Of a DNA stretch of 64,000 nt, positions 1 to 64,000 are shown piece after piece. Made by a program: the position numbers and the translations under genes. The stretch lies in assembly GCF_963855985.1 (NCBI RefSeq), contig NC_087119.1:9650001-9714000 (forward strand), given 5' to 3'. This DNA is from Ostrinia nubilalis (Eukaryota > Arthropoda > Insecta > Lepidoptera > Crambidae). The notes below the pieces were generated by a model that was not told the DNA's origin, made no database searches, and saw nothing but the letters and a program-made list of their open reading frames with translations. The number at the start of each line of letters is the position of its first letter. The first letter of the stretch is position 1.

Positions 1-153
1 CGCGTGGATGCATTGGGTGACACATGAACCAATCACAGATCTCCATTCAACGCTGTGCGTTTGATTTGCTGCTTCACTTTAACAAGCATCGTTCGTGAAT
101 ACGGGCGTTAATCTTTATCCGATCTCCAGTATTTTATAATGCATTTATTTCAG

Positions 154-3100
154 GACCAAAAACCACCTTTTCGGTACAAAGACCTTGATTTGGAGTATGA
201 CCTGAAGAACATCGTGATGCGGAACTACCCTCCAGAACAGTGGAAGATCCCTACGCCTGTCGTCAGCACTCCTAACACGGTGTCTTCGGACTTCTTGTCC
301 ATTATCACGTCCGATACAACTTTACCAACCCCAGGTAAGATTACAATATGATTGGGATGTTTCCTGGGTAATAAAGCAAGTGTTTAAATTAGTCCGTTAG
401 TTCATCATCATCATCAATAGCCCTTTACAGTCCACTGCTGGCCTATGAGCCTCCTCCACTATAGTGGAGGGTTTTGCCATAATCTCCACGCTTTGCAGGC
501 GGGTTGGAGTTTAAAAGATTGATGTTTTTCAGAGAGCGCTGCTGCCCGTTCTCTGTTTGATGTGTAGTCCCTAAGTCGCCTCTTACGACACCCGTGGGAA
601 AAGTAGGAGTAGTCCGTCAGTTAACTTATCGAAAAATACTCGACACGTATTTTTCACTTTTTCAAACTATTGAAAATTTAAAGAGAAAAAGCCTGCTAAA
701 GTACAATGGAAGAGGCCCGTGACGTCAAGAAGTGCTTAAAAGTGTAGCACTTTGAGACGTCACGCGGAACTTCAACTATGTTCAACTTCAACTAAAATAT
801 GTTAAAAATATAATAAATCACGAATAATAGATTTAAGATATAAATCATGCAATCTAATTCAATCTAATCCAATTGCCAACCGGAAAAAAGTTCATGTAGT
901 CCGATCGGTAGGCCAGGGTTTCTCAAACTTTCAGCTCCATGAAACCCTGTAATTAGTTCCCCCCTTCCCTCAAAAAAAATAATAAAAATGACTATTGAAG
1001 AAAATAAGGTTTAAATTCAACCAAACCTTAGTACCAAATAAAGTGCCAAAGAAACGTTTGATTTTGTGATGGTTATGCTTGTTTCTTGTCTTATCTGCCA
1101 CCATTACGTAAATCTTGTCGCGAACCCCCTGCCATCGAATGGCGAATCCCTAGGGGTTCGTGTACCCCACTTCGAGAAAACCTGGTAGGACGAAAGCAGT
1201 AGGACCACGTGGCCTCAGAGCATTTTACTTAGTATCCCGTTTACCTGACCTCGTAGGTAGCAATAACGAGCAAAATTTAAATAAAGTTGATAGCGGAAAA
1301 TATAAATATTTACAGCGCAGTGTGTAATAAAGGCCCCGTCAAACGGGGGTATATCTATTTGACAGCCTTTGCCGATGTTTGACGTGGAGCAGCGCGACTT
1401 TCTATGTATCAACTCAAACATTTCCATAGAAATTAGCACGACAAAGACTCCACGCTCAAGTGCGCTGTCAGCCTGCCTTTACAACAGACATTACCTTCAT
1501 CGGTCTTTTATATTTTGCCTGAGAGCTCCCTTCAACACGTCTATCCACTATCCGCAAACTGATAGGTGAATGAACAATGCAGGGGTGTAAGTAACGCATT
1601 ACTGTTATAAAATCGAGAAGAAAGGCTGAAGTAAAGCACTGAAAGACAATAGCGTATCGGATAAAGTGTTTCCAACTAATGAGGGCTTTACATCAACGTC
1701 TCACGCGGACTAATGAGTATTTATTCAGTTTACGTTTTCTCTGCACTACTTGAAAGTAATTGAATGTGGATACGTTGCATCTTGATGCTCTTATTATAGA
1801 CAAACAAGCTGTTTGAATGCCACTCAAAGTAAAGAAAAACCTGTATTTATTTAAGAGTTTTCTTGAAATATGTCTTGAAATATTATGTTACATAAGGGAA
1901 AAATTCTTGCAGTTATTTATTTTGAAGAAATAAGCTTTTAATATAACTATGTTGTAACTTAGGTGTTGTATTGAACTCAAGCTATGCACCCAAAACTGCG
2001 AGTCAGTTTTTTACTTTGGACCGCAAACCACTCGACGTTTTTTCTGCGCCCAAATCTTTCATCATGGTCTAATGCAAATCAACTGATCCTCAATTTACTT
2101 CTACAGAACCAGTTCGTACTCCTGAAGCAACTCTCTCGGAGACCCTGTTCGCCGTTGTCTCAAACACCGTGGACAAGGCGATCTTCACCCACATTGATGA
2201 TGCTGCGTTGAGATACGATACTGCATATGTGGAACTCATGAAAGCTGTAGAACAAGCCATGGAGATTCCAGTGATAGAAATACGAGAGGACATAGCTGAG
2301 CTGTTCTATAACGCCTACAAACTATTCGAACTTGATATCATGGAGAAAGAAAGAATTGGTAAGTATCTTTAGTTGACTATCTAGGTATTCCTGTTGATAA
2401 GATCAATATCTAATCTTTGATAGGAGAAATCATCAAAACGTAGGATCATAGATATCTGCACCGCTCCGACTTGGTGGAAACCGAGCTTCATGTAGCCATA
2501 GAGTCCAGGAAAGAAGACTGCAGTTTTAAAATAAATAGATTTTCAATCATAATTTTAGAGCATAGTTTTATCATTATTTTAATCTGCTCTTTATACTCGC
2601 ATATCAATTAGTAAAAAGGTGTTTTCTCCCTTATTTTGCATCTCATAATCCCGTATTTGAGACAGTTCGGAATTCAATTCATGCGACTCGTCGCGTTTGT
2701 AATTTACGATTCCGCATGAAATATGCCGCCGAAACAACGTTTTAATTGTGAACACAAGTACAATCAGTCTAGACTACGAATTCCTTTCACCCATAACTAA
2801 CGCTGGAATCCGTGTGCTGATACCTGGTCGGTAACTAACAAGGGGATCGAATACCTGGCTGGGAATTCGAAATACACAACGAATATCAACATCGATAAAC
2901 CGACGCGGGCACTAATTAATGCTTACATTGTGTTGACGCTCTGTTATTATTCAATATCCGACGCGGGTGCACGGGCACTGTCTGTTGTAATGGCTGACAT
3001 GTTATGCGAAAAACTTACACCCTGACCATTCATTAGTGGTCTGATGAAAAATAATGATGTTTCAGCTCTGTAAAACAAAATAGACTTTGTTTAAAGGGTA

Positions 3101-6100
3101 TTAATTTTGAGGATTATTTTTGCAGCGGCTGAAATTGCATGGGAGAAAAGGATGAGGAAGAAGTTGAAGAGAACACTGAGAAGATTGAACAACTTTAGAG
3201 GTGCGTACATTGTTCTTTCAAACCTTATTGCTTTACTATTACGAAACGATTCGAAAGCAGTCTATGGTTTTCTGTCAAATTTTGTGTTATCAAAATTACT
3301 GTAAAAATTCATTGTGATAATATTTTCTATCAAATAAACTTTCATGGGTGGTGGGTGGTGCTTTATTACTTTGTTGACCTCACACTTTTATTTTTCAATA
3401 TCAGTTGTGATTTTCAATGAGTTATTAGTTTTTGCTATAATTGGAGTTTGATAGACGTTTTACCCTTTTAATTGGCGTGTATTTAATAGGTTTTGAACTG
3501 TTATATTTTAAAGGTTACGAGACTCCGCCTTCGCCAAAAAGCGAGATTTCGTCCCATGAGAGCTACAAGAAGCCACCGCCAAGGCCGTGCGTGTGCCATC
3601 CCCAGTTCTATTACAACCGATATGCAAAGGTATGAAGGTTAGCCTAGCCGCCGACTATAGACTTTTTATCAGCCGATAAGTAGTTGGGTCGGGTTGTTGA
3701 GTTTAATAAAATTTTAGACTTATGAACACTAAAAATACATAATATAAAATTATAACCTTCAGAAGGTAATCTTAAGCATTTGAAGTATATAAAATACTAG
3801 CTTTAGCACGCGGCTTCACCCGCGTGAAATTTAGTTCTAGGTTATAAACAATAATATTGTAAAGTTTAATAAAAATCCGTTCAGTAGTTTTTGGGTGAAA
3901 GAGTAACAAACATGTTAACATCCAGACATCCAGATATCCATACAAACTTTCGCGTTTATAATATTAGTAAGATTTTTATGCTTAAGTAAGAATCTCGAGC
4001 TCTCAAAAATAGGTTTAATAAATATTAGAGAGACTTAGTTAGTTAGTTCTTTATTTGAGTATTAAATTGATAATCTCAGTTGAATCTCAGTTTGTTTCAA
4101 TACAACTTTACCTTTTATTTTAAGCTACTGTCCTCTCCCTGGCTAGCTAGAAGAGGCCTTATTGCTATAAGGCCTGGTTTCTACCAAAGAAGAGCGGAGC
4201 GAAGAAGTGTCAGACGGTCGAATTTTTCTATGGAATTTGAAAGCGGCGCACAGTATGTTATGGGACTGTATAATCGGACATTCTCATTTATTTGATGAAC
4301 CGTATAGAGCTCAGTTATACAAACATGATAGTAAAACTCCCGTTTGAAAATTCCACGTAGTTTTCGCGGTATAAAAATTCAAAGTTACCTATTTTTTTAC
4401 TTCAAAATTATGCAAAAATATTCTAACTCGTTAACTAATAACATTTATTTCAGAAATGTTATAATACTTCATAGATTACTTAAAACTACAAGTAATAAGC
4501 GTATTAAGTGCTTCGTAAACGCATTCAGTTAATAAGGAAAAATTATTTTAGTGATTTTTGTTTTTATTTTTTTTTCTCAATTATACCTTAATATATGCAA
4601 CCATTTTTAATTGCAAGATATAGTCTGATATTTAAATTTCGTGACATATTTGAGGAAAAACATAAAACGTCTTAATAAAATTTTTACGCGTCTAAGGTCG
4701 TCAATTTTGGAAGGAATAATTTTATAGGAATAATTCATGTCTAAAAAGTTTCAAATCCCGCCTGTTATGTGCATAGTGTTGAAGGTTCTAAAAAGTCACA
4801 TTCACATTGTTTTAACCGACTTCAAAAAAAGGAGGAGGTTCTCAAGTCGAGTTTTTTTTCTTTTTTAACACTCTTATATTAACTTAAGTTGTATGTAAGT
4901 AAGTAACTAAAAAAGTATGTAAACAAATGTAGGAAGTCGAATTTATTCTACCTTTAATAATTTTCTCATCGATTTGAAACCTATGTAAATCGGATGTCAA
5001 TACAATAATTTGGTACATTCGAGCTGATGATATTTAAACATCCAAAAGAAATATTGCTATTAAACAGTGATGGGAAATTTACAATTCTATGTGACAGCCC
5101 TGGCGCATATTTTCAATTTGATTTTCCTCAAATATGTCACGGAATTTAAAGCTGATTTTTAGGGTTCCGTACCTCAAAAGGAAAAAACGGAACCCTTATA
5201 GGATCACTTTGTTGTCCGTCTGTCCGTCCGTCTGTCAAGACCCTTTTTCTCAGGAACGCGTGGAGGTATGAAGCTGAAATTTATATCAATTACTCAGGTC
5301 TACTGTCCCTTGAAGCTGTGAAAAAATCAAACTTCTAAGCCAACGCAATCAAAAGATACAGCCGATTATGTCGATATTTTCAACAAATTTTCGACACTCG
5401 CAAAGGAATCAAAACCTACAGGATACTTCCCGTAAACTCAGAATCTTGAAATTTGGCATGAAGCATTGTCATATAATGCAAATATAGGAAAAATTGCAAA
5501 AATCACATTTTTTTAGTTATATAATATAATAAAAATATTTTAATAAAATGAAACGTACTACCTTATTTCTCACGAACGAATAAAGGTATCAAATTGAAAT
5601 GTATACCAAATACCTAGGTCTATTGTCCCTTTTAGCAGTGAAAAAATCAAACTTCTAAGTTAACGCGATCAAAAGATACAGCAGTTTATACCGACACCTT
5701 AGACGGATTTCCGTCACACGCCAGGGAATCAAAACCTACAAGGTACTTCCCGTGAACTCAGAATCTTGAAATTCGGCACGAAGCAACGTTATATAGTACA
5801 GATAAAGGAAAAATTGCGAAAATGATAAATTTGAAGTTACATAAAATATTAAAATATTATTTTTGCTTGTACATGACATAAAATATTTTTTTAAGAATTA
5901 TAAACTTAATACCTACCCTTTTTCACATGAACGCGTAGAGATATTAAAGTTGAAATTCATATCAAACACTTCTTAAATCTAATTGCCTCTAAACTGTGAA
6001 AAATTCTAAATCAACGCAAAAATTCAAAACGCTGAGGTAGGTGTACCTACCTATAATCATACCGCATATTTTGAAATTCGCCACTACTCGCAACGGAATC

Positions 6101-6993
6101 AAAACTTAAAGACTACTACGATATCTAGTAAGTAATTTGATTTAATACGTCATAAATTGTAAACCGCTACGTTTGTACGGCGGAACCCTCGGTGTGCGAG
6201 TCCGACTCGCACTTGGCCGGTTTTTTTATACAATTAGATTAAATATCAGACTATATCTTGCAATTAAAAATGGTTGCATATGTTAAGGTATAATTGAGAA
6301 AAAAAATAAAAACAAAAATCACTAAAATAATTTTTCCTAATTAACTGAATGCGTTTACGAAGCACTTAATACGCTTATTACTTGTAGTTTTAAGTAATCT
6401 ATGAAGTATTATAACATTTCTGAATTAAATGTTATTAGTTAACGAGTTAGAATATTTTTGCATAATTTTGAAGTAAAAAAATAGGTAACTTTGAATTTTT
6501 ATACCGCGAAAACTACGTGGAATTTTCAAACGGGAGTTTTACTATCATGTTTGTATAACTGAGCTCTATACGGTTCATCAAATAAATGAGAATGTCCGAT
6601 TATACAGTCCCATAACACACTGTGCGGCGTCGAGCGGACAAGAGATGTGGAAATTATGAAATCTGATTGGTTATTCAAAACACTTATCTGCTCCGCCTTG
6701 GTGAAAACCGGGCCTCTAAACTGTGCCAATTCGATTTTTGATTTCTTTGTCTTTCTTGTTTGGTGTGCAATAAATAGCTATCATAACTTTTTCATCTACA
6801 GGACCGTTTTGGAATTTACCTGCCAAGAGAGACTGGGGCCACCGACAACAACGTGACCGTTACTCCCGCCATCTCTTTGGAGAGCCTCAACGAGGACGAG
6901 GGAGAAGCAGTCGACACCAAGTCCATCATCAGCAGGAAGTCTGTTGTCTCCGCGAAGAGCACAGTCAGCAAGAAAACCACCTTCAAAACTTAA
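154..6993 (+). CDS. 3' five coding exons of an unrecognised protein-coding gene
   Basis: Five exons join in phase: 154-334, 2107-2358, 3126-3200, 3514-3629 and 6802-6993 (stop TAA 6991-6993). Each is preceded by a pyrimidine tract plus AG and followed by GT (GTAAGA, GTAAGT, GTGCGT, GTATGA). They encode the last 271 residues; the 5' exons lie left of the window. The second exon is acidic and looks helical; it runs into a short, very basic segment (WEKRMRKKLKRTLRRLNNFR) in the third. The fourth has a Pro-rich stretch and the motif CVCHPQFYYNRYAK. The C-terminus is a Ser/Lys/Val tail with repeats such as SRKSVVSAKSTVSKK. There is no signal peptide or membrane segment in this part. I do not recognise the family and assign no function. 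Clean splice phase, lack of stops and a poly(A) signal make a real gene likely. The last intron (3630-6801) is swollen by mobile DNA. Confidence 0.8.
403..606 (-). mobile_element. Degenerate LINE 3' end, RTE-like
   Basis: It begins with a (CAT)n run and continues with CAGTCCACTGCTGGCCTATG. This is the reverse complement of the end of RTE-type LINEs seen in better shape at 10215-10620, where the last codons spell QQWTS followed by (GAT)n. It lies in the intron between the first two exons of the gene in this window. No open frame remains. Confidence 0.5.
914..1184. mobile_element. hAT-like MITE with CAGGGTTTCTC termini
   Basis: The left end CAGGGTTTCTCAAACTTTCA and the right end CCCCACTTCGAGAAAACCTG are imperfect inverted repeats of a type common in hAT-derived MITEs. 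The right half also has the TTCGTGTACCCCAC string often seen in such elements. I found no clean 8 bp target duplication (cggtaggc against gtaggacg), so the family is provisional. It is non-coding and intronic. Confidence 0.5.
2359..3125 (+). other. Intron with no recognised feature
   Basis: AT-rich intron of the first gene. Read on both strands, I see no coding stretch, repeat termini or RNA gene in it. Confidence 0.5.
3797..3972 (-). mobile_element. Short non-autonomous Helitron
   Basis: On the minus strand the element starts TCTTACTAATATTATAAACG after an A and ends in CTAG before a T, the A|TC...CTAG|T signature. A hairpin (CACGCGG, six-base loop, CCGCGTG) sits about 6 bases before the CTAG end, as expected of Helitron 3' ends. 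At 176 bp it has no coding capacity. It lies in the last intron of the first gene. Helitrons of this kind are abundant in Lepidoptera. Confidence 0.8.
4246..4640 (+). repeat. Left arm of the 390 bp inverted repeat
   Basis: It runs from GCGCACAGTATGTTATGGG to AGTCTGATATTTAA and matches the reverse complement of 6236-6628 almost base for base. Confidence 0.85.
5161..6230. mobile_element. Repeat with three diverged internal units of about 340 bp
   Basis: The left end AGGGTTCCGTACCTCAAAAG and the right end (CCGAGGGTTCCG, CAAGTGCGAGTCGGACTCGC, GGCCGGTTTTTT) are strings recurrent in lepidopteran genomes. Inside, one unit is repeated with divergence, starting near 5257, 5573 and 5929. Shared phrases are GTGAAAAAATCAAACTTCTA, ATCAAAAGATACAGC and GGAATCAAAACCTACA. 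There is no open frame. The class of the element is not clear to me. Confidence 0.55.
6236..6628 (-). repeat. Right arm of the 390 bp inverted repeat
   Basis: Reverse complement of 4246-4640. Noted differences include ATTTAATTCAG against ATTTATTTCAG, AATTAGG against AATAAGG, and CATATG against TATATG. Confidence 0.85.
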
Positions 6994-7061
6994 GTGATGA
7001 TATTTATATGAGAGATTTAGTTATTTTATTGTTTTCGGATTAGAGTATTTAAATTGAACCT

Positions 7062-7067
7062 AATAAA
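7062..7067 (+). terminator. Poly(A) signal of the first gene
   Basis: AATAAA lies 69 bases after the stop codon at 6991-6993, in an AT-rich 3' UTR. The sequence after about 7090 no longer looks like transcript of this gene. Confidence 0.6.
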
Positions 7068-7490
7068 CATATATTTTTGTTGAACCGACTCTTCTTTATT
7101 TCTTAACTATTTAATTAAGCATCGAAGAAGAGTGTTTTCATAGAACATTATTGGTAATTTTACCGGGACAAAGTTATTTCTGATGATAGGTCAAATGGTT
7201 TTTTCTCCGCCCAACCCGTTAGGTCTCACAGCTCTCATCGAATCGATGTTGTCACCGTTGTGGTTGCAAAAAAATGTATTTTCCAAAGAAATACCTACAT
7301 AAAATCAGTTTGGAAAAATGTTTTCAGTAGCTGTTTCTTTAGATACCTCAAGGAATAGATCTCGGAAATGCTAGTTATTACAACCTGTACATTGTTTAAC
7401 CCCCTTTCTCAAAGCCCCTCCCAATCACTTTGGGCTTTTGAGTTCCATATCATTGCATAAAACGCATCATGACGTATCATTAATCATTAA

Positions 7491-7607
7491 GGCTTGGTTG
7501 CACCATCTTACTTTAACATTGACAAACGTCAAAAATCTGTCAAACTCCATACAAAAAACACCAGTTATCGTCATATTACGGTCAAAGTTACTTGGTGCAA
7601 CTCAGCC
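7491..7607. mobile_element. MITE family 1, copy 1
   Basis: Ends GGCTTGGTTGCACCATCTTA and TTGGTGCAACTCAGCC form an inverted repeat, flanked on both sides by TAA (7488-7490 and 7608-7610). A 3 bp TWA-type duplication suggests a PIF/Harbinger relative. The core contains TTTGACAAACGTCAAAAATC. Other copies are at 7635, 8511, 44768 and 48181. Confidence 0.8.
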
Positions 7608-7634
7608 TAAGTTGTTGTGAGGCCTCGAGTCTAA

Positions 7635-7758
7635 GGCTGAGTTGCACCACTTTCTTTTGTTACTTTAACTTTGACAAACGTCAAAAATCTGTTAAACTCC
7701 ATACAAACAGCACCGGTTACCGTTATAGTTACGGTCAAAGTTAGGTGGTGAAACAGCC
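7635..7758. mobile_element. MITE family 1, copy 2
   Basis: Ends GGCTGAGTTGCACCAC and GTGGTGAAACAGCC, flanked by TAA at 7632-7634 and 7759-7761. It lies 27 bases from copy 1 in the same orientation. Confidence 0.8.
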
Positions 7759-8510
7759 TAAATAAAAATATTTTTATTATTATTGTTTATTATTAATGCC
7801 ACCATTAACACCATGAAAGCTGCAACAATCTCCACAATTAATTCTACCAACCAATTAATAAGGAAAAAAGAAAACCCTCAAGTAGAATAGCACGGGATAG
7901 GTACACAATAGACACAAAGTATAAAAGGAATAATTCGCTTAAGATTGTATGGAATTTTTCTCTGTCAAGAATTAGAACCCATTGTCAACGGTAAAGGAAC
8001 GATTTTACGTCGAGTAATCCTTTAGGGTTTGAGAATCAAAGCCTTAAGGCGATTAGAGTCCTCAATCCGCGCCAAATGGGCATTTTGTAAAGCCTACTCC
8101 TCTTTTACTGCTGGATAGAAATAGTTGAAAAAAATATATGTTATACAACAGTTCAAGGACTACATTTGTGACGTTTGAATTTTCGCTACGTCTCTTTGTT
8201 TTGGATTAAAAAAATAAATACGGGACATCGATTTTTTACTTAAATTCCCTACTCCTCCAAAACGGCTATGTTAATTTAAAAGATTTTTGCACGAATAGAT
8301 TAGGAATTCTTTAATCTTTAAATGACACGTTGCGTTTTTCAATCGAACATTACTTTCATTCATAAATTTTACTTTTGATAAATTCCGAACGTTTTGCTGT
8401 TGAGGGGGCCTTCGCGGGGTGCGGGCGGCAGTCGGCCGCTGGCCTTCAGACGGGGAGGTTGTGTCACTCGCTGCAAACTGACATTAGCGATCAAAATGAA
8501 TTTTTTCTTT

Positions 8511-8637
8511 GGCTGAGTTGCACCACCTGACGTGACCTAACTTTGACCGTAGCTTTGGTGATAACCGGTGTTTTTTGTATGGAGTTAGACAGAGTTTTGA
8601 CGCTTGTCAAAGTTGAAGTAAGATGGTGCAACCCAGC
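8511..8637. mobile_element. MITE family 1, copy 3
   Basis: Ends GGCTGAGTTGCACCACCTGA and GATGGTGCAACCCAGC, flanked by TTT on each side (8508-8510, 8638-8640). Confidence 0.75.
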
Positions 8638-8800
8638 TTTTGTTCGACAATAGATTTTATGTCAGAATTGTTCATAGAGTACGTGCAGTCAGACGATACA
8701 ATTGAATTATGACGCGCTCAGACGCTATTTTCTACCTGAATAGAATCTATTAGTGTAAAAAAACTTTAATTGACTCCAAAACAACTGCACTAGATAAATA

Positions 8801-9290
8801 CAGTAGAACCTCGATAAGATAAAGACCAAGGGAAACGTTAAATAATTTGAGTTATAGAGGTTTTTACTTACTAAGGGTTTAAGTTAAAGAGTTTTTATCG
8901 GTTTATATTTTTCCAACCAACCATTGATAGCTTTAAAATTATGGATTTGCAGTGATTTAGCAAACTCTTCAGCTTTTTCCTTTAGTATGGGTCCGCTAAC
9001 ACTGATGTTTTTATTTCTACACTGTTTAAACCATGTAAACAAGCATTGTTCTAAATTAGGGAACTCAGCAATTCTTCGTCTTTTACATAGAAGACTTTCG
9101 CCCGATTCTTGCTTCTTCAAGAATTCAGATTTGTTTTTGAATATGATGGATAATGTACTCTCATGTATTCCAAACTGGACTGCAACGTCTTTTCTCTTCA
9201 ATCCACTTTCCACAGCTTCAATCGCTTTTAACTTCTCAGCATAATTATGTTAATGCTTTCATTTTTCGTTTTGAATTCATTTTCACTCAC
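8801..9290 (-). pseudogene. Truncated pogo/Tigger-like transposase remnant
   Basis: On the minus strand, 9213-8884 encodes a CENP-B-type helix-turn-helix: ESGLKRKDVAVQFGIHESTL, then FKNKSEF and, further on, FKAINGWLEKYK. This is the usual layout of the N-terminal DNA-binding region of Tigger/pogo transposases. The start (MNSKRKMKALT, near 9275) is in another frame and followed by stops, so at least one frameshift is present. The DDE domain is absent. At 8801 CAGTAGAACCTCGATAAGAT, preceded by TA, resembles a pogo/Tigger terminal repeat next to a TA target. The matching other end was not found. It is a dead fragment. Confidence 0.65.
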
Positions 9291-9385
9291 AGTGTGCAAA
9301 GAAATGCTGCCGGAACGAAGGCTAAAAGATACTGACACAAACAAACAAATAAGTTACTGTACTTAAACTTTAGTCTATTGTTTAC

Positions 9386-9580
9386 AAAATATTAGACTCA
9401 TATTTTTTAATTTTTTCCATAATCGAATAATTACAGTATTTTATTGAGTTGAAACGTCGCGTGACGTCACATTTGAGTAAAAATTCTACTCAAGCGTGGC
9501 GTATCGCGCCATTTCAACTCGATGTAGCACTGTTATTATTTAATTATGAAAGAAAATAAAAAATGTGAGTCTAATATTTT
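9386..9580. mobile_element. Hairpin MITE of 195 bp
   Basis: The left arm starts AAAATATTAGACTCATATTT; the right arm ends GTGAGTCTAATATTTT. The inverted similarity extends about 70 bases inward, to TGAGTTGAAACG and CATTTCAACTCG. There is no coding capacity. Confidence 0.75.
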
Positions 9581-9942
9581 CTAATTATCTGTCTGACGGA
9601 CAAATAATTGAAATTTTGTCATCTAGCCTAGTTGTCGTCAGGAAGTTGGTCTAACTAATTCAGCTTGCAAGATTCCACCCGAACAAACATTTATGTAATT
9701 ACCTACATACATCATAAATTGCAAGCTAAATAAAAGCTTGTAATAAAGTCGGGTTTGTTCAAATTTCGAGAACGACTGAACCGACAAAAGCATTAGAAAA
9801 TTTACGAAAAATAAAATAAAATTTTATCCCGTACAAAATGTTCATGGATTTTGTTATTTTTATTAAATACCTTTACGCCTGAGTTAAATGACACCGACAT
9901 CAAGGTTCATCAATTTAAGTTTAAAATAATAGGCAGTAATGT

Positions 9943-10200
9943 ATGAAGAAAGAGCTTCTATTCTGTATCTACCTATGCCCGTGTATTTTTGATCGGTGTC
10001 AAATCGGAGTTTTTGGTGCGGGGTACGCGGGTGTTGCTCGCGGCGTGAAGGTCAAACGCCCAAGGTCATTGAGGACTCTAATCGCCTTAAGATGTTTCAT
10101 TCATACCATGCCGCCGCCATGCCGCCGCCGCGCCGCCACCACACCATCAAAGCATAATTTCGCCCGCGGCGCGGCGGCGGCGCGGTAGCGGCGTCGTGTG
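9943..10200. other. GC-rich low-complexity stretch
   Basis: A run of CCG/GCG repeats (about 10108-10195) stands out from the AT-rich surroundings. Possible frames across it are Ala/Arg/Pro repeats caused by composition; no gene is called. Confidence 0.45.
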
Positions 10201-10214
10201 CAGGAGCAGGAGCC

Positions 10215-10620
10215 CTTATGGTTCGGAAACGTGGCCTCTCACTATAGGCTAAGACCTTACCTTCTGTATAAGTACAGAAGCTCAAAGTTGCACAGCGTGC
10301 TATGGAGAGGGCTATGCTCGGTGTTAGGTAAACGAACTAAAGTCACTGACATAGCCCGACTGATTAGCTAGCTGAAGTGGCAATGGGCAGGGCACATAGT
10401 ACGCAGAACTGACGGCCGATGTGGCAGTGGTTCTGGAGTGGAGGCCGCGTACCGGAAAACGCAGCGTGAGACGTGCACCTACAAGGTGGACCGACGACAT
10501 CATAAAGGTAGCAGGAAAGCACTGGATGCAACCCGCTACCAACCAGGCAACATGGAAAGCATTGAGGGAGGCCTATGTTCAGCAGTGGACGTCCTATGGC
10601 TGAGATGATGATGATGAGTG
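10215..10620 (+). mobile_element. RTE-clade LINE 3' fragment
   Basis: Broken frames read like the end of an RTE endonuclease-reverse transcriptase: KLKVAQRAMERAMLGV, then TKVTDIARLIS and LKWQWAGHIVRRTDGR, then EWRPRTGKRSVRRAPTRWTD and finally [11 protein letters not shown] with a stop near 10603. A (GATGAT)n tail follows. Frameshifts separate the segments. The element is 5'-truncated, as usual for RTE insertions. Confidence 0.75.
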
Positions 10621-10629
10621 GCCGAAGGT

Positions 10630-10880
10630 GGAAGCGAGCTTCACCCGGAATCTTCAACCACGAGGAACTGGCTATCTTACCTCTAACTGCCGGAACACAA
10701 CAATGCTGTTAACATTGTTGTTATGGCGACAGACTTAGGTAAGATTGTGGTAGCTAGCCAGGCGGACTTAGAACAAGCCCTACCACCAACCAAACCGAAC
10801 AGAAAAGTCTGCCCCCACTGGGAATTGAACCCGGGACCTCTGCGTCTGAAGCAGGTGGTTTGTTTCCAATCCGATTTCAA
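10630..10880 (-). mobile_element. tRNA-derived SINE
   Basis: On the minus strand a tRNA-like head carries a B-box type string, GGTCCCGGGTTCAATTCCCA (near 10813-10840). It is followed by a body containing GGTGGTAGGGCTTGTTCTAA and CGCCTGGCTAGCTACCACAA. The head does not fold into a full cloverleaf, so it is not called a tRNA gene. Confidence 0.6.
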
Positions 10881-11015
10881 TATATGCCAGTGTAGAATTA
10901 GAGCTGAAATCGGAAATAACTCCTACAAAAGAAAAATCTGAAGCACATTGAAGTCTCGCTGACGTTTGACGTCCCAAAACCCCTTCCATATGATCTTAGG
11001 TATAGATGACCCACG

Positions 11016-11157
11016 CTGAACTGTCCCACCAAACTCAATGACAGGGGGGCGCTACCATCGTTCAACTATATGGTTTCCAACATGGCAAAAATCGGAACCA
11101 GCGATCCGGTATTGACGGTGGCGCCCCACTGTCAATGTCATGCATAGGACAGTTCAG
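11016..11157. mobile_element. MITE family 2, copy 1
   Basis: Ends CTGAACTGTCCCACCAAACT and TGCATAGGACAGTTCAG are inverted repeats, with GGGGCGCTACCATCG mirrored by CGGTGGCGCCCC inside. Related copies lie at about 24000-24080 and 33611-33750. Confidence 0.65.
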
Positions 11158-12305
11158 TATTTTGGAACTATACCTACTGACGAAGTTAAGCGTAAGACCT
11201 ATTATAGTTCTTTAGGTTGCCTAGGATCCTCAGCGATCTTTTGGTATGAAGATCACAAACATCTAAGCATGATGATTAATAACATTTTCCATTGATTAAT
11301 ATTTCTTTATTGCACAAAACTTTTACAATGGTAGTAACACAATTTAAATATAAATATAAATAGTGCATTGCTGAAGGAGACACAGAGTAAATATACAGAG
11401 GTTTCCAAACTAGGCCAAGCCTGTATCTTGGAAAACCAATAAAATTAAGTGTGTAACTTGCAGAGAAAAGGAAAACCAGCGTACAACAATGCAATTTCTG
11501 GTGCAAAAGAAACATCATGAGTAGCCTAAAAACATCAATTTATCAGGTTTTCTGTACTTAAATAATCCAGCGAGAGTAACCACTTGCTTAGGGCTATCTT
11601 TGCTTCCGAAACAGAACAAGATTTTATATTACAAGAGCTTGCTGCCTTATTATAAATACGCGCCTTAACATAGTCACCAAATCTGCTTGCAAATCGAGAA
11701 TTTACGGAGGGAGTGGGGATTTTGAATACGCGCTTTTTAATGAGAGTATTGTATTCATCAGATGAGATTAATCGTTTGTGGGCAATCAGGGTGGTTTTAA
11801 GGATGAACAACTGACGCACTGTAAGAACCTGAGCCTCCCTATAGAGGTCCGTTGTAGGGTATCTAAAAGGTTTCATGAGCATTATTTTTAAAATGGATCT
11901 GTTTGCTCGTTCAGCTACCAGGAGTGAAGTCTTGGCAGCACTGCCCCAGACTGAGACACAGTAACCAATCAAAGACACGATGAGCGCTTTGTAAATAATA
12001 ATCAGTAACTCGAAGTTGGCTGTATCTCTAAGCTTCCTGAAAATACCTGATAGCTTTCTCAGACGTTTAGCCAGCTGCTGGATATGGATTTTGAAGTTAA
12101 GATGCTCGTCTATCATTACTCCCAGGTATTTTGTGACATTGATACGGCTAATGTAGTTACAAGTGCAATTTTGAGATGAGGACAGATCGCAAGAATGTAT
12201 TACTAGTTTGTTTTCGGAATTAGGACTGGACGCTGCCGTTTTATGAAAGCAGATGAAGTTAGTTTTAGAGTGATTTAGGGTAAGTAGGTTATATTTAAGC
12301 CATTT

Positions 12306-14135
12306 GGGTATTTCTCACCGCCACGGTTCTCATCGTCACCTTCGTGGCGAATTTTATTTCTAACTTATTTCAACTTTTTTTAAACAAAAATTGTAGCACT
12401 TGATGTGAAGATTGTATTCTCAGTAAATCAGTCAAATAGTGAGTCTCGTTTGGAAGCTATAACGTTTTGAATTTTTTGATGCCACGAAAGTGATGCTGTA
12501 CTTCACAGCAATAATTTTTTCAAACTTTACTACTGTAAATGACTCTTAAGTGTTTATAAAACATATATTTTGTCTTATTTTCATAGATAAATAGCAATAA
12601 CATAATATAAATAGGTACCTACTTAATTACAAGATAAAAATTTACCGATTACGTCACCTACTAAGTTACAAGATTCTACGCAATTGGTTTTAAGGGTGAC
12701 ACTGGTGGCATTCTGAAATGCTAAAGAAGTAAAAAACGGATTATCAGTAGGTACCTCAATAAAAAAGAACTCTAACTGATTATCAGTCCCTCAACAAAAA
12801 TATATTTTTTATTTAGGCCAGAGGGCCTCGTATTTTTGTTGTACAACTTTTAACTCGAACTTCAGATTAAAAGACAATGCCGGAAATTGGGGTCTTTTTT
12901 TTTTCGCGCGGCCATCGACCAAACTTTGTTTTTTGATTACAAAATAGTGTAATAAAACAAACATACTATGACATGTATACCTGTAAACTCAGTCTGAACT
13001 GAGTTACGAGCATTAGAAGTTTGATGATTTTCATACTAGATTTGCTTTTTTCGCGCAAAGTTTTGTAAGAAATTGCAACATCGCGCAAAGTTTGGTCGAT
13101 GGCCGCGCGAAAAGAAAAGACGCCACTTTCCATACAAAATCTGGCATTGCCATTTATCTTACAACCAGATACACAGTCACATATACAGACATACATACAG
13201 TCATACAGACAGACAACAAAAATACGAGGCCCTTATTTATTTATTGATGTACTGATCTCTACTTACCACGTATAATTTATTAGTTATTAAAATATTGTAA
13301 AAACATAAACACCAGTCACTATATTTTAAAATAAACCAAAGCGAGAAATCACTTTCGTGGCCTAAAATCACCTTCGTGTATAAAACACCACGAAGGTAAT
13401 GCCACGAAGGTGACGAAAATTTTAGTTTTTTATGAATTATCCTTAAATTTGAATTTAACGGTTCAAGTCGAATACTACACAAATAAGTCTAACATGTTAA
13501 GTTTTCAATGGCAAAGTTTCAATTAAATTGTTTAAATTTTAGAGGTAGAAAATATTGTTCAAGCAAGCGACGGTATGTCTATGGATAATCACAAAAAGTT
13601 ACGTATTTTTTTCGCGAAGCGACGATCGACCTATCTCACCTCCCCAATGGTCGAAGCGCGACTGACGTTAACGGAATAGAATGCTGTGATTGGTTACTGG
13701 TGTTCGGTTTAACGGCAATCTTGCATTATTACTCAAAATTTTAGGTACCTAAAATCGTGTGACCAACGTATTTCGTTTTCTCAATTCAAAATAATTATAA
13801 GAAGATATTTTTTTTATTTTTGTGTGGAAAGTATATTTAATTACGATGATTTCAGTATATGCTACACACAAATTGAATGAAAATTGTGAATGCAGTAACT
13901 AAATGTTTCATTGCAACCGAAGGTGTGACACGATGAGAACGCGAAAAATGACCCCGTTTTTTATCGTTTCATGTGATTTTTTCGTATTATTTTTGCTTCT
14001 ATTACAATGAAATTTATTTTGTATGTAGCTAAATAGATATTTTATCATCTGATTTCAAAGTTATTGTTCTAACTTATACCGTTTATGAAATATTATTGTG
14101 TGACCATCAAATTTGAGTGTAAATGAGAAGTACCC
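12306..14135. mobile_element. Non-coding 1.83 kb TIR element inserted in LINE ORF2
   Basis: Its ends are GGGTATTTCTCA (12306) and TGAGAAGTACCC (14135), a 12 bp inverted repeat with one mismatch. ATTT is duplicated at 12302-12305 and 14136-14139, and removing the element with one ATTT leaves the LINE frame intact, which fixes both borders. Subterminal inverted motifs are GTTCTCATCGTCACCTTCG (12326) and, reversed near 13918-13941, GTTCTCATCGTGTCACACC. The string CCACGAAGGTGA and close variants recur at about 12336, 12481, 13355 and 13390-13420. There is no long open frame, so it is a non-autonomous DNA transposon. The TIR and 4 bp target do not match a family I know. Confidence 0.8.
12822..13233. 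mobile_element. Hairpin element nested inside the 1.83 kb element
   Basis: Inverted ends AGGGCCTCGTATTTTTGTTG (12822) and CAACAAAAATACGAGGCCCT (13233). The arms continue to CGCGCGGCCATCGACCAAAC (about 12904-12923) and its inverse GTTTGGTCGATGGCCGCGCG (about 13090-13109). It is the third level of nesting in the LINE. Confidence 0.75.
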
Positions 14136-16652
14136 ATTTACAAATTAAGGACATTCCGAGCTCAGCAGAGTGAAGTGTGGAGGACCAATTATTACCATTG
14201 AACAGAACAGCAGTGTCGTCTGCGTAGCATATCACCTCGGCATTTAAAAGGTGTAGATCATGAATATCATTCATGTATATAATGAAAAGGGTGGGGCCAA
14301 GTATGCTACCCTGGGGTACGCCGAAATGTATAGGTAGAGAATCACTTCTTAGTTGGCCTACCCTGGTAAATTGTTGCCTATCCGAAAGGTAACTTTTAAA
14401 CCAATCCAGCGCAAGACCCCTCACACCCAAGCCCTCCAATTTACGGTACAGTATTTTTGTGGACACGGTGTCGAAAGCCTTGGCCAAATCCAAGAAAACC
14501 CCTACACATTGCTGGCCCTTATCCAGGGAGCCAGAGACAATCTCAGTGAGTAACGTGACAGCGTCTTCGGTTGATTTGTGGCGTCTGAATCCGAATTGTC
14601 TTGGGGATAGTAACTCGTTTTGCTCAATGAACCTGGTCAGGCGGTTATTGACAATTTTCTCCAGCATCTTGGAGAAGACACAGAGTAACGAGATAGGTCT
14701 GTAATTACCCGGTTTATCTTTAGGACCGTCTTTGTAAATAGGAGTTACCAGAGCAATCTTCCAGGATGCAGGAAAGCAGCCAGTTCCCAAACTCAAGTTG
14801 AATATGTGTTCTAAGGGTGCACAGATAATACTTCTAGCACATTTAACAAGAGCGGTACTGACTTCGTCTACTCCGGGCGCACTGTCAATTTTTAGTTGGG
14901 CAATCATATCAAGTATTTCATCTTGATCAGTTGGGTCGATGAAGAAGGAGTGTGCAGGTGAGTGTGTGTGCTTAACACTGGAAGCTAGATGGTCTTCAGT
15001 TTCTCCAGTCTGAGACATTATGTTATTTGCCAGTGACTGTCCGACGCCGGAGAAGAAAGCATTACATTCGTTTAAGGAAACCATAGGGTTATTTTTATCT
15101 GAAATTAGGTCGTTCGATTGCTGATTAAGTTTAGAGTTGTAAGTTTTCTTTATAGATTTCCAGAGAAGCCTAGAATCTTTGCTGTTTTTTAAGAGTTCTT
15201 CCCTTTCATAAGCTAGCTTTACCTTTCTTATTATGTCAACGTAGAAGTTTCTATACCTACGATATGAAATACTTAAGATTTCATCATTTGGGTTTTGTTT
15301 AAGTTTAGCGTGGAGCCTATCCTTGTGCCGTGAGCACCTAAGCAGGCCGGGGGTCATCCACGGCCTGATGACGAATCTCGAACGACTCAATTTAACTGTT
15401 TTGGAGTTCAGTTTAATTGATTCATTGATCTTTGCCATGAACGCATCCACAGCTTCATTAACGTTAGTCATAGAATATAATGGGTTCCAGTCTACTTCCT
15501 CCAAGTATTTGCAAACTCCGGTGTAGTCAGTAATAGTTCTAAACCTGGCTTGACCATTGCTGGGATGCTTGGATTTGGTTGTGAGAGCAAGCATGGCGAT
15601 CCTGTGGTCGGTGATATCAGCGTCGCATACAACACCGATGGCTTTGGTTTTTGTTTTAACGAAGATGTGATCGAGACAGGCATCTAATCGAGTAGGTTTT
15701 GTGATAGCAGGTTCCAGACCATGCTCTGTGTAGCAACACAGGTAATCAGTTGATTCTGAACCGAGGATGTCGATGTTAATATCACCGGCCACAATGATGC
15801 ACCGCTGGTCTTTCGTAGTACCGAGAAGTTCGTCCAGTGAGAACAGAAAGTTATTAATGTTTCTGAAGGATGGCGATCTATATATTCCTAGGATTGTAAA
15901 CTGATTGTCAATGGTTATTGATAGACAACATGCCTCACTGAAAAATGGCTCCATCACTACAGCAGGCCATGTGGACTTAACAAATGCAACTACACCTCCA
16001 TTTTGGTTAATATTGTGTTTGGTTGAGTAGGAGTTATACCCAGGAATTTTTTCAATTATAGTAGATTCGTCAAGTCTGCACTCAGTTAGAATTAGGACAT
16101 CAAAGTTAATATTTAACCTGTGGAGGTAAATCAAGAAAGCGTCGAGATTTTTAGCGATACTTCTGATATTCATAGTTAGTACGGTAAAATTAAATGTAGG
16201 GGTGATTACAGCGCCACATGACTCTGGGTCGATCAGTTCATAACATGGAATATCAGGAATTTTATCAATATCAGCAATTAGGTCTAAATTACCCATTATT
16301 AGGAATAGTTTTCATAAAATAAAGAGTTGAGTAAGCAGAATTAACAAGGTCAGCCGTCAGAAGAGAGCGCCGGTAGCAGTTTAATCTAGACAGTTTTAGG
16401 AAGCAGTGAAGTGTGTTTATAAATTGATGTTTCGCAGCAATATTGACAAAATTCAAATAAAGTTCTAAGCAAAAACGAGTTAAATTAGTAAGAGTAACTT
16501 GTGGCACAACAAATAATCTATACAATAAAAGTATTGAGTTAAAATTGAGAGTGTTTCTTAATAAAGAACAATTAAAAAGTAAAGGTAGTAACAGCCAGGA
16601 GGCCGAGGTAAGTAGTAGGAGGTAAGCAAGAGTAACAATTGTTATACGTTTG

Positions 16653-17726
16653 TTAGGAACAGTTTAGAGGCTCCATAGGGGCTAAGGAGGGTCTGTTCTG
16701 GACCTCTAGTTTCTCCAGGACCGCTAAAGATGTAACGTGGAGAACAGAGCTTGTCTCGGTGCGACGCATGAAGATATTGCCGTTTGACGTCCAGACAAAT
16801 TTAAAACGTAGTTCATTGCCCAGCTTTCTAGCCTTACTGAAGAGTATTCTATTTTCTTTCGTCAGATGTTCATTCAGAAAAACGCGGCGCAGGGTGCCCT
16901 GAAGGTTCAGCTTGTCGGTAGTGAGGCCCCGCCGGACTCGGGCCGCGCGCAGCAGCTGGTCTCGCGGCGCGCGACGCGTCATCGAGACTACAATGGGTCT
17001 GGGGCGGTCTGACGCACTTGCACCACCTCGGGGTCCTACACGCCTGACGTCGTCGATGTCACGGGGGTCCAGTTCGACGCCAAGGCTAGCGGACACCACG
17101 CTTACAAGTTGTTGCAGGTTTTCTGTACTATTTTCTGTAATTCCAGTGATCTCCACGTCTTTAAGAAAGCTTCGTTGTTCCTTTGCGGCTATAACCTGAC
17201 GCAGTTCAGTCACTTCGGCGCGTAGTTCGATAACTTCAGCTTTGCATCTGTCCATTTCCTTCATTTGACTTTTTATGTCGGCTAGTTCCTGCCGAAAAGC
17301 AGCGATCTCGTCCGTGGTCGAGTTTAACGACTTAGTGAAGTCAATCATTTCATTTTTCATTGTAATGAAAATGGTTTTTAAGTCAGCAACAGCATTGGTG
17401 AACGCAGCCATTGTCTGGGCCGGCACCTCCATGGCAGCCAACTGTTGAGCAGACAACGTAAAATCGCAGCCGGCCAATTCCTGCTCAGGTCTCTGTTGCT
17501 TTGTTCTAATTGGGGTGTTGTCTGTTTTCACGCTCTTACTTTTCAACTTACAGGTGGGGCAGATATATTGGTTTTGTTTTGTTCTAAGCACCTTGTGGTC
17601 CTCCCGGGTCATGTTCAAGCAAAGCGTGTGGTATACTGTTGAGCATTTAGAGCATGTAATGGTAGCTGCACCGTCTTCTGTCCCGTTCTTGTTTTTTGTA
17701 GACTTATTACAAGCTCCGCAAACCAT
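16653..17726 (-). CDS. LINE ORF1: PHD-like zinc finger and coiled-coil protein
   Basis: A 357-residue protein. Residues 3-59 hold a PHD-type C4-H-C3 array (C3, C6, C25, C28, H33, C36, C56, C59). Residues about 105-185 are a coiled coil (DIKSQMKEMDRCKAEVIELR region). The C-terminal 150 residues, from about EITGITENSTENL, resemble the nucleic-acid-binding C-terminal region found in many insect LINE ORF1 proteins and related to baculovirus FP proteins; this is judged by eye. ORF1 proteins coat the element RNA and help reverse transcription at the target site. The frame is open from Met at 17726 to the stop, with no sign of decay. It precedes ORF2 by 356 bases on the same transcript. Confidence 0.8.
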   Translation of the reverse strand: MVCGACNKSTKNKNGTEDGAATITCSKCSTVYHTLCLNMTREDHKVLRTKQNQYICPTCKLKSKSVKTDNTPIRTKQQRPEQELAGCDFTLSAQQLAAMEVPAQTMAAFTNAVADLKTIFITMKNEMIDFTKSLNSTTDEIAAFRQELADIKSQMKEMDRCKAEVIELRAEVTELRQVIAAKEQRSFLKDVEITGITENSTENLQQLVSVVSASLGVELDPRDIDDVRRVGPRGGASASDRPRPIVVSMTRRAPRDQLLRAARVRRGLTTDKLNLQGTLRRVFLNEHLTKENRILFSKARKLGNELRFKFVWTSNGNIFMRRTETSSVLHVTSLAVLEKLEVQNRPSLAPMEPLNCS

Positions 17727-17750
17727 TGTTGATGTTATGTTGTTATGATG

Positions 17751-18069
17751 TGCTTACGAAAATAAGTTGTGTCAAGACTCTAGTGCCCTCTATTGGGATT
17801 TATGAAAGCTATAGCGTGCGCCAGATAGGGCAAACAGCATCGAGCAAGGACCGAAATCGCAAGCAAGTGTCTCGCAGTGGCACCGGCAGATGGCGGTAGT
17901 GTGTTTTCGAATATAAGCAAATCATAAAATATGATACTCGACCAGGTATGAGAGGTTATGTTGATTATACGAAGACATTCAAACCTAATGAACGATTCAT
18001 GCAAAATTAAATATTATTGGAAAGTCTACCATTGTAGTCTGATAATAGGTATGTGACATGCATGTAAAA
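17751..18069. other. Spacer between the two LINEs
   Basis: It may include the 5' UTR of the minus-strand LINE. No other feature is seen. Confidence 0.4.
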
Positions 18070-19019
18070 CTTAAGAAATGTAGCTCAACGAGGTCTACTA
18101 CTACAGGTCTATCAAGCCCTGTGTGAGTCTCTTATAAGTTATTGCATATCCTGTTGGGGAGGTGCTCCCAAATCTAACATGATAACTTTAGAGAGGGCCC
18201 AAAGAGCTGTGTTAAAAGTTTGCACTTTTAGACCTTTTTCCTATTACACGACATTTTTATATAAAGATTGTCAAGTACTTACAGTTCGTCAGCTGTTTAT
18301 TCTTTGTACTATTAAAAGACAACATCAGTTATTGAATTTTGAGCCAGAGAGGATAAAAACCAAGCGTCGTAAAGACATTGTTATCGAATCTAGAGTAATT
18401 TCAAAAACAAAATTTAGTAAAAAATTTTTTTCTTCCATTGGACCATTTTTGTATAATAAAATAAATAGACATCTTAAAATTTATCCATTGAGTAGGTATG
18501 AATGTAGCACAGTTCTTAAGGCGTGGCTACAACAGAAAACATACGATGAGACTGAAGAGTTATGGACTGTGATTGAATAGTCAATACTTCTTATTAACTT
18601 TAAGTCAAATCATTACTATTTTCTTCTACTTCTGTAATTTATAGTCCTGATTACAAATGCCCTTTATCATTACACTCAAGGGAAATATGCTTTATAATGC
18701 ATTGTAATGTGAATAGATTTTAATTTTGTTAAACTTGTTATAACACGTTTTGTTTCGAGATACCTACCAGTGTCAAAAATTACATTTACCTAGTTAGCTA
18801 TAAAATGTATCTTTTTGCGAATTTTCGCTATGGGAAGAGCGCTTGCTTATCCTAAAATACAGGGCTCTGCCCTAACTTAGGAAGCAAAGCTCAATGTTTT
18901 TAGAATCATAATATTTTGTAAGATACATTAATGTCTGTACTTAAACATTTGTTGCTTGTTTTTATATGCATGTACTTACTTTTGAATAAATAGATTTGTA
19001 TTTGTATTTGTATTTGTAT
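18070..19019 (+). mobile_element. 5'-truncated LINE, reverse transcriptase C-terminus
   Basis: An open frame from about 18107 to 18580 encodes the region after the RT thumb: YQALCESLISYCISCWGGAP, then LERAQRAVLKV, CQVLTVRQLF and a C-terminal KAWLQQKTYDETEEL. The same region of the LINE at 11535-12116 reads IVSLIGYCVSVWGSAA and AQVLTVRQLF, so the two families are related but clearly different. The 3' UTR ends in a (TATTTG)n tail at about 18992-19019, a typical LINE end. It is in opposite orientation to the larger LINE. The frame is open but only a C-terminal piece. Confidence 0.8.
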
Positions 19020-19423
19020 GTGCCATCGACAACAAAAATTACTTAGTTTGAAGCTGAAGTAATTGGTGTTGAAATACTTATATGATAGGATATAAATAAT
19101 TTTAAAAAATCTATACAAATGAAACAAAATTTTAATAAATAAGATTTAATTCAAATATAAATTATTAAAGCTAATAAATAAATAATATGAAAACAAATAC
19201 GGGTAGGTATAGATCGTTTCATCCACGAAGACGAGCCCCACCAATTTTTTGTCGAGGGAAGCGCGGGATGCGGGTAGTTTGATCCGAGCAATTCGAGCGT
19301 CATATTTGTAGTGTGCGTGTGCACTCATGGATAATTTAGCGTGTGCCGATAACATTCAAACATTAGCGGAAGAATGGTGGGGCGCGTCTTCGTGGATGAC
19401 ACGATCTATGTACCTATATCCAT
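19020..19423. other. 3' flank of the V-ATPase gene
   Basis: Probably holds its 3' UTR; AATAAA-like strings on the minus strand (TTTATT, about 19170-19180) are possible signals. No other feature is seen. Confidence 0.35.
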
Positions 19424-22400
19424 CTACACTTTGTGAGACTCCACCGTGTCTTCGGCCTTCGCCTTCTTCTTGCAGATGTTGTCGGCCTTGTCATCGCCCT
19501 CTGCGCAGATGGTCTTGAAGCTGAAGGGGTGGAACATCCATCCCCGACCCAGGTAGAACTTGCTCATAAATTCAACCCTGGAAACAAAAAAAAGTGAAAA
19601 AATCAGACAAAATAGCCCATGATTTTCAGTTTGGCCCAAAAGTTAACTGGAACTTAAAGGTTGAGTTGTTGAGGTATGGGAGGGGATTGATATTGACATA
19701 TTATAACGTGACAGGGCATGTGGCATGGCATCTGAAGTCTAACTGACGTTTGATCGCCATGAAATTACCCTCCTGTACCGCTCCCATATCTCAAGCACTG
19801 AGTTATGCGCTAGACGTACGGTAAAATCTTTTCAAAATCTGTTCAGTCGTTCGGAAGACCTGCTGCGATATTCGTCTTAGACAGAGAAAATACTGTTTAG
19901 TTCTTAACGACAAATGATAAAGCATACTAAAATAATGTTTGTAAAAGACATTCGTACACAATGTAGCAGCTTTGATAGCTTCCTGCAAACCTAATATTAT
20001 ATTCAATCATTGTCTTAATTGGAAACCATTACAAAGCTATCAGTTTCAGACCATCGCAATTCCAGAATCCGCCTAATGCCGATGCAACAGATAGTATTGT
20101 GTTTGACATGCCTTTGTATCGATGTCATGCAATTATGACGCTGATGGCTACTGACAACTGACATCTGACGCACTTCGCCGACGAAGCTAGAGATATTCGC
20201 TGACGCTGCCTCCAGGCACTCTAAGGCGTTTGGTGCTATCGACATTATCAATGTCTTGGTGCCAAGCACAATAGGTTCATTAGCTTCACTAGTCGTTCCT
20301 AACCTTTACCCTTTCAGTAATCTGATTTCAAAACATTTTAAGGTTTCGTCAAAAACTATCCAGTAGTTTTTGTAACAAACTTTTGCGTATTTATTAGAAT
20401 TCGCAGATGAAAACTTCTTTCGATTTTCTTTCGGCACTTCTTCTCAGCACCAGCCGCTTTGTTGTTCAAAAGTTGTGGTGTTGAAAGCTATATTACAAGC
20501 CTGAAAAGGGTCTACATACTAATAAATAATTTGAATTTGAGTATTATGCCTTAATCACACGTACCGAGTAAATGGGCGAGACAGTAAAATGTTTACTCGG
20601 TCGAGACAGTTGGGTGAGCGAGTCACATACTCGAGCGCTCGGCCGAGCACTCGGCGTAATGTTCATACACACCGAGTACTCGACCGAGAGCACTGTCTCG
20701 CCCAAAGACAAAACCAGCTCACCAATGCAGCCGCAGAGTGTGCAAGAAGGCCGACAGCCCCTCCATCACGACGAGGATGGTGACCGTGAAGAAGGCCCAG
20801 CAGGCGAACTTGATCGGCAGCAGCACACACTTTATAGTGTTCTCGTAGTCGCGGCCGGCTTGTAAGACCATGTTCCACAGGATATCTGACAGCTCTGAAA
20901 CATACAATAGTCTTTGTTTCATCATCATCATCATTTCAGCCATAAGACGTCCACTGCTGAACTCCCCCAATGATTTCCACAATGGCCGGTTAGTGGCGGC
21001 CTGCAGCCAGCGCCTTCTATCCGCTACCTTTGTCAGGTTGTCGGTCCACCTTGTGGGTGAACGTCCTACGCTGCGATTTCCATTATGTGTTTCTTTGTTT
21101 GACATATTATTATATCAATACTTGGTTACTTCTACGGTACAGAAGGCAAAACAAGAGCAGAGTAATCTAAGGTAGCCCGTTTCCAAGCCATTTCTATACA
21201 GTTGAGGATTTCGAATGCTTGCTTCCATCTATAGTCTTTAGGTAAGATTCCGGCCAAGAACTTCCCCGTAGGGGGTAAAAAACCAAATGTGCGTCGACAA
21301 AATACCTGTACTTTGTTTTACCTGCATGAGCTAGGGATAGTGCCCACAAACGAAGATACGAAGCAGTATGAGATATGGTGCTCAAAACGAATTCGATGGT
21401 GCTGACTCCTTGGTGTATCATCAGCTCTCCAAATGGCTGGCTGTACCTCTCTATGTCAGCCAGAATTTTTTCCTCCGCCTTCTTATCGGATTCCCTTCTC
21501 TGCTGATATCGCCGAAAATTGCTTATTTTATTCTGAAACAAAACATTCGTATTCATACAAAACAAAAAATAATTACGAAGACATTTTATAAAAGGAAACG
21601 TGCTTTATCGTGACACTTAATAACCTATCGGCCAAGAAATTGCGGAAGCAAAGCTGTCTTTTTAACGAAATTGAAAGCTGAAATTTTCGAGCGTGGGTGC
21701 CAATTTTGTTTTTAATACGACGACATATTATTTTGGCAAGTTTACTAGTATGAGTGTGTAATGTGTGTTTTAGAAATCAGTCATAGCTCATTACTGTTCT
21801 TTTAATTTTAAGGTAGACCGAGTGTGTAGGTAGAATTTTCTAGAAATCACGTAGGCAAAGGAAAATTACAATTTATTACAAATCTATCAATAAGTAAGTA
21901 TTTATGGAGTTTAAAATGCTCCAAAAGCCGTTTGATGCTGCCCACAGCTAGGGAAAATGAAATGATACGACATTACAAGGTTTCATCAATACAAAGAATA
22001 GCAATATAATTTTATTCAGCCTTGCATTTACAAGTACGATTGCTTTGATTTGACATTTGCAAGCCGCTTAGACTTGAAAATAGAATATAAAAATAGTTTC
22101 CCTTTGATTTCAATTTTCTCTCGAACGCTGATTACTTTTTACATTTATGGCTTATAGTCCAGTCATTTAAGCTTAAATTAGGTAAGAATCTCGGAATTAG
22201 AGATACCCAGCTGTAAGTCTGTAAATACTTGTATATTGACACCCTAAAAGTTGTCTCAAAACCTACATATGGTAGGGTGTAAGCAACTATTAAATTTTAA
22301 GGTCAAAGGTCACAAAAATCGGTTTTTTGCGCTTTTTTTGGAAATATCTCATTTCCTATGGGTTTTTTGCTATTTGTATTTATTATCAATATTGTAGAAT

Positions 22401-25400
22401 ACTAAATTCTCTACAAATTTTGTTTAAAAAATTTTTTTATACGGTGAACCGTTTTCGAGATAGAGGGCGGAGAGCGCGCGGTCACTGCATCACTTCAGGT
22501 CAACTTAAGCGGTTTAGGTTTTTCATACAAAAGGATTTTCCCGCTAATTCCCGTGGGAATTTCGGTAATTACTTGTTGTAAATAAGCTTTAAGTTTACTA
22601 AGGTACCTACATGCCAAATTTCAAGCGTCTAAAACTTCCGTTAAGCGTTTAGATTTTTCATACAAAAGGATTTTCCCGCTAATTCCTGTTCCCGTGGGAA
22701 TTCCTAAGTAAACTATAACCTGCCCAGGTGTATGAAGAATAATTGTACCAAGTTTCGTTAAAATCCGTCGAGTAGTTTTTGTTTCTATAAGGAACATACA
22801 GACGGACAGACAGACAGACAAAAATTTTACTGATTGCATTTTTGGCATCAGTATCGATCACTAATCACCCCCTGATAGTTATTTTGAAAATATATTTCAT
22901 GTATAGAATTCTGTCCGTCTGTATGTTTCTTACAGAAACAAAAACTACTCGACGGATTTTAACGAAACTTGGTACAATTATTCTTCATACACCTGGGCAG
23001 GTTATAGTATACTTAGGAATTCCCACGGTAACAGGAATTAGCGGGAAAATCCTTTTGTATGAAAAATCTAAACGCTTAACGGAAGTTAGACGCTTGAAAT
23101 TTGGCATGTAGGTACCTTAGTAAACTCAAAGCTTAGTTACAACAAGGAATTCCCGAAATTCCCACAGGAATTAGCGGGAAAATCCTTTTGTATGAAAAAT
23201 CTAAACCGCTTAAGTAGACCTGAAGTGATGCAGTGACCGCGCGCTCTCCGCCCTCTATCTCGAAAACGGTTCACCGTATAAAAAAAGTTTTTAAACAAAA
23301 TTTGTAGAGAATTTAGTATTCTACAATATTGATAATAAATACAAATAGCAAAAAACCCACAGGAAATGAGATATTTCTAAAAAAAGCGCAAAAAACCGAT
23401 TTTTGTGACCGTTGACCTTGAAATTTAATAGTTGCTTACACCCTACCATATGTAGGTTTTGAGACTACTTTTAGGGTGTCAATATACAAGTATTTACAGA
23501 CTTACAGCTGGGTATCTCGAATTCCGAGGTGAACTTACTATAATGACTGGACTATTAATTTTTCAAGCTAAGAAATAAATATTATTTGAAGTAGGTCTAT
23601 TAAAAATTAAAAATATAATTAAGCTTCATCTGCGTGAATTTTGGTCAAAACAAAACAAACTTAGCTTCTTCTAAAACTTTCAAAATCAAAATTATCTTTA
23701 TTTGTATAACAATACCGTGTGGCAATATTAATATTATTTTTAACTAGCTTTCCGCCCGCAGCTTCGCCCGCGTGGAATTTTGTCTGTCACAGAAAAACAA
23801 TATTCATTTTAATTATTTAAATTTTCATACAAATCGAATTTTATAAAATTTATTTTGTATGAAAATTAAAAAAAATAAAATCATGATATCAAATTTCTGA
23901 CTTCACCATACCATTTATATGACCATATTAACATGGGCTAGTGTCGGCTCATATACCCATTTACCTAACACCCTGTATAGATAGATAAAAAAATAATTCC
24001 AACATGAAAAAAATCAGAACCAGCAGCGATCCGGTTGACGGTGGCGCCCCGCTGTCAATGTCACGGATAGGTCAGTTCAGTATATTGGGTCTATAAACAA
24101 GAGCTTGATTATTTAAATACATTTTGATCAGCCTTTACTCGCTGTGTATTCAGCATGCTTACCAGAGCTGCATCCCTTCTCTTTTTGTTCTGGCGGACAA
24201 GGTACAATGGGGTACCGAATAGCAGTACCGGGACGCACAGACCTGCAGCTGCTACCAAACCCAGCTGGAACTCCCGCTGGATCTCAAACATGTAAGCCTC
24301 ACAGTCCTCTTCCAGCGGTTTGGTCTTGCTTAGCAGAACCATGTCGATGAAGAGAATTAAGATCTGGGGAGCGCATCCTGGAGTCTTTACTATGTTTGCT
24401 GTAATGATAATCATTGTAAATTATTAACACTTCAACTGCAATACAAGATAACTCGATAACAACTGGCGAGTTATTCTCTCATAATTTTGAACTCATCTCG
24501 TCATATACCTACCTACATAGTTTCTAGATGTTGGGCTTAGGTATATTAAATCAAAATGAAGTTGGTACAAATTAATTTCCACGATATTTTAGTATACAAA
24601 AAGAGGAGTTCTTAAAAATACAATAGATCACCGAGTTCTGACACTCGATGACAAATTCAGTCTATAAAATAACTGTGTACTTAATTGTGAGATTTTTTAA
24701 AAATTCACCCACCTATAATTACGCTTAACCCCAAATTGACTACACTGCAAACATAATAAAAATAAATTGGTCTGGTCAACAAACAGACAAGAAAGATAAG
24801 GGTCTGGTTTCCTAGCACTTAGCGTCAATATTTACAGAACTCCTTGAGCATGCAAACTCCTAAGTGCCACTTTAAAAAGTGACTCCGATACTTAGTTCCC
24901 GAAGAACGTACGATGAAGTTTTACTGTGTCAAATCAAATTACGCGGTCGGATCAGGAGTTGTTTAGGCCAAGGGCACACAGTTAAAGTAACTAAGCGCTA
25001 GTTACCTTGGCTTAAATAAAGTTATATCATTCTATAGGGTTTTTAGTTTGACGTTTTAAAACATACAATATGCATCTGAGAATTGACCACGGTTATTGCA
25101 ATTAAAGAGGACAGATAACACTAGAACTACATTAGCGTTGAAGGTCTGGGGTGGTTAACGCTACCTAGTTAGTACCAACCAATCCAACCAGTCATCAACA
25201 TTCAGGTTTAAAGATGTTATTAGATGCTGAAATATCGCCTTCGGCTGACCAACGCGAGTGTGTATGCGGCCTTAGAACCAAATAGCGAACTACATTAGCG
25301 AACCTGACATAGTTGTCTCCTCTCATCGAAAAAATTTTTTTACTAAATCATGAAATCTTTATGAACGTAAGGTAATACTTACTTTCTTTAGCGCCGTAAG

Positions 25401-28400
25401 TGAACCATTTGAAGAAAATCATAAAAACCAACCAGAAGAAAATGCACGTCAAAAATAATATTTGTGGTATGAATTCCAAGACAATTGCATAGTAGCGTTT
25501 GAAGTACCTGAAAAAAATCAATGAGAGAGTACGAAAAAATTTTTTTAAGGTTTTCCATAGGACTGAGGCCAAAAATCTAAGTGAGTGAATGATTTTGATA
25601 CTTTATTGTTTGCTTCAAAAAATTTTTATTATTTTAGGAAATAGGTACTTCTCGAAAGTTAACAAACAAAATAAGTTTTGCAACAAAACTTACATGTGAT
25701 CAAACAAACTCAAAACAATCCCAAATATCATGTGCACGACACCGACTATGATGGAGAGCTTCATCTTGATGGAATTTGTTACCATGATGTGATTTGCTGA
25801 TAGCTAAAAGTCATACAAATTACTTCATGAAATTGTTAAAAAAGGAAAAGTGACATTTGGCCCGGTTTCCAGCCGAAGAGAGCTGAGCAGAGCGTAGCAA
25901 AGCGGAGCAGAGCGCAGCAGAGTGAAGAAATGTCGGGCGGACGAATGTTTCTATAGAATTTGACAGCGGCAGAAGGCGGTGCGGAGCGGAGCTGTGCGGA
26001 GCGGATGAGAGAAGTGGAAATAATAATGAAACCTGATTGATTATTCAAAACACTTTTCCGCTTTGCTCCGCTCCACTCAGCCTTGGTGGAAACCGGGCCT
26101 TAGGATTTTATACGATTTCAGTGCTGAAACTAAGTTAAAATTTTCAGCCTCTTGTTTCAAAATTTTACAAATTAAGTACAATAATTTACTGTACGCTTAC
26201 AGTTTTATTAACGTTCCACGTTTTCATTTTCTTTTTATAAAATTATCTTTTTATCCCTTTTTAAGCTGTATGATTTATAGTGTGAATGTGATTTAGGAAT
26301 ATAAGGGTTTTTCAACCTAGAAATTTTTGATATATTTAAATTTTTAGACCTAGCTAGTTCATTCACGCAGTGCGAGAAGCGCTAATTAATTCATTACGTT
26401 GGTCACTCATTGCGAGCAATCACGTGTAACGTTAAACAAAGGGCGTGCACGCATGTAATTGACTAGATGACTGGGCAGTCAATGGATCAAAGTTAATACG
26501 ATCTTAATTAGGACGGCACATTACCTCCTTGACTGGCAATACTAAATAGACCCTTAATGCCAACAAGCGTGTGTCTATGGAACTACTAGACTTAGAGGCC
26601 AACCAGGCATGATTATGAACTAGACTGCGATACGTCTCTACAGTGATAATCTAAAATATAACTCAAAGGTGACTGACTGACTGAGTGACATAGTGATCTA
26701 TCAACGCACAGCCCAAACCACTGGACGGATCGGGCTGAAATTTGGCATGCAGATAGATGTTATGACGTAGGCATCCGCTAAGAAAGGATTTTACGAAACT
26801 CCACTCCTAAGGGGGTAAAACGGGATCCACGCGTGGGATGTCGCGGGCGCGGGCGGCCGCTAGTTACGTACGAGGGGCGGCTGAAAAGTTTTGAGCCTAA
26901 GTATGTTCAAGTGTTATTATTGACTTTATTTTGATTGAATTAATTTGCCAATAACCTCCTTAGTATATGTACAAAGTTTCATTTCATTAGCGTCATTACG
27001 CTTTTAGTAATTAATCCGTAAACAACATCATGTCTCAGTCATCCGCGCAATGTACGAAATTGAAGTACACAGTTGTCATAAAATTCCTCAAAAAGAGGAA
27101 CAAAAAGCTGACGGTAACATTTGAAGAGATGTCTACAGTTTATGGGGAGTCTGGGCCTTCATTTGCCACCATGAAAGATTGGATCCGATAGTTCAAGCAT
27201 GGCAGGAAGTCGCTTAAAGATGACCGCAAGTCAGGGCGGCCAGATTTCGCCATTAACGAATAAAATAATGAAAATTTAAAGAATCTTGCTTAAGAGATCA
27301 GCGAATTAAGCTGTGACAGATAGCTGAAGCTATAGGCATTAGCAAGGAGCATATTGGCGATATTTTTCATACTCATTTACACATGAAATAGGGGTACGCG
27401 CGATGGGTGCCAATAATGCTCACGCCGCTCGACAACCAGCGTCGAGTCACAACTTCGCAGGAGTTTTAGGACATCTTTGGTCATAATCCTAACAATTTTT
27501 TTTCTCACATTGTCACGACTGATAAATAATAGATCCGGCAGTACGATCTAGAGTCAAAATAAGAGTCAATGCAATGGATTCAAAAGGGAAAACGCCGCCG
27601 CGGAAATTCAAGTGGAGCAATCGATACCCAAGCTCATAGCCACTATATTTGGGATTGTGGAGGAATTTTATTCATTGACTACCTACTTAAAAAAAACTAC
27701 AATAAACGGGGATTATTATGCTGTACTGCTGATAAGAGTACGTCAAGTGGTTGTTGAAATATTAAGAGGCAAACTGGCGAAAGGAAATCTTTTATTGCAA
27801 GACAATTCGCCCGTGCACACCGCGCATGTTGCATGACTTGCCCCGGGTAAAACTGGATTTCAAGAAATTAATCACCCACCACACAGTTTAGTCCGAATCC
27901 CTAGCTATTTTGTCTAATTCTCAAATTGGAAAAAAGTCCTCCAGGAACGAAGATTTTTGAGTGACAAAGAAATTAAGGCAGCGTTAAAGGCTCATTTCGA
28001 AGGCAAAGATTGCGAATGTTTTTTCAATGGGTTAAAAGCTCTTTTACACAAATGTAAGAAGTCCGTTGTAGTAGAGGGAGATTAAATAGAAAAATATATT
28101 TTTTATACTTTTCTATCGGCATTTTTAATACCCTAGGCTCAAAACTTTTCAGCCGCCCCTCGTAAATAAGATAGTGCATGCTTCACGAATGGGCTGAAAA
28201 GCGGTTTTTAGTATATAGCTAAGAATTACTGTAACGCTGGTAATAAAGAATAATTTATTGACTGATTGGATATGATCATACTTTATTTCTAATAAATTAA
28301 TATTACATAGCGTACGATTATTATTTTGTTTTTGTAAATGATCGTTGAAGATTATGATTGAAAGAGGAGGTTTCTATTTACTGTAGGTGAGTTACTCATA

Positions 28401-29775
28401 ACATAATTTGCGACGTAAATGACTTAAAAGCTATCACTAGGGCATGCATTGTGGTGAGCGCACCATTAACCCTTTATACCCTTGCCATGATACACTATTG
28501 TTGTTAATCTTGCTAAAAATAATCATGTTTTTAAAAGCATTAAAGGATTTCACTTAATTCTGAGTAAAAAGGTTTTGTGCTATAAATGTCCAGTGCCGAG
28601 CCTTTGTCGTGTAGTTTCCGCGAGAATAGTCCATGGTGGTCTGCATCGATGGCTTTCTACAACCTTAATCAGGTCGACGGTTCTGTGAGCAACTCTTTCT
28701 TATACTTTACCTTATTTTTAGCATTAGTAAATCAAAGTTAAATAATTTTTCGAGTAATTAAAGTGGTTTTCTAATATTAATAAGAGCGTAGTTTCTTGCC
28801 CTAATTGCCGATTTAAAACGAGCACGACTTTATCAATGTGAAAAATTAAAGAGGTATCCTATTGATTTCAAAAATCTAATACGTTAGGTATCCAAATGAA
28901 ATTATTAGTTTTGACCATTTAAGGTCGTGGATATGCATCCTGGCGATCGTTCTTGTCTTTCAAGTACCTACTCGTAAATCATGTTGTATGAAAAGTGATT
29001 TGAAGATTTTAAATCGGTAACTTACCGCCCATACTGGGTCTATTCCAAACCAGTACACTTTACGTGTGTCCAAGCTAGGATTCAGGTCGAGCTGCTCAAA
29101 GTCTGCAAGTTCAGTTCTGGTGTAGTGGTTCAACCAGTAAGAGCCCATCATGTTGAAAGGTTTGGAGAAACAGTCGTTGTAGATGAAGCCAGCGTAGATT
29201 GAGAACATGCCCATCATCAGAATCACATAACGGCCTGAGATAAAAAGAACATTACTCGTATATTGTGATCTATATTGTCACACTTTTTGTGGGTACAACT
29301 ACTGTTACAGTCATGGTATATGTATAACTGAGTCAGTTCCTGCGGTATGGAGCGGTACAAAAGGGGTGACGTGACGTAACAGAGCTGTCCACGGCACACA
29401 AGTTCGATGACGTTTTGACGTATCAAAAACACCTCTGTACCGCTCTACTACCGCATACACGGGCTATGTTAAACGCTACACCTGTAGTTTCTGATGCTTA
29501 TTATGAATTTCAATATGTCTAATTCCATGATGTTCTCTTTGATCAACGTAATCATTCTAAACACTTATTGATAATCAAATGACTAATAGTAAATGCTGTT
29601 CTGGATCACTTACCCCCAAAAAATATTTTCCAGATTTCGTTGGTAGATCTCTGCGCCATCAATTTCTTTTCATCCACCACCATCCATATGCCAAACATTA
29701 ACATGATCAACCCATGGCCGATGTCAGCGAACATCAGTGCAAAGAGAAATGGAAAAGTAATCAGCGTGTATAGCC
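19424..29775 (-). CDS. Vha100: V-ATPase subunit a, exons 8-15, membrane domain and C-terminus
   Basis: Exon 8 carries the first membrane helices and the signature [17 protein letters not shown]. Exon 9 has [20 protein letters not shown]. Exon 10 has [19 protein letters not shown]. Exon 11 has [20 protein letters not shown]. Exon 12 holds another pair of hydrophobic segments ending [12 protein letters not shown]. Exon 13 holds [20 protein letters not shown] and the essential Arg. Exon 14 has the last helix and [14 protein letters not shown]. Exon 15 has [20 protein letters not shown] and the stop TAG at 19426-19424. The tail is short and acidic-basic, ending [12 protein letters not shown] could not identify a poly(A) signal with confidence downstream. 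Confidence 0.9.
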
Positions 29776-32700
29776 CTGTAAAATAGTTCTGTGAATTATA
29801 AAATAAGTAAAAGCGTACTGAAAAACAGCGTGGGGCGTCCACCTTGTTGGTGGACAACATCATAAAGGTAGCAGTAAGGCGCTGAATGGAGGCCGCTACC
29901 AAACGACAATCATGGAATTCATTGGGGGAGGCTTATGTTCAGCAGTGGACGTCCTAAGACTGAAATGATAATGATGATGTTGAAGTATAAGGCATCTTCA
30001 GCTTTAGCTTTCGTTATGTCCGGAAAAGGTCAGACGGACGAGATACCGTAGCTGCGTAGTCATATTTTTAAGTTACGACGGCGACCCTGGTAGCCTTTGG
30101 CCAGCTCTTAAGAGAGTTGTAGAACTTGCAGAGTCAGACCAAAGGCCAGGCTAAGTTAGTTCAGCTTAACTCGCATAGCTGACGCAGTTTTCCATAGTTT
30201 GTGTACCATACAAAGAGAAACTGCGTCAGCCATGCGACATTTTCCGTCGGGAAATGCTTTGCACATACCTACTCACTAGCTGATGGGGATGGTGAGTGGG
30301 TTATATGTGGGACTCTCCCTGCCAGAAGATCCCCACTAAAACCCGACGGTATTATCTCTCTCAAGCAAGGAGCTAAGCCAAACTAACTTAATTTAGTTCT
30401 TGATGTAACCTGACATGAATTAACTATCACCACCAATGTTAAATATTTGATACCTCCTAAAATCGGCTAACCTTCAACACGTAAAGTAGTCTTACCTGGA
30501 TTAAGCTCTCTGTAAGTGGACTCGCCATATGCGTTGATAAGATTTTGAAATCCGTACGTAAATTTATTGGTGCGATGATACGTCGGAGGCTTTGCGTTAG
30601 TTTCCGTTTTTGACATAAACGATGGCACGGTAGTACCGACTGATTGCTGAAATGATGGAATGGGGTTGATAGTTATAAGAACCTGCATAAACAAAATCAT
30701 TGCCTCATCTGAAACAGCAAGAGAGAACAGCCGATTTTTTAAATATATTATTAAAAACGGGCGTTCTTTATGTATAGTCGATTACACATAAAGATAACTA
30801 ATGTGGTTGTGAAAAGTATAATATTTTGCAACAAAAATGCTGTGAACTGTGTTTTCAGAGATAGGCTATAGGTATGGGCCTATCGCTAGCAAAAACTAGG
30901 ATATGTAGAGCATAAATTCACTTAAAGTGATTTACTTTGAAATAGGTATTAAACTCGTAGTGAGGTTAGGCTGTTACAGTAAGTTAAAAGTTAATAATTT
31001 TTACGGAAAAACTTACCGATGTAATCTCCAAACTATCTTGTACGAGTCGCAAATCTGTATCGGGGACCCAGCACTGACCGATCAGGCAGTTCTTCGTTAT
31101 GTCCAGGTTGAAGAGATTTAGATTGTGGTATATGGCCTTGGCTTTCTTCACTTGGATCATCCACGTGTGCCACTGCCGAGCTATCACTCGTAACGCTTTG
31201 CATCTATGGTAGTGCGTCTTTTTTATCACCTACAAGATTTATTTAAAATGAGTATGGAATAAGATAAAAAAATAAGGATTTGTTCAGGTTTTTAGGGAGG
31301 TGGAAATTGAGAAATCCTTTTGGGGTGTAATTTTTAGTCATTAACCTCTAACTTGTTAGCTTAAAGATTCCATGATTTTTGGAAGCAAGAAAAAACTGCT
31401 CTATATCTTATGTGTCTTAAGCATCTCTTTTATGCATGACAAAATTCTACAAACGTAAGTACTTTTTATTTACTTAAAAACATTAGCAAAACTGATATGA
31501 CCTGTTCTAAATCGAGGATCCGGTAACCGATCTTGGCGATCATTTCCATTCTCTCATCGAAGGTCTTCGGACATGGGTAGACGTTCACACCAAACCCGCT
31601 GCATACCTTCTGCATGCGGTTATTCAGTTCTTCCCCTTGGCAAATTGCAAGAAACGCCACCTTTCGTATTTCTTGGTTCTAAAAAGGTAAATGCTGGGTC
31701 GGGGTATGTTACTATATTATCACAAAAACTATGTGGCGTAGCACCTCGATAAATATGTTAAGAGCCTAACTCGACAGTCACACAAAAAATACTAACATCC
31801 AATGCGCAGTCTTCATTGACTCTCCATTTTCACTTAGAACTCGGTAGTCCATTTGGGAATGGACTGAAAGTCAAGTTAAGTTTTGATGACTTACAGTTTT
31901 CGGGTCTTGAATCAGTTTATCATGGCTGGCCTGTCGGTAGTAGATGTTGCCACGAGAGATCCTCCACAGCATCATCTCGAAGGGGAAGCTTCTGCTGCGT
32001 CTGACCACTCCCGTGAAGATGACCAGCTGGGCTCCCAACTGGCCTTGTTCAACTAAACGTGGAGATTTGCTGCTGCTGTGAGGATAGAATAAGAAAAGTA
32101 TCATCTCTTTTCTCGAGTGTTAAAGTAAAAGTTCTCAAGTGGTGACCACGGGCTGGAAGACGTAGCGTTGGCAGGCCTCCTTCTAGGTAGACCGACGATC
32201 TGGTAAAGGTCGCGGGAAGAACCTGGATGCGGGCAGCGCAGGACCGTTCATTTTGGAAAGCCTTGGGGGAGGCCTTTGTCCAGCAGTGGCTGTCATTTGG
32301 CTGAAACGAACGAACGAACATCTCTTTTAGTGAATATGCAGAACAAGAGTCGATAATTTGGCTTCGCTATCAGCATCTGCTGTGGGTTAATTCAAATTCA
32401 AATTCAAATTCAACTTATATTTTTACGACCAAACAACAAGGTCGGGTCGTAATCGAGGGCATCTTGCTTTCATGGTTAAGTCGAGTAAGTCAAGACTTTT
32501 TAGCATTGTCGTTGCTTTTCTGTGGAACTTATTAGCAGACAGCTGTTATCATTCAAATAATTCAGAATGCTTAGTCCATAAATTGTCAGAGAGTGTACTA
32601 ATTTACCTTTTATCTTTGTTTAACAAAGATTCCCGTCTAAATTCCGTGTCCCCCAACAGAGGTCCGATTTGGTCAAGCACGTAATACATCTCGGTTAGTT

Positions 32701-35700
32701 CCACGTAATTCTTCAGCAGGTTGACGTGGTTAGTCGACATTTCCACGATGTCGTCCTCCCATTTTTCTAGTATGTTCTGTACAAATTAAAGTCAAATGGG
32801 ATATCAAAAGGGACCCAGCTAAAAACGTTTGGAAAAACCGTTGAACAATAGTATTTCCAGTACATAATTGCCTATTTTTGAAATTCGAGATTGGTTTTGA
32901 AATGATTTTCATAAGTGAATACTATGAACTATGTAATATCTTAATTTTTTGGTATTGGAAAAATAATACTTCTTATATTATGGTTAATTAATTTTGATTT
33001 ATTATAAATAGCAGCGTAGACGCAGACAAAGTTAAAAAACATTTATTTTATAAATAAATGTCTTTGAACCCGAATATCTGTCTCCAATTAGTCAATGTGG
33101 GCGAATCTCCAGGTAGGCAACCATGGAACTGCTGGTCGTAGGCGGCCTGTCTCATGGATTTAAGATACTTTTATAGCAAGCCTGACAAAAGTTCAATGAA
33201 TTGCAAAGAACGGTCATGCTTAGGCGGCTTGGTGACAACGCTCACGAAATTTTCACTTGGCAATCCGCTTACTGTGGAGGTAAATGCACTACCACAATCT
33301 AGCGAGACTGAAGCGAGTCGCCTGAGGGGTAGGGTCTATTCGAACACGTAGTGCCCTTTTCGTGCCTGCCCAATTAAATAATGTAAGGACTTGAAAGGGA
33401 AATCTTTTTAAAAATCATGTTGTAATAAACTATTGTAGTGAACGTCATTTGGCTGAAACGAACTAAACGAAACTAAGACTGGCAAACCCATTTCATTTTC
33501 ACAAAAATTGATAGCCTGTGTGCGTCGCACAATGCAAGACAATCACTTTCAAATTGACTGAAAATAAAACAACTGTGCGTTGATTACGTCACTTTTTGTC
33601 TAACTACAACGACCCGTCCTATCAGTAACATTGACAGGGAGGCGCCACCATCAATACCGGATCGCTAGTTCCGATTTTTGTCATGTTGGAAACTATACAG
33701 TTGAACGATGGTGGCGCCTGCCTGTCAATGAGTTTGGTGGGACATTTCAGTGTAGTTCATTATATATCTCTAAAATATTTACTTACTGACTACTGATATT
33801 TATATTTTAAGGCCGGGTAGCAGAGAAAATGGCGAAAATGAGGTTTTCATTTTTCATTTTTGAGGTACTAAACAGTAAAATTAAAGGCTAAGATTTTTAT
33901 TGGGCATAGTTGAGGATATTTTCTAGGGCTATTAACGGATGGAAACACGATTTGATGAAGTTGACTCGATAGAATAAATTCCCAAAATTACCTCTATTCG
34001 TTTTCTATTTATGGTTTTATTTTTAAAATAAGCGATTTGAGATTCTAAATCTTTTACTAAACTAAAGTTCAGAAATAACTTGAGGGCTTTTAACGGATGA
34101 AATTTTTATATTGCGTCTTATTTAGTTACAATGTTAAAAAATGTGGAAAAAATCGTCCATGACGGCTTGGACAATCTCAATCAGTCGCGCGGTGGCGCTT
34201 ACGGAGGACGGACGCGTGTCAGTTTTTTGCCCGTGACAGTTCGCGGTTTGTCAATATTTTTGACAATGATGACTTTGATGAGTCACAGTATAATAATATC
34301 AGTGTTACTGGAGAAAGCTTAAATTTTTGATAATTAAAAATTATCAATTTTGTCTACCTATTGAAATTTTAATCGTTCGCATCCTTTTAAACGAAGACTC
34401 TACTCATGATACATAGTACATTCCTCAAATATGAGACAAAACCAATGAGTTAAAATTACATTTTAATAGTACTTACATACAATCGTCTTACACTCTTTAG
34501 AAGAGCACACTGACAAAAATAAATAATAAAAAATACTGTCTAAGGTCTGTAGCTAAAGGTCTAAGCTGTAAGATAGAAGAATCTTCTAGCCAAAAAGATG
34601 GCAGATGCAGCAGATGTCAACGGATTTAAAACTGGAGTTCATATGACTCCTTGTAGACTTGAGTCTCTAGAGCGTCCCTTCCTCCACCATACGTAAGAAT
34701 TTTCACAAAAATACTGTCTAAGGTTTGTAGCTACAGGTCTAAGCTGCAAGATAGAAGAATCTTCTAGCCAAAAAGATGGCAGATGCAGCAGATGTCAACG
34801 GATTTAAAACTGGAGTTGATGTGACTCCTTGTAGACTTGAGTGTCTAGAGCGTCCCTTCCTCCACCATGCGTAAGAATTTTCACAAAAATACTGTCTAAG
34901 GTCTGTAGCTAAAGGTCTACGCTGCAAGATGGAAGAATCTTCTAACCAAAAAGATGGCAGATGCAGTAGATGTCAACGGATTTAAAACTGGAGTTGATGT
35001 GACTCCTTGTAGACTTGAGTGTCTAGAGCATCCCTTCCTCCACCATGCATAAGAATTTTCACAAAAATACTGTCTAAGGTCTGTAGCTAAAGGTCTAAGC
35101 TGCAAGATAGAAGAATCTTACAAAAACATGGCAGATGCAGCAGATATCAACGGATTTAAAACTGGAGTTCATGTGTATCCTTGTAGTTTTGAGTCTCTAG
35201 AGCAGTGGTTCTTAACCTTTAAGTCATGAGGGACCATTTTACCAAATTTTTGTCTTGTCAGGGACCACCTCATAATCGGTCAAAACCAGTTTGACTGCAA
35301 AAATCAGTTAAAAGTGGTTTTGACCAAGGTGTGCAAGTGCACATCGTGGACCACTTGGAATGCCTCCAGGGACCACCAGTGGTCCGCGGACCACCGGTTA
35401 AGAACCACTTCTCTAGAGCGTCCCTTCCTCCTCTATGCGTAAGAATGTTTCAAAAATACTGTCTAAGGTCTGTAGCTAAAGGTCTAAGCTGCAAGATAGA
35501 AGAATCTTCTAGCCAAAAAGATGGCAGATGCAGCAGATGTCAACGGATTTAAGACTGGACTGGCACCACCTTGCAATGTCATCCTCTCATTGTTATCTGT
35601 GATATAAATTATTTTTAAAATGTATTTAAAAGATTAAATGTTCGTTTTATTATTTCAATAATCTGACCTCTCAACTCAACTACACTACACAAACACCTTT

Positions 35701-38075
35701 GTTCGCAACTGTACTGACGAAACCTCGATATTATACCGTTCATTTAAGATGGCAAGCTTTTTGCTGCGGTAATGCACTCCAGGTAACCGTGTGTGATGCT
35801 TATTGCTCATAGTGATTTTCGATACAGAGCCCCGTACATACGTTATACATAAATTATGGAAAGAAAACACCCAGACCAATACAAACAAATATGTATGCAA
35901 TTTCAGTATGATATTTTTATTTATTAATAAACAAAAAGACTGAACAAAATTGATGCGTGTACTGATTAATGTAATTAACCACATGCAAAGCTTTGTGAAT
36001 TGCAACAACTATAATTTATTATCCAAGCTAAATAATCGCTACTACGAGTAACTGATCATAAAATGTTTTTCCAATCGCTCAAGCTCCCGAGGATCTACCG
36101 ATAGGTCGGGTGACGTAATCTTGAAATTCTTTTAGCCGGCGCGGAACTTCCGGAAGGTCGGGTGACGCCACGCCTCTTTGAACCGTGTTTACTTTGGCAG
36201 TTATATTCTATATTTATTCGATTCTAAAATATAAAATACAAAAATTTTGAAAGTTGTTTTAATTTGTATCACTTGGATATGATTTGTATTAGTAAGTGCT
36301 GTGAGTATGACGCTTGAACGGAAGGAAGTCAACCTAACCTAACCAACTGCGTATTTCTATACTGTGTAGCCGCGAGAGCTCTTTGGCGCGCTGTCTTCGG
36401 CGAAGTATTGCGCGCGCAGATTTTGACAGCGCGAAATACCTACTTTAGCAGAAATACCAAGCCTTAAAGCATTACCAGGCCTGTTCATCTCCGCGAGTTT
36501 GCATGGAAAACAAAACACGCGCGACGGCACCTACTGGGATATTTAATCGACAGGACACCCATCTGGACCCATTTGCATTGTAAAGACAATAAACATGTTT
36601 GATGGAAAGTAGAAAAAAAAACGGTGGTGTAATTAATACTGTGCAGTATTTTAACTGCCTGAATAATAATAGAAACAAAAAATATATTCATGCTTATTCA
36701 TGCATTTCCTCCACCATTTTCCGCAGTTTGGCACCTCACGTCACACATCATTTTACCGAAGTCAGCCCTATGGCTTCAGCGCAGTACCGATCACTGATTT
36801 TTGTCAACAAAATGGTGCTCGACTCTTGAGAAAAGCTAAATTACACCATAATAATATTATGGTGTAATATTATTGTTAACGACATTGAGCATACATTTTT
36901 TTAAATACCTTCACGAAGAAAATCTTCTGTACGAAGTACCTACTTATTATTATTCTGTGGCATTACCTCAAAGTGTAGCATTTCATTCGGGTGCAAGGCT
37001 CGAGGTTCTTTGTCATGTCTAACAACTTCTATGTTATCTTTAATCATTTCAGATTCCATGTAGCGCAGTTTGCGCTCCATTTCCGCGCATCGACACAAGT
37101 CCGCTACGTATTGTTTTTGGAAGGGCTGCACATCTGCATTTAACTGAAAGAGATTTTATGAGAAATGTGTTATTTGCTTTATTAAGGGGCTTCCTTACGA
37201 TGGCAGTAGGCTTAATGCCCGTTTTCACCATCAATCCCTAATTTTTATGTGAACCCTATGAAAACCAATTTCCTGTTATGTGTTACCATAGGGGTCAATT
37301 AAAAATTAGGGATTGATGGTGAAAACACACTTAAGTTAAAAAGAAAGTGGTGGCTCTGTGTCTTTATAAATACGACGCCCGCGCCCGCGCCCGCGCCTAT
37401 TTTAAAACGACAAGAGCATGATAAATCCGTTTCACAGAGGAAGAGCACCCTTAAATTCACTGGCTTAAAAATGAAAATATGACAAGGATAATAGCGCATC
37501 CTTTAATGTTGTACCGTAGTACGCAAGTAGTATATATTTTGACTATTGTGTGCGCGCTTTGCATCATGTTCTGCGATTTGTTTCAGTTATGACCTAAGAG
37601 TAAGCGCGTACTTTATTCACTATCTAAGCTCTAAGTAGCTTTGCGACGCCGAGAAACAGTCGTAGAAGTAATTTTATAGTATTTTTTACAGAGTTTAATT
37701 ATAAAAAGCTCTTTTGTAAAATCACAATTCTTTCAAGTTCCCAAGTCTATTACTTAAACATTAACACACACAAGTTTATTAGAAATGGAATTGCGTCCGG
37801 GGCCTTCGTAATTTTCTTCTTTGTCAAGAAAACGTATATAATGGATTTCTTAATAAACAGTGTCATTGTGGAACTACAGAAACAGATAATAGGAAAATAA
37901 ATATGTTTCTATTAGCACTTAAAGGTATTTAGTCAAAACAATTCATTATCCTGACATCTATACTTATAATAAATCTGTAGAGAGGTCAATTCTGTACATG
38001 AAATATATTTTCAAAATAACTATCAGGGGGTGATTAGTGATCGATACTGATGCCAAAAATGCAATCAGTAAAATT

Positions 38076-38108
<33 letters not shown>

Positions 38109-41100
38109 ATGTTCCTTATAGAAACAAAAACTACTCGACGGATTTTAACGAAACTTGGTACAATTATTCTTCATACTCCTGGGCAGGTTATAGGATACTT
38201 AGGAATTCCCACGGGAACGGGAGTTAGCGGGAAAAAACATTTGTATGAAAATATCTAAACCGCGTAAGTTAGACGCTTGAAATTTGGCATGCAGGTACCT
38301 TAGTAAACTTAAAGCTTAGTTACAACAGGATATTGCAAAATTCCCACGGGAACTGGAATTAGCGGGAAATTCCTTTTGTATGACTGACTCACTGACATAC
38401 CCACGCACAGCCTAAACGGCTAAACGTAGGCACTTGAAATTTATAAGGGACGTAGCTTAGGTACCGTAGAGGTGCACTAAGAAAAGAATTCCCGAAATTC
38501 CCACAGGAACAGGAATTACCGGGAAAATCCTTTTGTATGAAAAATCTAAACCGCTTAAGTTAGACGCTTGAAATTTGGCATGAAGGTCTCTTAGTAAACT
38601 TAAAGCTTAGTTACAACAGGATATTGCGAAATTCCAACGGGAACGGGAGTTAGCGGGAAAAAACATTTGTATGAAAAAATCTAAACCGCGTAAGATAGAT
38701 GAAGGGGGTAAAATGGGATCCAGGCGTACGAAGTCGCGGGCGGCCGCTAGTAATAATTAAAATTACTAAGTTACCAAAATAATTGGCACGGAGTATTTTG
38801 GGTGACTCGTGTTCCTTATCTTTTGGTTATTATTCTAATAAATTAGCATGACCTTATTGTCCATAATAATTTAATATTTCATGTTTCGTGAAATATTCCA
38901 ATAGATTAATCTATTAATAGAGGCTTAGTAAGCTAATAGCTTCCACGTGTCGCGTCAGTAAACAAAAATCTTCAACTTTGTTTTTAGCTGAATTATAAGT
39001 AATTTTAATTGTAATATAAGTTGAAATAATTTAATGTGGTTAAGGCTGACCTAAAACAATATTTATTAAGCTAAGTTAGCTTATTACAAGTATCTTTATC
39101 AGTCAGATAAATTGTAAATAGGTTATACCTGGTAGGTAACAGCAAGAGAATAAAAATTCGAACAAACATTTTTAACACTGTGCAAAATGTTTTTAGAACC
39201 ATTTTCTTCATTTCATGGACTAAAATACTGGTATTTAGTTCGTACCCACAAACTTCTACTTAAAAATGCAGGGTTCGTATTTTTTCTTTTTCCTTTACAC
39301 TATTCATGCCAACTAGTTTGAAAACTTGGCAGTGACAAACTTTACTTGCTGAATTGAAATGGCTGTTCGGAGTTAACATTAGTGGTTTGAAAGCTATATC
39401 CTTATTAATTTCAAGATTATCCACATGGCCAAGCAAAGTCCAGTGCTCGTGGACTCATTTATTTGTTAGTCCGAACCAGTGAGAGCATTCCGCTTTGAGC
39501 TATTTTCATTAACTTTAGTGCTTAGGCTAACCGAAATGGTACCGAATGATTCTGCAACAACTATTTCCCAACCTTGTTCAATGTTGTTAGGAGTTCGTTA
39601 CATTTAGAACTTATTAAACATTCACGTCATACGACTAGTGGCAGACGGTTACCGCCAAAGAGATCGCACATAAAAGATGGTGTACGGGCAAGCCATCGTA
39701 CATTGCACTTACTTTTACGCTTACGTTTGTGTCCTACTTTTTGGGCGCGCGTTAGTTACTATTTTAAGTATTTTTCTTTATTATAACTCAGTACGTCAAC
39801 AACCATCCCACGTAACACTACTACTCAAGAAAAGATTTGCTACGATAACTCTGTCAGTATTTTACTACAATTAAACTTTAAACTTTGGAGATCTATTCTT
39901 CTCGACGTGTTCTTCAACTCGACTTCAACTAACTTCAACTCTACTTAGATAAATGTATGGCCCTACAAACCATACATTTAATGGTCCTTCGAGTATAAAT
40001 TCACCAGTGAAGTGTACAGTGTGTGATCAGTGATAAATCTGCGGTAGCGAATCGGTTGACTGGCCTTCCGGAAGAGGAAATCCCCAGATCAATTGAGAAG
40101 GCGCACATATCGCAGAGGAATCCTATCACGTACTTGCACTACCTCCTGGAACGAACCAACACCAAGCTTCATCTGCCACCGTCAACTACGTGCCAGATCA
40201 CTAAGCTACGAACTACTTACGAAACTTCATCCAACTTCTACAACTACAATCAACTACTTCAACAACATCATGCTGGAACTACAACAACAGTGTTTCAACA
40301 ACATCAAAACTCTCTGCTCTAACTACAAGAAAGACAGCGAAAACCGAAAAAACCAAGAATACTTACTTAAACGACTGGAGTCTCTCGAGGCACAGTGGAG
40401 CGACTTCAGTGCACGACATAAATACTACTAGAAACGTTCGAAGACAAGAACATCAACTACTTCACCGAAAACATCTACGAGAATACGAAACAACTTTACG
40501 AAACTACTAAAACAAGCATGGAGAGCTTACTGAAAAAACTATCTGAGCCCAAGTCTCTGGAATTCGACCTATCAGGAATGCTGGAGGACAGCTCGGATGA
40601 AACTTCATCTTCAAACTCACTGCTGGAAAAACAAATGTGTAACTTCAAGGCTCTTGACCGTGCTATGTCCAAAATTGACCTCAAAACAATCACAGAGAAG
40701 TGGGAGCTTCAAGACCATCTCTCTATACTAAAATCCAAGTGGCAAGATATTGACAAACTACATTGGGAATTAGAAGCTAAGTACAAGGGCTCTAATGACA
40801 AATACTACAACATATTTGTCGAAATGGAAGACAAGTATGACGACATCCGACGAGTTTTAAACTCAAGAATATGGTCGACTGTGCATTACGAAACATCAGC
40901 GCCGAAAATGGAAATACCTGAATTTTCTGGCAACTATACTCAATGGATTTCCTTTAAAGATCTTTTCATGGAAACCATTCACAACAATCCAATGATAAAC
41001 AACTCTCAGAAGATGCAGCATCTCAAATCTAAACTGAGAGGCGAGGCAGAGCGCATAGTGCAGCATCTCAGTATCAGTGCCGACAACTACAACTCATGCT

Positions 41101-44100
41101 GGGAGATACTAACGCAACGCTATGGAAACCGACGCCTTCAGTTTACATCTTTCATCAACACCATGCTCAACTTGCCTACTATATAAAATCCTGAGAGCTA
41201 CAACTTGAAAAAGATGCACGACGTCATCACTGAATGTTTGAATGGAATCACAAACATTGGCATTGACACGACTACGTGGGACCCACTTATTGTCCACCTG
41301 ATGTCACTAAAACTTGACAGAAGTACTTACTCGGAATACATGAAAGAACTACAAGACCACAGAGAATTGCAGCCACTAAACGACTTTCTATAATTTCTCG
41401 AGTGCAAGTTCATGGCCTACGAGTCCATGAAAAACACCAAAAAAGAAGCTTTTGGTACTCAAAATCAGAAGCATACTTTTACGAAGACTTCAACTTCAAA
41501 CAGAAACATTACATCGTGGAATACTAACGAGAGAAACTATTCATTCAAGAAATACAACAACGAACCTAAGAAAACTTATTACACTACTTATGGAAAGTGC
41601 CCAAACTGTAACGAGAATCACGTGTTGATGCAATGTCCAAAGTTCATCGACATGAACCCCACTCAACGCAATAACACTGTTGCAAAACTGCATTTGTGCG
41701 AAAACTGCTTATACAGGCACGGCAACGACAAATGCAATTCTACAAAAACTTGCAAAGAATGCAACATGCGACACCACACTTTATTGCACAACTCTACAAA
41801 GAAATATTCACCAACAACTAAAACATCGAACGAAACTAGCTCAAAACCACGACTTTCAACTTCTTCTCAACCATCTTCCAATCATCTATCGACGGAAGAT
41901 GTGGAGATCTTACTGCCAACTGTACAGCTGCAAGTGCTGTCTACAAACGGCACTCAAATTAAACTTCGAGCTTTACTAGATCAAGTCTCGCAAGTGAACT
42001 TAATTACTGAAAGGGCGGCGCAACTGCTACGTCTGCCTAGGAAGCGTCTGAACGCAACCATAACAGGAGTAGGATCTGTTTCTGGAGACTGCAAAGGACG
42101 TCTAAATCTGTCTTGCAAGTCCATTTACTCCAGTTACGAGTTTGAGGTACAAGCCCTCGTAATGAAAAAGCTCACTAACAAATTGCCAAACTCGTCATTT
42201 GAGCCAAATGAATGGCCACACTTAGAAAACTTGAAGCTCGCAGATCCAGACTTCCACATGTAATAAAGAAAACTGAAGACAACATAAATCGCCAAGTCTC
42301 CGTGATGGAAGGCTACATGAACCAAACTGACACCAACTTAGCCAAGATCGAATCAACTATGGAAGCCATGATGGCCACTAGTTATTTCAACTCAGCGTCA
42401 CTGACAGCATATTTACTCATTAAAAATATGCGAGTTATGCAAGACATGCTATTCGACACACTCACTGACGTCTATAAAGGACATATGGACGTGCACTTAC
42501 TTACTCCAGTAAACCTGATTGACCAACTTAATGACATTTCTGGAAAATTGCCGAAATCATTAACCTTACCTGTGGAAAACATAAGAGAAGACATCAAAAC
42601 AGTCTACAAACTACTGTATGCAAAAGCAAGAGTTACTTCAGATTACTTTTTGTTTGAAGTTCACATTCCACTCACTTCAGACGAAGATTTCCTCATCTAC
42701 AAGATGATTCCACTGCCTGTCAAGACTGAAAAGGGTACAACAATTATAAACCTGCAATCTCAATACATTGCTGTCAACTTCCACAAGAACACCTACATAT
42801 CTGTTACAGAAACTGATTTGAAGTTGTGTACTCAAGTCAAAACAGATAATTATCTATGTTACAAAAATGTGCCTATTTTCAACCTGCATAACTACAATGC
42901 TCCGTGCGAGGCTAAGTTACTGAGTCACAGCTCGGGGACAACTTGTGACGTCAGGCCAGCGTCGTGCAATGACGCCTGGATCGAATTACACGAAGCGAAC
43001 AGCTGGCTGGCCGTTTGCTGCGAGGCTTGCACTTTGCGCACGGTTTGCAACTTTGACGTGACGTCGCACTCTATGACGTCATCTGGAATAGTAAACCTAG
43101 CGCAAGGATGTGTACTACAATCCAAGGACTTCACTATTCACTCGCACAATGAATACAACAGCAAAATTATTAACATCGACCACTACTCCGAAATCCCAAC
43201 TCTCAACTCTACGGCAAACAACATTATCCAATTAACTCGCCATAATGTGTCATGGAAAGTACTCCGAGAAACACATGATACTGAACTTCAAGAAATTGAC
43301 GAGCGACTACATTCCCTGCATGAAAACGAAGTTTTACCCACATCTATTTCCAATCACGACATTCATCAATACACCATATGCTATGCACTCCTCAGTGCAG
43401 CAATAATTGGAATGAGTGTATGGATTACCAGAAAACTTGTCAACTCTTACCGTACCAAGCACAACGGCATGACAACTCATACAAATGAAGCATTTGAACT
43501 GGAAGAAATAAAGACACACTACGGGGTGGGTCAAGAACACACAGCCCCAGCCCAGCCGCCGGCGCCGCGCCCCCGCGAGTCCCGGCCTCCAACGCCTGCT
43601 ACTGCGGCACCAAAGAAGAACCACGTTACTTTTAGTTTTGACGATTAGTATTTAAAAAATTGTTTGCTTTGTAATGGCATATCTTAATCTTGATAGTTTT
43701 ACTTCCTAGTTTATCTTATTTTCTTTTCGGGTTGCCAATGTACGGGCAAGCCATCGTACATTGCACTTACTTTTACGCTTACGTTTGCGTCCTACTTTTT
43801 GGGCGCGCGTTAGTTACTATTTTAAGTATTTTTCTTTATTATAACTCAGTACGTCAACAACCATCCCACGTAACACTACTACTCAAGAAAAGATTTGCCA
43901 CGATAACTCTGTCAGTATTTTACTACAATATAAACTTTAAACTTTGGAGATCTATTCTTCTCGACGTGCTCTTCAACTCGACTTCAACTAACTTCAACTC
44001 TACTTAGATAAATGTATGGCCCTACAAACCATACAGATGGTGAGACGATTTGATCAAACTTGTAGGGACTGAGAGTCGAATGACTATTAATAGGAATCTG

Positions 44101-46618
44101 TGGGTGAGATTGAGATAATTTTCCCAACTGTGGGATGGTACAAGGTTAATTCATAACAAAATACGCCTTTGGTAATCTGTTGGACACTTTTTGTCTAGGT
44201 TTTATTTCCACGAGGGACATAAAATCCATTTGTGCTGTATATTTTTTCATTCATTTATTTCCACTTTTGCTTGGCCATGGCAGACTTAAATCAACCAATG
44301 AGGGTTTTCGCGATTGAAAAATCCGCCAGGTGGCAATACGTAGACGGGAGGTCCAAATGCTGCATGATTGGTGGATTTTGACATATCTGTCAATGTCACG
44401 TCAAAAATAACCAATCATGCAGCATTTGGACCTCGCGTCGACGTATTGCCATCTGGCGGATTTTTCAATAGCGAAAACCCTCATTGTAAGAAAATAAACT
44501 ACTCCTGTGATTTTGTGCTTTGGAGGGTACGCTAAGCCGTTGCCGGTTGAATGAAACCAAGTCTGAGGCGTATGGAGGATCACAAAATCCGATAACAGGG
44601 TTGAAACTTCAGTCATTGTAACCCTCACGATACTTTTAGATGAATTAGGTACTTTATAACCCCCCTTCTTTAACCCCTTGGGTAGGTATTAATTAATAAC
44701 AACTGAAAGAATATTGTGGCGATAGCCACACGATCTGTTACAGCTGCGCTCTCTCTCTGAACTTTAAGGTTCAGTTGCACCACCACCCTTACTTTTGACA
44801 GTAACTTTAGCCATCACTGATGTTTTTGTTTGGAGTTTATCAGACTTTTGACGTTTGTTATAATTAGGTAAGATGGTGCAACCCAGCCTTATAGTATATG
44901 GAAAAAAAAAAGAAAACGAACCCTGAATTTTATTAAAAAGTTCAGTTACCATTTCTTCACACCAAGTCATGAATGTATTTTGTGCATAGTATGCACTGAA
45001 TACCCTGTACACATCGTTAAAGTTTCCAACATGGCAAGACATTAAAAATTAGCTTCATTGTTCCACAAATGCTTAACATCTTAGTGAAAACAAGCACTAC
45101 CTTCACAGATGTAAGCGTCTTAAAATTTCCGTGTTCACTTCTGAACAATTCCCCTAACATACTTTGATTCACGTGCGAGTTGTCCTCACAAATCGTATCA
45201 AAATAAGCCACCTAGGTACACCGCACTCCTGTTTTGTGCCACTGAGACACCTGGGGATCTATCTAACAATAAGAGAGAGCTCACAGACGAGCGACATTAC
45301 GTCGGCGACGGCTTGCGATAGTGGTAGGTGACGGTCAGCTTCATAACATATTCATATTACCGGCAGTGTGAACCTGAATTATAATTCAGGTATTCTATAC
45401 TATACTTGTAATCTAAAGAATGCCTGGAGTATTTAAGCAATGTATAAAATAAATAATAAACATCTGTGGACAATTTCACACAGTGCCATTCTAGCCCCAA
45501 ATTAAGCAATTAATATGCTTGTTATAAATGGGTGCTAGCTTAACGGATATCGTTCGTTTCAGCCAAATGACGTCCACTGCTCCAAAGGCCTCCCCCAAGG
45601 GTTTCCACAATGAACGGTCCTGCGCTGCCCGCATCCAGGTTCCTCCCGCGACTTTTAACAGATTATACTACTAAAATTATGAATACTATTTTCCATTACA
45701 TACTTTATAGAATACCTGCAAGCCCACCGGCAATGTGTAAATTTTATTTTGACCTCTATTTATTAAGATAGCTACTCAGTTGGATAATCGTAAAGTGGTC
45801 GACAAAATATATCTGTCGTCAGCGATTGTCGGCGACTGTCGCCGACTTAAGTTGCCGATATACTGTTGCTCGTATGTGAGCTCCCAGAGTAGTGTTGAAT
45901 AGAAGGCCTTTCTTGTTTACGGAATTTACAAGACTAACAAAAGAAACCTTTATTTATACCGAGGTGAGAATATTGCATTAAATATTTGCCTTGCAAACTT
46001 TACCTGGAATTTGCTAAGTAGTATTTCTAGTTCCGCCAGAACCTAATTTAAGTTTTGTGACTATGTTCTAGAATAATTTGGAAATAAATATCTCTCAGCT
46101 AATTGTATTAAAAGATTAAAATTGATGGTTGTTTAATAAGGATCAATTATAGTTGGGTAGACTTGACAGATAGGGTTATAGAGTTGGTAATAGTGTTATT
46201 GAAAGGAGTCGATTAATTATATTTATAAAGTATTTATTAAGAGATTAATAGTATGTTTAATTATAATGTAAAAGACGCAATTTAACTGTACCAACTGTAT
46301 TTTTAAGGATATTACGTAAATTCCTGAGGTTAAATTCTTAAAAATAAAACGTCCACGTGACATGACAATTTATGTGACTATGACGGGTTTTCCTACATTT
46401 TTTGAGGTCTCTATGTCCACAAGACACCTAAATATACTCGAACTTTGGAAGTTTATGAAGGAAACTTGTTAAATAAAAAAGGTTAATACTTACATCCAAA
46501 AACTGGACACAGCCCATCTCGCCAAGTTGCGAGAGAGTCTCAAAGCCGGCCTCTCGTTGGAGATACATATCACACAGCGTCATCAAGTCACTGCGCAGCA
46601 TACACCCCATTGTGAGCT
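19424..46618 (-). CDS. Vha100: V-type proton ATPase 116 kDa subunit a, complete, 15 coding exons
   Basis: Subunit a of the membrane V0 sector forms the two proton half-channels next to the c-ring. Its N-terminal half is a cytosolic stator that holds V1. Exons (minus strand, in order): 46618-46494 (ATG 46610-46608), 37143-36967, 32776-32607, 32075-31895, 31678-31502, 31229-31017, 30682-30496, 29775-29614, 29234-29026, 25803-25694, 25507-25383, 24398-24163, 21532-21322, 20894-20723, 19577-19424. All junction phases agree and the sum is about 865 residues, the family's size. The essential arginine of the proton channel is codon 21352-21350 in [13 protein letters not shown]. An acceptor (TTTCAG) eight bases before the ATG implies at least one 5' UTR exon upstream, not located. 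Which of the insect paralogues this is cannot be settled here. The symbol is the insect family name. Confidence 0.95.
19668..19795. mobile_element. MITE family 4, copy in the last V-ATPase intron
   Basis: Inverted ends TTGAGGTATGGGAGGGG and CCGCTCCCATATCTCAA. The inside includes CTAACTGACGTTTGATCGCC. Related copies are at 29341-29456 and at the right edge, 63755-63995. Confidence 0.55.
20551..20706. mobile_element. GC-rich hairpin MITE next to a splice donor
   Basis: GGGCGAGACAGT (20574) is mirrored by ACTGTCTCGCCC (20703). Many CGAG/CTCG strings give a strong fold (CTCGAGCGCTCGGCCGAGCA in the middle). Its end lies about 10 bases from the intron 14 donor GTGAGC at 20722-20717. Confidence 0.7.
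20925..21090 (-). mobile_element. RTE LINE 3' end
   Basis: Starts with (CAT)n, then GACGTCCACTGCTGAACTCC. On the minus strand it reads [20 protein letters not shown] and [15 protein letters not shown]. It lies in V-ATPase intron 13, in the same orientation as the gene; a chance open frame joins it to exon 14 but has no biological meaning. Confidence 0.75.
22154..23555. mobile_element. 1.4 kb foldback made of two head-to-head Helitron-like copies
   Basis: Outer inverted ends are ATAGTCCAGTCATT (22154) and AATGACTGGACTAT (23555). The arms, about 600 bp each, stay alignable inward with small gaps: AGATACCCAGCTGTAAGTCT against its inverse near 23500, and GGGCGGAGAGCGCGCGGTCA against its inverse near 23240. 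The inner part of each arm matches the Helitron at 37957-38750: the left copy is reversed and reaches TTTCATGTA near 22900, the right copy starts at the GTCT region. It sits in V-ATPase intron 12. There is no coding frame. Confidence 0.8.
23744..23850 (-). mobile_element. Helitron 3' end, degenerate
   Basis: On the minus strand it ends CGCGGGCGAAGCTGCGGGCG followed by GAAAGCTAG and T, with the usual pre-terminal hairpin. The 5' end is not clear. Confidence 0.5.
24000..24080. mobile_element. MITE family 2, truncated copy
   Basis: It contains CCGGTTGACGGTGGCGCCCC and ends GGTCAGTTCAG, matching the right half of 11016-11157. It lies 83 bases from V-ATPase exon 12. Confidence 0.55.
25859..26099. 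mobile_element. MITE family 3
   Basis: Inverted ends GGCCCGGTTTCCAGCC and GGTGGAAACCGGGCC, 241 bp, with runs of GCGGAGCGGAGC. The two ends of the composite at 4171-6714 belong to this family. It begins 55 bases upstream of the V-ATPase exon 10 acceptor. Confidence 0.75.
26650..26863 (+). mobile_element. Short non-autonomous Helitron
   Basis: A|TCTAAAATATAACTCAAAGG at the start and GGGCGGCCGCTAG|T at the end, with GGGTAAAACGGGATCCACGC before the 3' hairpin, as in the copy at 37957-38750. 214 bp, non-coding, in V-ATPase intron 9. Confidence 0.75.
26871..28162 (+). mobile_element. mariner element with decayed transposase
   Basis: Perfect inverted ends CGAGGGGCGGCTGAAAAGTT (26871) and AACTTTTCAGCCGCCCCTCG (28162), flanked by TA on both sides (26869-26870, 28163-28164). 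The length, 1292 bp, is typical of mariner. The remnant transposase starts [20 protein letters not shown] at 27030 and keeps the pattern [21 protein letters not shown] and SGRP. Later pieces include [14 protein letters not shown], the second catalytic Asp region. Stops and frameshifts are frequent, the first soon after WIR near 27188, and the VTTDK site is followed by a stop. It is inactive as a source of enzyme. It lies in V-ATPase intron 9. Confidence 0.9.
29341..29456. mobile_element. MITE family 4, copy 2
   Basis: Inverted ends GCGGTATGGAGCGGTACA and TGTACCGCTCTACTACCGC, with TGACGTATCAAAAACACC inside. It lies in V-ATPase intron 8. Confidence 0.55.
29815..29975 (+). mobile_element. RTE LINE 3' end
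   Basis: Reads GGGCGTCCACCTTGTTGGTG, then GTTCAGCAGTGGACGTCCTA and a (GAT)n-like tail, the same end as 10215-10620. It starts 40 bases upstream of the V-ATPase exon 8 acceptor, in antisense. Confidence 0.65.
30172..30236. repeat. Short hairpin
   Basis: CGCATAGCTGACGCAGTTTT is mirrored by AAACTGCGTCAGCCATGCG after a loop of about 24 bases. Probably a solo MITE core; in V-ATPase intron 7. Confidence 0.5.
30496..37143 (-). CDS. Vha100: V-ATPase subunit a, exons 2-7, cytosolic N-terminal domain
   Basis: Exon 2 has the family signature [15 protein letters not shown]. Exon 3 carries a helical stretch ([17 protein letters not shown]). Exon 4 has [20 protein letters not shown]. Exon 5 has [20 protein letters not shown] and YPCPKT. 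Exon 6 has [13 protein letters not shown] and [13 protein letters not shown]. Exon 7 has [20 protein letters not shown] and YRELNP. These positions and spacings follow the cytosolic arm of animal subunit a. Exon 4 may begin at 32075, 32072 or 32069, because three in-frame AG acceptors overlap. Exon 5 ends at an unusual donor, CAG|GTCATA. Confidence 0.9.
32120..32320 (+). mobile_element. RTE LINE 3' end
   Basis: GGCAGGCCTCCTTCTAGGTA, AGGCCTTTGTCCAGCAGTGG and a CGAACGAACGAAC tail. Antisense to V-ATPase, in intron 3, 45 bases from exon 4. A second, inverted copy is at 45553. Confidence 0.65.
33611..33750. mobile_element. MITE family 2, copy 3
   Basis: Contains TTGACAGGGAGGCGCCACCA and its inverse TGGTGGCGCCTGCCTGTCAA; ends near GTGGGACATTTCAG. 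V-ATPase intron 2. Confidence 0.6.
34534..35555. repeat. Tandem repeat, 178 bp unit, about 4.5 copies
   Basis: Units start with ACTGTCTAAGG at 34534, 34713, 34891, 35069 and 35458; the spacings of 179, 178 and 178 bases are regular and the last unit is partial. Units differ at a few bases. The fourth is enlarged by the hAT insertion at 35203-35410. It lies in V-ATPase intron 2. Small frames inside it are by-products of the repetition. Confidence 0.9.
35203..35410. mobile_element. hAT MITE inserted in the 178 bp tandem repeat
   Basis: Ends CAGTGGTTCTTAACC and GGTTAAGAACCACTT, with the 8 bp target CTCTAGAG duplicated at 35195-35202 and 35411-35418. An 8 bp duplication with CAGTGGTTC termini is characteristic of hAT. 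208 bp, non-coding. Confidence 0.9.
36841..36867. repeat. Small perfect-arm hairpin
   Basis: Arms TTACACCATAAT and ATTATGGTGTAA around a 3-base centre, near V-ATPase exon 2. No function inferred. Confidence 0.5.
37221..37326. mobile_element. Hairpin MITE
   Basis: GTTTTCACCATCAATCCCTA at 37221 is mirrored by TAGGGATTGATGGTGAAAAC ending at 37326. It starts 78 bases upstream of the V-ATPase exon 2 acceptor. Confidence 0.7.
37957..38750 (+). mobile_element. Non-autonomous Helitron, 794 bp
   Basis: A|TCTATACTTATAATAAATCT at the 5' end and CGGGCGGCCGCTAG|T at the 3' end. A (GTCT)n expansion lies at about 38079-38107. The inside holds several diverged copies of a phrase with AATTCCCACGGGAAC, GGAATTAGCGGGAAAA and CTTGAAATTTGGCATG. 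Parts of it form the foldback at 22154-23555. Intron 1 of the V-ATPase gene, antisense to it. Confidence 0.85.
38751..39680. other. Intron 1 stretch without recognised features
   Basis: AT-rich sequence between the Helitron and the LTR element, apart from the target GATGG at 39676-39680. I see nothing else. Confidence 0.4.
39681..39976 (+). repeat. 5' LTR
   Basis: Starts TGTACGGGCAAGCCATCG and ends CCCTACAAACCATACA. It has TG...CA termini. Confidence 0.95.
39982..39993 (+). promoter_or_regulatory. Candidate tRNA primer binding site
   Basis: TGGTCCTTCGAG begins 5 bases after the 5' LTR and has the TGG start expected of a site that pairs with a tRNA 3' CCA end. Which tRNA is not determined. 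Confidence 0.5.
40093..42263 (+). pseudogene. BEL/Pao gag and protease remnant, broken
   Basis: Gag packages the element RNA. Pieces in order: an N-terminal helical segment (40093-40431), a frameshift near 40430, then a frame with the Pao-type gag region (around [20 protein letters not shown], about 40905-41183). TAA stops interrupt this frame at 41184-41186 and 41391-41393. From 41412 the frame runs on: CCHC-like knuckles ([24 protein letters not shown]) at about 41600-41785, and an aspartic-protease segment at about 41900-42060 where the active-site motif reads LLDQVSQ, so the Asp is kept but the usual Gly two positions later is Val. It ends at a stop at 42261-42263 where pol should continue. 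Not functional as it stands. Confidence 0.85.
42212..43648 (+). pseudogene. env-like glycoprotein frame lacking its N-terminus
   Basis: An open frame of 478 codons. The first 17 or so residues come from out-of-frame gag-pol sequence; env-like sequence starts near 42263. The type resembles insect retrotransposon envelopes related to baculovirus F proteins: long helical ectodomain, a cysteine cluster ([11 protein letters not shown]) at about residues 268-278, several N-x-S/T sites, a single hydrophobic segment at about 387-409 and a 69-residue tail that is Pro-rich ([15 protein letters not shown]). There is no signal peptide and no visible cleavage site, so entry to the secretory pathway is not expected from this copy. 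The frame itself has no stops, unlike gag. Family call is by overall pattern. Confidence 0.75.
43739..44035 (+). repeat. 3' LTR
   Basis: Same ends as the 5' LTR; differences from it are C for T at three places and one extra A/T base. No clear purine tract precedes it; the adjoining sequence is TTTTCTTTTCGGGTTGCCAA. Confidence 0.95.
44295..44486. mobile_element. Hairpin MITE, 192 bp
   Basis: CCAATGAGGGTTTTCGCGAT at the left and AGCGAAAACCCTCATTG at the right; the arms extend 77 bases to ATGCTGCATGATTGG and its inverse. V-ATPase intron 1. Confidence 0.85.
44768..44888. mobile_element. MITE family 1, copy 4
   Basis: Ends GGTTCAGTTGCACCACCACC and GATGGTGCAACCCAGCC; flanks TAA on the left and TTA on the right. 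V-ATPase intron 1. Confidence 0.75.
45277..45883. mobile_element. MITE-like element of 607 bp carrying an RTE end
   Basis: Inverted ends GAGCTCACAGACGAGCGACA and GCTCGTATGTGAGCTC, followed inward by GTCGGCGACGGC and its inverse GTCGGCGACTGTCGCCGAC. The RTE fragment at 45553-45660 lies inside. Confidence 0.6.
45553..45660 (-). mobile_element. RTE LINE 3' end
   Basis: GCCAAATGACGTCCACTGCT and GAACGGTCCTGCGCTGCCCG, the inverse of the end seen at 32220-32300. The two copies share the same subfamily features. Confidence 0.65.
46494..46618 (-). CDS. Vha100: V-ATPase subunit a, exon with the start codon
   Basis: It codes for [20 protein letters not shown] and ends CVQFLD, matching the conserved N-terminus of the family (M-G-x-x-x-R-S ... 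L-G-E-x-G-x-V-Q-F). The donor is GAT|GTAAGT, phase 0. The acceptor lies at 46619, only 42 bases from the hairpin MITE at 46661-46811. Confidence 0.9.
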
Positions 46619-46660
46619 CTGAAATTAACCATTCCAGCTATTGAGTGTACTCATTGTTAT

Positions 46661-46811
46661 GCTTCAACCACACCAACGCGTGCATATCGTTATCGCTGGC
46701 GCGATCATAGGCCAATGACTAGTCGTTCGGACTGTCATGGGTCGCGCGACCTGTCATTAGCCTATGATCGCGCCGGCGATGGCGATCTGCACGCGTTGGT
46801 GTGGTTGAAGC
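46661..46811. mobile_element. Hairpin MITE upstream of the V-ATPase start exon
   Basis: GCTTCAACCACACCAACGCG is mirrored by CGCGTTGGTGTGGTTGAAGC; arms of about 65 bases include GCGATCATAGGCCAATGACT. It would lie in the intron between a 5' UTR exon and the start-codon exon. Confidence 0.85.
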
Positions 46812-48180
46812 TTAAGTCTGAACTCACAGGGGCAGAGTCTGATGAAAAGCGAAACCAGCTTGGTAGCTCATGGCCTAAGGGGTGCTATTAGTGGCGTCCC
46901 TCGATTGACCTGCTCATTATCGATATCATTAGTATCGTAACAAGATCTTAACTGATTTCCGATTGGATAGAAACTAAGGACTATTTTAATGTTCTACTCT
47001 TTATAGATAGTCAGTATCACTAGTCTTAAGTACTTACTCATTATTTATGTGTTAATTAACCATTATTAAAGGGGCCGGGTGGTCATTACATTAAAATTTG
47101 TCTTTCAAGTTCATGGTTCTAAAAATTACAATTTTTGAGCATTTTTTGAGAGATAAGTTTCTTCGAAAAATACCCTCAATATAAGTGATAAATAAAATAT
47201 TTTGTAAGTTATACAAATACTTACATTTTATCAGAATCCTGCAGTTATCAAAACAAAACAAATAAACTTTTCGTGTTTGCAAAATATTAACATGACAGGC
47301 TTTTGACACCAAACATTTAAACATTTCGCACCACAGAGAAATAGTTTTTAAAGCTTCGACGAAAAGAGGATTGTCAAATCAATCCAAATATTTTTTTACG
47401 ATATGAAAAAACAAAAACAGCTCTACCTCTACAGCAATAATATGTTTTATCATTTAAATGAACTGAAGTTCATATTAAAAACGTTCAGTCTATAAGCTTA
47501 TTAAACTTAATAATAATGACTCTTCTCATTTCACGGGAATAATATTCTGAATGCATTGTTCAAATCTCCATTATAGTAAAGGCAGCGTCTGAGTGTGCAT
47601 TTATTACCTCATTTTGTTTATTAGTACCTAAATAACAGATACCTATTTCCCTGTTGTAAGGTCTATATCCAAAATAACAATTTTACATCATGAAATATTT
47701 CCAAATTAAATCCTTAACAGCTTTATAACACGGTGTTATTTAAAAACTTTTGCCACTCAATGACGTTATCCAGCCTTCCCAACACATTCGATTAGCAAAC
47801 TACCATCTCGAACATACGTTAGGGTAATATCGCCTTTTTAGTCCACCTAAATATTTAAGTCTGTTCGGACTATTTGGACGATCACACCTTAAAAAAAGTG
47901 GAAAATACTCAGGAGTGACATATGCAATACACCCAGACATTAAAAAAGGCTTCCGGTTTTTATTAGCGTGTTGGTATAGGTAATTATTTTCCACTAACTG
48001 TACTTAAAATTAAAGACATTTTCTTTTTTGTAATATTAAATACTTATATAGTTACATTTTTTTATCTTAGAAAGTTTATCTTTGTTACAGAGGTAAAGAG
48101 GTAAAGAGAGCAGGTATTTTATGATAAACAGATTTGTATACTTTCTTGACGTAATTATTACATCCTGTAAGAAACTTTAA

Positions 48181-48295
48181 GGCTGAGTTGCACCATCTTA
48201 CTTTAACTTTGACAAACGTCACAAATCTGTCACTCTATACAAAAATCACCGGTTATTGTTGTTGTTACGGTTAAAATAAGATGGTACAACTCAGC
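48181..48295. mobile_element. MITE family 1, copy 5
   Basis: Ends GGCTGAGTTGCACCATCTTA and AAGATGGTACAACTCAGC, preceded by TAA. It is closest to copies 1 and 2. Confidence 0.75.
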
Positions 48296-50176
48296 TCTGG
48301 TCATCACTTAACTCAAATAAATAAATAAAAATTATTCATAGGTAGGTACCTATTTCAGGAAAGGTCCTTCGAGGGTACACGGACGTAAAAATGCGTCATG
48401 ACCTTAAAGCGTCGCATTACGACAGGTGCTCGGTCGCTCAGAATTGGATTTATTTACCTATGTCCATCTATCCCCAGGCAATGTCGGGGGCATGAATGAT
48501 ATTCATTAGCCAGCTCATATACGTGCCCGCGCTCAAGGCAATCAGATTGCAATGGACAGTCGTAACTAAAAGCAGCGTAAAGGCAGCGAGAATCTCAGAT
48601 GTCCATGTAAATTAATTTTAGTTAGTGGAGTTAGGCATGCATTGAATATTCTGATTAGGAAAGATACAGTAGGGGACAAATGAAGCAATATACGGGGAAA
48701 CCTACCTACCTACTACGAGTAGGTACGCGGAATTTCTGTGAGGTGTCTAAGCATTTAGCTTCAGGTATTATAATAACGGTTATTGCATTTGCATATGACC
48801 TATACTATACTTGACACCTGGGTACATTTGTAAGGTTAAGATGGACTGCATAGTGCATGCCAAACTTATGAAAAAAAAGTATCAAGACTATCAAGCAACT
48901 TTCAGTGCGCGAGTCCGACTCGCTCTCGCTTATTTTTTAAAGAAATACGCAACTTCTAATCAACACTTTCAGAGCGCACAAAAAGGTTTCCAAAATCTAA
49001 TTTGGATTTTAGAAAACAGACAAATACACAGCTTTTTCCATAATTAAGTACGCCTTTGCACAGATTTATAGCAAGAGACAAAATATCTTTCAGGGCAGTT
49101 GAAAATGCATTTTCGTACAGTTTGCATCTTTTGAAACTTTGATTGGAAGCAGCGGAAAGTACTGAATAATTTTTCATTTCAGTTTGTAGTAGACATTACT
49201 CTGTGCTGTGAAAAAATAAAAATCGACGACGGTTCCAAAATAGACGACTAAAAGTGAAAAATACTGTAACTTGTGGAATAATTTACTCCTTAAATTGTTA
49301 AAGTACCGGCTATATTATTAAATCGATTGACACCATATTCATTAGTCAGATTTATACTTTACGAGTAGGCACTACAAAGGGACATACGTAAATACAAACA
49401 TCACATTAGACAATAACTTAAAATCATAACCCTTCCTTTTGCCTTCGTAGTCAGGTAAAAATTTAAAAATAATATTTGACTAAAGTCGCGTTTATACAGA
49501 TAAGACGGTGTTATTTGGCGTTTTGCAATTGGATTCAATATTTGTTATTTGCAGTTGTGCATTCATTCTGAACCCTTTGGATTGCACCTCACGTATACAT
49601 TCCCGCTCCACTCTGCGATTGATTTTAAAATTGTTGTGTGTCAGACTGTAAAATCTTTTGTAATTCACATATCCAATACCAGTTTGAAGCTTTGACGTTC
49701 TCGAAGCCTTTGTAGTAGATTATAAAACAACTGACATTTTAAATTAAATATTGCTGCACCTTGCCTTTGATGAATCTCCACGTGCGTACACTGATGAAGT
49801 TTTAATTTACAATGATGGACTTTCCATTTTCCATCCAATACTTTATTTCAATATTGAAATTGCAATGTTCCCCCCTGCTCTTCAATTCGATTTGTCTGAG
49901 GCTTGGGTTTCATGATCTGGCAAAGTGACACTGACGTGTTCGTGTGTGAGCCTTAATTCAACGGAATAAGGAACATTACACGCGTGAGCCACAAAATAGT
50001 GAGCGCTCCGGCCGGCCGCACAGCAGCCACCGGATCAAATTCTCAATAGCTGAATGGCCTGTTACTTCAAAGACCGTTAACATGGTGGTAGCGTTTCTGC
50101 ATACTAGTTCAATGACAATGCCTAATACAATCACGATTATAACAAAGATGAAAACTATTTTTACCCTAACTACTCT

Positions 50177-50203
50177 CTAATTTAATTTAATTTAATTTAA
50201 TTT
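50177..50203. repeat. (TAATT)n microsatellite
   Basis: About five perfect TAATT units in AT-rich DNA. Confidence 0.8.
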
Positions 50204-53200
50204 ATAACAATTGATAACAGTAAATGTGGAATTATTTACTGTGCCTAAATTATTTACAATCTAACTGCAAAATTAAAACCACAATTTACAAATTACTTCA
50301 AATTGTCATTTCTGTCTATGTCACACTTGTCTATAGTTTTGTCGACAGAAATGATATATTCATGCTTTTAATATTGTTTTCAATTCCTGACTCAAACAGA
50401 AGGGTGTTTTATTGTGTGTTTGATGTACGTATCTGTCTGTGACATTGTGGCACTACAATTATCCATGCTTCCGTCTAAATTATTTAGGAATTTTAAAATG
50501 GCGCTGTCAGATAGAAACATGATTGTTTATCTTTTATCTGCCAGTTAAGCATATTATTACGACTTTAGGGCTCGATATTAGGTCAATTCTATCAAGAGCG
50601 TTTCGTTCTTTGGAAATTATTCAATAAAAACATGATTGTTAGCAATGAGCAATTGCAAATGCAATTACTTTTTATAACATGAAACATTAGTGATTTCAAA
50701 ATAAAAAACATTAGTTTGTGATTTTTTTTGTGCTATATTTTTACATTTTTATAAATTTTATTACAAAATCGGTAGAACGAAACGTATTTGTTGTGATCGC
50801 TCTGTTAATATTGCCATGCATGAAGTATTGCATGCAACATTTTTTTTATTTATATAAAACATTTCTGAGACATAGTTTGAAGAATTTGACGATCTTCCTA
50901 ATTCCGTAAAACAAAAACGCATTCATTTAATGTGATCGTCTAGTGATGAGGCTATGTTTTGATTCGTCGACAGAAATGATTTACATTTCTGACGACATTT
51001 TTTCTTATATTTTTAATTCTAAACTTTTGATTACCTTGAATTATTTGAGACTGAGAACTAGTTTTTAACGTTAAAGGTTATAATATTACGGCTTGATTTT
51101 GTTTTAATTTTTATAATTCTTAGGACCTACAACACAAAGTGTCACATTTGTCGATTTTAAGGTCACTTCTGTCTATCTCATTATTTAAAAAAAGTTCATT
51201 TTAAAATTGATTAATTAAGTTTGATCTCTGTCGTTATTTTTTATAAGATTCTTTATGTTAGAGAAATATTTTTGATACCATAAATAATTAAAAAAGTGGA
51301 TTTTACTTTTTTTTTCTTTTCACCTACCCTATCGTAGAATGACCCATATCTTGTATAGTTTAGAAATAATCGAGTGAGATCACTTATCGTTCCATATGTA
51401 TAACCATCCTGTATAATCCGGTTGTATCTCCAGGTCACCTAGATACATTCCATAGCAGCTGTAATAGACATTTAGGTACATACATTTACCAATTTTGGTG
51501 ATAAATAAGCATTTTGTATTAGTTTTTGTATAACGCCTAATCAAAAACAAAGGGTAATATTTTGGTGTTATACATAGATTTCGAATATAAAAAATATATA
51601 ATTTAACTAATTAAGACATGACAAAAAAACTGAGGTATGTCTCGTTTCTGTCGGGTCTGGGTTTTTTTTGTATGGGGCGTGACCGTTCTTCTTTAATTCT
51701 CAAAGGTGGTCTTTTAATTAAATCTTAGCACCGGTTTAGGATCTATTTTGATATCCATTTTGCTATCGTGCTACGTTAGTTAAATTAGACGCTAGTTTAC
51801 GTCTGAATTTGTGATACGATTGTAATAACATAGGTACGCTTGCGTTACCTGTTTCGACATAGCATTTATGTGAATGCAAGACTGTAAGCAGCTTAAAATC
51901 TATGTTGCGAATATGTTGTTAGTAACGAGGAGGTTCAAAGGGAAGACACGTTGATGCAGTTCTCCGTATCATGTTAATTAATTAATTTAATATCTTTTAC
52001 TTGATGCAGCAAAACTTTGCTGCTTTGTGTCGTGCTTATCTTTCATGTCTCATATCAATATCTACAGTAAAGTCGCTTCATTTACATTAGTGGAGTTCTT
52101 TATCCACGTACGTCGGTCCACAAATTAATTACTCCTTTGTGATGACAAATATTTTTAATTAATGCAAAAGCTGTCGCTATGAGAATCGTAATTCACGTAG
52201 TGTGATAAAATTTTCGTTATTTAAATTCACATTAATGAATATATTGGAACAATGATCGCTGTTGCATGATACCTACAATTATGAAAATAATGAAATAATA
52301 TTCATACAGTCCGTTTAAATTAACATTATTTTGTCGGTCAGTGTAAATTAAGATTTTTGAATATTGAAAAGTTTTTCGTTAACGAATTTAATTTATTAAT
52401 AATTACTTAGTTTACTTACCTGCTTCTAGCTGCGACTTTGCTTCCCCACTATAGTTAGTCCAGATTCATTAACAATAAAAATGTTAATACTTCTGTGAAA
52501 TTGTTGACCACCAGTATACTTCGTCTCCTATTTCCTCCTTTTTATGATTTATTGTTCCTAGCAGTAGTTCCTAAGAAGTTCCTAAAACTTGAACCTACCA
52601 AAACTTTATTTTACATATTCAAAGGTCTGAAAAAATCTCGTCGGTTCACCGTGTCCACAAGTCAAACAATATCCAGTCAGAGAGCTAGTGGAATTGAGAC
52701 CCGAATCATTTATAAATGGGGGTGACTGGGCGGCGATATAGGAGGGGAAAGGTGCCGAACTGCATTTTGCATGAGCTCTGTCGGTTGGCCGATCTACCTC
52801 ATTTCTCTCCACTACATGTATCTGATCGTTTTATTGTTATTATTTTTAGTGGCTGTTATTGAACTGTGAGTTAGTCTGTAAGAACTACACTTCCGTTTAA
52901 GCGAAAGACATTATTATTATTTTGACTTGTTTTGTTAATAGGTTACTTACTACTTACTTAATTTCAGAAGGAGGTGATCTTTTCAACAAATTGAAGTCAC
53001 TACTACAATTTACACTCACTTTGTAGGTTCTCTAAAACATAACAATTATAAGATAAAAAAAAATTTACCTATAGAATAGTTATATACGCCTTGTTTGTAC
53101 TCTCAACGAAAGTACTTATCCTTACTCATACATAAAATTTACCATAAAAGTAATTACTTATCGTACTTCCTCATTGCAACATAGCAAAACACTTTAAGAT

Positions 53201-53824
53201 ATTCAACTCCTACGTTTGTTTGAAACGCATGAATATAAAGAAAGATTAATTTTAACATTATACGATTTGATTTCCTCAAATCAAAACCACAATCCTACGT
53301 TCACATTCGCTTTCATTATGTATCAATCACGTATTCCTATATTTAATTCATAACGACGTAGCAGCACTACTACGACATAAAGGATGAAAGTGGTCATAAC
53401 ATAGAAAATAATCCAGCCGAAATACAGTTTAGTGGCTATATCGCGAGCTGTGAGTGACCCAGGGCTTCCTGAATGCTTGCTTCAGAATTAGGGTGAATTT
53501 TTTATGAAGACGCAGGTAGGGAGGCGGGAGGGCGGAGTCGCCTGCCCGGTCTGCATATTGCATTAGATTTAAATTGTTTACGTCGTTAAGAAAGAAAGTT
53601 CTCCTCAACTGTTCGAGGCGCAGAAAAGTTCTTGGGATGTTTAATTTTTCCGCATAATCGTATGGGAATTGTTGTGACCTTCTTTTTTAATTTCGAAAGT
53701 AACTTTGATATACAACGACAGTAAATCAAATTGTCGAACAACGTAACGTACTTTCTTGTTTACGGTTGGGAAATGCTTCTAGATGGATTGATATAATAGG
53801 AGCTATGGGCATGTTGTAATAGTA

Positions 53825-55495
53825 TTGTTTTGTTACTATTCCATTGATTTAGAAGGCATACGACTGCTATCAAAATGTTTGCACGCACTTCCTTTGAGTG
53901 ATTGCGTCGGCAAATGTAATCATTGTCTTTTCTTTTATGTAAGTGATGTTTTGACTACTCTATTGTTCATTTTAGTAAATAATATTGCTAACACTTGTCA
54001 TAACAGAGAAATGACACCGCTTGATGCTTGCATCAGTGTAGACCGGGAAGTGAAAGTGAGCACAAGCCTGATAATGAAAATTTTTACTATATTAATTGTT
54101 ACATTTCTATACCATAATCATAATGTGCGTTGTCATGACTTTTTCAGAGTAATGACTGTGAAGTTCAATGATTTTACAAGGATCATGTCCAATAGTTTTG
54201 ATGGGCTATTTTCTAAAGTGAAAAGCATCTTTGTCCCGCGAGTCCGAGATGCTCAGAAATCGATAGAACAATACATTTTAGAAGAAAGGATTAAGCAAGC
54301 TTTCAATGATTTTGTTGAGAAAACTGCAGCTGATGCGGATACTGAAAGTCCTGAATATGCCAGCATGAAGTCCGAACCAACAGCATTGATGTCTACACCG
54401 CAGCTGGCTACCATACATGGAAGAAGAATTGAATCCCATGTCATCAAGACAAGAGACGGGTATCTGTTAACGTTGCATCGAATATTAAGTAAACACAACC
54501 AAAATGACACAAAATTTAGTAATGAAACCATTTTACTACACCACGGTCTTCTTGGCAGCTCAGCTGACTGGATACTTTTAGGGCCGGAAAAATCGTTACC
54601 ATATATTCTAAGTGACGCTGGTTACGATGTATGGATGACCAATGCCAGAGGTAATTACTATTCCAGAGGTCATAAGTCAAAACCTGTGAATTCACGGTCA
54701 TACTGGAGGTTCACATTTCAAGAAATGGGCGAATACGACCTGCCCGCCGCCATTGACTATGTTCGAACCTTAAAAAATTCTACCAAGAAAATAAATTATA
54801 TTGGCCATTCCATGGGTGCTACAGCATTATTGGTGCTGCTATCAACTGCTCCGCGTTACAACCAGTACTTACGAATCGGGATATTGTTGGCACCGTTGGC
54901 ATTTATGACCAATATCCAAGGTCCACTAAAAATTCTTACGAGTATGTCGACCGATCCTCCCGATCAATTGCTTAAAGCCATCGGCGACACAGAGTTCGTG
55001 CCATCCAGGAAGATCCCGAAAATGATGGCATCAAAATTTTGTAAAGGAGCAAATATTTACTGCAGCAATCCGTTGCTTTTTTTGACGGGCAGTATACCCG
55101 AACAGGAGCCGCAGGATGCAAGCTTCATGGCCAGATTGTTGTACCACGTGCCCGCCGGGGGATCAACTGATACCATAATGCATTACGGACAGCTTGTCAA
55201 GAGCGGGAAGTTCCATAGATTTGGTCGGGTTAAGTCTGAATTTCCATTGAACCAAGTTAAGCTCCCGATTGCTATGTTCAGTTCGAGCACCGACTGGCTC
55301 GCTACAGTTCCTGATGTCCTGAGGCTGTACTTTAGTATTTCAAACCCTATTGACCATTACGTAATCCGTGGTCAGAACCTGAGCCATACCGAATTCGTTT
55401 GGGGGTCCGAAGCTAACGTATTGGTGTTCCCGAAACTGATGGATTACTTAGAAAATGGTTTGAATGTTAATTTTGTTAAGGCGAACGAGGTTTGA
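53825..55495 (+). CDS. Acid-lipase-type secreted lipase, intronless
   Basis: Alpha/beta hydrolase of the lysosomal/gastric lipase family, which hydrolyses ester bonds of neutral lipids. The frame opens at 53825, but the likely start is Met at 54074 (MKIFTILIVTFLYHNHNVRC, a signal peptide), giving 473 residues; Met at 54011 is another option. Order: signal peptide, an unusual spacer of about 100 mostly charged residues, the lipase-associated segment (ESHVIKTRDGYLLTLHRI), HHGLLGSSADW for the oxyanion region, nucleophile Ser in GHSMGA (codon 54809), Asp in STDWLA (55292) and His in LSHTEFVWG (55385). The Ser, Asp and His spacing fits the family. No intron interrupts the coding part, though family members usually have several. 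Its neighbour at 58844 is a paralogue. An upstream untranslated exon is possible (acceptor-like TTCATTTTAG near 53975). Natural substrate unknown. Confidence 0.9.
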   Translation: MFCYYSIDLEGIRLLSKCLHALPLSDCVGKCNHCLFFYVSDVLTTLLFILVNNIANTCHNREMTPLDACISVDREVKVSTSLIMKIFTILIVTFLYHNHNVRCHDFFRVMTVKFNDFTRIMSNSFDGLFSKVKSIFVPRVRDAQKSIEQYILEERIKQAFNDFVEKTAADADTESPEYASMKSEPTALMSTPQLATIHGRRIESHVIKTRDGYLLTLHRILSKHNQNDTKFSNETILLHHGLLGSSADWILLGPEKSLPYILSDAGYDVWMTNARGNYYSRGHKSKPVNSRSYWRFTFQEMGEYDLPAAIDYVRTLKNSTKKINYIGHSMGATALLVLLSTAPRYNQYLRIGILLAPLAFMTNIQGPLKILTSMSTDPPDQLLKAIGDTEFVPSRKIPKMMASKFCKGANIYCSNPLLFLTGSIPEQEPQDASFMARLLYHVPAGGSTDTIMHYGQLVKSGKFHRFGRVKSEFPLNQVKLPIAMFSSSTDWLATVPDVLRLYFSISNPIDHYVIRGQNLSHTEFVWGSEANVLVFPKLMDYLENGLNVNFVKANEV

Positions 55496-55644
55496 ACTGA
55501 TGAATGACAATAGATCGTACAATATTGTAACCATTTAAAGATGTACAGCATTATTTGTTTTTTATTGAATTCCCCTTCTTAATAATATTCCCAAATATAA
55601 ATACAAAATCAATACGTAGGTGAAACTTAATACTGTGCATTTCA

Positions 55645-55650
55645 AATAAA
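55645..55650 (+). terminator. Possible poly(A) signal of lipase 1
   Basis: AATAAA 150 bases after the stop codon. Confidence 0.45.
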
Positions 55651-57551
55651 ATATGGCCTAGTTTACCACCACTGAGAGAGAACACAAATAGTAGTAGGTA
55701 TCATACAATCTAATAAATAATGAGAAGTACTGTTAATAAGAAAGTTTAGCTAAAAAGGAATAAATGGGCACACATCTACAATTCATTAAGGAGACTCCAA
55801 ATAAGCCACACTCGCATCACCAATCTCATCAAACGACAAAACTTTTAGTTACGTCCATTTTAGATTAATCTTAGTAAGTTTTGTAATAAATGTCCAACTT
55901 TGTTTGACGTGCGCTCTTTACTGCTAGTAAAAGCAAACTTCTGTTTATGATTTTGGGAACGACCCCTAAAGATAAATGACCAATGTACGTGCTCTGAGGT
56001 AAAGCTTGAAAAAATAAACAAATATATCAGACTCTAAAAGAAAGCGTACCTCAATTTCACAAATAAGCGCTCTGTAAAGAACGAAGTAAAACGGAAAAAT
56101 CTTAGCACAATTCCCACCTTAAAGCATTTTTCTCTTCCTTTATGGATAAAGAAAAACAACATCTACTATTATATCGCTCTAGAATAGGTCCCGGCAAAAC
56201 TTCACTCAACTTTATACAAATCAGCTTTTGTTCATTGACAATACAAAGAAAACCAACCACCAATGGAATGAGGCAGACATTGTGGAAAGGAACAAAATAA
56301 TAAAAAAACGGGGGAATAATTTGCAAAACAGATTTGCATTTATTCCACTTGGAGAACATTAGTCGGGCCACATTGTTTTACTTAAACTGCTTTATTTTAA
56401 TTTCCTGCATGAAAGAATTCTAATGCAAATAGAGTTTAAAACGCAGAATGATATTAAATCCATTGTTCAATAAAACGACTGTTTTCATATTCAAAGAAGG
56501 ATAGGGGTTTGAAGTAAATTAGTCTGTGAACTCTAGGTGTGTACGTGCGAAACCAACAAATTGTAGATAGGTATTTATTTATTTATTTAAAACTTTAATG
56601 CCAAAATTGAACATAAGGCGAACTTAATGCTCTAAAGCATTCTCGACCAGGTATCTACTATGTTAGTAAATATGGCTTCGTGTGGGTTTTGCACATATTA
56701 TATCCAGTGTCAAGTACAAAAATAAACTTATCTAACATTAACAATTCAAGTAAAAACGTTTTACTTAATTAAACGGGACTATTCCCACCTCTCGTTCCCA
56801 CCACTGCAACTTCTGTGTAGCCACTAGCCAGGATCTACAGCTTGACCGCCATAAAAACCCAACCAATGAAGGGCAAGTTACAAAGCGGATGACAGGTACA
56901 GGTGACAAACAAAGGTTTAAAACCTTAAGAAAAGATTATGCACCACGGACAATAAATATCAATTAAGGGGGCCTATCTTATGAATAATTAGCAACTAACC
57001 TGCCAATAATATTTTTCACAAAATCGCAGTACAGTTTTTTTCGTTGTTGCGACAAGATCGCGTTTTACTCAATTATTGTTGTAAAATAATTACTATTATT
57101 ATTTTAATGAGTGATAGATGTTTTATCCCCCCGTTCTCCTTGACTTGAAAGTAGTACTGAAGTAAAGTAGTAATACTGAAGTAAAGTACTGACACCACAC
57201 GCAAACTTGGTGAGAGAATTTGAAGTAGGGCGTTGAACTGTTTTGGGCATAAATTGCCCTCATACATTTTCACGAAAAAATCAATGGTTATTAATCACAC
57301 CATTATCCGCCTAAACACTTTCAAAATTTGTTTTGATGTTGTGAATTTTGTGGTTTCTTACATCTGAAAATGTATCGGAACACCATGTTCGCCTTAGATA
57401 TTGACCTGGGCATCATAACAAGTCAATATCTATCTGCTTTTTGCTTGGTTACATACAAGCAATCATTTTCAATGCTGTAGGCCAAAGTTGAGAAATTGGA
57501 CCAAAATAGCTCAATGTTTAAACAGCTGAATAAAAACACTAACAATTAATT
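55651..57551. other. Spacer between the lipases, first part
   Basis: AT-rich. Only the LINE-like 3' end at 56571-56710 is recognisable. Confidence 0.4.
56571..56710 (-). mobile_element. LINE-like 3' end
   Basis: (TTTA)n, then AAAACTTTAATGCCAAAATT, AAGGCGAACTTAATGC and GGTATCTAC, a string common at the ends of lepidopteran LINE copies read on the minus strand. No frame remains. Confidence 0.45.
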
Positions 57552-57848
57552 AAAAAAAAAAACCGACTCCAAAAAACCTACACTAAAAAGTAGAATAATA
57601 ATTACTAATTACCTACTTATTTATTAGGACGAATTATTAATATTTATGTAGGTATACCATGATTGATACTTCTGGAGTCGGTGCCAAGATTATGAAACAT
57701 GTAAAGTTTGCCTGCACCGACTCCAAAAGTATCAATCATGGTATACCTACATAAATATTAATAATTCGTCCTAATAAATAAGTAGGTAATTAGTAATTAT
57801 TATTCTACTTTTTAGTGTAGGTTTTTTGGAGTCGGTTTTTTTTTTTTA
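57552..57848. repeat. Near-perfect palindrome, 130 bp arms
   Basis: Left arm 57552-57683, loop of about 31 bases, right arm 57715-57848. Both start from an A/T run and CCGACTCCAAAAAACC, and end at GGAGTCGGTG. I found one mismatch (CTTCTGG against CTTTTGG) besides the length of the A/T run. There is no coding capacity. It lies between the lipases. Confidence 0.9.
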
Positions 57849-57949
57849 TAAAATTTAACTTATTTCTTGCTTTTTAGTTAACTAATTATTACCTTGATGT
57901 TACCACTGAAGGTAGGCAGTACATTGAGACCATAATATTCTTAATGTAT

Positions 57950-58317
57950 ATTATAAAAAAGTTCATCCCCAATTTTCCACCCTTGGGGGTGAAATATTTT
58001 CTTCAAATTCGCATGAAACCACCCTTTTGATAATACCTATTCAACAAAAAAGTAATCGTTCTAATTAGTTTATAATCGGCGGAGATATTGCGTATAAAAA
58101 AGTTCATCCCCAATTTTCCACCCTTGGGGGTTGTTTTTTTTATTATTAAATTTAAATGGGACCACCCTTGAGGTATTACCTATACGCTAAAAAAAAAGTT
58201 TTGTTCAAATCGGTTCATAATTGGCGGAGTTATCGCGTAACAAACATAGAAAAAAAAAAAAAAAAAAAAAAACATACGGGTCGAATTGAGAACCTCCTCC
58301 TTTTTTTGAAGTCGGTT
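57950..58317. mobile_element. Degenerate repeat with internal duplication
   Basis: AAAAAAGTTCATCCCCAATT and TTTCCACCCTTGGGGGT occur twice (57955, 58096). It ends at an A run and GAACCTCCTCCTTTTTTTGA followed by AGTCGGTTG, which also occurs inverted at 4818 (AACCGACTTCAAAAAAAGGA). A widespread lepidopteran repeat of unclear class. Confidence 0.5.
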
Positions 58318-58440
58318 GAAAAAGCGACAATGGCCCAAAGGTGAAGGTGTTGGATTGGCTGACTTGAGAAACGAGGAACGATGGTTCGCCGCCACTGGAC
58401 TAGTGGTGAACCCACTCGTAACACAAACATAAATTAGCTT
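58318..58440 (+). mobile_element. tRNA-derived SINE fragment
   Basis: CAATGGCCCAAAGGTGAAGG and GAGGAACGATGGTTCGCCGC align with the SINE at 61125-61262 (minus strand), including an A-box-like and a B-box-like region. Confidence 0.5.
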
Positions 58441-58843
58441 AGCAGGAGAGGTACACGGGACTATTAGTAATGGTTTAAAAAATACTGAATGAGAGAAATT
58501 GGAGTTCAGAGAGCAAGTTAGGCCTCATTAAGCTTGACACCTGAATTGAGATCGTATTTGTTACAATCCTAGAAGAAAACTAGCGAAAATGATTTAGTGT
58601 TTTCATCACATAGCATAATATTATAATTTAGATTATAATATTATTTAAGTTAGCAAGCGTAAAAACATCCTGCACCCATTGAGAATGAGAAATGCCTAGA
58701 TTTATGTGCGTGAGTGAGTCTATGAGTCTATCATTCACATGACATGAATAGACAATAGCTATTTAATAGTACATTTTATTAACAAAGGACATTGTTTTAT
58801 TAGATATTAAAAATATTGTCATCTATGAACCTATTCTAGGTCA

Positions 58844-60370
58844 GTGATTAATAATATAAAATACCTGCGAACATTTTTTCGGCATATAAATTGGACACTA
58901 CAACGTACACTGAGCAGTCTGATTCAGATTTCAACAGCAATGTGGTTAATTTTTATACTTTTAATTTCTAGTGCCAATACCGAAGACTATGCAAATGGCG
59001 CCTGCATGGAACAACAATTTCGAGGAGCAGTGGAGCGTGCAGGAGGCGGTCTGGTATCGTCTTTCGAAAAATTCAGAAATGAAGTAGAATCATTTTTTAA
59101 AGCAAACATGAAACAGATGGAACGCAGGAGAGTGACAATAAAGAAGGCATTTTTCAAATTCATCAATGAAGCCTTTGCTGACGATATTCCCGCCAAATTA
59201 AACACAACTGTCATGAGCCATGAAGAAAACTCTGAAGCTGGTGTTCTAATGGAAGAATTAGTGAAATCACATGGCTACAAAGCAGAAAGTCATGCAGTGG
59301 TGACCACAGACGGCTATGTATTGATTGTTCACAGGATATTGCCCGCCACCCTTAATGAGTCTGCAACAAAAAGTGGTATAGTGTTGTTGCACCATGGTCT
59401 TTTTGGTAGCTCCGAAGATTGGGTATTACTAGGACCAAAGAAATCCCTTCCCTATTTACTGGTTAATGCTCATTACGATGTTTGGCTGACTAATGCAAGA
59501 GGAAACAAATACTCGAAAGCACATATGAGTCGGACAATGACTGATGATGAATTTTGGAACTTTTCCTGGCATGAGATTGGGCAGTTTGATCTATCAGCAG
59601 TAATTGACTACATACGAGAACAAAACGATAAAGATCAACCTTTGCACTACGTTGGGCATTCGATGGGAGCTACAGCACTTTTAGCACTTTTGTCGACTTA
59701 TCCTACTTACAACCAGGTCTTAAAATCGGCTGTTCTGTTAGCTCCTTTAGCATTCATGTATGAAGTGAAAGGACCAATACGACTTCTCGCTGAATTTTAT
59801 AATCAAAACACGTTTGTGTCATTAAAATTTTTAGGTGCACATGATTTCGCACCACTGGAATACTTTCCAAGGAATTTCATTGAAAAATTTTGCAAAGGTA
59901 CTAAAATTATGTGCTTAAATCCTTTATTATTATTAGCAAATGGAGGACGAGAGATAGCAAATAAAACTCTAAGACAAAACATTTTGAATCGTGTGCCAGC
60001 AGGAGGGTCAATGAAAACTATAATTCATTATATCCAGCTTGTGAAAAGTGGTCAATTCCAAATGTTTGATATGGGTAGATCGCAGAATTTGAAAAAGTAT
60101 GGGAGAGTGGCGCCTCCAATATACCGTTTGAACGATGTTACATTACCAGTGGCTATATTTTCATCTTCAGATGATTGGTTATCAACAATTCCAGATATTC
60201 AGAGTTTGTTATCTAATATACTGAACCCTGTAATACACCATGTAATCAAAAGACATGAATTCAGTCACACCGACTTTGTATGGGCAGAAGACGCAGATGT
60301 ATTGGTTTATTACCTTATTTTAGACGTATTGAAGCAAATAACTGAAGGAAGAAATGATAAAAATATGTAA
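58844..60370 (+). CDS. Acid-lipase-type secreted lipase, intronless paralogue
   Basis: Same family and order as the gene at 53825. The frame opens at 58844, but Met at 58940 begins a good signal peptide (MWLIFILLISSANTEDYANG), giving 476 residues; the extra 32 residues are probably 5' UTR or a second start. A spacer of about 85 charged residues follows, then the lipase-associated segment (ESHAVVTTDGYVLIVHRI), HHGLFGSSEDW, nucleophile Ser in GHSMGA (codon 59660), Asp in DDWLST (60173) and His in FSHTDFVWA (60266). Conserved cysteines FCKGTKIMC match FCKGANIYC in the first copy. All catalytic residues are present, so it is probably active. Tandem with lipase 1, 3.4 kb apart, same strand, so the pair arose by duplication. 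Regulation is not visible. Confidence 0.9.
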   Translation: MINNIKYLRTFFRHINWTLQRTLSSLIQISTAMWLIFILLISSANTEDYANGACMEQQFRGAVERAGGGLVSSFEKFRNEVESFFKANMKQMERRRVTIKKAFFKFINEAFADDIPAKLNTTVMSHEENSEAGVLMEELVKSHGYKAESHAVVTTDGYVLIVHRILPATLNESATKSGIVLLHHGLFGSSEDWVLLGPKKSLPYLLVNAHYDVWLTNARGNKYSKAHMSRTMTDDEFWNFSWHEIGQFDLSAVIDYIREQNDKDQPLHYVGHSMGATALLALLSTYPTYNQVLKSAVLLAPLAFMYEVKGPIRLLAEFYNQNTFVSLKFLGAHDFAPLEYFPRNFIEKFCKGTKIMCLNPLLLLANGGREIANKTLRQNILNRVPAGGSMKTIIHYIQLVKSGQFQMFDMGRSQNLKKYGRVAPPIYRLNDVTLPVAIFSSSDDWLSTIPDIQSLLSNILNPVIHHVIKRHEFSHTDFVWAEDADVLVYYLILDVLKQITEGRNDKNM

Positions 60371-61124
60371 CAATAATACCATTAAAATTATTTATTTCGA
60401 TTAATGAGTTTGACTATAAAGCCTAATAAGCTCTACCAAATTAAATAGGTACCTATTATTACTACCTTGCGGTAATGTTATTGGTATTTTGATAATTTTT
60501 AGTGTCATTTAATTAGATTAATAATTTTCTATTTTCACAATAATTAATAATATTATAGAGCGCCATAATGGAATTTTTATTACAAGAAAAATCATAAAGT
60601 TTATTTTATATTTTCATTTCGAAAACTACCAAGAAATTAAATATCACACCTTTTTTCGAAGACTGCAATGAGTGACTTAAACGACAGTCCATTTTTTCAC
60701 CTCTCCAGAGACCGATTGAAGTTCTTTCCATGGCTCAGCACGACTTGTGCAATAGCCATGGCGAAAAAAGGGGTGCGGTGAAAGGTAATGACATAAATAA
60801 AGGAAAAAGATACGAAAAACTGAGAAAAAGGTATAAAAGTGCATAAAATTATACCCCTTGTTTGTGTGCATATTTTTATTATGCGATAAATTAAATTAAT
60901 AGAAGTTGAGCTGAGTTGAACTTTCTGTGTCATTTTATTTTATTTAAATAACATTAAAGGTACATAAAATAATAGCTTGTGCTACGTGACAGACACGCTA
61001 TCAGTGAGCGTCAGCTGCAGGTTTTTACCGCGCTATAGCTTAGGAGCGGAGCAGACGGGCTACTTTATGCGGATGCATCGATGTTTTTGTTATTACACAA
61101 ATTACTAATAGTCCCGTTAGCCCC
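60371..61124. other. 3' flank of lipase 2
   Basis: AT-rich; includes its 3' UTR. No clear poly(A) signal or other feature assigned. Confidence 0.4.
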
Positions 61125-61262
61125 TCGTACTAAGCTAAAGTATGCTTGTATCACGAGTGAGCTCACCACAATAGTCGAGCGGCGGCGGGGACCGAACCCG
61201 CGTTCCTCGTGTGACGCACGAGTCACCCCTTCACCGTTCGGCTATCGTGGCTTCGACTCCTG
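61125..61262 (-). mobile_element. tRNA-derived SINE
   Basis: On the minus strand it has a perfect T arm (GCGGG, loop TTCGGTC, CCCGC) and ends CCACGAT/ATTGTGG that can pair, but with about 12 extra bases between T arm and acceptor. That insertion and the relative at 58318 favour a SINE over a tRNA gene. Confidence 0.55.
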
Positions 61263-62107
61263 TGTTACGTATATTGTCTACTTTGCAGTCGATATCTATA
61301 ATGACTGTAGACTGAATCAATGCTGCACTTTTGTGACCGGATTTCGTAGTTTTAGGACATCTAAAAATAAATCATCTATACATATATGTAATCTCTCATC
61401 TATCTTTCGAAAACAAGTTAAAGGTATTTGGGATGTTCGCAAGATGTATTCAGGAAGCTTAGGGCGATATCAGGGTGTATTAAATTAGTTTGAGACTCGT
61501 TATTTACCCCTCCACAATCTAAAAATTATTATTACACAAGCTTTAATTAGTTTATGTACGGATTTTAACGTCTGTCTATTGCGTCTAAAAGTCGCTCGTC
61601 TGCTCCACCCCGCAGGCTGGACAAATGTTGTTAATTTCCCACGTGCCCTATTCATGGTGTGTACAGTTAGCGCGACAAACCTGCCTCCGCGCCACACATT
61701 TGTGAAAGCTGAATTTGGAAATTTATCTTTGCGAATATTTATAGCGCTGCCAGCGCTTGCTAATGAACGCTGAAAGGGATCATTTTAAAGGGTCCATATT
61801 CGGTTGCATAAAAAATATTGTCATAATTTAAGAGTGCATAAAGTTTTTTGGCATACTCATCATTTCGCATAACGTTCATACAGAATAATTCATAAGGCAT
61901 ATTTTTTTTGCCATTACCACTTTTATTATAATAATATTTTAGTATATATTTTTTCTGTATACTCGTTTTTTTAATAACGATTTCTAGGCATAACATTTAT
62001 TGGCATCTAAACCAATGCCATAAATATTATCATTCATAATATACAAAATACCATAATTTTAACAAATATGAAATATAAAAATGTTATAAGTTAACAAATA
62101 TAAATAG

Positions 62108-62456
62108 ACAAGCAAGCATGCAAACAAGCATGCAAGCAAGCAGCAAGCATGCAATCAAACAGCAAGCATGCAAGCAAGCTGCAAGGAAGCATGTAAGCAT
62201 GCATGCAAGCAAGGATGCAAACAAGCAAGCCTGCAAGCAAGCAGCAAGCAAGCAGCAAGCAAGCAGCAAGCAAGCAGCAAGCAAGCAGCAAGCAAGCAGC
62301 AAGCAAGCATGCAAGCAAGCAGCAAGCACGCAAGCATGCAAGCAAGCAGCAAGCAAGCATGCAAGCAAGCAGCAAGGAAGCATGCATGCAAGCATGCAAG
62401 CAAGCAAGCATGCAAGCAAGCAAGCATGCAAGCAAGCAAGCATGCAAGCAAGCATT
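62108..62456. repeat. CAAG / CAGCAAG / CATGCAAG microsatellite
   Basis: A 350-base array of CAAG units mixed with CAGCAAG and CATGCAAG. Long frames across it on both strands (Gln/Ala/Ser/Lys/Cys on plus, Leu/Ala/Cys on minus) are repeat artefacts. Confidence 0.95.
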
Positions 62457-62459
62457 AGG

Positions 62460-62650
62460 ATTGCCTTATCTCCGGCGCTGCGGGAAGTGCGGTCCTTCCG
62501 CTCTGGCGTAACATATACCCGGCATGCCATGCTCGCTTCCGCAGCTTCGGCTTGCTGGTCGCCTTCGGCGACCAGCCTCAGCCGCTCCAGCTCGCACGGC
62601 TGCCGGATATATGTTACAGCGAGCGAGGACCGTACTCCCTCCGCGCCTCC
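62460..62650. repeat. GC-rich imperfect palindrome
   Basis: CTCCGGCGCTGCGGGAAGTG and CGTAACATATACCCGGCA are mirrored by TGCCGGATATATGTTACAG and CCTCCGCGCCTCCGG. The centre CTGGTCGCCTTCGGCGACCAG is itself a hairpin, with CTGGTCGCC and GGCGACCAG arms. It stands out sharply in composition. Confidence 0.75.
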
Positions 62651-63292
62651 GGCTTTTAAATTACACTCTAGTATAGGGCAGACTAGTACCACGTGGAAGA
62701 GACCACGGCCAGTCGGGATCTACATAATTTCAGACCAGGCAAGCTTAATGTTGTAAAAGAAATGTGGACTGTATAATATGTGCGTTATAATAGATAAGAG
62801 GGATTCAAGATCAAACAGAATGTAGTTTCACGAGCTTAAGTTTTCTAAGAAACAGGTCAAAAATTAAGAACAAAAATGACAATGATACAGAGAATTTAGT
62901 TTTTGCAAATCTATAGGCCGAAAGAGTATAAAGGTGGAAGGAGGATCGTTCGCAACATCACAAATACATAATTATTTACTCTTCAATGTTGGTTGCTCTT
63001 ATAGACAATATTTATGACTTTAAATGTTATAAATAATTAAATTATGTTTATAGTATTTTATTAAAAACAAACTTTATGTATATAAAAATTATGTTCTTTA
63101 CATTTATGATTATTTAAATTATGGTATTGAAAATTAGAGAAAGTTATTATTATGCCTAAGAAACCATTATGCATTTAGAAAACTATGCATATCAAAGTTT
63201 ATGCGAAAAAACTTTATGCAAATACTGTTATACCAAACTAAATTATGATGAAAAATGTTATGCGTCTAAGAGGGCACCCCATTTTAAATGAT

Positions 63293-63754
63293 ACGATCGG
63301 AATGTTTTGGATGTTGTCATTTGCTTTGCTAAACGCGGTTTGTTGATAAATATAGAGTAGACTATTTGACAGCACTACAACTTTACATACGGCCTGTTTT
63401 CCCCTTTTACTGAATGGGAATGAACATGAACAACCCTTTTTACAATCTGTCTGTCATTAATTAAACCTGTCCCAATGCCTGTTCGTGGGATGTCAAACCT
63501 TTTAAATTGCATTGAACGACTTCCCGAGCTCGATTGAGTTGTTTTTGCATAGTTATGTCAGTGTCATTTGTCAATAAACTGTCTGTGCATGAATCTAGTA
63601 AGCTTGAGTGTCGATCCATCACTATGTCGACATGTTATGGGCAAGCTTGTTTTTAAAACTTTTTTTAACAAATCTCTGTTTTATTTTTGGATTTATATTT
63701 GTGCAGTTGTTACTTTAAATAAAATGTATAAGTTATAAGCTCTACCGCTACTGA
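63293..63754. other. Intergenic, no recognised feature
   Basis: AT-rich sequence; nothing identified on either strand. Confidence 0.4.
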
Positions 63755-63995
63755 GTCAGTGTCTGAGGTATGGAAGCGGCACTGGAGGGGTGACATTTGA
63801 ATACGAGTAAAATTGAAGTGCCCTTGCAGAGCCCATATGTTTACCTTACCTATTTTATAAGACCTTACTGTACGTACACATAAATAAATATGAATATGAT
63901 GAGAGCATACAAGTCTGAAGTACATCTGAAGTCTCGCTGACGTTTGACTTTGACATCACAAAAACACCCTCCCGTGTCTCTCCCATGCCGCACCG
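63755..63995. mobile_element. MITE family 4, copy 3 at window edge
   Basis: GTCTGAGGTATGGAAGCGGC at the left and GTCTCTCCCATGCCGCACCG at the right; inside are GAAGTCTCGCTGACGTTTGA and CATCACAAAAACACCCTCC, shared in part with 10945-10985. It may continue past the window. Confidence 0.5.
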
Positions 63996-64000
63996 AGTAA

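Follow-up and report, generated by a model that had tools for sequence, protein, structure and literature searches.

What kind of element occupies the far end of the window, and why should a five-base word and its spacing be kept in two arms that otherwise bear little resemblance to one another? By the window we mean the whole stretch of DNA analysed here, 64,000 nucleotides at C43:9650001-9714000; the assembly has 52 contigs and totals 495 Mb. The size and content of this genome point to an insect, perhaps a moth or butterfly. The original prediction described a foldback element whose arms are degenerate arrays of CATAA, or alternatively TATAA, boxes. We placed the borders of the element, collected its copies, measured the spacing of the boxes and compared the ends with those of transposons resident in the same genome.

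Borders and copies of the element

The element, probably a complete non-autonomous Mutator-like transposon, runs from 61790 to 63279 (plus strand, 1490 bp), begins with GGGTCC and finishes with GGGCACCC; these borders were placed in 40 two-ended copies. The same 9-mer, CATTTTAAA, stands at 61781-61789 on the left and at 63280-63288 on the right. An earlier proposal gave the ends as ATCATTTTAAA (61779-63292). Those ends proved to be mostly target DNA, because the flanking 9-mers match within a copy, differ between copies and are present singly in uninterrupted relatives; CATTTTAAA is thus the 9-bp target-site duplication of this copy. Within the borders, a left subterminal CATAA array (61790-62075, plus strand, best period 15.2-15.25 bp) and a right one (62995-63279, minus strand, best period 15.3-15.5 bp) enclose a CAAG-type microsatellite (62109-62454, plus strand) and an imperfect palindrome (62474-62647, about 73% identical to its own reverse complement). 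The palindrome is GC-rich inside an AT-rich element and is possibly captured sequence. The DNA fold of 62465-62660 gave -60.2 kcal/mol (z = -8.8), a strong predicted hairpin at the palindrome.

With the reported interval as query, 854 candidates were scored, and the best 40 included 37 other near-full-length places with 92-98% identity, whose matches begin at query base 1-12 and finish at 1501-1512. A further 39 loci were examined together with their flanks. Both ends could be placed in 40 copies, a total that includes the window copy and two copies at locus L018, while at L045 the right end alone was seen. Two-ended copies are 1390-1548 bp long. Fixed words flanking the microsatellite lie 249-407 bp apart in the 35 of 40 copies in which both words were found, and the copies at L013 and L019, with no difference in 930 compared end bases, are nevertheless 1459 and 1439 bp long. 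Because length differs between nearly identical copies, the microsatellite changes faster than the rest of the element. Genome-wide, the 22-base left end was found at 215 places with at most 3 mismatches, compared to 1 place for the control pattern read backwards. The expectation of further copies was therefore borne out, although not with the ends first given for them.

Sixteen further left ends were inspected. Five match over their whole length in a single alignment and eight have both ends but with gaps or insertions; in the remaining three (L052, L058 and L060) the aligned rows listed stop short of the right end. Judged by match pattern alone, there was no autonomous version among the 16. 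A sister subfamily, with about 10 places among the matches listed, is represented by L074, which is also a complete gene-less copy. The exact left-end motif was absent from the viral contigs searched, a set that may omit records near this genome. Neither Rfam at gathering scores nor ARAGORN with the bacterial code returned anything in the window. The same ARAGORN run called no tRNA at 61180-61250 on the minus strand, which by eye resembles a tRNA-derived short interspersed element. The window also holds a tandem array at 34529-35203 (178-bp unit, 3.8 copies, 94% matches) and open reading frames at 14107-16296, 41412-43648, 53825-55495 and 58844-60370, which by eye resemble a LINE reverse transcriptase, proteins of LTR retroelements and two genes of lipase type.

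Target-site duplications and age of the family

Perfect 9-bp duplications flank 36 of the 40 two-ended copies, and the 9-mers differ from copy to copy. The other four comprise one copy with an 8-bp duplication (L038), the two L018 copies, joined as a dimer and bounded by a 10-bp direct repeat, and one copy with no duplication (L024). Empty sites were sought by comparing the joined flanks against all fetched sequence, and at each of the three sites laid out (L016, L021 and L036) the uninterrupted relative has the 9-mer once. The element has therefore been mobile. The copies share a median pairwise identity of 99.1% over the right 660 bases and 98.8% over the left 330; at about 99%, the family moved recently. 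This level of identity, together with the clean duplications, points to the recent presence of an active transposase.

Two repeats of the window itself, at 11039-11172 and 20917-21074, have relatives at L016 and L036 that are interrupted by this transposon, and thus represent paralogous empty sites. The dimer at L018 (C29:4815202-4819103) is head-to-tail and consists of two 1448-bp copies that are 100% identical, the length-variable microsatellite included. The copies are separated by GTGCG, a spacer with the same sequence as the first five flank bases, and the whole lies inside the 10-bp direct repeat GTGCGGGATA; it is one case among 39 loci. Copy-out/paste-in transposition of the IS256 family is described as leaving flank-derived junction spacers of 6-8 bp (PMC7780238), of which the L018 spacer is reminiscent, although unequal exchange or an assembly error may instead have produced the dimer. 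At C3:14640799 (plus) and 14647497 (minus) two left ends face each other 6.7 kb apart. They may belong to two adjacent copies, or to a single element both of whose ends are of the left type.

The CATAA ladder

On the inward-pointing strand CATAA occurs 9 times in 319 bases of the left arm (1.62 ± 1.23 expected) and 12 times in 320 bases of the right arm (1.21 ± 1.06 expected), and neither count was reached in any of 3000 dinucleotide shuffles. The opposite orientation, TTATG, is seen 0 times on the left and once on the right. The predicted array of CATAA boxes in opposed orientation is thus present in both arms, but TATAA as an alternative box is at chance level (4 against 3.0 expected in one arm and 4 against 2.8 in the other). 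In the left arm CATAA starts at 61807, 61822, 61837, 61868, 61891, 61989, 62019, 62035 and 62052 (plus strand). In the right arm, on the minus strand, the boxes lie at offsets of 17, 32, 61, 76, 108, 125, 156, 171, 186, 201, 233 and 263 from the right end. Counted from the tips, the first left boxes are therefore at 17, 32 and 47 and the first right boxes at 17, 32, 61 and 76; right offset 47 holds TATAA in the window copy and CATAA in 7 of the 40 copies. A tenth left box, at offset 122-126, is shared by 39 of 40 copies, and the window copy has a mutated form of it.

The boxes follow a ladder. When rungs are drawn from base 17 of each end, CATAA falls on 8 of 17 rungs on the left and 11 of 17 on the right (0 of 300 shuffles in each case), and the best-fitting ladders have steps of 15.2 bp and 15.3 bp, respectively. 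An unguided scan of all 5-mers at periods from 8 to 25.75 returned CATAA as the top word in both arms, at 15.25 on the left and 15.5 on the right. Scan scores for the left and right arms were 6.4 and 7.9 in the copy at L009 and 5.6 and 7.9 in the window copy, compared to a mean of 1.7 and a maximum of 4.9 in 458 background segments. Base-by-base autocorrelation peaked at lag 15 in both arms when 300 bases were taken; with 270-base arms the left peaks were 61, 46 and 15 and the right peak was 15. A test of box positions only, over all periods, gave p = 0.002 for the right arm and p = 0.48 for the left. The autocorrelation and shuffle check that had been proposed for this array came out partly in its favour. 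The spacing is regular, as predicted, although its width is 15.2-15.5 bp and not 13-20, and the left arm does not reach significance on positions alone.

Arms with 21-25% GC might be expected to contain such a word by chance. This explanation is refuted by the shuffles and by the background segments, all 458 of which score below both arms, and we give it practically no credence.

The two ends also share a register measured from the tip. In the window copy 9 of 14 left boxes lie within 2 bp of a right box (p = 0.013), and in L009 the figure is 9 of 15 (p = 0.034). This common register is kept by arms that are only 40% identical in register, compared to 33% when shuffled, and whose inverted arm-to-arm pairs of at least 20 nt are 21-28 nt long at 71-81% identity. 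A true foldback, with its long and nearly identical inverted arms, is ruled out by these values.

Variation in boxes and filler

In the 20 units of L009, filler positions carry at most 0.34 bits (KL) except for 0.63 bits at position -1, so that the box and the base before it, which is G or T in 14 of 20 units, are alone clearly informative. That the filler between boxes would be unrelated had been predicted, and it is nearly uninformative. Conservation among copies was examined in 57 left and 53 right arms, drawn from the 40 copies and from 19 additional sources in which the match covered the arm (others were dropped), with the first 17 bases and bases beyond 275 excluded. Variable sites made up 13 of 110 box sites and 81 of 406 filler sites (p = 0.052). 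Sites with the minor variant in at least 2 copies numbered 4 in boxes and 27 in filler (p = 0.36), and those with the variant in at least 4 copies 0 and 8 (p = 0.21). When the 40 copies alone were used, p was 0.77 on the left, where boxes were slightly more variable than filler, and 0.11 on the right. The comparison of box and filler that had been called for is thus suggestive in that fewer box sites vary, but it loses strength at stricter cut-offs and is not decisive because the family is too young.

An element of the same class might carry the ladder as the relic of a decayed tandem array of about 15 bp, with CATAA surviving by chance or mutational bias and having no part in binding. Weak similarity (z about 2-3.6) does persist after the boxes are masked, at ladder lags 29 and 16 on the left and 47, 30 and 16 on the right, among other lags, and the youth of the family takes the decisive conservation test away. 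We nevertheless consider a relic unlikely, because neutral decay should erase box and filler alike, whereas box and -1 are alone clearly informative over 20 units and both ends share their register from the tip. Of the two causes suggested for the array at the outset, slippage is not favoured as the sole one, since boxes are kept and filler is lost, although tandem duplication may have made the array originally. Selection on the box through protein binding is the better of the two ideas, and its support is indirect: the box-versus-filler difference given above and the periodicity, with other words, in other transposons described next.

MULE transposons of the same genome

The PF10551 (MULE) profile matched 45 places in the genome. 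Eight of these loci (L064-L071) were examined and the ends were located in four, L065, L066, L069 and L070, but not in L064, L067, L068 and L071. L065 has an inverted repeat of 208 bp and a 9-bp duplication, CCAGCGTAC; L066 has 155 bp and 9 bp (ACCGAATCC), and L070 has 134 bp with a duplication of 8 or 9 bp, GAAGATTG(C). All four sampled transposases match MULE, and FLYWCH is above the cut-off in three and below it in L070 (20.8 vs 23.6 bits). The L065 and L066 proteins are 63% identical, and the other pairs 24-32%. Against these four transposases the best match of our element was no better than E = 0.4, and nothing in the window matched at 1e-3.

The ends of L065 show autocorrelation at lags 31, 62, 15-16 and 46-47, and those of L066 at 31, 62 and 46, with a weak signal at 15-16 (z 1.3-1.8). 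In L070 the left end peaks at 16 and 32-33, and the right at 8 and 65, above smaller peaks at 16 and 32. The best 5-mer periods of the three are 15.5, 15.5 and 16.5, respectively; their ladders rest on the autocorrelation because the 5-mer scores, about 3.0, fall inside the background range. L069 has a GGGT tip and ACCCA boxes at 17 and 32-33, followed by wider and uneven spacings (mostly 22-25), and is not a clean 15-bp ladder. Three of the four MULEs with located ends thus have an end periodicity of 15-16 or 31 bp carried by other words.

These families bear on the possibility that a DNA-binding protein of the host recognises the boxes, with a role in expression or silencing. Short AT-rich boxes such as this one are of the kind read by many host factors, and CATAA resembles posterior homeodomain sites. 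The orientation of the boxes, their symmetry about the two tips and their register fit end recognition instead, and similar periodicity with other words in other families argues against a host factor as well. We regard a host role as highly improbable.

Search for a partner transposase

No transposase gene was found between ends of the CATAA family among the places listed. Among the 89 arm places listed, the sole one within 200 kb of any of the 45 PF10551 hits is C21:13767300, at 1.7 kb; the next is 211 kb away. Of the 215 left ends, the 100 that were listed are all exact and on C1-C15, and none of these 100 has a PF10551 hit within 700 kb. Because contigs C1-C15 hold just 6 of the 45 hits, the partner may be among the left ends outside those 100.

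At C21:13766700-13771600 (L069 with L072/L073), a MULE transposase open reading frame of 472 aa lies between inverted GGGTTATTCCG ends (also written GGGTTATTCCGTATTCG) that carry ACCCA boxes, and this element abuts the right arm of a CATAA copy. The ends that enclose the gene belong to the ACCCA element. The simplest reading is therefore a separate element inserted in the CATAA copy, and we did not accept its transposase as the partner. The outer flanking 9-mers of the ACCCA element do not match; the nest may be rearranged or only partly seen. A second candidate is the interval C4:12231760-12238206, where 6.4 kb separate a left end at C4:12231760 from a right arm, at C4:12237896, of matching orientation, and no PF10551 hit falls between them. 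This pair may represent an insertion inside a copy, or a longer and possibly coding member of the family.

Some room is left for another superfamily with 8-9-bp duplications and analogous subterminal repeats. Merlin, with an IS1595/IS1016-type transposase, has duplications of that length. No transposase with the CATAA-family ends was found, a 9-bp duplication alone is not diagnostic and the 6.4-kb C4 candidate lacks a PF10551 hit. The co-resident MULEs, on the other hand, resemble our element in duplication length and roughly in end periodicity, and L069 also has the GGGT tip with a first box at +17; we think it quite improbable that the element lies outside the MULEs.

A model for recognition of the ends

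On balance we favour, with reasonable confidence, a non-autonomous transposon of the MULE superfamily, most like the FLYWCH-bearing Phantom/Muta branch, in which the CATAA ladder is a set of putative transposase-binding boxes; its membership of the superfamily stays short of proof, since the search turned up no transposase gene between such ends. MULEs have target-site duplications of 8-10 bp, typically 9, in agreement with the perfect 9-bp duplications of most copies. Terminal inverted repeats, a second MULE feature, are at best poor here: the GGGT tips and GCATAA at 17-22 agree, with 13 of 22 positions alike overall by inspection. Some MULEs have poor inverted repeats. The subterminal repeats of about 13-16 bp that mark the Phantom/Muta branch are represented by the ladder of a 5-bp word, without a full conserved repeat.

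An element of this kind, with no recognisable transposase gene, would be moved in trans. Each end would consist of a short GGGT tip and, from base 17 onward, inward-pointing CATAA boxes at intervals of about 15.3 bp. The boxes probably bind transposase, and the zinc fingers of several transposase subunits may read them cooperatively. With a step of 15.5 bp, roughly one and a half turns of the helix, every second box (31 bp) would come to lie on the same face. The array would supply the affinity and end specificity missing from the weak tip. Selection would act on box and register and leave the filler free to drift.

A broader possibility, which we put forward tentatively and would not yet back, is that FLYWCH-type Mutator transposases read their ends by a ruler of about 15.5 bp common to the branch, with the word private to each transposase and the filler free. 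Such a ruler would let diverged arms keep the ladder without the sequence. As a general claim this is a hypothesis, drawn from three of the four families here, one uneven, and from published repeat lengths. If it is true, the ends would be recognised through many weak boxes set in helical phase, a distributed code that would account for the "tandem repeats" carried by many FLYWCH MULEs, and the spacing would be a structural ruler open to direct test. A 5-bp word with a phase predicts exactly which bases the transposase should touch, and the co-resident families, with other words at similar spacing, offer natural comparisons of specificity.

Comparison with known systems

The structure had been singled out as the one in the window least explained by known classes. 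That assessment does not stand, given that published FLYWCH Mutator-like elements (Muta1, Muta5 and Tm1) have subterminal repeats spaced at 13-16 bp and duplications of 8-10 bp. In anatomy these three are its nearest relatives. Muta1 of Aedes aegypti is reported to have 9 copies of a 12-bp repeat with 3-4-bp spacers and Muta5 9 copies of a 15-bp repeat, in tandem inside long inverted repeats of 145 and 151 bp, and FLYWCH was predicted in 13 of 14 Aedes aegypti families, Muta1 included (PMC5225508). As far as that account goes, they resemble our element in duplications of 8-9 bp, in a spacing of 15-16 or 15 bp behind a short terminal motif and in many non-autonomous derivatives. They differ from it in that here a 5-bp word and its phase alone are kept, the arms are about 40% identical and the family has no linked transposase. 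The Mutator/Foldback element Tm1 of root-knot nematodes has repeats of 13-15 bp with a 15-bp consensus, inverted repeats that average 93% identity and a Phantom-like FLYWCH+MULE transposase (PMC3169594). The likeness, from what is described there, extends to mostly 9-bp duplications, short repeats in composite ends, asymmetric terminal motifs and gene-less derivatives, but Tm1 has kept the consensus repeat and near-identical arms whereas here the filler is lost.

The open-licence literature searched yielded no description of this CATAA family or of a general 15.5-bp MULE ruler; an arthropod MULE survey does not discuss repeat phase in its abstract or Results (PMC13359780). According to a 2013 paper, no test had yet been made of transposase binding to the tandem repeats of Foldback and Phantom (PMC3688188). 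The same source describes multiple THAP binding sites in the internally repetitive ends of Galileo (P superfamily), which may work in a similar manner with a different transposase.

For mechanism the nearest worked-out analogue is Hermes (hAT), in which 4-bp words that need an AT-rich neighbour are read by several BED zinc fingers of one oligomer; exact phasing is suggested to be crucial, and the arrangement differs between the two ends (PMC10368747). Our element may work likewise, through short subterminal words read by zinc fingers. Hermes differs in superfamily and zinc finger and has an 8-bp target site, and the part of that source used here describes no 15-bp ladder. The published relatives are described as conserving their repeat. 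What is new in the present element is that no more than a word and its phase is left of the repeat, and that two barely similar arms keep the same register.
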